Source of the DNA: Flavobacteriales bacterium
Lineage (GTDB): Bacteria > Bacteroidota > Bacteroidia > NS11-12g > UBA955
Reading direction: 5' to 3'
Assembly: GCA_947496375.1 (NCBI GenBank)
Contig: CANMCY010000020.1
Span: 1 to 40,715 of the forward strand
DNA length: 40,715 bases
Below are positions 1-40,715 of this stretch, in pieces; position 1 is the stretch's first letter; each line of letters begins with the position of its first letter. Position numbers and translations under genes: made by a program. The notes under the pieces are model-generated. The model was given only the letters and a program-made list of their open reading frames with translations. It had not been told where the DNA came from and made no database searches.

Positions 1-235
1 TGTCTATCCCTAGTCCATGAAATGCAATAATTAGCGCGTTTGCTTGATTTAAATTTAATTTTGAAGCAACAACCAAACGGTAATTTCTAACTTCATTATC
101 TATAACGATTTGATTATTTTCAAATGTTCCGGCACTTCCTGTTAAAGGGGTATCAGATAGCTTCTTCTCCTTATTGCATGAAGATATACTTAATAGAAGT
201 ATAAGGGCTAAATAATGGAAATTCATTTTTAACAT
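1..235 (-). CDS. Lipoprotein alpha/beta hydrolase (esterase/PHB-depolymerase-like), 3' part outside window
   Basis: This is the N-terminal 78 residues of a minus-strand gene that runs off the left edge. It begins MLKMNFHYLALILL and has a lipobox ending ISSC, so it is probably a lipoprotein exported by Sec and lipidated at Cys20. After a short polar linker comes a beta-strand region (YRLVVASKLNL) followed by ALIIAFHGLGID. A hydrophobic strand ending in HGxG is the oxyanion-hole region of alpha/beta hydrolases of the feruloyl-esterase/PHB-depolymerase (LpqC) type. The catalytic Ser, Asp and His would lie outside the window, so the hydrolase call rests on this one motif. ATG at 235 is preferred because an exact TAnnTTTG box ends 4 nt upstream; a second in-frame ATG lies at 226. 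Confidence 0.6.
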   Translation of the reverse strand, partial: MLKMNFHYLALILLLSISSCNKEKKLSDTPLTGSAGTFENNQIVIDNEVRNYRLVVASKLNLNQANALIIAFHGLGID

Positions 236-239
236 AGGA

Positions 240-247
240 CAAAAATA
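240..247 (-). promoter_or_regulatory. Bacteroidota -7 promoter box 4 nt before start codon
   Basis: Read on the minus strand this is TATTTTTG, a perfect match to TAnnTTTG, followed by TCCT and then the ATG at 235. No TTTG is seen at the -33 position. If the box sits at about -12 to -5, transcription would start at the A of the ATG. The rest of the 236-447 gap shows no other clear element. Confidence 0.5.
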
Positions 248-447
248 ATACCATTATACTTCTAAGGTTTGGGTGAAGCTGCTTTGTTATACAATGTAAT
301 ATATAAATACAGTCGCTGAGCCATGACAATATGCTCCTTAGAGTATCTGTATAACCACAATCAATGCCCGGGATGACGGCTGGCAGGGTTGTAGGTTGAA
401 TTGTGTTGCATTTTTGAATAGTCAATTTATTTAAAATTAATTAAGCC

Positions 448-768
448 GTGGAAATTTCTAAAAGCTGTATAGAGGCCTGTTTGGCCTGCGTGGTTACCTG
501 TGAACGTTGCATCACAGATTGTATCGAATCCGGTCACAAAGAATGTATTTTGTTATGCCGCGACTGTGCCGACGTTTGCGCCTTGTGTGCGCGGTTCGAA
601 GCCAGAGGTTCCCGGTTTGGTAAAGCCCTGCATGCTTTATGTGCAGAGGTTTGCCATGCCTGTTCAACTGAATGTTCAAAGCACGCTGCTCATCAGGAAT
701 CCTGCCGGGAATGTGCCGAGGCCTGCAAAAAGTGTGCTGCCATTTGCAGGGAACTAGCCCAGGCATAA
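448..768 (+). CDS. Cysteine-rich four-helix-bundle copper-storage protein (Csp3/DUF326-like)
   Basis: The 106-residue protein contains 20 cysteines (positions 7, 11, 14, 18, 21, 25, 33, 37, 40, 44, 47, 65, 69, 72, 76, 86, 89, 93, 96, 100), mostly spaced CxxxC or CxxC along predicted helices. This pattern is the hallmark of the four-helix-bundle copper-binding family, in which Cys side chains line the bundle core and hold many Cu(I) ions. There is no signal peptide, so it resembles cytosolic Csp3 rather than exported Csp1. The start is the GTG at 448: an in-frame TAA lies directly upstream (442-444) and no ATG is available near the N terminus. It appears monocistronic, with no copper exporter or sensor beside it. 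Copper storage is inferred from the family; other soft metals are possible. Confidence 0.8.
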   Translation: MEISKSCIEACLACVVTCERCITDCIESGHKECILLCRDCADVCALCARFEARGSRFGKALHALCAEVCHACSTECSKHAAHQESCRECAEACKKCAAICRELAQA

Positions 769-807
769 GTATCTCCAAATACAAAATTCGTCAGCTCAGC
801 ACCGCTC

Positions 808-831
808 CCCGAAGTCTCCCGACTTCAGGCC
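808..831 (+). repeat. Short extragenic palindrome, copy 1
   Basis: The 18-mer CCCGAAGTCTCCCGACTT (808-825) followed by two variable bases and GGCC recurs exactly at 33810-33827. It can fold as GAAGTC-tccc-GACTTC. It lies 3' of the copper-storage gene and may act as a weak terminator, although no strong T-run follows the stem. Confidence 0.6.
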
Positions 832-841
832 TTATATTTTA

Positions 842-859
842 CCCCCCCCCCAAAAAAAA
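842..859. repeat. Homopolymer tract C10 then A8
   Basis: Ten C residues are directly followed by eight A residues in the spacer between the copper-storage gene and the methyltransferase. It lies about 33 nt upstream of the -33 element of the next promoter. Such tracts vary in length by slipped-strand mispairing and also attract sequencing error. Confidence 0.7.
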
Positions 860-891
860 TAAAATTTATACCTTGCCAAATTAATTTATAG

Positions 892-924
892 TTTGACATA
901 GCCCCTTTCATTGTAATACCTTTG
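892..924 (+). promoter_or_regulatory. Bacteroidota promoter (TTTG, 21 nt, TACCTTTG)
   Basis: TTTG at 892-895 and TACCTTTG at 917-924 match the -33/-7 consensus of the Bacteroidota housekeeping sigma factor, with a 21-nt spacer. The methyltransferase ATG at 934 is 9 nt after the box, so the leader would be only about 5 nt. Confidence 0.7.
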
Positions 925-933
925 CCTTTCATT

Positions 934-1671
934 ATGCTCAACTACCGCAGCACCTTGTACGCCAATTACCACACCACCCAAAGCGGAAGGGCTTCGCTTA
1001 CCGATGCACGTTCGCTGTTTGAGCGTGAAAAACGGCAGTTTGCACGCGAAATTTTGCCCTTGCTCAATGTGCCCAAAGATGCCGCTGTCTTTGATATGGG
1101 CTGCGGCTCGGGAAGTTTGCTGAAAGCATTGCAGGAAGCAGGATTTACCCATGCAGCGGGCATGGACATCAGCGCTGAACAGGTGCAGATGGCAGCCTAT
1201 ATGGGCGTGGCCAATGTGGTATTGGGAGATGCATTGCAGCATGTGAAAGATTCGGTGAATGCCTACGATGTGATTCTGGGCGCCGATATCATTGAGCATT
1301 TTACCAAAGACGAACTCACCGAATTGCTAAAGGGTATTCACTCGGCCCTGAAACCCGGTGGTATGGCTGTTTTTCGCACCCCCAACCTGGATGCGCCTAT
1401 TAGCACCGTGTTTGCCAATGGCGATTTTACCCACGAAAATTACCTTAATGCCAGTAGCGCCGCCCAGGTGATGATGGCCTGCGGATTTAACCATGTGGAA
1501 GTAAAACCTTCGGTGATGTTTATTGAAAATCCGCTGAAAGAGATGTTGCGAAAAGTAGTATGGACAGGGCTAAAACTGAAACTGAAGCTCACCCTGTTTG
1601 CCACGGCGCGCAGTAGCCGCGGAATCGTGCTTACCCCCAATATACTGATTTTTGCGCAGAAAAACAAATGA
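934..1671 (+). CDS. Class I SAM-dependent methyltransferase
   Basis: The protein of 245 residues carries the Rossmann-type methyltransferase core: motif I VFDMGCGSGSL (glycine-rich SAM loop, about residues 52-62), an acidic residue at the end of strand 2 (GMDIS), motif II/III around YDVILGADIIEHF, and a post-motif LKPGGMAVFRTPN. This is the UbiG/Methyltransf_11-like arrangement. The substrate cannot be told from sequence. An in-frame TTG at 922 lies inside the -7 promoter box, so ATG 934 is chosen as the start. The gene ends in an ATGA overlap with the short-chain dehydrogenase, which indicates translational coupling; the two may act on the same small molecule or lipid, but that is only a guess from context. 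Confidence 0.8.
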   Translation: MLNYRSTLYANYHTTQSGRASLTDARSLFEREKRQFAREILPLLNVPKDAAVFDMGCGSGSLLKALQEAGFTHAAGMDISAEQVQMAAYMGVANVVLGDALQHVKDSVNAYDVILGADIIEHFTKDELTELLKGIHSALKPGGMAVFRTPNLDAPISTVFANGDFTHENYLNASSAAQVMMACGFNHVEVKPSVMFIENPLKEMLRKVVWTGLKLKLKLTLFATARSSRGIVLTPNILIFAQKNK

Positions 1672-2420
1672 AAAAGACGGCATTGATTACAGGAGCATCC
1701 AGCGGCATAGGGCTTGCCTGTGCGGATTTGCTGGCTGCTGCCGGATATGATTTGATACTAACCGCCCGCAGGCAAGAGCGGCTTGAGGAAATAAAACTAG
1801 GCCTCTCTGCAGCGCATTCCGTTTCCGTGCAAACCCTGCAACTGGATGTGCGCGATAAAGTTCAGGTAAGAGAGGCCTTCGAAAAACTGGAGGCACCAGA
1901 TGTGCTCATTAACAATGCCGGACTGGCCCTGGGACTTTCGCATTTCTACGCCGGGGATACCAATCAGTGGGATACCATGATTGATACCAATGTGAAGGGC
2001 TTGCTGTATGTGAGCCGCGCCATGGCGGAAAAAATGATTGCACGTGGCTCAGGGCATATTGTGAACATTGGTTCTATTGCAGGTAAAGAAGTGTATGAAA
2101 ACGGCAATGTGTACTGTGCCTCCAAACATGCGGTAGATGCGCTTACCCGAGGCATGCGCATAGAACTGGCCGGCAAGGGCGTGAAGGTAACCGGAATACA
2201 TCCCGGTGCGGTGGAAACCGAATTCAGCATTGTGCGTTTTGGCGGTGATGTAGAACGGGCCAAAAAAGTATACGATGGTTTTGAAAATCTGGTGGCTGCA
2301 GACATCGCCGATGCGGTGGTATGGGCCGTTACCCGTCCCGAACATGTAAACATCAACGACATTGTAATCATGCCCAAGGCACAACCCGCTGCGGGTGTCA
2401 TTCACCGTAAAACCACCTGA
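1668..2420 (+). CDS. Short-chain dehydrogenase/reductase (YdfG-like, NADP-dependent)
   Basis: A 250-residue classical SDR. The cofactor motif TGASSGIG is at residues 8-15, with Arg34-Arg35 after strand 2 favouring NADP(H). NNAG is at 82-85, Asn108, Ser136, Tyr149 and Lys153 form the catalytic tetrad (the YCASK motif), and HPGAVETEF near 178-186 follows the catalytic strand. The closest well-known type is the E. coli YdfG NADP-dependent 3-hydroxy-acid/serine dehydrogenase, judged from the NIGSIAG and PGxVxTEF context; the actual substrate is unknown. It overlaps the upstream methyltransferase by 4 nt and the downstream SUI1 gene by 1 nt, so the three genes form one tightly coupled unit. Confidence 0.88.
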   Translation: MKKTALITGASSGIGLACADLLAAAGYDLILTARRQERLEEIKLGLSAAHSVSVQTLQLDVRDKVQVREAFEKLEAPDVLINNAGLALGLSHFYAGDTNQWDTMIDTNVKGLLYVSRAMAEKMIARGSGHIVNIGSIAGKEVYENGNVYCASKHAVDALTRGMRIELAGKGVKVTGIHPGAVETEFSIVRFGGDVERAKKVYDGFENLVAADIADAVVWAVTRPEHVNINDIVIMPKAQPAAGVIHRKTT

Positions 2421-2746
2421 TGAGCAACAAAAACAAGCATAAAGACGGCATTGTCTACAGCACAGATCCCAATTATCGCTACCAAAGCGAGGATGAAGAA
2501 CGCGATACCCTGCCGCCTGCTCAGCAATGCCTGTATTTGCGCCGTGAGGTGCGCAACGGCAAACCCACCATTGTTATCAAGGAATTTGTGGGGAAAACAG
2601 AAGACCTGAAAGCGCTTGAAAAACAGCTCAAAAACCATTGTGGTGTGGGCGGAAGCAGCAAAGACGGCGATATCCTGATTCAGGGTGAGCTGCGCGATAA
2701 AATCAAGGCATTCCTGGAGAAGCAGGGCTACAAAACCAAAGGTTAA
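2420..2746 (+). CDS. yciH: YciH/SUI1 (eIF1-like) translation factor family protein
   Basis: The 108-residue product has the C-terminal SUI1 fold: a strand-rich TIVIKEFVGK, a helix with LKALEKQLKNHCGVGGSS, then KDGDILIQGELRDKIKAFL. The GxGGSxKDGxIxIQGDxR signature is characteristic of bacterial YciH and archaeal/eukaryal initiation factor 1. E. coli YciH is also 108 residues and influences start-site fidelity on atypical mRNAs. The N-terminal 25 residues are charged and probably flexible. The start ATG overlaps the stop of the upstream dehydrogenase (TGATG). It converges with ruvB with a single base between the two stop codons, leaving no room for a normal terminator. Confidence 0.88.
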   Translation: MSNKNKHKDGIVYSTDPNYRYQSEDEERDTLPPAQQCLYLRREVRNGKPTIVIKEFVGKTEDLKALEKQLKNHCGVGGSSKDGDILIQGELRDKIKAFLEKQGYKTKG

Positions 2747-2747
2747 C

Positions 2748-3773
2748 TTAGAACAGGGAAGGGTTATTGCCCTTGTGCTGTATACGTCCCAGGTGCTGAT
2801 AGGCCAGGTGTGTGGCTTCACGACCGCGTGCGGTGCGCATGATATATCCCTCCTGAATTAAAAAGGGTTCATATACTTCCTCAATGGTGCCGGCATCTTC
2901 GCCAACAGCAGTAGCAATGGTATTCAGGCCTACAGGACCTCCCTTAAATTTATCGATGATGGTGGCCAGAATGCGGTTGTCCATTTCATCCAGCCCATGG
3001 GCATCAACGTTTAAGGCATTCAGGGCAATTTTGGCAATTTCCAGCGTGATGGTTCCATTGCCTTTAATTTGGGCAAAATCTCGGGTTCTACGCAGTAATG
3101 CGTTGGCAATGCGGGGGGTTCCGCGGCTGCGGCGCGCAATTTCATAGGAGGCCTGATCTTCTATAGGCATGTTCAGGATGGCTGAACTTCTTTTGACAAT
3201 CCCGCTCAACACCTCAGCATTGTAATATTCCAGTCGAAAATTGATGCCAAAACGAGCACGTAGGGGGGCTGTAAGCAGGCCGCTTCTTGTGGTGGCACCT
3301 ACCAGGGTAAACGGACTCAAATTGATTTGAACACTGCGCGCATTGGGGCCCGTATCAATCATAATGTCGATACGGTAATCTTCCATGGCACTATAGAGAT
3401 ATTCTTCAACCACCGGGCTTAAGCGGTGTATTTCGTCAATGAACAACACATCGCCTTCCTCAAGGCCGGTAAGCAGACCTGCCAGGTCTCCGGGTTTTTC
3501 AAGCACCGGTCCGCTGGTAATTTTCATGCTGCTGCCCAGTTCGTTGGCTACAATATGGCTGAGGGTGGTTTTTCCCAAACCGGGAGGGCCGTGCAACAAT
3601 ACATGGTCCAGCGCATCGCCGCGCATGCGGGCTGCCTGCACAAACACCTGTAAGTTCTCCAGAATTTGGGGCTGACCGGAAAAATCCTCAAAAGACTGGG
3701 GCCGCAAAACTTTTTCAATTTCGCGCTCCGCCCTGTTAAGATGGTCTTTTTCCGGATCCAGGTTGGGGTTCAT
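2748..3773 (-). CDS. ruvB: Holliday junction branch migration ATPase RuvB
   Basis: RuvB is the hexameric AAA+ motor that, with RuvA, drives Holliday-junction branch migration in recombination and repair. The 341-residue protein is close to the usual 335-345. Walker [10 protein letters not shown] is at residues 62-70, Walker B with DEIH at 113-116, sensor 1 GATTR at 159-163, and the sensor-2 region GTPR at 218-221. The C-terminal winged helix ([16 protein letters not shown]) and the arm [13 protein letters not shown] follow. ATG at 3773 gives the standard N terminus. The gene heads or lies within a minus-strand run with dapA upstream; the gap of 25 nt has only a poor promoter match. Neither ruvA nor ruvC is in the window. 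Confidence 0.98.
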
Positions 3774-3798
3774 CGGTTTACTGCAATATACGAAAAAA

Positions 3799-4668
3799 TC
3801 ACCGGATTACCAAATTTCTAAGGCGTTTTTCAACGGATTCACTCACAGGCCATAGTGGTTGACGAACCACGTTTTCGCAAAGCCCCATTTCATTCAGCAT
3901 CACCTTAATACCGCCAGGACTGCCATCGGCAAATATGGCGAGAGCCCCTTCCAGAACGGTGTTGTGAAGTGTTCTGGCTTCATCCCAGTTTTTATTAAGG
4001 GTAGCTTTTACCATCCCGCTAAATTGTTTTGGGTATGCATGGTTAATAACCGAAATAACCCCCGATGCGCCACAGGCCAGCATGGGGAAGGTGAGGGCGT
4101 CATCCCCGCTGATAACGAGGAAATGGTCGGGTTTGCGCGTCATTAGTTGCATTACCTGTTCCATATTGCCACTGGCTTCTTTAGTAGCGACCATGTTCGG
4201 CAATTCGGCAATCCTGCATTGGGTTTCCCAGGTCATATTGCTGCCGGTGCGGCCGGGTACATTATAAATAATTACCGGCAAAGGCGCTATTGTAGAAATG
4301 GCTTTGTAATGGTGATAAATGCCTTCCTGATTGGGTTTGTTGTAGTAGGGAGATACACTTAAAATGACGCTGAATCCTTGAAGATCCGCATGTTGCATTT
4401 TATCGCATACCGCAGCCGTATTGTTGCCACCTATACCCAGTACCAGGGGCAAACGGCCATTGTTGGCTTCCCGAATGGTATCGATAACGGTTTGTTTTTC
4501 AGACTCGGATAATGTGGCGCTTTCCCCGGTGGTACCCAGCACAACAAAATAATCGGTGCCATGTGCAATCTGATGCTCTACAATGGTTGCAAGGGCTTCA
4601 GTATCTACGCTATAATCTTTTTTGAACGGAGTTATCAGCGCGGTTCCGGTTCCTATAATTTCTTTCAT
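3799..4668 (-). CDS. dapA: 4-hydroxy-tetrahydrodipicolinate synthase DapA
   Basis: DapA condenses pyruvate with aspartate semialdehyde, the first committed step to diaminopimelate and lysine. The 289-residue TIM barrel shows all key residues at near-E. coli numbering: GTTGE at 45-49 (Thr46, Thr47), Tyr135 in IIYNVPGRT, Arg140 for the carboxylate, and the Schiff-base Lys163 in ATKEASGN. The [20 protein letters not shown] segment forms the end of the barrel. It lies 10 nt downstream of the small conserved protein at 4679-5218 and 25 nt upstream of ruvB, so these three genes are probably one transcript. Nothing unusual in the sequence. Confidence 0.97.
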
Positions 4669-4678
4669 GGGTATACGA

Positions 4679-5218
4679 TTAACCTATTTTGTGCAGGTAA
4701 TGTTTCAAATCGTTGATGTACGCTTCAATGCTGTCTGAAGCAGGGTTGCCCAGCAAAATGTCGTAAAAAGGCAGGGATTTTTCACGGTGAAAACCGATAC
4801 GACAGGTGGAGTTGGTGAGTCCGGCAATGCTTTTTAATGCCAGCCGCCCCTCCATGTTTAGGTTAATGAAATAGTCAAATCGCTTGGCCAATAGCTTTTT
4901 TACCGATGTGGTTTTAGGTAAACCAAATGTATTGAAATCAGTTTTCATTAAGTGCACATGGCTGTCCATTTCAAATAATCGTCCCTTTTCACGTTTATTG
5001 GCATGATGATAAACCACGGTTTCAATGTTTTTACCCTCTTTTTTGAGGAAATCCAGAAAAGCATTGATGTGGCGCGCATCTGTTTCCCATTGGGAGTCAT
5101 CCCAGCATACCATAATGTCTGAGGCCTTTTCAAACGAACTGATCAGTCGGATACGTTCCTTTTCTTTGCTGCGTTTGTTCAGCAATCGCACTCCAATGGT
5201 GGTTTTTACGCCCGACAT
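4679..5218 (-). CDS. Conserved Bacteroidota protein of about 180 aa (DUF6913-like)
   Basis: A 179-residue cytoplasmic protein with no signal peptide or membrane segment. An N-terminal basic stretch is followed by alternating strands and helices (DIMVCWDDSQWE, ETVVYHH, HVHLMKTDFNTFGLP, FDYFINLNM, CRIGFH), which suggests a Rossmann-like alpha/beta fold. I believe it belongs to the small Bacteroidota family labelled DUF6913, often found next to dapA and ligA, but this assignment is from memory. No catalytic motif is evident. A good promoter lies just upstream (box at 5228-5235, 9 nt from the ATG), so it is probably the first gene of the unit with dapA and ruvB. Function unknown. Confidence 0.7.
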   Translation of the reverse strand: MSGVKTTIGVRLLNKRSKEKERIRLISSFEKASDIMVCWDDSQWETDARHINAFLDFLKKEGKNIETVVYHHANKREKGRLFEMDSHVHLMKTDFNTFGLPKTTSVKKLLAKRFDYFINLNMEGRLALKSIAGLTNSTCRIGFHREKSLPFYDILLGNPASDSIEAYINDLKHYLHKIG

Positions 5219-5227
5219 AAGTTAACG

Positions 5228-5256
5228 CAAATCTAACAAAAAGGAAAACCAAACAA
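5228..5256 (-). promoter_or_regulatory. Bacteroidota promoter for the DUF6913-like/dapA/ruvB unit
   Basis: On the minus strand TTG (5256-5254), an 18-nt spacer and TAGATTTG (5235-5228) match the -33/-7 pattern. The start codon at 5218 is 9 nt downstream, which would leave a leader of about 5 nt. Confidence 0.6.
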
Positions 5257-5273
5257 TAGACGCTTTATCCCCA

Positions 5274-7343
<2,070 letters not shown>

Positions 7344-7344
7344 T

Positions 7345-7352
7345 CAAAAATA
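7345..7352 (-). promoter_or_regulatory. -7 promoter box for ligA
   Basis: Minus-strand TATTTTTG matches TAnnTTTG exactly and ends 7 nt before the ligA ATG. No TTTG is visible at -33, so strength is uncertain. Confidence 0.45.
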
Positions 7353-7407
7353 CGCACGAAAAGCCCGAATTTATGCACTCGCTGGCGGTAATGTGGATTA
7401 TTTTACC

Positions 7408-7415
7408 CAAGTTTG
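7408..7415 (+). promoter_or_regulatory. Imperfect -7 box for the SlyD-like gene
   Basis: CAAGTTTG differs from TAnnTTTG only at the first base and is followed by TAGC and the ATG at 7420, the same 4-nt spacing seen at other genes in this window. No -33 element is obvious. Confidence 0.3.
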
Positions 7416-7419
7416 TAGC

Positions 7420-7917
7420 ATGAAAATCTCCACTGATTCCGTAGTGAGTATTACCTACACCCTTACCCTTGACAACGGTGCTATTGCCGATGAGGCCGAT
7501 GCCCAGCAACCTTTCGTTTTTATTCATGGTATTGGACAGACACTTCCTGCATTTGACGATGCGCTGAATGGTTTGTCTGCCGGCGATGCATTCCAGTTTT
7601 CCCTCACTGCAGACCAGGCCTATGGAAACCCCAATGCTGAGTGGCTGATTAGCATTCCCCGCTCTGTTTTTTCCGGCGAAGATGTACCGGCCGATATTTT
7701 ACAGCTGGGAGCCATACTGCCCATGCAGGATCAAAATGGCAATCCTATGGACGGTAAAGTCGTTGAGATTTCAGATGAAACAGTGAAGATGGATTTCAAC
7801 CATCCATTGGCCGGTGAGGCATTGCATTTCAAAGGAGCGGTGGTTTCAGTACGCGAGGCCAGTGCTGAAGAATTGGATCACGGCCATGTGCATGGACCCG
7901 GCGGTCATCACCACTGA
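7420..7917 (+). CDS. SlyD-like FKBP-type peptidyl-prolyl cis-trans isomerase
   Basis: A 165-residue cytoplasmic FKBP with SlyD architecture. The isomerase half opens ITYTLTLDNG and continues with FIHGIGQTLPAFDDALNGLSAGD, the split FKBP core. An insert-in-flap chaperone region (about residues 70-128) follows, and DFNHPLAGEALHF (125-137) returns to the FKBP fold. The C terminus is histidine-rich (DHGHVHGPGGHHH), like the nickel-binding tail of SlyD. It probably helps fold proteins and may bind Ni or Zn. The open frame extends 48 codons upstream into the ligA start, but the family N terminus and the promoter-like box fix ATG 7420. It stands alone between ligA and the convergent ATPase gene. Confidence 0.9.
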   Translation: MKISTDSVVSITYTLTLDNGAIADEADAQQPFVFIHGIGQTLPAFDDALNGLSAGDAFQFSLTADQAYGNPNAEWLISIPRSVFSGEDVPADILQLGAILPMQDQNGNPMDGKVVEISDETVKMDFNHPLAGEALHFKGAVVSVREASAEELDHGHVHGPGGHHH

Positions 7918-7957
7918 TAAAAGCAGTTGTAGCGATATGCTTGCCATCCTTCAATTT

Positions 7958-9109
7958 TCACATGGGGTGTGGAGGATGAATCCGGAAATACACAGTTTTT
8001 AGCCAGTAAGCATACATGGGATCCAGCAGGAACAATCCTTTTCCCATGTCATCAATGATTTCTTTATCCATCAAGGCCTTTCTGATTCGGATTACATTGG
8101 CCGAAGTGCCCAAACGATATTGGTCTATTGTCTTTTTTGAAGATAATTGTTGTTGGTTTTCAATCACTGCTTTTAAGAAGTTAACGTGTGTGGTGGTCAG
8201 ATCATCGGTTATCATCTGAAACAACAGGCTCAGCTGTTGGCTAATAGATTCGTGTGCCGACAATATGTTTTGGAGGTTGCAGGTGCCTTTGGTGCGCAAC
8301 CAGGTTTGCTGGGCGAGTTGCTGGGTGTAGTAGGGGTGACATTCGCATAGTTCGGCAATCTTACCCGCCAGTTCAGGAGATATTTTCTTTTGCGTATCGG
8401 CAAATTGCTTGACGATGAACTTTTTCCAGTCCTGTATTTTGATCTTTTCCAGAAACATCAGGTCTCCAAATTTGTAAAACGGCATGGAGGGTTTGGTGAA
8501 TACATCCATCATCATGTGTCGTTTGCTACCATACAGGCAATAGGTAACGTGCTTGTGCCGCTGCCAGGCAGCACGGAGTTTTTTTTGAAAATCCACCGCA
8601 TGCTCAAAATTGCCAATGTTCTGGAATTCATCAATGCAGATGATGATTTTGATGTTTTTTCGGGCGGCAATTTTTTCAGCCAAGTTTAAAATGTCGGTGG
8701 GGTCTTTCCGTATTTCTTCCCAGTCAAGACTTAACGATATTTCCTGATTTGCCTCATTTGCCAGGTTTATTTTAGGGATGAATTTGCCGATGTATTCCTT
8801 TGTGTTTTCTACAAATTCAGATATTTTGCCCGATGTTGCAGATATCACAGACTGGGATAGCTGTTCGTAAAATTCCTCCTGACTTCGGGTGTTGAACATG
8901 TCGAATGAGCATGTGCGGATTTTTCGTGATTCAATTTTTTCGGTGGCCTTCAGCACCAGCGAAGATTTGCCCCAGCGCCGGGGAGATATGAGGATGGTGT
9001 TGATGCCTGACTGAAAATTCTGCAGCAAGTAGTTGAGTTCTTCTGTGCGGTTGGTGAACGCTGCTTCTGTTGCCAGTTTCCCAAATACAAATGGTGCTCT
9101 TTTTTCCAT
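7958..9109 (-). CDS. STAND/AAA-type ATPase (archaeal-ATPase-like, PF01637 type)
   Basis: A 383-residue soluble ATPase. The N terminus PFVFGKLATEAAFTNRTEEL is the usual lead-in of this family. The P-loop is SPRRWGKSS (42-50), which lacks the first canonical glycine but is the normal variant in this group. Walker B is IIICIDEFQNI with Asp160-Glu161, and a sensor-like CLYGSKRHMM follows. The C-terminal 100 residues (from about 285) look like a winged-helix domain, ending near GLFLLDPMYAYWLK. Such proteins are numerous paralogues in Bacteroidota and archaea, and their role is generally unknown; no effector domain is fused here. It lies downstream of dnaE2 in the same direction, but 74 nt away with its own repeat-rich promoter, so co-function is not implied. 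Confidence 0.82.
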   Translation of the reverse strand: MEKRAPFVFGKLATEAAFTNRTEELNYLLQNFQSGINTILISPRRWGKSSLVLKATEKIESRKIRTCSFDMFNTRSQEEFYEQLSQSVISATSGKISEFVENTKEYIGKFIPKINLANEANQEISLSLDWEEIRKDPTDILNLAEKIAARKNIKIIICIDEFQNIGNFEHAVDFQKKLRAAWQRHKHVTYCLYGSKRHMMMDVFTKPSMPFYKFGDLMFLEKIKIQDWKKFIVKQFADTQKKISPELAGKIAELCECHPYYTQQLAQQTWLRTKGTCNLQNILSAHESISQQLSLLFQMITDDLTTTHVNFLKAVIENQQQLSSKKTIDQYRLGTSANVIRIRKALMDKEIIDDMGKGLFLLDPMYAYWLKTVYFRIHPPHPM

Positions 9110-9113
9110 ATCA

Positions 9114-9144
9114 CAAATTTACTTACAAAAAAGTAACTTACAAA
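9114..9144 (-). promoter_or_regulatory. Consensus promoter built from tandem repeats, 4 nt before ATPase start
   Basis: On the minus strand TTTG (9144-9141), a 19-nt spacer and TAAATTTG (9121-9114) match both promoter elements exactly. The -33 element lies inside the second 15-bp tandem repeat. The box ends 4 nt before ATG 9109, so the transcript may be leaderless. Confidence 0.7.
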
Positions 9145-9180
9145 AATATAACTTACAAAAATGTAACTTATAAAAAAGTT
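9121..9180. repeat. Four tandem 15-bp repeats
   Basis: Copies at 9121-9135, 9136-9150, 9151-9165 and 9166-9180 share the pattern ACTTAYAAAAADKTA (last copy ends GTT). All are exactly 15 bp. Three of the four contain CAAAA, which is TTTTG on the minus strand, so each offers a potential -33 element for the ATPase promoter. They occupy most of the 74-nt gap between dnaE2 and the ATPase gene. Confidence 0.9.
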
Positions 9181-9183
9181 ATA

Positions 9184-12100
9184 TTATTGTTCGTACCGCG
9201 GATCGGGGATATAGGGGATTTTTTCCATCTGCAATACAGCGATACTGTACACCCCGAAATCGTTGGTTACTTCTCCCGCAAGTCGGTATATGCCCCGTCC
9301 TTTGAAAGGATATTGACGAAGTGTATTGGGGAAATGAAGGGTGTCGAAAAAATGCCCGGATACATCCAGCCAGGTGCCAAAATTCATTTCCTGTCCTTTG
9401 ATGGTGCGGGTGGGTTTGACGGTGACCAGGTATCCCATCATTTGTATGGTTTTTCCTTCCAATGCCTTCAAGTGCCGGGCCAGGAAGGGGTTTTTGGGGG
9501 CAAGGCCGGGAGGGAGCAATTCAAATGGGCTGCACAGGGGGAAGCCAAGCAGTTCTATTTGCTCAAACGCTTCCTCAGCGGGGTGTTCCATTAAATCAGG
9601 CAATACAAAGGGCTGAGGCGTTTCCCGGAAGAGTTTTTCAGTAGCCACCTTCTTTTCTTTGCGATTGACGAGCCAGTGGGCCTCCCACATCAGTTCTTTG
9701 CGGTTTTTGCCTGTAAAGCGCAAAGCGCCTGTACGGATGAGAATTTTGAGCTGCTCCAGCCCGGGTTCCACGCGCTCCTTAAAATCAAACAAACCGTGGT
9801 AAGGCCCGTTGGTATTTCGTTCGGCCACAATCCGCTCAGCCAGTTTCTGTTCCAGTGATGCCACATGCACAAATCCCAGGTGCATCGTTTTCTCCTGTAT
9901 GTGGGTGAGGTATTGGCTGTGATTTATGCATGGTGGCTGAATATCGGCCCCGCACATGCGGGCTCCGTGCAGGTAAAATTCTGTGCGGTAAAATCCGCCG
10001 AAGTTGTTGATGACCCCCACATAAAACTCCAGCGGGTAGTACGCTTTCAAATACAGACTCTGGTAGCTTTCTACCGCATAGCTGGCGCTGTGTCCTTTGG
10101 CAAAACTGTAGCCGGCAAAACTCTCAATTTGGTGCCATACCTCAGCCGACAGTTTTTCGGGGTGCCCTTTTTCCTTGCAAAGCTCGAAGAAGCGGTCTTT
10201 TACCTTTTGAAATTCTTCGCGGCTGCGAAATTTTCCGCTCATGCCCCGGCGAAGCACATCACTCTCTGCCAGCCCCAGTCCGGCAAAATGATGGGCCACT
10301 TTGATCACATCTTCCTGATATACCATAATACCATAGGTGTCGGGCATGATGGTCTGCAAAACAGGGTGGGCCTCTTTCCGTTTTTCGGGATCGATGTGCC
10401 GTTCGATGAAGCTACGCATCATGCCGCTGCGGGCCACACCTGGACGTATGACGCTGCTGGCCGCCACCAGCGTTAGGTAATCGCTGCAATTGAGTTTGCG
10501 CAACAGCTGCCGCATGGCCGGACTTTCCACATAAAAACAGCCCATGGTATGTCCGCTGCTGACAATACGCTTGATTTTTTCATCGGACTTGAAATCCTGA
10601 ATGCGGTGTATGTCGATGTCTTCGCCTCGATTTTCTTTCACCAGTCGTACCGCATCTTTGATATGCCCCAGTCCGCGCTGGCTGAGAATGTCGAATTTGG
10701 CCAGGCCCAGGTCTTCGGCTTCCAGCATGCTCCACTGTACCGTGGGGAAACCCTTTGGGGGCATGTCTAGGGCGGAATAGTAGTACATGGGTTTTTCGCT
10801 GATGAGAATGCCTCCGGCATGAATGCTGCGGTAGTTGGGCAGTTCGTGCAGCCGCAATGCATGTTGCATGATTTTTCCGGCCAGGGTATCTCTGTGCTGC
10901 GTTCTGACAGCTTTAGAAATGGTGGCCCTTTCACCAATACCGGACGCGGTATAGACGGCTTTGCCATCGCGGATTTTATGGCCGGCCTGTTCCTCCAGCA
11001 TAGAAGGAGAGAAGTAGGTGGGTTTTTCCATCAGGTGGTCTATTTCTTCCTTGGGCAGCCCGAAAACCTTGCCCAGCTCGCGTACTACGGCATTAGACTG
11101 AAAAGTGCTGTATGTGGCAAGCAGGGCAGTGTGTTCACGCCCGTGTTTGCGGAAGATGTATTCAGTAACCTTGTCGCGATCCTGCCAGCTGAAATCCAGA
11201 TCGAAATCAGGGGGTGAGGTGCGGTATGGATTGATGAATCGTTCAAAGTAGAGATCCAGGTCAATGGGATCTACATCGGTAATGCGCAGGCAATAGGCCA
11301 CCATGCTGTTGGCGCCGCTGCCACGCCCCACATAGAAAAATCCCTGTTCTCGGGCAAAACGACAAATATCCCAGCTGATGAGAAAGTAAGCCGTGAAACC
11401 CAGTTCGTAAATGAGCTTCATCTCGCTTTCCAGGCGCTGCTTGGTGGCATAGGTGTACTTGGGATAGCGGTAGCGCAGTCCTTCCATGGCTAAATCGGTC
11501 ATGAGCCTGAAGTCCTCGTCAGCATTGCCGGTAAAGGTTTTTTTGTTCTGGTTGCCGCCAAAGGAGGGGCGAAAAGTGCACCGCTGCATGAGCCGGAGGG
11601 TGTTTTCAACCAGAAAAGGGGCATCTGCGTAGCACTTCAGAAATTCATGGGTGTTGATGTAGCGGTCTTTCTCATGGCCCGATTCGCCGGGAGGCAGCTT
11701 ACTCAGCAGGCAGTTGTTGGCCATACATCGCAGCAGTCTGTGGCTTTCAAAGTCTTCCGCATGGCGAAAGGTACAGGGTTGCATGGCCAGTAATTTTTGA
11801 GTATGCTTTCGCCAGGGTGAAAGCCGCAGTTTCCCCAACGAGTCAGATTGCACGCCAATCCACTGGTTTTCGCTGAGTTTTTCAGGAAATCCTTTTTCCT
11901 GTGTGCGCTCAAATGGAAGAATAAAGTGCACACAATCCAGTGTTGGCGGCCATGAGGGCAGTTTTTGCTGTGCAAGACGGTATTGGGAAAGAAAGCGGTT
12001 CATTTCGGCAAAACCGGTTTCATTTTCGGCAATACCCACATACAGGCAGCGCCCTCCGGTTTCACCTTCCCTAAAGTCAATGCCCGCGCAGGGCTGTATC

Positions 12101-12285
12101 TGCGGATGTTGCTTTGCTTCGCGAAAAAAATCGGGGATGCCGCTCACGTTGTTGATGTCGGTAAGGCATACGGGAATGGGATTTGCAGCGCTTTCTACAG
12201 ACTGCGTTGCTATCTGCAACAGCAGGTCTTTGGGCGAGAGTATTCCGTAGCGTAAACTGAAGTATGAGTGGCATTGTAAAAACAT
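9184..12285 (-). CDS. dnaE2: DNA polymerase III alpha subunit, DnaE2/ImuC-like (error-prone type)
   Basis: A C-family DNA polymerase of 1033 residues, shorter than a replicative DnaE (about 1160-1200). An N-terminal PHP domain (CHSYFSLRYG, LTDINNVSGIPDFF) has lost the HxH and other metal ligands, so it probably does not proofread. The catalytic motif PDFDLDF lies near residues 357-363, and the third Asp is in AKFDIL near 531. GRGSGANS, SVIRPG and GYSFAKGHSASYA are family motifs. An OB domain (MMGYLVTVKPTRTIKG onward) closes the protein. In most bacteria this type carries out translesion synthesis with ImuA and ImuB; neither is in the window. The start is placed at ATG 12285 (MFLQCHSYF), the family N terminus; an in-frame start 51 nt upstream would add a hydrophobic stretch unlike relatives. 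Confidence 0.88.
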   Translation of the reverse strand: MFLQCHSYFSLRYGILSPKDLLLQIATQSVESAANPIPVCLTDINNVSGIPDFFREAKQHPQIQPCAGIDFREGETGGRCLYVGIAENETGFAEMNRFLSQYRLAQQKLPSWPPTLDCVHFILPFERTQEKGFPEKLSENQWIGVQSDSLGKLRLSPWRKHTQKLLAMQPCTFRHAEDFESHRLLRCMANNCLLSKLPPGESGHEKDRYINTHEFLKCYADAPFLVENTLRLMQRCTFRPSFGGNQNKKTFTGNADEDFRLMTDLAMEGLRYRYPKYTYATKQRLESEMKLIYELGFTAYFLISWDICRFAREQGFFYVGRGSGANSMVAYCLRITDVDPIDLDLYFERFINPYRTSPPDFDLDFSWQDRDKVTEYIFRKHGREHTALLATYSTFQSNAVVRELGKVFGLPKEEIDHLMEKPTYFSPSMLEEQAGHKIRDGKAVYTASGIGERATISKAVRTQHRDTLAGKIMQHALRLHELPNYRSIHAGGILISEKPMYYYSALDMPPKGFPTVQWSMLEAEDLGLAKFDILSQRGLGHIKDAVRLVKENRGEDIDIHRIQDFKSDEKIKRIVSSGHTMGCFYVESPAMRQLLRKLNCSDYLTLVAASSVIRPGVARSGMMRSFIERHIDPEKRKEAHPVLQTIMPDTYGIMVYQEDVIKVAHHFAGLGLAESDVLRRGMSGKFRSREEFQKVKDRFFELCKEKGHPEKLSAEVWHQIESFAGYSFAKGHSASYAVESYQSLYLKAYYPLEFYVGVINNFGGFYRTEFYLHGARMCGADIQPPCINHSQYLTHIQEKTMHLGFVHVASLEQKLAERIVAERNTNGPYHGLFDFKERVEPGLEQLKILIRTGALRFTGKNRKELMWEAHWLVNRKEKKVATEKLFRETPQPFVLPDLMEHPAEEAFEQIELLGFPLCSPFELLPPGLAPKNPFLARHLKALEGKTIQMMGYLVTVKPTRTIKGQEMNFGTWLDVSGHFFDTLHFPNTLRQYPFKGRGIYRLAGEVTNDFGVYSIAVLQMEKIPYIPDPRYEQ

Positions 12286-12324
12286 TTGATAAAAATAATG
12301 ACAATAAAAAGTCATTGAATATAG

Positions 12325-12332
12325 CAAAAATA
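12325..12332 (-). promoter_or_regulatory. Possible -7 box for dnaE2
   Basis: Minus-strand TATTTTTG, 39 nt upstream of the ATG, with no clear -33 partner in this AT-rich region. I see no palindrome that would clearly be a LexA site. Confidence 0.3.
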
Positions 12333-12409
12333 TCAATCAGTAAATCGGCATCATGGTTTTTATTGTGATAAAATAGCTTACTGTACAATCTAATGCTGTT
12401 ATATGGTGT

Positions 12410-12444
12410 TTTGAACTGCGAAAACATGAAATGCGGTATATTTG
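12410..12444 (+). promoter_or_regulatory. Bacteroidota promoter (TTTG, 23 nt, TATATTTG) for the MORN protein
   Basis: TTTG at 12410-12413 and TATATTTG at 12437-12444 lie 23 nt apart, at the long end of the accepted range. The ATG at 12463 is 18 nt after the box. This also argues against the in-frame TTG at 12442, which lies inside the box. Confidence 0.6.
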
Positions 12445-12462
12445 AAGATTCAATTTGAAAAC

Positions 12463-15117
12463 ATGAAAAGAATCGTAAATCCCTTCATTTTATTAACAGC
12501 AATGTTGTTTGTTTTGGTAACTTCTGTCCATGCCACCGGTTTTAGTTCATTTGTTGCAAATGAGAAGAAATCATTAACCGGAATTCAGAGCGGTGGGCAA
12601 AATGAATTGTTGTTTTACCGACTTGAGAAAAACGGTTCTTATACCCTCATTTCCGACACGGCCGGTAAGTATGCCGCAGAAACGGATCTGAAGATTTCAA
12701 AAGAAGAAAATGTAGAAATTTACTACCGCTTCAGGGGGTCTGATTACAGAAAAGCTACCTACACCGGCGAAATGGCCAAACTGAAACTGGATGTAGGAAA
12801 GGTGCAGTTGCCCCATGGTTTGGGCAATCTTACCTCCGGAATGTTTGTGTATAAAGGACAATGGAAAACAGGCAAAATGGAAGGCACTGGGGAATGGGAG
12901 TTTATCGGTAATGGTGAAAAATATAAAGGAGCGTTTGTGAATAATCTCTTTCAGGGTGAAGGTAATTTTACCTATAGGGATGGTCATTTATACATCGGAT
13001 CATGGGCGAATGGAAAACGCAACGGGAAAGGTGAAATTTATTTCCCCTACCAAAAAGTAGAATTCCCCATCTGTGAATTTGGCGCTGTTAAGGCCGTAAA
13101 TCTCAGTGTGGAATGGAAAAACGATACTGCCAATGGAATTGGTCAGCTAACATATCTGGTAAAGTCCAATAAAGCAGGTGTTCCTGATGAAGAGGTTGTT
13201 CTTACCAACAAAAGGGAAGAGCCCATATATTGGAAAGGGTTTAAAGCAACAGGGACCATTAGCGCTGTGGTTTTCACCAACGGAAATCAATTTAAGGGTG
13301 AAGTAAAAAATGGAAGCGTTTCAGACGGAGAACTGTTTTACAAGGTTGCCGGGGCAGAAGAGCTTGGCTATAAAAAAGGGGTTTGGCAAAATGGATTGTT
13401 TACCGGAAAAGCCACGCTGCCAATAACGCCAAAAGGTTTTTTTAAAGGGTATGTAAAAAATGACGTACGGCAGGGTGAAGGAACAATGAAATTTGCCGAT
13501 GGTGCCATTTATAGTGGTAATTGGGAAAACGATAATTTCTCAGGCCAAGGCAAATATCAGTTTACGGATGGCACCTATTACGAGGGAATGTGGAAGGAAG
13601 GAAAGCAAAATGGATATGGTGTGCGTTATAACAGTTTCACTAAAGCTTACTGGAAATGCAATTGGAAAGACAATGTTCCCGTCGATTCCGGAACCGTTAC
13701 TTCAAATAGTAATAATGTAATAACCCAATATACCGGCGGAGTTGGCGGAGCCAAAACAGATAAAGGTACCAAGTACTTTTTCGAAGGATTTGGCCGCTTT
13801 AAACAAATTTTCCCAACAGAAGATACCAGCATGCACAAAGATTCTTCCTACGTTGGCTATTTTCATGAAGGATTGCCCCATGGCAAAGGGGAAATGAAAA
13901 GGCGCTTTGGTGGTGATGGCGAAACGGATATGACGGAATGGACCTATACCGGAGAATGGGTTAATGGGAACAAACAAGGCCAGGGTAAACAAGTAACTGA
14001 GTTCATGATTGGTTTTGAAACCTATGAGGGTCTATGGGCCAATGGCATGAAGCAAGGCAAAGGGAAACTTGTTTCCAGTGGTGAAGGTTATGAATCAACC
14101 TACACCGGTACCTGGAATGATGATAAAATGGTGGGTTATGGTGAGGCCATATCAGAATTTATCAATCCCGAGAATGGCTCAGTGGAGAGATCAACATACA
14201 AAGGACAGTTTGCCAACGATTCAAGAAATGGTCAAGGAACGGAGGTATCGTATGAAGGAACCTACACCGGAAACTGGAAGGATGGTTTAAGAAATGGTTT
14301 GGGCAAAATGGTTTATAAGGACGGAAGAATATACGAGGGACAATGGGCAGGCGGGCCAAATGGCGATGGAACATTGATTCTGGCGAATAAATCAGTGCAG
14401 AAGGGGAAGTTTATCAATGGAGAATTTCAAAAGCCTTTTGTTGCCAGGCAGGCAGTGATAGGAAGCCAGGTTTGGATGGCGGATAACCTAACCGTTACCA
14501 AGTTTAGAAACGGCGACGATATTCCTGAAGTTACATCAAAAGATGAATGGTACAACTATGCAGAACAAGGTAAACCTGCATTTTGTTATGTAAACAATGA
14601 TCCCGCTAACAAAGGGAAGTATGGTGTTTTGTATAATTACTATGCTGTGGCCGATAAAAGGGGATTAGCCCCTGAGGGTTGGCGTATTCCAAGCCATGTA
14701 GATTTCCAGAATTTACAGGCACAGTTAGAGGTGAATATCAAAAACCTGGAACAGAAAATTCAAACCAAAAGGGCCGAAGGAATTGATGTATACGATTTGA
14801 ACAACCAGCTGGAAAAAATGAAAAAAGAATGTTCTATTGAGCTGGCTGGAAGCAAACTAAAAGCACGCAGCGGATGGGCGAATTGCCAAGGTGCGGATGT
14901 TTATGGATTCGCAGCAAGACCCACAGCCACGCGCGATGATTTGGGGCGATTTGACTTGCCTAATGAATACACGGAGGCAGCTCAATACTGGACCAATAGC
15001 TATATGACAAATGATAATACAATGGGAGTGTCATATGAAATTCATTGGACAGGGCGCTTTGAACAGGTTTCTTTTACCCGAAAAATTGAAGGTCTGCCAA
15101 TTCGTTGCATCAAGTAA
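12463..15117 (+). CDS. Secreted MORN-repeat protein with C-terminal FISUMP domain
   Basis: An 884-residue exported protein. The signal peptide MKRIVNPFILLTAMLFVLV... is likely cut after VHA (about residue 24). From about residue 125 to 655 there are roughly fourteen MORN motifs of the form Y.G.W..G...G.G, for example YKGQWKTGKMEGTGEW and YEGLWANGMKQGKGKL. The last 220 residues form a FISUMP domain (Fibrobacter succinogenes major paralogous family): IGSQVWMADNLT, GVLYNYYAV, APEGWRIPSHVDF, and a closing GLPIRCIK. A charged predicted coiled coil (about residues 749-791) is inserted between WRIPS and the AGSKLKA strand. No T9SS tail or lipobox is seen. Both domain types are common on surface or periplasmic proteins, but a biochemical role is not established; binding to envelope or carbohydrate is speculation. 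Confidence 0.85.
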   Translation: MKRIVNPFILLTAMLFVLVTSVHATGFSSFVANEKKSLTGIQSGGQNELLFYRLEKNGSYTLISDTAGKYAAETDLKISKEENVEIYYRFRGSDYRKATYTGEMAKLKLDVGKVQLPHGLGNLTSGMFVYKGQWKTGKMEGTGEWEFIGNGEKYKGAFVNNLFQGEGNFTYRDGHLYIGSWANGKRNGKGEIYFPYQKVEFPICEFGAVKAVNLSVEWKNDTANGIGQLTYLVKSNKAGVPDEEVVLTNKREEPIYWKGFKATGTISAVVFTNGNQFKGEVKNGSVSDGELFYKVAGAEELGYKKGVWQNGLFTGKATLPITPKGFFKGYVKNDVRQGEGTMKFADGAIYSGNWENDNFSGQGKYQFTDGTYYEGMWKEGKQNGYGVRYNSFTKAYWKCNWKDNVPVDSGTVTSNSNNVITQYTGGVGGAKTDKGTKYFFEGFGRFKQIFPTEDTSMHKDSSYVGYFHEGLPHGKGEMKRRFGGDGETDMTEWTYTGEWVNGNKQGQGKQVTEFMIGFETYEGLWANGMKQGKGKLVSSGEGYESTYTGTWNDDKMVGYGEAISEFINPENGSVERSTYKGQFANDSRNGQGTEVSYEGTYTGNWKDGLRNGLGKMVYKDGRIYEGQWAGGPNGDGTLILANKSVQKGKFINGEFQKPFVARQAVIGSQVWMADNLTVTKFRNGDDIPEVTSKDEWYNYAEQGKPAFCYVNNDPANKGKYGVLYNYYAVADKRGLAPEGWRIPSHVDFQNLQAQLEVNIKNLEQKIQTKRAEGIDVYDLNNQLEKMKKECSIELAGSKLKARSGWANCQGADVYGFAARPTATRDDLGRFDLPNEYTEAAQYWTNSYMTNDNTMGVSYEIHWTGRFEQVSFTRKIEGLPIRCIK

Positions 15118-15153
15118 TGTTTTGGTGGCAAATACCAGTAAACATTACCAGGA

Positions 15154-15804
15154 ATGATAATTACCCTCATCAGGCAAATGGTTTACCAATTAAAAGTAAC
15201 CTTTGCCTGGCTGTGCGGTGCTTCCTTTTGCATTAGACCTGGCTATATCCATAGAAAAAACGTCATTGCTTTTGATGACAGCGGCAACCAGGACGAATTT
15301 CAGCGCGAGGTCTACCTTTTTGCAGCTGATTTCTGCAAGGAACACAACATCACTGCTGTTTTGGATGTTGGTTGTGGTTCAGCCTATAAACTCCGTAAAT
15401 ACCTGTTTGACGTTGTAAAAGCAGGGGTGGAGCCGGATGCCAGCAACCTGAAGCAACAATTTCCCGGGGAAACCTGGTTTGAATTTTTAGATTCCGCCTG
15501 GAAGCAATTTCCCGCCCAACTTATCATCTGTGCCGATGTGATTGAACACGTTCCCAATCCGGATGCCTTCATAGCTGATTTACTTGCGCATCAGCATGCT
15601 CAATACTTCATTTTCAGCACCCCCGACAGAAACCTGGATACATCGCCATGGAAATACGGCCCACCCAATAATGAATCGCATTACCGAGAATGGACTTTTG
15701 AAGAGTTTGAAAAATACATGTCGCGATTTTTTATCATTGAGAAGCATGAGATTTCAAATGTTGAGCAACGCACCCAGATGATTGTTGCCACCCGAAAGCA
15801 CTAG
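15154..15804 (+). CDS. SAM-dependent methyltransferase
   Basis: A 216-residue class I methyltransferase. After a basic, hydrophobic N-terminal helix (MIITLIRQMVYQLKVTFAWL) comes motif I VLDVGCGSAYKL (about residues 69-80), the acidic strand-2 motif GVEPD, and CADVIEHVPNPDAFI with the usual Asp-x-x-Glu-His. FIFSTPDR is the strand-5 motif. GPPNNESHYREWTFEEFEKYM is typical of methyltransferases acting on sugars or lipids of surface glycans, so an envelope substrate is plausible but unproven. It lies 36 nt after the MORN gene without a visible terminator or promoter and may be read with it. A second in-frame ATG at 15178 is an alternative start. Confidence 0.75.
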   Translation: MIITLIRQMVYQLKVTFAWLCGASFCIRPGYIHRKNVIAFDDSGNQDEFQREVYLFAADFCKEHNITAVLDVGCGSAYKLRKYLFDVVKAGVEPDASNLKQQFPGETWFEFLDSAWKQFPAQLIICADVIEHVPNPDAFIADLLAHQHAQYFIFSTPDRNLDTSPWKYGPPNNESHYREWTFEEFEKYMSRFFIIEKHEISNVEQRTQMIVATRKH

Positions 15805-15857
15805 ACAACTTAATGTGGTTGTTTATTTGGGTCAATGGATTAATATTGAAGTGTAAA

Positions 15858-17039
15858 ATGAAATTAATCGGTTTAATCATACTGCTGTCCACGGCTTGCA
15901 GTAACACTTTGCTGTTTGCCCAAAATTATGCGGTAGGTCATACCACACTCAATCTTTCAGACGCAGGAAGAAGTAATCGCAGTATTCCGGTGGAAGTCTA
16001 TTACCCTGCATCCACGGCAGGTGACAATGTGCCTGTTGCCGGCGGACGAAAATATCCCTGTATCGCTTTTGGGCATGGATTTTTGATGACCTGGGATGCC
16101 TACAAAAACGTATGGAATGCATTGGTTCCGCAGGGTTTCATCATCGCATTCCCCAAAACAGAAGGCACCGCAGCGCCATCCCATCTGGAATTTGGTAAGG
16201 ACCTTTCTTTTGTGCTTTCAGCCATGGATTTACAGGGAAAAAATGCGTCTTCACTTTTCTATAACAAAGTAGATACCATGAATTGTGTTATGGGCCACAG
16301 TATGGGGGGAGGAGCCGCTTTTCTTGGGGCTTCACAAACATCAAAAATCAAGTGTATTGCTACCCTGGCAGCTGCCGAAACCAGCCCGAAAGCAACTGCT
16401 GCCGCTGCAGGGCTCACATTCCCCTCCCTGCTCATTGCCGGCAGTAATGATTGTGTTACGCCGCCTTCCGGTCACCAGATTCCCATGTTTGATTCGCTGA
16501 AAAGTTCCTGTAAAACCTATGTCGCAATTGCAGGGGGCAGCCACTGTCAGATGTCAGAGGATAATCTCCTGTGCAATTTGGGAGAATCTACCTGTTTTCC
16601 TAAACCCACCATCAGCCGTGCCACCCAGCATCAGGCAATTTCACGGTTTTTGATACCCTGGCTCAGATTTCATCTTTTAAACGATTGTCGTTCCGGACAA
16701 ACCTTTGATTCCCTCGCAGTAAAGGATGCAGCGGTATCAGTCAGAAAAAACTGTGTTTTGTGCCCCACCAATGGGCTTTCAGAAGTAGCCCGCTTTTCGG
16801 TAACCCTATTTCCCGTTCCGGCAACCACCGAATTATACCTTACCTTGCATCCTGAAATTCAGCAGGTAAGCTGCATACTTTACAATTCCGCGGGGCAGAA
16901 AAAGGGAGCATGGTCACAACTTAAGGTGTTTAATGCTACGGTAAAACTGCACCTGCAAACGGGTTTGAGTAAGGGTTTGTATTTCTTGAACGTGGAAAGT
17001 GACGGTGAGCAAAAAAACGTACCTGTATTGATAGAATAA
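15858..17039 (+). CDS. Secreted cutinase/PETase-like alpha/beta hydrolase with T9SS sorting domain
   Basis: A 393-residue exported hydrolase. The signal peptide starts MKLIGLIILL and probably ends at LLFA before Gln22. The alpha/beta hydrolase domain has the oxyanion strand CIAFGHGF (GHG 72-74), nucleophile elbow GHSMGGG with Ser148, Asp198 in GSNDCVTPP, and His229 in GGSHC. The GHSMGGG, GxNDxxxP and GGSH set matches the polyesterase-lipase-cutinase family that includes bacterial cutinases and PETases. The aromatic residue after the nucleophile strand (TPW in cutinases) is missing (LAAAETS). From about residue 312 comes a type A T9SS tail (FSVTLFPVPATTELYL ... GLSKGLYFLNV), so the enzyme is likely secreted or surface-bound. 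A polyester or lipid ester substrate is an inference. An in-frame upstream ATG at 15813 lacks a signal peptide, so ATG 15858 is preferred. Confidence 0.82.
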   Translation: MKLIGLIILLSTACSNTLLFAQNYAVGHTTLNLSDAGRSNRSIPVEVYYPASTAGDNVPVAGGRKYPCIAFGHGFLMTWDAYKNVWNALVPQGFIIAFPKTEGTAAPSHLEFGKDLSFVLSAMDLQGKNASSLFYNKVDTMNCVMGHSMGGGAAFLGASQTSKIKCIATLAAAETSPKATAAAAGLTFPSLLIAGSNDCVTPPSGHQIPMFDSLKSSCKTYVAIAGGSHCQMSEDNLLCNLGESTCFPKPTISRATQHQAISRFLIPWLRFHLLNDCRSGQTFDSLAVKDAAVSVRKNCVLCPTNGLSEVARFSVTLFPVPATTELYLTLHPEIQQVSCILYNSAGQKKGAWSQLKVFNATVKLHLQTGLSKGLYFLNVESDGEQKNVPVLIE

Positions 17040-17040
17040 G

Positions 17041-18360
17041 TTATTTCTTCTCGTAAACTTTGTCTTTTTCCGTTTTTACAACTTTATCCCCATCATACAG
17101 AGTTTTGGCAATGGCAATTCCCGGCGCAGATACTACTTCATCACCGGCTTTTAGTCCTTCGGTAATTTCGAAATAATCCAGATCCTGTAATCCTGTTTTA
17201 ACCTTTACCGACTTTAAAATGCCATTGTTATACAATAAAACCCAGGTGCCCCGGTCTTCTTTTTGGGGTTCTTCTGTTTTGTTTGTGTTTTTTTTGTAAT
17301 TTGTTTCTGATTTATTGGCGGGATTTCTTGTAGTAACCGCAGATATTGGCACACACAGGGCGTTGTTTTTGGATACGGTCTTTATGTCAACCGTCGCGGT
17401 CATTCCCGGACGAAAGGGTTGATTCCTGCCCATGCCCAGATCGGCGTAGCTTTGGGGTAGAATGCGCACTTTCACAACAAAATTGGTAACCTGATCGGTG
17501 AGTAGCTGTGTATTGTTAAATTTTGCGCTATTGGCAATTTGGGTGACTACACCCTTGAAAATCCTGTCAGGGTAAGCATCAACTTTAATGTCGGCGCTGT
17601 CGCCATATTTGATCCGAACAATGTCGTTTTCATTCACATTCACTTCCACCTCCATCACGTTCAGATTACTGATGCGCATGATTTCAGTACCGGCCATCTG
17701 AGCTGTCCCTACCACTCGCTCGCCTTTTTCACTGTTCATTTGTGTTACAATCCCGGCTGCCGGCGCAAAGATTGAGGTTCGGCCCAGATTTTTCCTGCCT
17801 TCATCCAGTCTGGCGGCCGCACTGGCAGTGGTGTATTTTGCTGCAAGGGCATTCTTTTCTGCGGAAGTGGCATCTGCTTTGGCAACTTCATATTGCACCC
17901 TGGCCTGTTCCCATTCCTGTTCACTGATTACTTTCTGTTCATGCAGCTGCTTTTGTCTTTTAAAATTGGCTTCTGCCTGAATGAGTGAGGCAGCTGCCCT
18001 GGCTTTCTGGGCTTCACTGCCAGCCATACCGGCCCGGGCATTGTCAAGGTTAGCACTGAGCTGGCTGATGGTGGTCTCGTACAGTTCCGGGTTAATGCGC
18101 AACAGTAATTGGCCTTTTTGTACACTGTCTCCTTCCATCACTGCCATTTCAATGATTTCTCCGCTCACATCCGCACTGATTTTAACTTCACTTTCAGGTT
18201 GAATTTTTCCACTCACACTCACAATCTCTGTGATAATCCTGTTCACCGCCTTATCAGTACTAACCCTGATTTCGGTTTTGCCCCCCCTGAAAATAGCGAT
18301 GATTAACAGCAGCAACACAGTTGCACCGATAGAAATCCAGATGATCTTTTTCTTTTTCAT
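17041..18360 (-). CDS. Periplasmic adaptor (membrane fusion) subunit of an efflux system
   Basis: A 439-residue MacA/HlyD/AcrA-family adaptor. One N-terminal membrane segment (IIWISIGATVLLLLIIAIF) anchors it in the inner membrane. The first half-lipoyl motif (VSGKIQPESEVKISADVSGEI, VMEGDSVQKGQLLLRINP) is followed by a long helical hairpin (about residues 95-190), the second half-lipoyl (IFAPAAGIVTQM), a beta barrel, and a membrane-proximal domain with VPISAVTTR and GLKAGDEVV. A low-complexity Asn/Lys/Thr/Glu linker (about 345-368) interrupts the last domain. It lies 2 nt after the TolC-family gene on the same strand; no RND or ABC inner-membrane pump is present, so this pair works with a partner elsewhere. 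It converges with the hydrolase gene at a 1-nt gap. Confidence 0.9.
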   Translation of the reverse strand: MKKKKIIWISIGATVLLLLIIAIFRGGKTEIRVSTDKAVNRIITEIVSVSGKIQPESEVKISADVSGEIIEMAVMEGDSVQKGQLLLRINPELYETTISQLSANLDNARAGMAGSEAQKARAAASLIQAEANFKRQKQLHEQKVISEQEWEQARVQYEVAKADATSAEKNALAAKYTTASAAARLDEGRKNLGRTSIFAPAAGIVTQMNSEKGERVVGTAQMAGTEIMRISNLNVMEVEVNVNENDIVRIKYGDSADIKVDAYPDRIFKGVVTQIANSAKFNNTQLLTDQVTNFVVKVRILPQSYADLGMGRNQPFRPGMTATVDIKTVSKNNALCVPISAVTTRNPANKSETNYKKNTNKTEEPQKEDRGTWVLLYNNGILKSVKVKTGLQDLDYFEITEGLKAGDEVVSAPGIAIAKTLYDGDKVVKTEKDKVYEKK

Positions 18361-18362
18361 TT

Positions 18363-19781
18363 TTACAGTGTGAGGGGTTTGCCCAGATAGAAATCCAGCA
18401 CCATTTTTCTGAACATGTATTCGTATTTCACTGAGGTGAGATTGTTGGCTGCGTTAGTGGCATTGGATTGGGCAAGCTGTAGTTCGAATACATTGGCTTG
18501 TCCGGCTTCAAAGCGTTTTAACACAAAATCCATATTCTTTTTTTGGGCTTCCTGTGCCCTGATGGCTGCTTGAAAACGGTCTGTTGCAGAGGTGAAATTA
18601 TTGTATGCTGAAACGACTTCACTGTAAAGGTTTTGGATGGTTTTTTCGGCATTTAACTTGGCTCTTAGCTCATCCATCCCGGCTCGCTGTGCGGCATTGC
18701 GCGCCTGTAGTTTGCCATAAACCGGCACGGAAAGATTAAATCCCAGCGATTGCCCGAAATTGTCTTTGATCTGTTTGTTGAAATCAATGGTTTGAAGCGT
18801 GTACTGAATGCTGGGTGCTTCCACGATTTCGTTGGTGCCTTGAACCCTGCCGATAGGTTCGAAACCGGAGAGGGTCATGGCCGATATGTTTTTGGCATTG
18901 CTAGAATAAACAGTACTTAGATTTCCGCCCACTGACAGTACCGGCAACATTCCGCCCCTTGCGGATTTACGCGCGAACGCAGCAGCTTTTTGGCGGAAGA
19001 TAGCCGCCTGTACATCAGGTCTTTTCTTTACGGCACTGTCAAACAGTTGCTGCTGATCTGCAGGATATACCTCAGGTCTGTTGAATGCAATGCCGGGCCG
19101 CAGGATGTCGAATTTGTTTTCAGCAGGAATTCGCAACATCATTTTTAGATTCATCAAGGCAAGTGCTTCCTGATTGATGGCATTGGTGAGGTTGGTCTGT
19201 TCGTTGGCTTTTTGAGCTTCCAGATTCAGTACCTGTCCTTCATTTATGGTACCTGCATCAAACAGTCTGCGGGTCCTTTGTAGCTGCATTTCTGTGTTTT
19301 TCAAGGTTTCTTCTGCGCTGGCCTTGAGTTCTTTGGCCTGAATGATCTGAAGAAAAAGATTTGCCACATTCAGGGCTGTATTTTGTTCAATGAATTTTTG
19401 GTCTTGTTCACTAGCCAACCAAAGAAAATGGGTTTGTTTGATGCCATTTCTTATTTGGCCGCCCGCGTAGAGCATTACACTGCTTTGCAACTGGAAATTA
19501 TTGCTACTGACAGTGGTCTGCACAAATTGGTTGGTGAAACGGTCAATACTTCGTCCTGACTGAAAAAACTGCCCTGCATTCAAGTTTGCGTCCGGGGTGG
19601 CAGCTGCTATGCTGTTTCTCCAGGTTTGTGATGCCTGCGCAGCAGATACGCCTGCAAGTTGAATATCGATGTTGTTTTTCAGGGCCTGGTCTACACATTG
19701 TTCGAGTGTCCAGTTACCGGTTTGCGCTGTCGCCGATGTTGCAGTTGCGCAAATCCAGATCCATAATACCCCAAAACGCAT
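18363..19781 (-). CDS. TolC-family outer membrane efflux protein
   Basis: A 472-residue outer-membrane channel protein. The signal peptide ends at about ATSATA before QTGNW. It begins WTLEQCVDQALKNNIDIQLA, the classic start of TolC/OEP repeats, and shows two similar halves with long amphipathic helices and LNLEAQKANEQTNL and FELQLAQSNATNA at corresponding places. It would form the trimeric barrel-and-tunnel that docks with the adaptor encoded 2 nt downstream. Substrate unknown. A TATTTTTG box ends 4 nt before the ATG, so this is the first gene of a two-gene operon, possibly leaderless. Confidence 0.9.
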   Translation of the reverse strand: MRFGVLWIWICATATSATAQTGNWTLEQCVDQALKNNIDIQLAGVSAAQASQTWRNSIAAATPDANLNAGQFFQSGRSIDRFTNQFVQTTVSSNNFQLQSSVMLYAGGQIRNGIKQTHFLWLASEQDQKFIEQNTALNVANLFLQIIQAKELKASAEETLKNTEMQLQRTRRLFDAGTINEGQVLNLEAQKANEQTNLTNAINQEALALMNLKMMLRIPAENKFDILRPGIAFNRPEVYPADQQQLFDSAVKKRPDVQAAIFRQKAAAFARKSARGGMLPVLSVGGNLSTVYSSNAKNISAMTLSGFEPIGRVQGTNEIVEAPSIQYTLQTIDFNKQIKDNFGQSLGFNLSVPVYGKLQARNAAQRAGMDELRAKLNAEKTIQNLYSEVVSAYNNFTSATDRFQAAIRAQEAQKKNMDFVLKRFEAGQANVFELQLAQSNATNAANNLTSVKYEYMFRKMVLDFYLGKPLTL

Positions 19782-19785
19782 TCTG

Positions 19786-19793
19786 CAAAAATA
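19786..19793 (-). promoter_or_regulatory. -7 promoter box 4 nt before the TolC-family start
   Basis: Minus-strand TATTTTTG, an exact TAnnTTTG, followed by CAGA and the ATG at 19781. No TTTG at -33 is evident. Confidence 0.5.
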
Positions 19794-19912
19794 CTGATAC
19801 AGCGGGTATTAAGCCATGTTTTTATGTCAATTTTATCGAGATGTGCCTTTCATTGGTGGATAAATGTTGAATAATTATGAATTTTTAACCCTAAAAATTT
19901 ACACAATTCGCG

Positions 19913-19920
19913 TAATTTTG
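19913..19920 (+). promoter_or_regulatory. -7 promoter box of the cobalamin riboswitch transcript
   Basis: TAATTTTG matches TAnnTTTG and ends 4 nt before position 19925, where the P1 stem of the riboswitch begins. This predicts the transcription start and supports the offset seen at several start codons. The stretch 19794-19912 holds nothing else I recognise. Confidence 0.55.
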
Positions 19921-19924
19921 CGCA

Positions 19925-20109
19925 GCATCTGGTTCTGAAGTGGTTGTCAATATCACGTAAGATGAAAAGGGAACTCCGGTGAAAATCCGGGACTGTACCC
20001 GCAGCTGTAACCCCGGCCCTAAAGGGCTTCGGCAATCTTAGCCACTGTTGTAGATACCAATGGGAAGGCGCCGAATTAATATGGGGGAGTCAGAAGACCT
20101 GCCAGTAGC
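19925..20109 (+). promoter_or_regulatory. Cobalamin (AdoCbl/B12) riboswitch
   Basis: The leader contains the conserved core of the cobalamin riboswitch: AAAAGGGAA, CCGGTGAAAATCCGGGACTG, CCCGCAGCTGTAA, GCCACTG, GGGAAGGCG, and the B12 box AGTCAGAAGACCTGCC at 20088-20103. The ends can pair as P1 (19925-19932 with 20102-20109, two internal mismatches). It senses cobalamin and normally turns off uptake genes when B12 is plentiful; here it precedes btuB. Between aptamer and ATG 20202 there is a small hairpin (20123-20128 with 20137-20142), and CAGTAG (20103-20108) can alternatively pair with CTACTG (20165-20170) just before a T6 run. Which of these forms the switch is unclear. Confidence 0.95.
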
Positions 20110-20201
20110 AAAAACCAAAGCTCGCTTTCGGGAAAAAAAGCGCACTGAATTGGGGCAACCCGGTCTACTGCATTTTTTATTTCCGGCGCGGCTGTGCAAC
20201 C

Positions 20202-22016
20202 ATGACTGGCCTATTGTGCTGCATATCGCTATTGTTCTCCGCTTCGGATACCCTTCCGGCAGCGGATACCGCTTTCATAGAAGGAAAGCGCTTGATGATG
20301 GCATCTCAGGGTAAGAATGTCATCGTTTTTCCTATAGGCAGCCAATGGCTTAATCAGGATCTGGCAGCAGCCGGTATTTGTATACGTCAATATGGACCTT
20401 CGGGCATCGGAAGCATCAGTCGCCGTGGTGCCGATCCGGCTCAGATTCAGGTATTGTGGAATGGGTTGGTGCTGAACAATCCCATGCTGGGCATGGCTGA
20501 TCTAAGTTTGCTGCAAAATGATGCATCTACCGAAATTAAGTTATCTGAAGGAGGCAGTGGTTCATTCTATGGCAGCGGAAGCGTTGGAGGAACATTGTCG
20601 CTTCAGCATAAATCACCCGATGAATCAGGTGGAAACATCAACACCGAAATCCTAAGCGGTAGTTTTGGCAGGCGTGAACTGGCCACCCACTGGAACTGGA
20701 ATAGGCCGGGACTTTACTTCACCTGGAATAACAATTTCTATGCTGCAGAGAATAATTTTACCTATAAAATTCCGGGAACTGAGTCCATGAAAATGCAATT
20801 TGCCGACCGCAATCAATTTAGAAGCAATTTTTCAGCGGGGTATAATTTTAACCGCTGGAATGCTGAAGTTCATTCTGAATGGCAAAAAGGAGACAGGGGC
20901 CTGGGAACAGCCGCCGGCGGAGGTTCCTCACTGGGCTGGCAGGATGATGAAAATCTGCGGACGGTGTTATCCCTGAATTATACGTCAGATCGTGTCAAAT
21001 TGGTTCAGAGACTGGGGTTAATCCGTGATAAAATAATTTTTCAATTACCCGGCCTTTCAAATCCCGACAGCAGTCGTTCTATGAGCAAACAATACCAGCA
21101 GGAATGGCACTTTAACATTGTCGGGCTTCAATGGATTACCGGGTTTGATTTACTGCATGTTTCAGCAGTTACAAAAAACTATACCCAATCAATTTCAAAC
21201 TTCTATCCTGCGCAGTTTCTGGCGGTTTCACATCATCGCAAAAAAACAAACATATCTGCCAGTGCCCGATGGGAATGGAATGAGAAGATTCCGGTGGGTT
21301 CGTTTTCTGCCGAGAGAAGTTTAAATAATCATTGGTGGCTGAAAACCAATGTAAGCAACAGCTTTCGCCGTCCAACACTGAACGATTTATACTGGAGTAA
21401 TGGTGGTAATACACAGATTAAAGCAGAAAAAGGGGGGAGTATTGAATCCGGCTTGGCGGGCAAGTGGCAACACAATGCTGCCATGGTTTCACTCAATACC
21501 ACTTTCTGGATGCGATACCTGAACAATCCCATTGTATGGCTTCCGGGAAACAATATGTGGAGCGTTTCAAACCTTGAACGTGGAGATTACCAGGGTGTGC
21601 AGCTGTCGGTATCGATTGCCCATAAAATGGGAGATCTGCTTGTTTATTGGGCTGCCGGTGGCGAATGGTGTAAGGCACAGATTACCAGGGAAAATAAAGT
21701 ATATAACGCCTTGTTCGTGCCCGGCATAACAGGGTCAGGTCATTTGAAAATTCAGCACAAAAATGCATTTATAAATATTCATTGCCAGGGGCAAAGCGAT
21801 CGGTTCATTTCCACCGATAATCTTTCTTCCCTGCCTGCCTACGCTTTGTTCTCCTGCCATGGAGGAAAGGAATTTAGCCGTTCCACACACCATTTGTTAC
21901 TCTCAGCCGGTGCGGATAATGTTTTCAATCAAAACTATCAGGTAATGCCAGGAAGGCCCATGCCTTTGCGCACACTCTGGATAAAACTAGCATTGAAATT
22001 ACACTACAAAAAATAA
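20202..22016 (+). CDS. btuB: BtuB-like TonB-dependent cobalamin receptor
   Basis: A 604-residue TonB-dependent outer-membrane receptor, close to BtuB length. The plug domain spans about residues 38-137 (IGSISRRGADPAQIQVLWNGLVLNNP, SEGGSGSFYGSGSVGGTLSLQ) and is followed by a 22-strand-type barrel with many aromatic strand ends. Placement directly behind a cobalamin riboswitch, and before a DUF4465 protein and a BtuG-like lipoprotein, identifies the substrate as cobalamin or a related corrinoid. The N terminus MTGLLCCISLLFS is hydrophobic but lacks the usual Lys/Arg; no ATG lies further upstream in frame before the TGA at 20148-20150. No clear TonB box is seen. It ends 4 nt before the next gene. 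Confidence 0.9.
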   Translation: MTGLLCCISLLFSASDTLPAADTAFIEGKRLMMASQGKNVIVFPIGSQWLNQDLAAAGICIRQYGPSGIGSISRRGADPAQIQVLWNGLVLNNPMLGMADLSLLQNDASTEIKLSEGGSGSFYGSGSVGGTLSLQHKSPDESGGNINTEILSGSFGRRELATHWNWNRPGLYFTWNNNFYAAENNFTYKIPGTESMKMQFADRNQFRSNFSAGYNFNRWNAEVHSEWQKGDRGLGTAAGGGSSLGWQDDENLRTVLSLNYTSDRVKLVQRLGLIRDKIIFQLPGLSNPDSSRSMSKQYQQEWHFNIVGLQWITGFDLLHVSAVTKNYTQSISNFYPAQFLAVSHHRKKTNISASARWEWNEKIPVGSFSAERSLNNHWWLKTNVSNSFRRPTLNDLYWSNGGNTQIKAEKGGSIESGLAGKWQHNAAMVSLNTTFWMRYLNNPIVWLPGNNMWSVSNLERGDYQGVQLSVSIAHKMGDLLVYWAAGGEWCKAQITRENKVYNALFVPGITGSGHLKIQHKNAFINIHCQGQSDRFISTDNLSSLPAYALFSCHGGKEFSRSTHHLLLSAGADNVFNQNYQVMPGRPMPLRTLWIKLALKLHYKK

Positions 22017-22020
22017 TACC

Positions 22021-23007
22021 ATGAGATTTATTAAAAAATTCACCATCCTTTCTCTGCTTGCCTGCAGTGCCACACTGAATGCTCAGATTACTGAAGGTTT
22101 CGAAAATGCGACCCAAGACACGGTAATGCTGCTAAATGGCAGCGATGGCCTGAGAATGCACTATTTCAACAATGGAGAAATGTCATTTCCCGTTAGCTAT
22201 GACACCGCTGTCAAATACTGGGCAAGCGGCTGGGCTTTGTCAAAAATAATTAACAATAAAGTTGAGCCACCCAGTTTCACCAATCATTTGTATAGCGCAG
22301 CTCCCGGTCTAGGTGTGGAGAATGGCAACAAGGGAAAGGCCTTTATGGTGGGACAAAACGGGAGTTTCTTTTACCTGCAAAGAAGGAGTGCCAATGATTT
22401 TCCTCTCAAAGGGTTCTATGTAAGTAACTCCACGTATGCCTACAACAGCATGAAGTTTGGCGATATGTTTGCCAAGAAATTTGGCGGTACAACCGGAAAA
22501 GATCAGGATTCGTTCGTACTCATCATTAGAAGCTACAAACAAAGTAGGGCTGTAGACAGTCAGCGGGTAATATTGGCAGATTACAGATTTACTGATTCTA
22601 ACCAGGATTTCATTCTTAAAGAATGGAAGTTTGTAAACCTAAAAGATGCTTACACAGATAGCGTTTCCTTCGAACTGGTAAGTTCAGATGTGGGTCAATG
22701 GGGCATGAATACGCCTGCATTTTTTGTATTGGATGGGGTTGAATTCTTTGGGTTGAATTCAGTGGAAGAGTTGAATGCAACAGTTAATATTTATCCTGTT
22801 CCGGCCTCAGATATATTGCATATAGCAGCCAATGCTGAAATGGAATCAATTTCCCTGCTTGATTTTACCGGCCAAATCAAAGGTGTTTACAAAACGGGCA
22901 GCTACAAGGGAGAAATTTCCACTAAAGACCTCGCCCATGGTTATTACATCATAAAGATAAAAACACGCACAGGTATTATCAGCAAAACGATTCAGATTAT
23001 CAAATAA
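22021..23007 (+). CDS. DUF4465 (BtuH-like) protein with T9SS sorting domain
   Basis: A 328-residue secreted protein. The signal peptide MRFIKKFTILSLLACSATLNA is followed by QITEGFENATQDTV, the beginning of the DUF4465 domain (about residues 22-250: GEMSFPVSYDT, YWASGWALSKI, GFYVSNSTYAYNSMKFGD, VLADYR, VFFVLDGVEFF-like end). Residues about 255-328 form a type A T9SS tail (NIYPVPASDILHI ... LAHGYYIIKIKT). DUF4465-type proteins are found in Bacteroidota B12 loci, and I recall that the BtuH surface B12-binding proteins belong to this group; that link is from memory. Here it sits between btuB and btuG, so a surface corrinoid-binding role is likely. Unusually, it would be delivered by T9SS rather than as a lipoprotein. 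Confidence 0.8.
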   Translation: MRFIKKFTILSLLACSATLNAQITEGFENATQDTVMLLNGSDGLRMHYFNNGEMSFPVSYDTAVKYWASGWALSKIINNKVEPPSFTNHLYSAAPGLGVENGNKGKAFMVGQNGSFFYLQRRSANDFPLKGFYVSNSTYAYNSMKFGDMFAKKFGGTTGKDQDSFVLIIRSYKQSRAVDSQRVILADYRFTDSNQDFILKEWKFVNLKDAYTDSVSFELVSSDVGQWGMNTPAFFVLDGVEFFGLNSVEELNATVNIYPVPASDILHIAANAEMESISLLDFTGQIKGVYKTGSYKGEISTKDLAHGYYIIKIKTRTGIISKTIQIIK

Positions 23008-24011
23008 TGCGTCTGCTTACTGCCATCATGGTCACTTTCTTTTTTGTTTCTGCTTGCAGGAAAGAAAAACCCTTGTCGGAAAAGGTAAATGTTGGCAATC
23101 TTCCGGTGCTGGTGCTGAATGAAGGCAATTTCATGTGGGGCAATGCCGGCATCGATTTATATTCCATCGATTCCGGTACGTTGCAGTCAGATGTATATTC
23201 AAAAGTGAACGGCAAGCCGCTGGGCGATGTGTTGCAGAGTGGCAGTATCATCAATGGCGATGTGTGGCTGGTGGTGAATAATTCCGGAAAAATTGTGGTG
23301 CTGGACAGCCAGACCCTAAAAGAAAAATACAGTATTGCCGGGCTGGGATCGCCAAGATACGCTGTGAGGGTGGGCGACAAAATTTGGATATCCGATTTAT
23401 ACTCAGGTAAAATACAGATTCGCAATTCCGATGGTAAACAGCTCATAAAATCTGTTCATACAGGCGCGTGGAGCGAGCAAATCGTGACTGCAGGCAATGA
23501 TGTATGGGTGGCCTGCTATGACGGCTGGCTGAGGAAATTTGATGCATCAGCCATGTCAGTATCCGATAGCAATTATGTGGGAAAAGGGCTGCGTTGGATA
23601 GGCATAGACAAAAATAACCATATCTGGGCGCTGGCATCGTTCAATGATAGTGGCTACAGTCGCCTGCAGCAATGGACTGCCCATGGCAAAAAGCTTAAAA
23701 GCTTTAGTATGCCGCTGTCCGGCTATGCTTCATCGCTCTGCATGAATCCGGGCAAAGACAGTCTGTACTACATTGCCGGCGGGGTTTATAAAATGGGAAT
23801 CGATGACGAAAAATTGCCTACGCAGCCCATTTTCTCCAAGCCCGGTGCCAATTTTTATCACATTGCTCAACATCCTCGCAGAAACTTACTTTTCCTGTGT
23901 GATGCCGCCGATTACGTGTCAAAAGGAAAGGTGCATCTTCTGGGTTCCGGCGGCAATGAGGTTAGATCTTTCACCGCCGGTATCATCCCGTCGGGCTTTG
24001 TGTTTTATTGA
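23007..24011 (+). CDS. BtuG-like beta-propeller surface lipoprotein
   Basis: A 334-residue lipoprotein with lipobox VSAC (Cys17) after a short signal sequence. The body is all-beta with propeller-like blades: VLVLNEGNFMWGNAGIDLYSID at the start, then repeats such as GDVWLVVNNSGKIVVLDSQT, GDKIWISDLYSGKIQIRN, GNDVWVACYDGWLRKFD and NNHIWALAS. The NEGNF...N..I..Y opening is typical of the BtuG/YncE-like seven-bladed propellers that bind cobalamin on the Bacteroides surface and hand it to BtuB. The position as third gene of a riboswitch-controlled btuB operon supports this strongly. Its ATG overlaps the stop of the DUF4465 gene by 1 nt. Confidence 0.82.
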   Translation: MRLLTAIMVTFFFVSACRKEKPLSEKVNVGNLPVLVLNEGNFMWGNAGIDLYSIDSGTLQSDVYSKVNGKPLGDVLQSGSIINGDVWLVVNNSGKIVVLDSQTLKEKYSIAGLGSPRYAVRVGDKIWISDLYSGKIQIRNSDGKQLIKSVHTGAWSEQIVTAGNDVWVACYDGWLRKFDASAMSVSDSNYVGKGLRWIGIDKNNHIWALASFNDSGYSRLQQWTAHGKKLKSFSMPLSGYASSLCMNPGKDSLYYIAGGVYKMGIDDEKLPTQPIFSKPGANFYHIAQHPRRNLLFLCDAADYVSKGKVHLLGSGGNEVRSFTAGIIPSGFVFY

Positions 24012-24037
24012 TAACCGAATACTCGGCACGAAATATG

Positions 24038-24045
24038 TAACTTTG
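24038..24045 (+). promoter_or_regulatory. Possible -7 box for the LptF/G operon
   Basis: TAACTTTG is an exact TAnnTTTG 40 nt before the GTG start at 24086. There is no good -33 element at the right distance. It would separate the envelope operon from B12 control. Confidence 0.4.
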
Positions 24046-24085
24046 AAGCCATATCCCAACGGGATACTAAAGTATTAAAATCGCT

Positions 24086-25624
24086 GTGAAAAGTAACCTG
24101 ATTAAGCGCGTTGACCTGCTTGTGCTCCGATCTTATATCGGGCCATTTCTGGTGACCTTCGTGTTGAGCATGTTTCTGTTTCTGATGCAGTTTCTATGGA
24201 AATACATAGATGAGCTGGTAGGGAAGGGTATCGAACCGCTCATTCTTATGAAGCTAATTTTTTATTCACTGGCCGATCTGGTTCCCATGGCTTTGCCCCT
24301 GACTGTGATGGTAGCCGGATTGATGACTTTTGGGAATCTGAGCGAAAGTTTTGAGCTGGTAGCCCTAAAAGCCAATGGAATTTCCCTGTTTCGCATTTTA
24401 AGACCCGTTTTTTTGTTGATGCTGGGCCTGGCAGTACTCAACTTCTTTTTCATGAACGTTGTGATTCCAAAAGCCAATCTGGAGGCCAAGGCGCTACTAT
24501 GGGACCTGCGCCAGAAAAAACCGGCTTTTAATATCCAGGAAGGTGTTTTTTACCAGCAAATAGATGGATTTTCCCTGCGAATTGGGAAAAAACACGCTGA
24601 CAATGAGGGCGTAGAGGATGTGCTTATTTATGAGTACAAAGGTGATGAAAGCAAAAGACTCAATGTGGTCAGGGCTGAAAAAGGCAGGATGCTGCTGTCA
24701 CCGGACAAAAGAACGCTATACTTTACATTGTTTAACGGTGTAAGGTATGATGAAATGACAAAAAACCCCGACTACTCCCGAACAGCCCCTTTCAATCAGA
24801 TGCGGTTTGAGAAACAACAGATGATCATCGATCTCAGTAGTCTCGACCTTAAGTTTACTGAAAGAGACGCTTATAAGGGTGACTATCGCCTTATGAATAT
24901 CAGTGAACTGAATCATGAACTGGATTCAGCCGATCTGAGACTTCAAAAACAAAAAACTGAAAATGCCGGATTTCTGGCCAGGTACATGCACCTGCCCGGT
25001 ATATTGGGTAATAAAGCCAGGCCTGAATTAAAAAATATCAAAACCACCAAAATGAGAATTTTTTTACCTAAGCACGAAAATCAGCAACAGGTTTCGTCGG
25101 GACAGGTGAGTATTCTGGCAGGGGCTATTAATAATGCCCGCGGTTTTAAAGGCACCATTGACGGATTGATTACCGGGCTTAAATATGATGAGGAACAGCT
25201 GGCACCCTATAAAGTTGAATGGCACAAGAAATTTACCTTGTCTGTGCTGCTGATAATGTTGTTTTTGATTTCTGCACCCCTCGGAGCCATTATACGCAAG
25301 GGTGGAATTGGCATGCCACTGGTCATAAGTGTTTTGTTGTTTGTGCTGTTTTATGCCATTAACCTGGTGGGTGAGAAAATCGGTAAGGAGGGCGTTATGC
25401 CGATTTGGGCCGGAATGTGGTTGAGCAGTGCAATACTTTTACCCATAGGACTTTACATTACTGTTAAGGCAGCATCAGATAGTGCCATACTGAGTCTGGA
25501 AGCATACCAGAAGTTCTTTAACCGACTGTTTTGGGTAACTGTTAAAAATGAAGACGGAAACACAGACGAGGGCGGAAAGAAGGCACTTCGTATTTTGATG
25601 TATCTGAAAAGAAACAAAGGATGA
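24086..25624 (+). CDS. LptF/LptG-family permease (LPS export ABC transporter)
   Basis: A 512-residue YjgP/YjgQ-family permease. Three N-terminal membrane helices (about residues 15-35, 55-85, 100-128) contain the SFELVALKANGIS coupling region, which contacts the ATPase LptB. A long periplasmic jellyroll-like part (about 150-385) includes NIQEGVFYQQIDGFSLRIGKK, and three more helices follow (about 388-480). In the Lpt system it extracts lipopolysaccharide from the inner membrane. It is longer than E. coli LptF/G (about 360), with an extra charged segment (about 270-360) as is usual in Bacteroidota. The start is GTG 24086. It overlaps the glycosyltransferase gene by 4 nt (ATGA). Which of LptF or LptG it represents cannot be decided. 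Confidence 0.88.
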   Translation: MKSNLIKRVDLLVLRSYIGPFLVTFVLSMFLFLMQFLWKYIDELVGKGIEPLILMKLIFYSLADLVPMALPLTVMVAGLMTFGNLSESFELVALKANGISLFRILRPVFLLMLGLAVLNFFFMNVVIPKANLEAKALLWDLRQKKPAFNIQEGVFYQQIDGFSLRIGKKHADNEGVEDVLIYEYKGDESKRLNVVRAEKGRMLLSPDKRTLYFTLFNGVRYDEMTKNPDYSRTAPFNQMRFEKQQMIIDLSSLDLKFTERDAYKGDYRLMNISELNHELDSADLRLQKQKTENAGFLARYMHLPGILGNKARPELKNIKTTKMRIFLPKHENQQQVSSGQVSILAGAINNARGFKGTIDGLITGLKYDEEQLAPYKVEWHKKFTLSVLLIMLFLISAPLGAIIRKGGIGMPLVISVLLFVLFYAINLVGEKIGKEGVMPIWAGMWLSSAILLPIGLYITVKAASDSAILSLEAYQKFFNRLFWVTVKNEDGNTDEGGKKALRILMYLKRNKG

Positions 25625-26814
25625 AAATATTGGTTGTGGGTAGCCGTATTCCATGGCCATTGAAAGATGGTGGTGCTATTGCTACTTATCAGATGCTTAA
25701 AGGATTGTCAGCCCAGGGTGCAGACATTGTGTACTTTAGCTTCAATACCCGCAAACACCATGTAGCTCCCGCTCAAATTGCAGAACATTTTAATTTCTGT
25801 AGGGTAATCGATGTACCGCTCGATGCGAATCCAACCCTATGGGGCGCACTCAAGGCAATACTGCAGGGCAAGAACTACAATATTTCTCGTTTTGAAAGCG
25901 AAAAAGCGAATGAAGTACTCAAAGATTTACTAAGAAGTGAAAAATTTGATTGGGTGCAGTTGGAAGGGTTGTACGCCAGCCCTTTTCTTGAAACAATCCG
26001 TGAAGCGGGGCTGCCGGTATCGCTCAGGCAGCATAATGCGGAATTTCAGATATGGAAACGGTTGGCTTCAGGCAATTCCAATGGACTGAAAAAGTTGTAT
26101 TTTAACCTATTGGCATCGCAACTTGAACGCTATGAAAAGCGAATGCTGAACGCAGTGGATGCCATTATTCCCATAGCCCCGTCTGACAAGATTATTTTTG
26201 AAAAAATCGCCCCGGGTAAACCCATGTATCTGCTTCCCGTAGGTCAGGAGCGTGTAACCCAAAACGCAGGCAGTTTTAATGAAAATTCTTTTTTTCATCT
26301 GGGCAGTATGGAATGGATGCCCAACATAGAGGCAGTGAAATGGCTCGTTGAAAAGGTATGGCCGGGGGTTAGAAGTAAATTGCCGCTGGCAGAATTGCAT
26401 TTGGCAGGAAAGGGGCTGCAAAAAAATGATCCTGATTTTATGGGCGAAGGGATTCATGTGCATGGAGAAATTAGCGATGCTCATGCCTTTATTCAATCCC
26501 ATGGCATCATGGTGGTCCCGGTTTTTGCCGGCGGCGGTATTAGGGTGAAAATTCTGGAAGCGTTTAACCTGGGTGCCCCTGTGATTAGCACGGATATTGG
26601 GATACAGGGTATTGATGCCCATTCTGAAGAAGAGTTGCTTTTGGCCAATACACCAAATGAATTTGCCGGTGCCATGGTACGTTTGCAAACAGATGCCGGG
26701 CTTAGAGAAAAGCTTATCCGAAATGCCGGATTGTTAATTGAAAACAGGTATGAAATTCAAACGATTATGTCCGGGTTGCTGAAGTTTTATCAGGACATGC
26801 GCAATAAAATATGA
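25621..26814 (+). CDS. Glycosyltransferase family 4-like (GT-B fold)
   Basis: A 397-residue cytoplasmic glycosyltransferase. The N-terminal Rossmann half begins MKILVVGSRIPWPLKDGGAI, with the donor/acceptor cleft motif after the first strand. The C-terminal half contains FFHLGSMEWMPNIEAVKWL, LHLAGKG, HVHGEISD, VVPVFAGGGIRVKILEAFNLGAPVISTD and a final IENRYE, the E-x7-E-type signature of GT4 enzymes (here in VPVFAGGGIRVKILEA). It would transfer a sugar from a nucleotide donor to a surface glycan or lipid. Its ATGA overlaps on both sides with the LptF/G and FG-GAP genes suggest an envelope assembly role, though the product is unknown. Confidence 0.88.
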   Translation: MKILVVGSRIPWPLKDGGAIATYQMLKGLSAQGADIVYFSFNTRKHHVAPAQIAEHFNFCRVIDVPLDANPTLWGALKAILQGKNYNISRFESEKANEVLKDLLRSEKFDWVQLEGLYASPFLETIREAGLPVSLRQHNAEFQIWKRLASGNSNGLKKLYFNLLASQLERYEKRMLNAVDAIIPIAPSDKIIFEKIAPGKPMYLLPVGQERVTQNAGSFNENSFFHLGSMEWMPNIEAVKWLVEKVWPGVRSKLPLAELHLAGKGLQKNDPDFMGEGIHVHGEISDAHAFIQSHGIMVVPVFAGGGIRVKILEAFNLGAPVISTDIGIQGIDAHSEEELLLANTPNEFAGAMVRLQTDAGLREKLIRNAGLLIENRYEIQTIMSGLLKFYQDMRNKI

Positions 26815-28370
26815 AGATACGGAAATTTAACGAAATTTGCAAGAAAAAAGTGCGTCATTTTTTATGGGTTTTCTTGTCATTGGGGCTGGCTGCCTGCGGC
26901 GGTGGTAATGATATTTCCACCGAAGTGGATGAAAGTTTGGTAAAACAGGCAGATTCCGTGGAAGCCACGGTAAAAGCTGTATGCTCTTCCTGTCACATCT
27001 GGGTGCCACCCGATAAACTGGATAAATACACCTGGAAAGAAAAAGTACTTCCTGTGATGGCTGCAAAAATGGGGATTTACGAACTGGACGGGGTCACGTT
27101 TTACTCCGAAAAAGACGATCCCAAAGTTCCGCCGGGTATCTATCCCGATAAACCAACCATCGATCCGGATCTGATGCGTAAAATACTCAATTATTTTTAC
27201 GTGAAGGCCCCTGAATCACTACCTGCTCAGCAGCGCGCTGTTCCCATTGGTGAGGAAACCCGTCTGTTTGATGCCATGATACCCTCTGTGCAGCAAAGTG
27301 GTCCGCCTATCGCAACTTTTGTGAAAGTTGTTCCGGAAAAACAACAGATTCTTGCCGGTATTTCCGGTCAGGCCAATCAGCTGGTAGTACTCAATAAAGA
27401 CCTGTCGGCCAGTTGGCTAATGGATTTGCCTAGTGCCCCTGTATGGTGCGATATTTCAAGCCCCAATCAATGGCTGCTGACATGTATGGGGTCTGTTTTC
27501 CCATCCAATGATAAAACAGGTCAACTGCTGGAAGTGAACCCGGCAACCCAAAAAGCAGGGTCACCCAAAGCTGATAAGCTGGCAAGGCCCGTGCAGGCAC
27601 ATCGCATGGGCAATGATTTTCTGATCAATAATTTTGGCCACCTTGTGGGCGATTTGTCCGTATATAACAGCAATGGCAATGTTTCCAAAGTTTTGCGCAA
27701 AGAGCCCGGTTGCATTCGGTCTCTCATTTATGACTGGAACAAGGATGGAAGGCAGGATATCATAGCCATGTTTGCCCAGGGTATAGAGGGGATTTACCTC
27801 TACATCAATGAGGGTAATGGAAATTATTCAGAAAAGCGTTTAATGGAGTTATTGCCTGTAAACGGATCTTCCTGGTTTGAAGTTGAGGATGTCAACAAAG
27901 ACGGGTATCCCGATATCGTGTATGCCTGCGGTGACAATGCCGATTATTCGGTGATTCTTAAACCCTATCACGGCATCTACATTTATCTTAATGACGGAAA
28001 AAACCAGTTTAAACAGCGCTGGTTCTATCCGATTAATGGGGCCTACCGCTTTATGCTGCGGGATTTTGATATCGACGGAGATTTGGATATGGTCAGTATT
28101 TCATTTTTCGCCGACTACCTGCAGCAACCCGAAGAAGCCCTCCTGTATTTCGAAAACACCGGAAATCTCACATTCAAACCGTTTAAAGTAAAGGGCTATC
28201 AGCTGGGCCGATGGCTTACCATGGATGCCGGTGATATTGACGGTGATGGGGATGAGGATGTGGTTCTGGGTAACTTTAGTCAGGGGCCGCAAAGTTTTAT
28301 GAGTACGGAAGATGCAGCCAGGTTTGCCAAAGGTACACCCCTGATAATGTTGGTAAACAGAACCAAATAA
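26811..28370 (+). CDS. Lipoprotein with CxxCH haem motif and FG-GAP/VCBS repeats
   Basis: A 519-residue lipoprotein. After a basic N region and a hydrophobic core comes the lipobox LAAC (Cys29). A cytochrome c-like segment follows: VKAVCSSCHIWVPPDKL, with Cys58, Cys61 and His62 for covalent haem, and candidate distal Met residues near VLPVMAAKMG. From about residue 160 the protein is a beta propeller with four Ca2+-binding FG-GAP-type loops: DWNKDGRQDI (near 309), DVNKDGYPDI (360), DFDIDGDLDM (419) and DIDGDGDEDV (477). It probably sits in the periplasm or outer membrane. A redox or sensing role is conceivable, but no substrate is known. It overlaps the glycosyltransferase by 4 nt and is followed 3 nt later by the TMEM220 gene. 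Confidence 0.78.
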   Translation: MKIRKFNEICKKKVRHFLWVFLSLGLAACGGGNDISTEVDESLVKQADSVEATVKAVCSSCHIWVPPDKLDKYTWKEKVLPVMAAKMGIYELDGVTFYSEKDDPKVPPGIYPDKPTIDPDLMRKILNYFYVKAPESLPAQQRAVPIGEETRLFDAMIPSVQQSGPPIATFVKVVPEKQQILAGISGQANQLVVLNKDLSASWLMDLPSAPVWCDISSPNQWLLTCMGSVFPSNDKTGQLLEVNPATQKAGSPKADKLARPVQAHRMGNDFLINNFGHLVGDLSVYNSNGNVSKVLRKEPGCIRSLIYDWNKDGRQDIIAMFAQGIEGIYLYINEGNGNYSEKRLMELLPVNGSSWFEVEDVNKDGYPDIVYACGDNADYSVILKPYHGIYIYLNDGKNQFKQRWFYPINGAYRFMLRDFDIDGDLDMVSISFFADYLQQPEEALLYFENTGNLTFKPFKVKGYQLGRWLTMDAGDIDGDGDEDVVLGNFSQGPQSFMSTEDAARFAKGTPLIMLVNRTK

Positions 28371-28373
28371 CCC

Positions 28374-28703
28374 ATGAAGAAAATAGTTCTGCTGCTTCTG
28401 TTTTTTATGCTTTTGGCATTTGCCGCAGTGCAATACAATGATCCCGATGCTTGGCTCTGGATAGCCGTATACACATGCTATGCCCTGGTGGTGGTTTCAG
28501 CTGTAATCAGACCGCTCAATACCATCTGGTACCTGGTTGCCATGGTTATTCCCCTGTTTTTTGTTGCATTGCAATGGCCGGAAAAATGGGAGGGCTTGGG
28601 AGACACCATGATGAATCAAAATACGGAGCGGGCGAGAGAAAGCCTGGGCCTCATGATCTGTGCATTTTCGTCATGGTTGTCAATTAAGCTGAAATCTCAA
28701 TAG
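28374..28703 (+). CDS. TMEM220-family small membrane protein
   Basis: A 109-residue membrane protein with three or four predicted helices (about residues 3-19, 27-45, 51-67, and a weaker one at 90-106). After the first helix it carries VQYNDPDAWLW (19-29), the family hallmark of TMEM220, a widely distributed group without a known biochemical function. Its position inside the operon with an LptF/G permease, a glycosyltransferase and a haem-motif lipoprotein gives no firm clue. It starts 3 nt after the stop of the lipoprotein gene and ends 12 nt before the ABC transporter start. Confidence 0.8.
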   Translation: MKKIVLLLLFFMLLAFAAVQYNDPDAWLWIAVYTCYALVVVSAVIRPLNTIWYLVAMVIPLFFVALQWPEKWEGLGDTMMNQNTERARESLGLMICAFSSWLSIKLKSQ

Positions 28704-28710
28704 TTTTCCG

Positions 28711-28718
28711 TATATTTG
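28711..28718 (+). promoter_or_regulatory. -7-like box overlapping the ABC transporter start
   Basis: TATATTTG fits TAnnTTTG but no -33 partner is present, and it overlaps the first possible TTG codon. It may be an internal promoter or chance in an AT-rich spacer. Confidence 0.3.
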
Positions 28719-30476
28719 TTGAAACAAATTTTGAAGTTGCTGTTTCAATATGTCAGGCCCCGCTCGGGGATTATTATACTCGCTTTAATTCTGACTTCGG
28801 TTTCTCAGATTTTTTCCATGCTGGATCCATGGGTAGGTAGAAATATTATAGATCAGTATTTGCTCAAATACAGCGGCTACAAGCAGTCTGATTTTATGGT
28901 TGGTGTTGTGAGCTGGTTGCTTTTGGGAATTTCATTTGCCATGGTGAGCCGTATTGCAAAAAATCTGCAGGATTATTTTATCAATGTGGCCATGCAGCAG
29001 GTGGGGGCCAATCTTTTCATGGATGGAATAAGGCATACCATGGAACTTCCATTTGAGATTTTTGAAGACCGCAGAAGCGGAGAAACCCTGAATGTGTTGC
29101 AAAAAGTGCGCATGGATACGGAGAAAGTTATGACGTTGGCAGTAGGGTTATTGTATACCAGTGTGGTGGGTGTTTTTGTGGTTTTTATCGCCAGTTTTAT
29201 GGTGCATTGGCTCATTGCACCTGCTTTTTTAATGGCCATGCTGGTGGTTGGTGTGTCCAGTTCTTTTTTGAGCAGAAAGATTAAATCTGTGCAAAAAAAT
29301 ATAGTGGCTGAAACCGGTGCACTGGCAGGCACTACCACAGAAAGTTTAAGGAATATTGAGCTCGTTAAAAGTCTGGGACTGATTGGGCAGGAAATTCACA
29401 GAATTCGTCTTAATACGCTGAAAATACTGGGTCTGGAGCTGTTGAAAGTAAAAAAAATCAGGACGCTGGGTTTTGTGCAGGGTACCACAGTGAACCTGAT
29501 GCGCAACCTGTTATTGCTTTTCCTGAGCTGGATGGTTTTCACTGCCAGGATCACCCCGGGAATGTATATTCAGTTTCTTTTTTACACTTTTTTTATCTTT
29601 AATCCTTTGCAGGAGATGGGTACATTTATTCAGGCCTGGCGTGAGGCGCAGGTGAGCTTAGGTCGTTACCGTGAGTTGCTGGACACACCCCGGGAGCCCG
29701 AACCTTTGCATCCCAAGGAGCTTGGTATGATTGAAAAAATTGAATTTAAAAATGTCTCTTTTCGACATCGCTCCTCCACAAGGCGGGCATTGAATGAGAT
29801 AAATATAACCCTAAAGAAAGGCGAAACCATCGCGGTGGTTGGTCCCAGCGGCAGTGGCAAAAGCACACTCGTAAAATTGCTGGTAGGTCTTTACAAACCT
29901 GAAACCGGCGAATTGCAATACAACGATATTCCTTCCGTGGATATTCGGCTCTCAGATCTTAGGTTGAAGCTGGGTGTTGTGAGTCAGGAAAGTCAACTTT
30001 TTAGTGGTACACTGCGAGAGAATCTATTGTTTGTTAAACCCGATGCTTCAGAGGATGAAATGCAGACGGCCTTGAGAAAATCTGCCGCTGATTCTCTGCT
30101 GAACCGATGCGAGAACGGATTAAATACAACCATTGGTGAAGGGGGGATTAAGGTTTCAGGCGGTGAAAAACAGCGCATCTCCATAGCACGTGCCTTGCTG
30201 AGAAACCCGGATTTGTTGGTTTTTGACGAGGCCACCAGCGCTTTGGACAGTTTAACAGAAAAAGAGATTACCCAAACCATTCGTGAAATCAGCCATCAAA
30301 AAGACCGAATCAACGTGATGATTGCACATAGACTCAGCACCATCATGCACGCAGATTGCATATATGTGTTGGAAAAAGGTTGTATTACAGAGCAGGGAAC
30401 CCACGAAGAACTGCTGTCCACTAAGGGTTTGTATTATGCCATGTGGCGTCAGCAGATTGGCGAATCGGCAGACTAA
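28716..30476 (+). CDS. ABC exporter, fused permease and ATPase (MsbA-like)
   Basis: A 586-residue half-transporter of the exporter type. Residues about 1-320 form six membrane helices, with intracellular-loop sequence GETLNVLQKVRMDTEKV. The nucleotide-binding domain has Walker A GPSGSGKST (about 375-383), Q-loop VVSQESQLFSG, signature VSGGEKQR (about 477-484), Walker B LLVFDEATSALDS (about 497-509), and H-loop IAHRLST (about 537). Homodimers of this type flip lipids or export drugs or peptides; the operon context (LptF/G, glycosyltransferase) suggests a lipid-linked substrate, which is inference. No ATG exists near the N terminus: TTG at 28716 is listed, but TTG at 28719 or 28731 is equally possible. 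Its stop overlaps the stop of the convergent GNAT gene. Confidence 0.88.
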   Translation: MLKQILKLLFQYVRPRSGIIILALILTSVSQIFSMLDPWVGRNIIDQYLLKYSGYKQSDFMVGVVSWLLLGISFAMVSRIAKNLQDYFINVAMQQVGANLFMDGIRHTMELPFEIFEDRRSGETLNVLQKVRMDTEKVMTLAVGLLYTSVVGVFVVFIASFMVHWLIAPAFLMAMLVVGVSSSFLSRKIKSVQKNIVAETGALAGTTTESLRNIELVKSLGLIGQEIHRIRLNTLKILGLELLKVKKIRTLGFVQGTTVNLMRNLLLLFLSWMVFTARITPGMYIQFLFYTFFIFNPLQEMGTFIQAWREAQVSLGRYRELLDTPREPEPLHPKELGMIEKIEFKNVSFRHRSSTRRALNEINITLKKGETIAVVGPSGSGKSTLVKLLVGLYKPETGELQYNDIPSVDIRLSDLRLKLGVVSQESQLFSGTLRENLLFVKPDASEDEMQTALRKSAADSLLNRCENGLNTTIGEGGIKVSGGEKQRISIARALLRNPDLLVFDEATSALDSLTEKEITQTIREISHQKDRINVMIAHRLSTIMHADCIYVLEKGCITEQGTHEELLSTKGLYYAMWRQQIGESAD

Positions 30477-30892
30477 ATCTTTTTCCACATCTTGAAGTGG
30501 GGGATATCGCACTCCCAGAATCTTTCACCTTCGGCCTCAAAACCATGCTTAGCATAAAATGGCAGTGCATGTTCCTGAGCGTGCATGTAGGCATAAGTTC
30601 CGGCTTCTAAACGCTGCAGACAGCCCTCAACCAGTGCCGCCCCAATACCCTTTCCCCTGTATTGGGCCAAAACTGCAAAGCGTTCCAACTTGTAGCCGTT
30701 TTCGGTTTTTCTGATTCTGGCAGTTCCGCAGGGAACACCGGTATGCCTTGCCAGCAGGTGCGTACAGCTGTTTTCATGCTCGTCATATTCCTCTGCAGGG
30801 TCCACTTTTTGTTCTATTACAAATACCTGTCGGCGTATCTCAAAGGCATGTTCCATATCCTTTGCGCTTAAAATTGGGCTTACTTCTGTCAT
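30473..30892 (-). CDS. GNAT-family N-acetyltransferase (ElaA/YjcF-like)
   Basis: A 139-residue acetyltransferase. It begins with [25 protein letters not shown], the FxxEQ...E.D.D pattern of the YjcF/ElaA subgroup, then [35 protein letters not shown], where QYRGKGIG is the acetyl-CoA pyrophosphate loop (motif A). [19 protein letters not shown] forms the C-terminal strand-helix. The acceptor is unknown. It is convergent with the ABC exporter; the stop codons overlap within four bases, so no intergenic terminator exists. It is divergent from the aldolase gene, with facing promoter boxes between them. Confidence 0.87.
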
Positions 30893-30906
30893 TTTGTGTA
30901 TTTTTG
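30874..30906 (+). promoter_or_regulatory. Promoter for the aldolase gene (TTG, 22 nt, TATTTTTG)
   Basis: TTG at 30874-30876, inside the GNAT start region, and TATTTTTG at 30899-30906. The aldolase ATG at 30948 is 41 nt downstream. The box is one arm of an inverted repeat with the opposing box. Confidence 0.5.
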
Positions 30907-30919
30907 CCGTGATATTTTA

Positions 30920-30927
30920 CAAAAATA
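30920..30927 (-). promoter_or_regulatory. Opposing -7 box for the GNAT gene
   Basis: Minus-strand TATTTTTG, 27 nt before the GNAT ATG. Together with 30899-30906 it forms GTATTTTTG-13 nt-CAAAAATAC, a perfect 9-bp inverted repeat, so the two predicted starts nearly coincide. Confidence 0.45.
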
Positions 30928-30947
30928 CCGTAAAAAAAGTACTCAAC

Positions 30948-32006
30948 ATGGCCAGTTCAAACATTATCTCTCTACTAGGCAACGATGCCGATAGTCTGCT
31001 AAACCACACCTGTAAAACCATATCCAAAGACCACCTGCATTTGCCGGGGCCTGATTTTATTGACAGGGTGTTTGCTCAAACCAACCGCAGCCCACAGGTG
31101 CTGCGAAGCATTCAACAAATTTATAATACCGGACGTCTGTCGGGTACCGGATATATGAGTATTTTGCCTGTAGACCAGGGAATAGAGCATAGTGCAGGCG
31201 CATCTTTCGCACCCAATCCCATCTATTTTGATCCGGAAAACATCATAAAGCTAGCCATTGAAGGCGGATGTAATGCCGTTGCATCTACCTTTGGGGTACT
31301 TGCAGCCAATTCGCGTAAATACGCGCACAAAATTCCTTTCATTGTAAAAATTAATCACAACGAAATCCTTAGCTACCCCAATAAATTTGATCAGATTATG
31401 TATGGTAGCATTCAGGAGGCATGGAATTTGGGAGCTACTGCTGTGGGAGCAACCATTTACTTCGGAAGTGAAGAAAGTGCCAGACAAATTCAGGAAGTAG
31501 CCACCGCGTTTGAAATGGCGCATGAGCTGGGTATGAGCACCATTCTGTGGTGTTATCTCCGCAATAATGGATTTAAAAAAGACGGTGTGGATTACCATAC
31601 GGCTGCTGACCTGACCGGTCAGGCCAATCACTTGGGTGTGACCATACAAGCCGATATTATTAAGCAGAAGCTTCCAACCAACAATGGTGGTTACAACGCC
31701 ATTAACTTTGGTAAAACACATCCCAAAGTGTATAGCGATCTCACCACAGAACATCCCATTGATCTTTGCCGTTACCAGGTAGCCAATTGCTACATGGGGC
31801 GTGCAGGGCTCATCAACAGTGGTGGTGAGAGCAAAGGTGCCGGAGATATGGCAGAAGCCGTGAGCACAGCCATTATCAACAAACGTGCCGGTGGTGCAGG
31901 ACTCATTAGCGGACGTAAGGCCTTCCAGAAGCCCATTGCTGAAGGAGTAGCACTGCTGAATGCCATTCAGGACGTATATTTGGATAATACCATCACCATA
32001 GCTTAA
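30948..32006 (+). CDS. fbaB: Class I fructose-bisphosphate aldolase (FbaB/DhnA type)
   Basis: This TIM-barrel aldolase cleaves fructose-1,6-bisphosphate to two triose phosphates, or runs in reverse, through a Schiff base. The 352-residue protein has [14 protein letters not shown] (70-82), [17 protein letters not shown], and ADIIKQKLP with Lys239 as the likely Schiff-base lysine (E. coli FbaB uses Lys236). Late motifs [14 protein letters not shown] and SGRKAFQKP bind phosphate. The reading frame is open upstream to a TTG at 30894, but the ATG at 30948 starts the family N terminus and lies after the promoter. accD follows after 25 nt. Confidence 0.93.
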
Positions 32007-32031
32007 TTTTTTTAAGTAATATTGCTTCCGC

Positions 32032-32943
32032 ATGATAGAATACGAAGAGGACGACTACGCTGCTGAAAGTACCAAATGGTATCAGCGCAGATTATCGGGT
32101 ATCCTCACCAAAACCAAAGACAAAAAGGCCACCCCGGATGGGCTTTGGGAAAAATGTGGAAGGTGCAAAGCCATTGTACCCAGCAAAGACTGGATGAACA
32201 ATAACTATGTTTGTCCTCAATGTCAATATCATGACCGCATTGGATCTCATGAGTATTTCGAAATACTTTTCGATAAAGGAAAGTTTACAGAAATAGCCAA
32301 AAACCTCAGTAGCGGAGATCCCCTTGAATTTACCGATACAGCACCATACAAAGACAGAACCAAGGTAGCCCAAAAAAAGACGGGCCTCAACGATGCCGTT
32401 CGCACAGCCACGGGAAAAATCAACGACCAGAAAATCGTGATTTCCTGCATGGATTTTGCCTTTATCGGCGGTAGTATGGGCAGCGTAGTAGGAGAGAAGA
32501 TTGCCAGAGGCATCGATTATGCTTTGGAACATAAAATCCCTTTTCTCATGATATCGAAAAGTGGTGGAGCGCGCATGATGGAAGCCGCATTTAGTTTGAT
32601 GCAAATGGCCAAAACCAGTGCTAAACTGGCATTATTGCATAAAGCAGGTGTACCATACATTTCATTGATGACCAATCCTACTACAGGAGGTGTTACCGCA
32701 TCGTTTGCCATGCTGGGCGACTTTAACATTGCCGAACCGGAAGCCCTGATTGGTTTTGCCGGTCCCCGTGTGATCCGTGAAACCATAGGTAAAGATTTAC
32801 CCAAGGGTTTTCAAAGCTCAGAATTCCTGCTGGAGCATGGATTTTTAGACTTCATTGTACCCAGAACGCAGCTCAAAGATACACTGAGCAACCTGTTGCA
32901 GCTTATCTGGGATAAAAAAACAACCAAAAAAGAAACAACCTGA
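32032..32943 (+). CDS. accD: Acetyl-CoA carboxylase carboxyltransferase subunit beta
   Basis: AccD forms the carboxyltransferase with AccA, moving CO2 from biotin to acetyl-CoA for fatty-acid synthesis. The 303-residue protein (E. coli 304) has the N-terminal zinc ribbon with Cys42, Cys45, Cys61 and Cys64, and a crotonase-like domain with [22 protein letters not shown] and [17 protein letters not shown]. accA is not in the window. A near-consensus box (TAATATTG, 32017-32024) precedes the ATG by 7 nt, so it may have its own start within the aldolase-accD-gcvH group. gcvH follows after 2 nt. Confidence 0.97.
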
Positions 32944-32945
32944 AT

Positions 32946-33326
32946 ATGAACTTTCCAGAAAATCTTAAGTACACCAAAGATCACGAGTGGATCAGCGTGG
33001 AAGGCGATGTAGCCACCGTTGGCATTACCGATTTTGCCCAGTCTGAATTGGGTGATATCGTATTTGTTGACATTTCAACCCAGGGCGAGAGTCTGGGCCA
33101 GCACGATGTGTTTGGTACAGTAGAAGCGGTAAAAACCGTGAGCGATCTTTACATGCCCATCAGCGGAGAAATCCTGGAGGTTAACTCCGGCCTGGACAGC
33201 ACACCCGAAAACGTAAACAGCGATGCCTACGGAAGCGGCTGGATGGTAAAGGTAAAACTCAGCAATGCCTCAGAATTGGACGGACTGATGTCTGCCACTG
33301 ATTACAAAGCATTGATTGGAGTTTAA
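32946..33326 (+). CDS. gcvH: Glycine cleavage system H protein
   Basis: GcvH carries the lipoyl arm that shuttles the aminomethyl group between P, T and L proteins. The 126-residue sequence starts [16 protein letters not shown] and shows [17 protein letters not shown], then [13 protein letters not shown] with lipoylated Lys63, and [13 protein letters not shown] near the end. It lies 2 nt after accD, so the two are co-transcribed; the link may be lipoyl and fatty-acid metabolism, as lipoate derives from octanoyl-ACP. A very strong bidirectional terminator begins 13 nt after the stop. The P, T and L genes are elsewhere. Confidence 0.97.
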
Positions 33327-33339
33327 ATATTGAATTTTC

Positions 33340-33377
33340 CCATAAAAAAAGGCTGTACAAACAGCCTTTTTTTATGG
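33340..33377. terminator. Strong bidirectional intrinsic terminator after gcvH
   Basis: A perfect 17-bp inverted repeat (CCATAAAAAAAGGCTGT, 33340-33356, and its complement, 33361-33377) with a 4-nt loop. The GC-rich centre GGCTGT/ACAGCC is flanked by A7 and T7, so it can end transcription in both directions. Confidence 0.92.
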
Positions 33378-33436
33378 ATAGACACCAACCCTGTTTTTTA
33401 AGACCATCACTCAATAAGAAAGTCGTATATTTATCG

Positions 33437-33444
33437 TATATTTG
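33437..33444 (+). promoter_or_regulatory. -7 promoter box for tRNA-Cys
   Basis: TATATTTG, 9 nt before the mature tRNA 5' end; a similar TATATTTA lies 12 nt further upstream. With the 4-nt offset seen elsewhere, a 5-nt leader would be removed by RNase P. Confidence 0.5.
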
Positions 33445-33453
33445 CACCCCTAT

Positions 33454-33524
33454 GGTCGGATGGCCGAGAGGCTAGGCACGGGTCTGCAAAACCCTCTACA
33501 CCGGTTCGAATCCGGTTCCGACCT
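33454..33524 (+). tRNA. tRNA-Cys (GCA anticodon)
   Basis: The 71-nt cloverleaf has acceptor GGTCGGA (33454-33460) paired to TCCGACC (33517-33523), discriminator T33524 as expected for tRNA-Cys, anticodon GCA at 33486-33488 in the loop CTGCAAA, and T-arm CCGGTTCGAATCCGG. The 3' CCA is not encoded. An intrinsic terminator follows. Confidence 0.95.
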
Positions 33525-33642
33525 CAACCCAAAAGAAAGCGCCCCTCAAGGGCGTTTTTTATTTACCGAAAGGCAACGCAGCTAGCTGCAAGTTGACATG
33601 AGGGAAATAAAAAATAACGCAGTGCCTCTTTCTTTTGGGTTG
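33525..33642. repeat. 15-bp inverted repeats framing a 118-bp segment next to the tRNA
   Basis: CAACCCAAAAGAAAG at 33525-33539 and its exact complement at 33628-33642 frame a non-coding segment that starts 1 nt after the tRNA-Cys discriminator. The arms are followed inward by related T-rich sequences (GTTTTTTATTT on one side, GTTATTTTTTATTT on the other strand), so the similarity extends past 15 bp with gaps. The segment holds the tRNA terminator and a 12-bp palindrome GCAGCTAGCTGC (33578-33589). No ORF is present. Confidence 0.75.
33540..33560 (+). terminator. Intrinsic terminator of tRNA-Cys
   Basis: Stem CGCCC/GGGCG with a 5-nt loop (33540-33554) followed by T6 (33555-33560), 15 nt after the tRNA. 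Confidence 0.85.
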
Positions 33643-33680
33643 TAACTCCCCCTTTTAGGATGGGCATAGCCAATCCGGTT
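33640..33680. repeat. 41-bp direct repeat, copy A
   Basis: Forty of 41 bases match copy B at 33753-33793. The unit begins TTGTAACTCCCCC and ends CAATCCGGTT; its middle, GGATGGGC-ATA-GCCAATCC, is an imperfect stem-loop. Copy A adjoins the right arm of the 15-bp inverted repeat. Confidence 0.9.
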
Positions 33681-33715
33681 TAGCGTTTAAGCTTGCGAGA
33701 AGCAAAAAGGTCCAT

Positions 33716-33741
33716 AAAAAAACAACCTTTGCAAAAGGTTG
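33716..33741 (-). terminator. Intrinsic terminator for leftward transcription from kdsB
   Basis: On the minus strand CAACCTTT pairs with AAAGGTTG around a 3-nt loop (33741-33723), followed by T7 (33722-33716). It lies about 100 nt after the kdsB stop, beyond copy B of the direct repeat. Confidence 0.8.
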
Positions 33742-33752
33742 CATTCTGAAGT

Positions 33753-33793
33753 TTGTAACTCCCCCTTTTAGGATGGGCGTAGCCAATCCGGTT
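33753..33793. repeat. 41-bp direct repeat, copy B
   Basis: Same unit as 33640-33680, with a single A-to-G change in the loop. It is followed by the 10-bp palindrome CCTACGTAGG (33794-33803). Its end AATCCGGTTCC (33785-33795) equals 11 bases of the tRNA-Cys T-arm (33509-33519). Confidence 0.9.
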
Positions 33794-33809
33794 CCTACGT
33801 AGGCAGCTA

Positions 33810-33833
33810 CCCGAAGTCTCCCGACTTTGGGCC
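33810..33833. repeat. Short extragenic palindrome, copy 2
   Basis: Exact 18-base match to 808-825 followed by two variable bases and GGCC. Here the stem can extend to CCC/GGG on either side of the TCCC loop. It begins 7 nt beyond the kdsB stop codon. Confidence 0.75.
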
Positions 33834-33839
33834 AGATAT

Positions 33840-34565
33840 TTATTTAGCCAAAAACAACCTTGCCTTCTCCAAATCATCCGGTGTATCTACCGCAGGGCTC
33901 TGCCACTGCGTTTCTGCCACCGCAATGTAATAGCCGTTTTCCAGCCAGCGAAGCTGCTCCAGCTTTTCGGTCAGTTCCAGCGATGATGGCGGCAACTGTG
34001 TAATTTCTTTTAAAACCGACGTGCGGTAGGCATACATACCAATGTGCCTGTAATACTGAGGATCATTATCGTTTTCCCTGTTGTAGGGAATGCGGCTTCG
34101 GCTGAAATACAATGCCTTATCATCAAGTGCTGTAACCACCTTCACTACGTTGGGATTGTCAATATCTTCCTCTGCTGTAATCTTTTTCTTTAATGTGGCT
34201 ATTTGTACTTGTGGATTTTCAAACATCGCAACCAGTGCATTGATCTGTTCCGGCTTGATAAAGGGCTCATCGCCCTGAATATTCACAATCACATCGGCAT
34301 CAAACCCTGATTTTTCGTAGGCCTCCATGCATCGGTCTGTTCCGCTTGGATGCAAACTACTTGTCATGATGGCAGTTCCGAAAGCACCTACGTGCGAGGC
34401 AATACGTTCATCATCCGTAGCCACCGCTATACCTGAGTGGTTGGTGCTAGCTGAGGCAGCTTCCCAAACTCGTTGAATCATGCTTATTCCGCCAATGTCA
34501 GCAAGGGGTTTGCCCGGAAAGCGTGTGCTCGCATATCGCGCAGGAATGATGATGCAAAATTTCAC
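33840..34565 (-). CDS. kdsB: 3-deoxy-manno-octulosonate cytidylyltransferase KdsB
   Basis: KdsB activates Kdo with CTP to CMP-Kdo for LPS inner-core synthesis. The 241-residue protein has the nucleotide-binding N terminus IIIPARYASTRFPGKPL, VATDD, TSSLHPSGTDRCMEA (with the SGTDR motif), VNIQGDEPFI, YFSRSRIPY, HIGMYAYR and LEQLRWLENGY, all diagnostic. GTG 34565 is chosen: translation from an in-frame TTG six codons upstream adds nothing conserved, and a near-consensus box ends 4 nt before the GTG. It lies 26 nt after the alkaline phosphatase on the same strand. The terminator at 33716-33741 probably ends its transcript. Confidence 0.96.
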   Translation of the reverse strand: MKFCIIIPARYASTRFPGKPLADIGGISMIQRVWEAASASTNHSGIAVATDDERIASHVGAFGTAIMTSSLHPSGTDRCMEAYEKSGFDADVIVNIQGDEPFIKPEQINALVAMFENPQVQIATLKKKITAEEDIDNPNVVKVVTALDDKALYFSRSRIPYNRENDNDPQYYRHIGMYAYRTSVLKEITQLPPSSLELTEKLEQLRWLENGYYIAVAETQWQSPAVDTPDDLEKARLFLAK

Positions 34566-34569
34566 GAAG

Positions 34570-34577
34570 CGAAAATA
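34570..34577 (-). promoter_or_regulatory. Near-consensus -7 box 4 nt before kdsB start
   Basis: Minus-strand TATTTTCG, one mismatch from TAnnTTTG, then CTTC and the GTG start. It falls in the 26-nt gap after the phosphatase gene. Confidence 0.35.
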
Positions 34578-34591
34578 AACCAATTGGGTAC

Positions 34592-35650
34592 TTACAGACC
34601 CAGTAACCGAATCATTTTATTATAAATTTCAGTATTCTGATATACTCCGCAAAAATCTTCTGATCCGGGGCCATAAGCATATACCGGCACAGGTTCTGCA
34701 GTGTGATGGCCTGAACTGAAATGCATCACCGGTCTGTTTCTTGTTTTATCGTATCCGTGCAATGTCAGTCCGCCGCATTCATGGTCTGCTGTGATAATAA
34801 CCAGCGTATTTCTGTCTTTTTGGGCCCATTTCAGTACTTCGCCTGCGGCATTGTCAAAATCTATGGCCTCTGCAATAGTGTGGGCACTGTCATTATTATG
34901 GGCACCCCAATCAATCTGACTGCCTTCAATCATCAGTAAAAAGCCCTTTTTGTTTTTCGACAAATGGCGGATAGCGTGCATGGAACCCTTTTGCAACGTG
35001 GGCCCGCGTAATGGGGCCGGTAGGGGTTCTTTGAGGGTGTCTGTAAAACAGACCTGTCTTTTGCCTTGGTTTCTTTCCATGGCTTCGGTACCTATCGATA
35101 CGGTGTATCCGGCTTTTTTCAATGCCAGGGTGTCAAAATACGGCAAACCACCTCCTATGAGGATCGAGGCCGCAGGATTAAGGGTCATATCAGCCGCAAT
35201 CTGACTATACATTTTTCTGGATGGCTGGTGGGCGTAAAAAGATGCCGGGGTAGCGTGGGGCAATTCGCAGGTAACAACGGCGCCTGTGCTGATTCCCTTT
35301 TCAAAGGCCTCCTCAAACAGTGTTTTTAAGGTACTGCTGTCAGGATCCATCCCAATCATGCCATTACGGGTTTTTTTGCCGGTAGAAATGGCGGTTGCAC
35401 CAGCTGCGCTGTCTGTAATGTAATCGTCAAATGAAGCAGTAATACTCAATCCAAGGGCTTTTGCATAATCGTAAATATTTAATTGCCCCCCTTTGGCTGT
35501 GTATGCGGCATACAAATGAACCAGCCCGGTACCATCGCCTATCATCAATATGATATTTTTGGGCTTGCGGGGTTTATTGGGTACTGCAAAAGTGGCACCC
35601 ATGCAGCCCATACACCACAGCATAATGGTAATTGTTTTTAAACATTTCAC
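34592..35650 (-). CDS. Alkaline phosphatase (PhoA family), exported
   Basis: A 352-residue exported phosphomonoesterase of the PhoA type. The signal peptide ends near ATFA before VPNK. Metal and catalytic residues are all present: Asp39 in MIGDGTG, Asp80-Ser81 in DSAAGATA (Ser81 is the nucleophile), Glu242, Asp247 and His251 in IEGSQIDWGAHNND, Asp289-His290 in TADHECGG, and His315 in SSGHHT. It is shorter than E. coli PhoA (471), lacking crown and interface insertions, as usual in Bacteroidota. The start is GTG 35650, because the nearby ATG at 35645 is out of frame. A TAATTTTG box ends 4 nt before it. No Pho-box-like repeat is recognised. Confidence 0.92.
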   Translation of the reverse strand: MKCLKTITIMLWCMGCMGATFAVPNKPRKPKNIILMIGDGTGLVHLYAAYTAKGGQLNIYDYAKALGLSITASFDDYITDSAAGATAISTGKKTRNGMIGMDPDSSTLKTLFEEAFEKGISTGAVVTCELPHATPASFYAHQPSRKMYSQIAADMTLNPAASILIGGGLPYFDTLALKKAGYTVSIGTEAMERNQGKRQVCFTDTLKEPLPAPLRGPTLQKGSMHAIRHLSKNKKGFLLMIEGSQIDWGAHNNDSAHTIAEAIDFDNAAGEVLKWAQKDRNTLVIITADHECGGLTLHGYDKTRNRPVMHFSSGHHTAEPVPVYAYGPGSEDFCGVYQNTEIYNKMIRLLGL

Positions 35651-35654
35651 CCTT

Positions 35655-35662
35655 CAAAATTA
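35655..35662 (-). promoter_or_regulatory. -7 promoter box 4 nt before alkaline phosphatase start
   Basis: Minus-strand TAATTTTG, an exact TAnnTTTG, then AAGG and the GTG start. No TTTG is seen at -33. Confidence 0.5.
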
Positions 35663-35694
35663 CATCACAAAAGTTAAGTTAATATTGCTAATGC

Positions 35695-35729
35695 AGGGAA
35701 TGAAGTAACCTTCGCTATGGCGATTCCCT
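35695..35729. repeat. 7-bp inverted repeat between phosphatase and pruA
   Basis: AGGGAAT (35695-35701) and ATTCCCT (35723-35729) are separated by 21 nt, about two helical turns between arms. It lies in the divergent promoter region and could be an operator, but is short enough to be chance. Confidence 0.35.
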
Positions 35730-35760
35730 ATGTTTTTATTGTAAATTCGCAGCAACTATT

Positions 35761-37389
35761 ATGAACGGTTTTTTTAAAATTCCCTTTCCGATTAATGAGC
35801 ATGTGAATGAATATGCACCCGGTACCAAAGAACGAGCAGCATTGAAAAATGCCCTTCAACAGGCCAGAAGCAGGGTAGAGGACATTCCCATGTATATTGA
35901 CGGTACCGAAATTCGCACAGGCAATACCTTCGATATTTATCCTCCTCACGATAGGTCACATAAAATTGGTTTTTATCACCGCGGCAATCAGCAACATGTA
36001 ACCCAGGCCATTGAGTCAGCGCTCAAAGCCAAAGATCAGTGGGAAAATATGCCATGGGAACAGCGTGCAGCCATATTTTTAAAAGCAGCCGAATTGCTGG
36101 CAGGGCCATATCGCTATGAAATCAATGCCGCCACCATGCTGGCACAAAGCAAGAATGCCTATCAGGCAGAAATTGACGCTGCATGCGAGATGATTGATTT
36201 TCTGCGCTTCAATGTGCATTACATGGCAGAAATTTATGGTGAGCAACCCACCGCCAACAGCAAAGGCATCTGGAACCGTTTGGAATACCGTCCGCTGGAA
36301 GGATTTGTATTTGCACTTACCCCATTTAATTTCACTGCAATTGCGGGTAATTTGCCTACCAGTGCTGCCATGATGGGCAATGTGGTGGTATGGAAGCCCG
36401 CCGATACCCAAATCTACAGCGCCAATGTACTGATGAAAGTGTTTAAAGAAGCCGGTTTGCCCGATGGGGTAATTAACCTGGTCTATGTTTCCGGTCCGGA
36501 TGCAGGTGATGTAATCTTTAATCATCCTGAATTTGCCGGTATCCATTTTACAGGCAGTACAGGGGTTTTTCGTCACATTTGGAACACCATCGGACAAAAT
36601 ATATCTAAGTATAAAAGCTATCCCCGCATTGTGGGTGAAACCGGCGGTAAAGATTTTATTCTTGCCCATAACTCGGCTGATGTGGATGTGCTGGTAGCGG
36701 CCATGGTGCGCGGTGCATTTGAATTTCAGGGTCAAAAATGTTCTGCTGCATCACGCACCTACATTCCCCGCAGTATCTGGCCTGCCGTTAAGGATAAGAT
36801 CCTGAAGGAAATGGCAACCCTGAAAGTGGGACCCACTGAGGATTTCAGCAATTTTGTGAATGCCGTAATTGATGAGCGGGCCTTTGATAAAATCAGTGCT
36901 TACATTGACAAAGCCAAACAGGATGGGGTAGAGGTATTATGGGGTGGAACCTATGATAAATCCAAAGGATTTTTCATTGATCCTACCATTTTGATGGCGC
37001 CAAGCCCGGATTATACCACCATGTGCGAAGAAATTTTTGGCCCCGTGCTCACTATATGGGTTTATGAGGACAGTGAATGGCCTGGCATCTTCAAAACAGT
37101 TGATCAAACTGGAGAATATGCGCTGACAGGAGCCATTATCGCACAGGATAGGTACGAAATAGCCAAAGCCACCCATGCATTGCGCAATGCAGCCGGTAAC
37201 TTTTACATCAATGATAAACCCACCGGGGCAGTGGTGGGTCAGCAGCCCTTTGGAGGTGCCCGTGGCAGCGGTACCAATGACAAAGCGGGCAGTAAAGTGA
37301 ACCTGCTGCGCTGGGTGAATCAGCGAACCATAAAGGAAACCTTTGTGCCAACCAAAGACTACCGATATCCTTTCCATTCAGAATCATGA
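35761..37389 (+). CDS. pruA: L-glutamate gamma-semialdehyde dehydrogenase (delta-1-pyrroline-5-carboxylate dehydrogenase)
   Basis: The enzyme oxidises glutamate semialdehyde to glutamate with NAD+, the second step of proline breakdown. The 542-residue single-domain ALDH has TPFNFTAIAGNLP with Asn190, KPADTQ, GITFTGS-like HFTGSTGVF, the general base Glu293 in VGETGGKD, and nucleophile Cys327 in FQGQKCSAASR. The late EEIFGPVLTIWVY and QPFGGARGSGTNDK motifs complete it. It matches the stand-alone PruA type (no fused PutA proline dehydrogenase). A weak TAAATTCG box lies 11 nt before the ATG. It overlaps the following barrel-like gene by 4 nt. Confidence 0.96.
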   Translation: MNGFFKIPFPINEHVNEYAPGTKERAALKNALQQARSRVEDIPMYIDGTEIRTGNTFDIYPPHDRSHKIGFYHRGNQQHVTQAIESALKAKDQWENMPWEQRAAIFLKAAELLAGPYRYEINAATMLAQSKNAYQAEIDAACEMIDFLRFNVHYMAEIYGEQPTANSKGIWNRLEYRPLEGFVFALTPFNFTAIAGNLPTSAAMMGNVVVWKPADTQIYSANVLMKVFKEAGLPDGVINLVYVSGPDAGDVIFNHPEFAGIHFTGSTGVFRHIWNTIGQNISKYKSYPRIVGETGGKDFILAHNSADVDVLVAAMVRGAFEFQGQKCSAASRTYIPRSIWPAVKDKILKEMATLKVGPTEDFSNFVNAVIDERAFDKISAYIDKAKQDGVEVLWGGTYDKSKGFFIDPTILMAPSPDYTTMCEEIFGPVLTIWVYEDSEWPGIFKTVDQTGEYALTGAIIAQDRYEIAKATHALRNAAGNFYINDKPTGAVVGQQPFGGARGSGTNDKAGSKVNLLRWVNQRTIKETFVPTKDYRYPFHSES

Positions 37390-38201
37390 TGAAACCATCC
37401 GGTAGAATTACCGTCTGGGCAGTACTACTGTTTATCGGTGTTTCTCATCCGGATTCATTGTATTCTCAATGGTATGGGGATGTTGCCTACCGTTATGGTT
37501 TAAATCAACAAGTTGCTTCCCCTCAGGAAATGGCACAACCCGTGCTGGAAAATGCCCTGTCTAAACCTTATACGCTGGGTGGGTATACATTGTCTGCAGG
37601 ATATAGATTTCGCCCCGATAGCATGATAACAGCTTTGAAATCCGGTATTTCTTACTGGAACAGTCGATCGGGTACCATGTTGTATACACCCAAATCCATC
37701 AATGCTGCTCATACATGGTTGAAACATGAAATCATCACATTTGATGTAGGAGTTGCTTTTGAATTTTCCATTAGAAAAATGGCCGCTTCTACAGGATTGA
37801 CGCTCCTATTGCCTCTGTATACGAATGGTGCAGAATTTCGGAATACCGAAGCCAATACCGCGCAGGTTTCGGATATACGATATAGAACCGGCCCCGGTAT
37901 CAGCATTCATCAGGATGTTGAACTGTGGTCCGAAGCAGGGTCCTCGCTGTTTGCAGGTATGAGTGCCGGCTGGATTCAGGCCCGCAGAAAAAGTCGTGTT
38001 TTAACATCTCCCGATGCTTCTCTGCCTTTGTACAAGCAGGAATTACGCTATTTAACCGAAAAAGAGATTCAAAAGAAAGGCAGTATCAATGATCCGTCCC
38101 TATCGGGTTTTGACGGCAGTATGCCCGCAGAAACCCAAACGTATAATGAGCCGCTATCGTTTATTGCATTTAAGCTGGGTTTGCTCTTCACTATTCAATA
38201 A
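37386..38201 (+). CDS. Exported, probable outer-membrane beta-barrel protein of unknown function
   Basis: A 271-residue exported protein that I do not recognise. The signal peptide (about residues 1-28, ending near DSLYSQ) is followed by WYGDVAYRYGL and alternating strands such as YTLGGYTLSAGYRF, ITFDVGVAFEFSI, ASTGLTLLLPLYT, SSLFAGMSAGWIQARRKS and FIAFKLGLLFTI. Aromatic strand ends and the final strand closing the chain are typical of small Bacteroidota outer-membrane barrels. The ATG overlaps the pruA stop (ATGATGA), so it is co-translated with pruA; a second ATG at 37389 is also possible. A link to proline or glutamate uptake is only contextual. Converges with the aminotransferase 88 nt away; that gap shows no clear terminator. 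Confidence 0.65.
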   Translation: MMKPSGRITVWAVLLFIGVSHPDSLYSQWYGDVAYRYGLNQQVASPQEMAQPVLENALSKPYTLGGYTLSAGYRFRPDSMITALKSGISYWNSRSGTMLYTPKSINAAHTWLKHEIITFDVGVAFEFSIRKMAASTGLTLLLPLYTNGAEFRNTEANTAQVSDIRYRTGPGISIHQDVELWSEAGSSLFAGMSAGWIQARRKSRVLTSPDASLPLYKQELRYLTEKEIQKKGSINDPSLSGFDGSMPAETQTYNEPLSFIAFKLGLLFTIQ

Positions 38202-38289
38202 TACTTCGCATGAGAACCATTTAAACCGTCATTTTACTCGGTCACTCCAAAGTTTTTATATCGCTTGCCGGGTATTGGATACGTCTTGA

Positions 38290-39132
38290 TTAGGATTGAG
38301 TGAATGGTTTATTCAGCAGGTCTGACAGTTTTTTGGATGTCGCATTTTTATAGCTTTTACCACCGTATTCACCCACCCATTGTATGCCTTTAACCGCATT
38401 GCTGATGAAAATTTCGTCAGCGGCACTCAGGTCAATGGCCGTAATCGGGTTCTCACGCACGCTGTATCCATACACACCGGCCAGTTGTATAACAACCTTT
38501 CTCATGATGCCGTCTACGCAATACTCGCTAAGCGGCGGCGTAGTTATAAAATCCCCATTTACGGTGAAAATATTACTGGAAACGGTTTCAGCAATCCTGC
38601 CGCTGTCATTGATGATTACACACTCGTCCCATTGGTTTTCTGCTGCGTAAAGTCCTGCCATCACATAGGTAAGCGCACTATTGGTTTTGATGGTGCTGGT
38701 ATAATTAGCATTTTTACTCAGTTCGCTGAATAAACCCAATGTGAGTCCATTTTCATTGAGCGGATACCCCCTGAAATCAGTTGATTTTACTTCTGTAATA
38801 ATTTGTGTCGCTGCATTTTGGGGTGTGTAAAGACCCGCACCCTCCCTGAAAAAGGTGCATCTTACTGAGGCAGATGCAATATCTTTTGAATGGAGATGTT
38901 CCTGAATATCCAGCTCAAGATGTTGCATATTGAAATTATCGGGAAGTTCCATCTTTAAAAGCATGGCAGCTTTCCTGATCCTGATTTCATGTAAATCAGC
39001 ATATTGAATGCACCCGAGCTCGAAACGCATGCTTTCGAAAAATCCATCCCCGTAGCGGTAGGAACGGCTATTTAGGGGCAATTGGGGCTCTTCGCCCGAT
39101 ACCCATAAACCCTGATACAAAAACATATTCAT
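38290..39132 (-). CDS. Class IV PLP-dependent aminotransferase (BCAT/DAAT/ADC-lyase family)
   Basis: A 280-residue fold-type IV PLP enzyme. The N-terminal half has SYRYGDGFFESMRF, the entry-loop motif. Lys149 in TSTIKTNSALTYV is the Schiff-base lysine, Glu182 in GRIAETVSSNIF binds the pyridine nitrogen, and DGIMRKVV and EIFISNAVKGI complete the site. The YGDGxFES and short length fit 4-amino-4-deoxychorismate lyase (PabC) or branched-chain/D-amino-acid aminotransferases; the sequence alone does not decide. Last gene of a minus-strand operon: its ATG overlaps the stop of the lipocalin-like gene (ATGA). ATG at 39126 is an alternative start. Confidence 0.85.
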   Translation of the reverse strand: MNMFLYQGLWVSGEEPQLPLNSRSYRYGDGFFESMRFELGCIQYADLHEIRIRKAAMLLKMELPDNFNMQHLELDIQEHLHSKDIASASVRCTFFREGAGLYTPQNAATQIITEVKSTDFRGYPLNENGLTLGLFSELSKNANYTSTIKTNSALTYVMAGLYAAENQWDECVIINDSGRIAETVSSNIFTVNGDFITTPPLSEYCVDGIMRKVVIQLAGVYGYSVRENPITAIDLSAADEIFISNAVKGIQWVGEYGGKSYKNATSKKLSDLLNKPFTQS

Positions 39133-39545
39133 GGATTTCTTCTGCTATAATGAAAGGTTGTGTTGCCCTCGCGAATCACCAAACTATCATCACTCAATGC
39201 CATAATATGGAATCTCCGGATGCCTTTGGAAGGGCTGTATTGAAACCACAGTGATGTTTGAAAGGGAGAACTATCCAGAGGTGATGAAATGGTCTGAAAA
39301 GCGCCGCTAAAGCTTTTATTGAGTGATTTTATGTGGTAATGGAATGCTGATTTTCTTGCGTCAAGTAGCATTGTATCCTCTTTTGAGGGCGTGATGATGT
39401 TTTTACCGTTTTTATAAATGGCACTGTATTGCCACAAACCATATAGTTTTCCCTGAGGTAAAGGCCACCTGCCCGTAAATCCGGAACAGCAGAAGATGAA
39501 GGCGGTGAAAAGTGCAGCGCTATGCAGTTCTTTTTTTAATTTCAT
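39129..39545 (-). CDS. Small exported lipocalin-like protein of unknown function
   Basis: A 138-residue protein not firmly assigned. It starts MKLKKELHSAALFTAFIFCC, an export signal without a standard lipobox. LYGLWQYSAIYKNGK has the GxW of lipocalin-like first strands, and the rest alternates short strands (SAFHYHIKSL, GAFQTIS, TSLWFQYSP, IRRFHIMALSDDSLVIRE, TTFHYSR), consistent with a small beta barrel. ATG 39545 lies inside the end of the upstream bifunctional-nuclease gene (26-nt overlap). An upstream frame extension to 39641 would lack a signal peptide and is rejected. Function unknown. Confidence 0.6.
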   Translation of the reverse strand: MKLKKELHSAALFTAFIFCCSGFTGRWPLPQGKLYGLWQYSAIYKNGKNIITPSKEDTMLLDARKSAFHYHIKSLNKSFSGAFQTISSPLDSSPFQTSLWFQYSPSKGIRRFHIMALSDDSLVIREGNTTFHYSRRNP

Positions 39546-40122
39546 CCCTGATTTTAGCGGCACGGGTGTAGTCCTCATCGCGGATAGATTCCTCCAGCAT
39601 AGCTTCCAGCTCCTCAATGGAGTATGACTCAAGTCCGGCATGTGATTTCGAACCGGGTATCAGTTCTTCATGGGCCATTCTGCCCGGACTGTCTGCCGAT
39701 TCAACCTCACTGTCGTCTCCGTCATAAGCCGCCTCATCCATGATTTTAGCTGTAACGTAAATCGGACATTTGAATTTTGTGGCCAAAGCGATGGCATCGC
39801 TTGTACGGCTGTCCAGTTCAAAACTATCAAATCCTCTCTTACAACGTATCCTGGAGAAAAAAATACCCTCTTGCAGGTCAGTAATCATCACCTCTTCCAC
39901 TTCCACATCCATGGCCTGCATGGCCTGCACAAACAAATCGTGGGTGAGGGGACGGCTGGGTTTCATACCCTCAATTTCCATGGCAATGGCCTGTGCTTCA
40001 AAAGCCCCGATGAGTACCGGAAGTTTGCGGTTTCCCTTCTGTTCACCCAACACCAGGGTATAGGCACCATGTGAGTGTGCGGGTAAAATAGAAACAATAT
40101 CCAGGGCAATTTTGTCGCTCAT
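39520..40122 (-). CDS. Bifunctional nuclease (BFN/DUF151) family protein with UVR motif
   Basis: A 200-residue cytoplasmic protein. Residues 1-130 form the DUF151 domain (KLPVLIGAFEAQAIAMEIEG, PLTHDLFVQAM, and the signature SRTSDAIALATKFKCPIYV at 105-123). After an acidic linker, residues about 165-200 are a UvrB/UvrC-type motif (SIEELEAMLEESI, DYTRAAKIRDEI), which mediates protein contacts. A plant homologue was described with DNase and RNase activity, but bacterial members are little studied. It starts 8 nt after etfA on the same strand, suggesting co-transcription. Confidence 0.9.
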   Translation of the reverse strand: MSDKIALDIVSILPAHSHGAYTLVLGEQKGNRKLPVLIGAFEAQAIAMEIEGMKPSRPLTHDLFVQAMQAMDVEVEEVMITDLQEGIFFSRIRCKRGFDSFELDSRTSDAIALATKFKCPIYVTAKIMDEAAYDGDDSEVESADSPGRMAHEELIPGSKSHAGLESYSIEELEAMLEESIRDEDYTRAAKIRDEIKKRTA

Positions 40123-40130
40123 GTTTTTGA

Positions 40131-40715
40131 TTAGCCGGCGGTGGCCGATTTTGCTGCCTGAATTAATTTGGGCAATACATCTAAAGCATCGCCTACAATT
40201 CCGTAATCGGCGGCTTTGAAGAAAGGTGCTTCTGCATCTTTATTGATCACCACAATGACTTTGCTGCTGCTAACGCCGGCAAGGTGCTGAATGGCGCCGC
40301 TGATGCCAATGGCTATGTATAAATTGGGTTTAATGGTAATGCCGGTTTGCCCTACGTGCTCGCTGTGCGGACGCCAGTGCATGTCACTTACCGGTTTTGA
40401 ACAGGCAGTGGCAGCCCCAAGGGAATTGGCCAGCTCTTCCACCATGTGCCAGTTTTCCGGGCCTTTCATACCGCGGCCGGCAGAAACCACGATTTCGGCT
40501 TCTGTGAGGGGAACCTTGCCGCTCACGGTTTGCGTACTTTCGATCCGGGTGGCCGATGCTGGAAGGGCTGCCGGCTGATGTGCCGATACAACCGCGGTGG
40601 TTCCGTAGGTTTTTATATCTACCGAATTGGGCGTAATGGCAAGCACCTTGGTTTCAGACTGCAACGCTACATACGCAAAAGCTTTCCCACTGAATACACC
40701 TCTTTTGATGCGAAA
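40131..40715 (-). CDS. etfA: Electron transfer flavoprotein subunit alpha (5' part outside window)
   Basis: The window holds the C-terminal 194 residues; the frame is open to the right edge. EtfA binds FAD and passes electrons from acyl-CoA dehydrogenases to the quinone pool with EtfB. The FAD domain is clear: VVSAGRGMKGPENWHMVEELANSLGAA, CSKPVSD, HVGQTGITIKPNLYIAIGISGAIQHLAG, and VINKDAEAPFFKAADYGIVGDALDVLPKL. All are standard EtfA motifs. It is the first visible gene of the operon running through the BFN protein to the aminotransferase; etfB is probably just upstream, beyond the edge. Confidence 0.95.
   Translation of the reverse strand, partial: FRIKRGVFSGKAFAYVALQSETKVLAITPNSVDIKTYGTTAVVSAHQPAALPASATRIESTQTVSGKVPLTEAEIVVSAGRGMKGPENWHMVEELANSLGAATACSKPVSDMHWRPHSEHVGQTGITIKPNLYIAIGISGAIQHLAGVSSSKVIVVINKDAEAPFFKAADYGIVGDALDVLPKLIQAAKSATAG

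Follow-up and report, generated by a model that had tools for sequence, protein, structure and literature searches.

PET hydrolases have been sorted into structural types I-III, and the residue roles and disulfides of the type II enzyme IsPETase are described in PMC10546322, PMC13396203, and PMC8767016. The described enzymes probably closest to the one reported below come from a study in which nine predicted Bacteroidota PETases were synthesized (PMC8767016). In that study, PET27-PET30 carry PorC tails, and PET27 (Aequorivita) and PET30 (Kaistella) are predicted to be secreted, share the PETase fold with Phe at the position of IsPETase Y87, have no IsPETase-style disulfide near the catalytic loop, and contain one C-terminal disulfide; where IsPETase has the PET-clamping W185, PET27 carries Trp and PET30 Tyr. 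PET30 lost its activity when mutated toward Tyr/Trp, and its authors concluded that single clamp residues do not decide activity. In the same study, PET53, with Phe-Met-Trp, is listed as inactive, and PET38 of Fluviicola taffensis (WP_083800582; 447 aa), which has Phe-Met-Ala, a D-H-S triad, and a T9SS tail, is described as poorly expressed and without activity (PMC8767016). Type III enzymes (PmC, HaloPETase1, and R75estA) degrade PET without the Tyr/Trp clamp; their motif is GHSQG, their subsite I contains Thr and Tyr, and their bridges are unlike those of type II (PMC13396203). In stabilized variants of IsPETase, position 121 is Asp or Glu and position 186 is His (PMC10546322). Among titles and abstract openings, with subscription journals mostly outside the literature covered, no dedicated description of the family reported here was found.

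The gene studied here lies in a stretch of Flavobacteriales DNA of 40,715 nucleotides (referred to as the window) and encodes a protein of 393 aa (Table 1). A longer in-frame start is present at 15813, from which the signal peptide looked worse by eye. Residue Q22, which directly follows the putative cleavage site, is nearly invariant in an alignment of 71 family sequences. A sequence-only reading had described the product as an exported hydrolase carrying three motifs in the order and spacing of cutinases and PETases, and this description held: GHSMGGG (residues 146-152), GSNDCVTPP (195-203), and GGSHC (226-230) follow one another along the protein, with distances of 50 from S148 to D198 and of 31 from D198 to H229. 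Likewise, the six cysteines it had singled out (143, 199, 218, 230, 239, and 246) were all found at these positions. Measured in 600-base windows, the GC content of the gene was 0.44-0.49, inside the surrounding range of 0.38-0.50, so that base composition neither shows nor rules out transfer.

Table 1. Coordinates in the window of the esterase gene and of its observed and predicted parts
Feature	Position	Strand	Basis
Whole coding sequence, 393 aa	15858..17039	+	PF12740, 75.6 bits
Putative N-terminal signal peptide, residues 1-21, cleavage ...LLFA/Q	15858..15920	+	By eye; model helix 2-18
Predicted alpha/beta-hydrolase catalytic domain, residues 22-303	15921..16766	+	Model and structural alignment (model range about 20-307)
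F75, position of IsPETase Y87	16080..16082	+	phmmer alignment; F in 95/99 rows, Y in 4/99
H109, position of IsPETase S121	16182..16184	+	99/99 rows
S148, predicted nucleophile within GHSMGGG	16299..16301	+	99/99 rows; aligned to S160
A173, position of PET-clamping W185	16374..16376	+	A in 97/99 rows
D198, predicted catalytic acid	16449..16451	+	99/99 rows; aligned to D206
C199, putative partner C246	16452..16454; C246 16593-16595	+	Co-occurrence in 97 rows
C218, putative partner C299	16509..16511; C299 16752-16754	+	Co-occurrence in 94 rows
H229, predicted catalytic base	16542..16544	+	99/99 rows; aligned to H237
C230, putative partner C239	16545..16547; C239 16572-16574	+	Each in 99/99 rows
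Extra segment after the catalytic His, residues 231-253, with C239 and C246	16548..16616	+	Profile, spacing, DSSP helix 237-244
Putative T9SS type A C-terminal sorting domain, residues 317-387	16806..17018	+	TIGR04183; seven model strands between 315 and 392

Profile searches placed the protein with the PETases, as had been proposed. The Pfam PETase profile PF12740 matched at 75.6 bits (cut-off 28, E 5.3e-21), followed by Hydrolase_4 at 36.4 bits (cut-off 27) and by Chlorophyllase (PF07224) at 28.0 bits, which passes the cut-off of 26 and is about 48 bits lower than PF12740 on the same protein. PF03403 (PAF-AH) stayed at 19.3 bits, below its cut-off of 20, and the DLH profile gave no match to the protein at E 1. 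Among the NCBIfam models, the T9SS tail was the only one above cut-off; the equivalog for the BHET hydrolase BdeA (NF051441) scored 51.7 bits, far under its cut-off of 520. At E 0.01, PF12740, Chlorophyllase, and Hydrolase_4 each matched all 71 family members, with best E values of 3.4e-24 for PF12740, the lowest among the profiles, and 4.1e-13 for Chlorophyllase, while PF03403 and DLH each matched 46 of the 71 (best E 3.5e-8 and 3.6e-7, respectively). PF12740 was above cut-off in 4 of 14 control genomes, and a match to it thus does not mean polyester activity.

Searches of the PDB, both with the single sequence (best E 3e-18) and with a profile (best E 2.7e-28), were led by PET hydrolases and cutinases. 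Of the best 60 of 189 single-sequence matches, 57 carry the name PET hydrolase, PETase, cutinase, or PBS(A) depolymerase; the other three (7dzt, 7dzu, and 7dzv) are called "DLH domain-containing protein." An AlphaFold2 model computed from the 71 family sequences reached a mean pLDDT of 94 and a pTM of 0.79. In Foldseek, IsPETase variants matched it best, with an E value down to 1.5e-18 and a TM score of 0.81 normalized by target length; the best 50 matches, at 21-24% identity, consisted of PET hydrolase entries and one cutinase, AdCut. With VIA-align, Z was 31.5 to GlacPETase (8x6v) and about 30 to IsPETase; the best 50 matches ranged from Z 29.9 to 31.5 over 239-248 aligned residues, and all were PET hydrolases or cutinases by description. 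CtPL, which was among the structural matches, had been named as an enzyme of this kind in the profile search of the PDB. Given the predicted model and the sequence and structure searches, the polyesterase-lipase-cutinase fold is settled; function is not settled by them.

In a phmmer alignment to the IsPETase variant 7osb, 52 of the 173 aligned residues were identical. S148, M149, D198, and H229 fell on S160, M161, D206, and H237, F75 on Y87, and A173 on W185; G195 occupied the position of C203, and C230 lay opposite C239. Hence, only one half of the IsPETase-type active-site disulfide C203-C239 is matched, the other half being Gly. We counted residues in 99 distinct rows from two family alignments trimmed to 330 residues and unweighted for relatedness, which also served for the tree counts given below. 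S148, M149, D198, H229, H147, and H109 were invariant in these rows. Position 173 was Ala in all rows except one with Leu and one with Phe. The absence of the clamp aromatic, already pointed out from the sequence, is therefore a trait of the family and not a quirk of a single gene. Overall, the protein resembles IsPETase in fold, triad, the Met next to the nucleophile, and the Cys (C230) opposite C239, and departs from it in the changes Y87->F, W185->A, and C203->G, in a longer segment after the catalytic His, and in its T9SS tail. With the type III enzymes it shares the lack of a Tyr/Trp clamp and, probably, bridges unlike those of type II, but it has GHSMG, F75, and A173 where those enzymes have GHSQG with Thr and Tyr. 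Neither the aromatic at W185 that marks type II nor the type III combination was found.

H109 aligned with S121 of IsPETase in both the single-sequence and the profile alignments to PDB entries. E174 aligned with D186 in the 7osb and 6ky5 alignments; in the 8d1d alignment, a gap opens directly after the Trp. Position 174 was Glu in 59, Asn in 31, Val in 7, Gln in 1, and Asp in 1 of the 99 rows. By alignment, H109/E174 is the same type of pair as in the stabilized IsPETase variants, with the orientation reversed. H109 is kept where position 174 is Asn or Val, so that coupling between the two residues is not demonstrated.

The segment that follows the catalytic His is enlarged and contains two of the conserved cysteines. 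The PF12740 match spans 220 protein residues on 192 profile positions, and the distance from H229 to W268 is 39, compared with about 20 for the corresponding His-to-Trp distance in IsPETase. Since C230 and C239 are both invariant, their pairing is beyond the reach of co-variation. C199 and C246 were both present in 84 and both absent from 10 of 97 rows, with C199 alone in 3 and C246 alone in none. A similar pattern was seen for C218 and C299: of 94 rows, 80 had both and 13 had neither, while a single row had C218 without C299 and none had the reverse. The control pair C199/C218 was not coupled (73 of 99 rows with both, 14 and 12 with one or the other alone, and none lacking both), and C143/C302 was less tightly linked: of 90 rows, 14 had both, 63 had neither, 3 had just C143, and 10 had just C302. 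On supported tree branches, there were 1 (C199/C246) and 3 (C218/C299) independent row pairs, all in the same direction, which is too few for a significance test of cysteine co-loss. These patterns suggest bridges C230-C239, C199-C246, and C218-C299, the first two tied to the extra segment. C277 and C299 lie in the region of the IsPETase C273-C289 bridge, in which C289 pairs with C273; C299, however, co-occurs with C218. Further conserved cysteines of the family probably form bridges other than those of the known PETase types. Like PET27 and PET30, the protein appears to have no IsPETase-style disulfide near the catalytic loop, but it has more conserved cysteines than the single C-terminal disulfide given for those two enzymes in PMC8767016.

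The sequence-only reading had also assigned a T9SS tail to the protein. This tail is a marginal call, with one of two libraries passed: TIGR04183 (NCBIfam) scored 24.7 bits against a cut-off of 23, and PF18962 (Pfam) scored 22.0 bits, short of its cut-off of 27. Among the relatives, 78 C termini remained once those truncated at a contig end or shorter than 250 aa were set aside; 77 of the 78 were counted, and TIGR04183 matched 67 of these 77 at E 0.01, leaving 10 without a match. T9SS substrates pass the inner membrane by means of a signal peptide and the outer membrane by means of the type IX system, and their C-terminal domain is removed. The same genome encodes SprA (PF14349 SprA_N, 551 bits, above cut-off) and has 78 TIGR04183 matches at E 0.001, of which 76, including the 393-aa protein, are above cut-off. 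An export route for the protein therefore probably exists. The parallel drawn earlier to PET-active enzymes of Bacteroidota stands insofar as PET27-PET30 are also described as PorC tailed in PMC8767016.

Among 31 sampled genomes from the genus of a metagenome-assembled genome titled Fluviicola, 9 carry the esterase family. Complete frames of these members are about 433-464 aa long from ATG; by eye, they have Ala at the clamp position, and most have a T9SS-like end. From their length, their Ala, and these ends, rather than from its own sequence, PET38 is probably a member of the family. As described in PMC8767016, it has Phe-Met-Ala, the triad, and a long C-terminal part with a T9SS tail in common with the 393-aa protein. 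The Fluviicola-group members that we read lack the C199/C246 pair, unlike the 393-aa protein.

Of 295 genomes sampled from the class, 99 carry the family, counting the source genome itself; this breadth suggests that its function is old and general. Scanning named genomes gave at least 403 relatives, of which 80 were retained for analysis of their loci; these loci contained 83 family open reading frames, 70 of which were aligned together with the 393-aa protein. By title, 73 of the 80 retained relatives are Bacteroidota and 7 are not; the latter include Rhizobium, Gemmatimonadetes, two Kapaibacterium, Fermentibacteria, and Sphingomonadales, and some of them may be misbinned. A number of members are far longer, the largest at 1,218 aa. 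Frames of ~800-1,200 aa in L018, L020, L023, L024, L066, L070, L071, L072, L083, and L085 consist of the esterase followed by long further regions. In L018 and L070, a second, tandem family copy upstream of the long paralogue looks split; in G126, the split copy gives a partial match interrupted by a single TAA, and in L070, it appears as two shorter open reading frames.

Within its own taxonomic family, the gene was found in 3 of 70 genomes, all of them in its genus (3 of 7), and in each of the three, it is located between a methyltransferase gene and an HlyD-type gene. In two genus genomes without the esterase, this site is nearly gapless: the methyltransferase match ends at 1986 and HlyD starts at 1993 in G039 (L133), and the respective positions in G035 (L132) are 4651 and 4667. 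These empty sites indicate that the esterase gene comes or goes as a single gene, through either gain or loss. Two further genomes of the genus without it, G037, in which the contig stops at HlyD, and G034, in which the HlyD match is shortened, may simply miss the gene in their assemblies. The nearest relative in the tree outside the genus, L004, belongs to another taxonomic family. In L132, the methyltransferase match (4018-4651) consists of three overlapping pieces, a pattern suggestive of either gene decay or frame errors.

No functional partner was apparent among the 25 largest neighbor clusters of the 80 loci and the window; apart from the family itself, recurring clusters were present in at most 9 loci each. 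The neighborhood was discarded as a clue to the substrate: by eye, several neighbors resemble housekeeping genes (such as those for a potassium transporter, uracil-DNA glycosylase, and lipoyl synthase) and are apparently common to related genomes. A phage origin was likewise set aside, with one weak PHROG match to an esterase/lipase at 29.3 bits. Elsewhere in the window, positions 7958-12336 include a DNA polymerase III alpha-like protein of 1,050 aa, which we take to be possibly of the error-prone type, near an AAA ATPase. A MORN-repeat protein with a C-terminal Fib_succ_major domain is encoded upstream of the methyltransferase gene (12442-15117); within the genus, it had matches in L123 (44% identical) and L133 (89%, partial) and none in stretches L124 and L132. 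Positions 20202-23007 encode a TonB-receptor plug protein and, after it, a DUF4465 protein that bears a T9SS tail too; both are matched in L123 and L124 of the same genus.

We consider it likely that the 393-aa protein is an extracellular serine esterase of the polyesterase-lipase-cutinase type that acts on natural esters, with PET activity absent or weak. In a family without the PET-gripping Trp, an enzyme cleaving natural esters is likelier than a plastic degrader. For secretion, disulfide pairing, catalysis, and substrate, we infer the following course. The signal peptide would take the protein through the inner membrane, and its cysteines would be oxidized in the periplasm; the type IX system would then carry it across the outer membrane, where the C-terminal domain would be removed, leaving the enzyme on the cell surface or secreted. 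S148, activated by H229 and D198, would attack the ester carbonyl, the oxyanion would be held by the backbone of F75 and M149, and water would then free the acid. In the groove, F75 and A173 would replace the Tyr/Trp clamp, and the wall on the His side would be formed by the longer segment, probably joined to the loop of the catalytic Asp by C199-C246 and looped back on itself by C230-C239. The substrates would likely be natural esters, among them short- or medium-chain acyl esters, lipids, and plant or algal polyesters, such as cutin-like material.

PET activity itself, to which the sequence-only reading drew a parallel while calling the substrate uncertain, was not supported. A true polyester hydrolase with useful activity on PET, comparable to PET27 and PET30, would agree with the fold, the triad, the tail, and Phe at the Tyr87 position, which PET27 and Cut190 also have (PMC8767016); the activity of the clampless type III enzymes (PMC13396203) and the mutants of PET30 (PMC8767016) likewise caution against reading too much into one residue. 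Against it stand A173 in place of the aromatics that both PET27 and PET30 retain, the Gly at C203, the breadth of PF12740 matches, the occurrence of the family across the class, and the inactivity, in PMC8767016, of PET53 and of PET38, the latter poorly expressed, so that we regard such activity as distinctly unlikely. An extracellular lipase or phospholipase acting on monomeric lipids, for example, one like PAF-acetylhydrolase, overlaps with the natural-ester esterase favored above and differs from it in a narrower substrate. The GHSMGGG motif and the PF03403 matches among family members are in line with it, and cutinase-fold enzymes commonly take triglycerides; since the PF03403 score of the protein itself is under cut-off and far under PF12740, and since the Asp-His distance of 31 matches the PETases, we judge this narrower reading to be somewhat unlikely.

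Kinship with chlorophyllases or dienelactone hydrolases, named beforehand as the finding that would overturn a PETase-like assignment, is extremely improbable. Chlorophyllase does pass its cut-off and matches every family member, DLH matches many of them, and three PDB chains bear the DLH name, but PF12740 leads in score and in best family E value, the DLH profile is silent on the protein itself, and each list of the best 50 structural matches is made up of PET hydrolases or cutinases by description. More speculatively, the natural-ester esterases of this family might constitute a further structural type beside types I-III: widespread secreted natural polyesterases of Bacteroidota with Ala in place of the Trp clamp, a groove shaped by the enlarged, disulfide-bound segment after the His, and a natural His/Glu pair, H109/E174, at the positions of S121 and D186. 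We regard this proposal as doubtful.

In a search of Antarctic genomes for such enzymes, Bacteroidota contributed 42 of 152 predicted PET hydrolases (PMC13422221), and anyone who looks for plastic degraders with profiles will probably go on finding this large family in Bacteroidota. The 393-aa protein is not likely to be a good PETase, and the family to which it belongs is broad. Recognizing that its members combine the fold and the triad with a missing clamp would stop them from being counted as PETases on sight. It would also direct attention to a natural substrate whose turnover could have given rise to PET activity. Should polyesterases exist among the members, their conserved pairs of cysteines and the His/Glu pair that occurs naturally in the family would be stabilizing features of interest.
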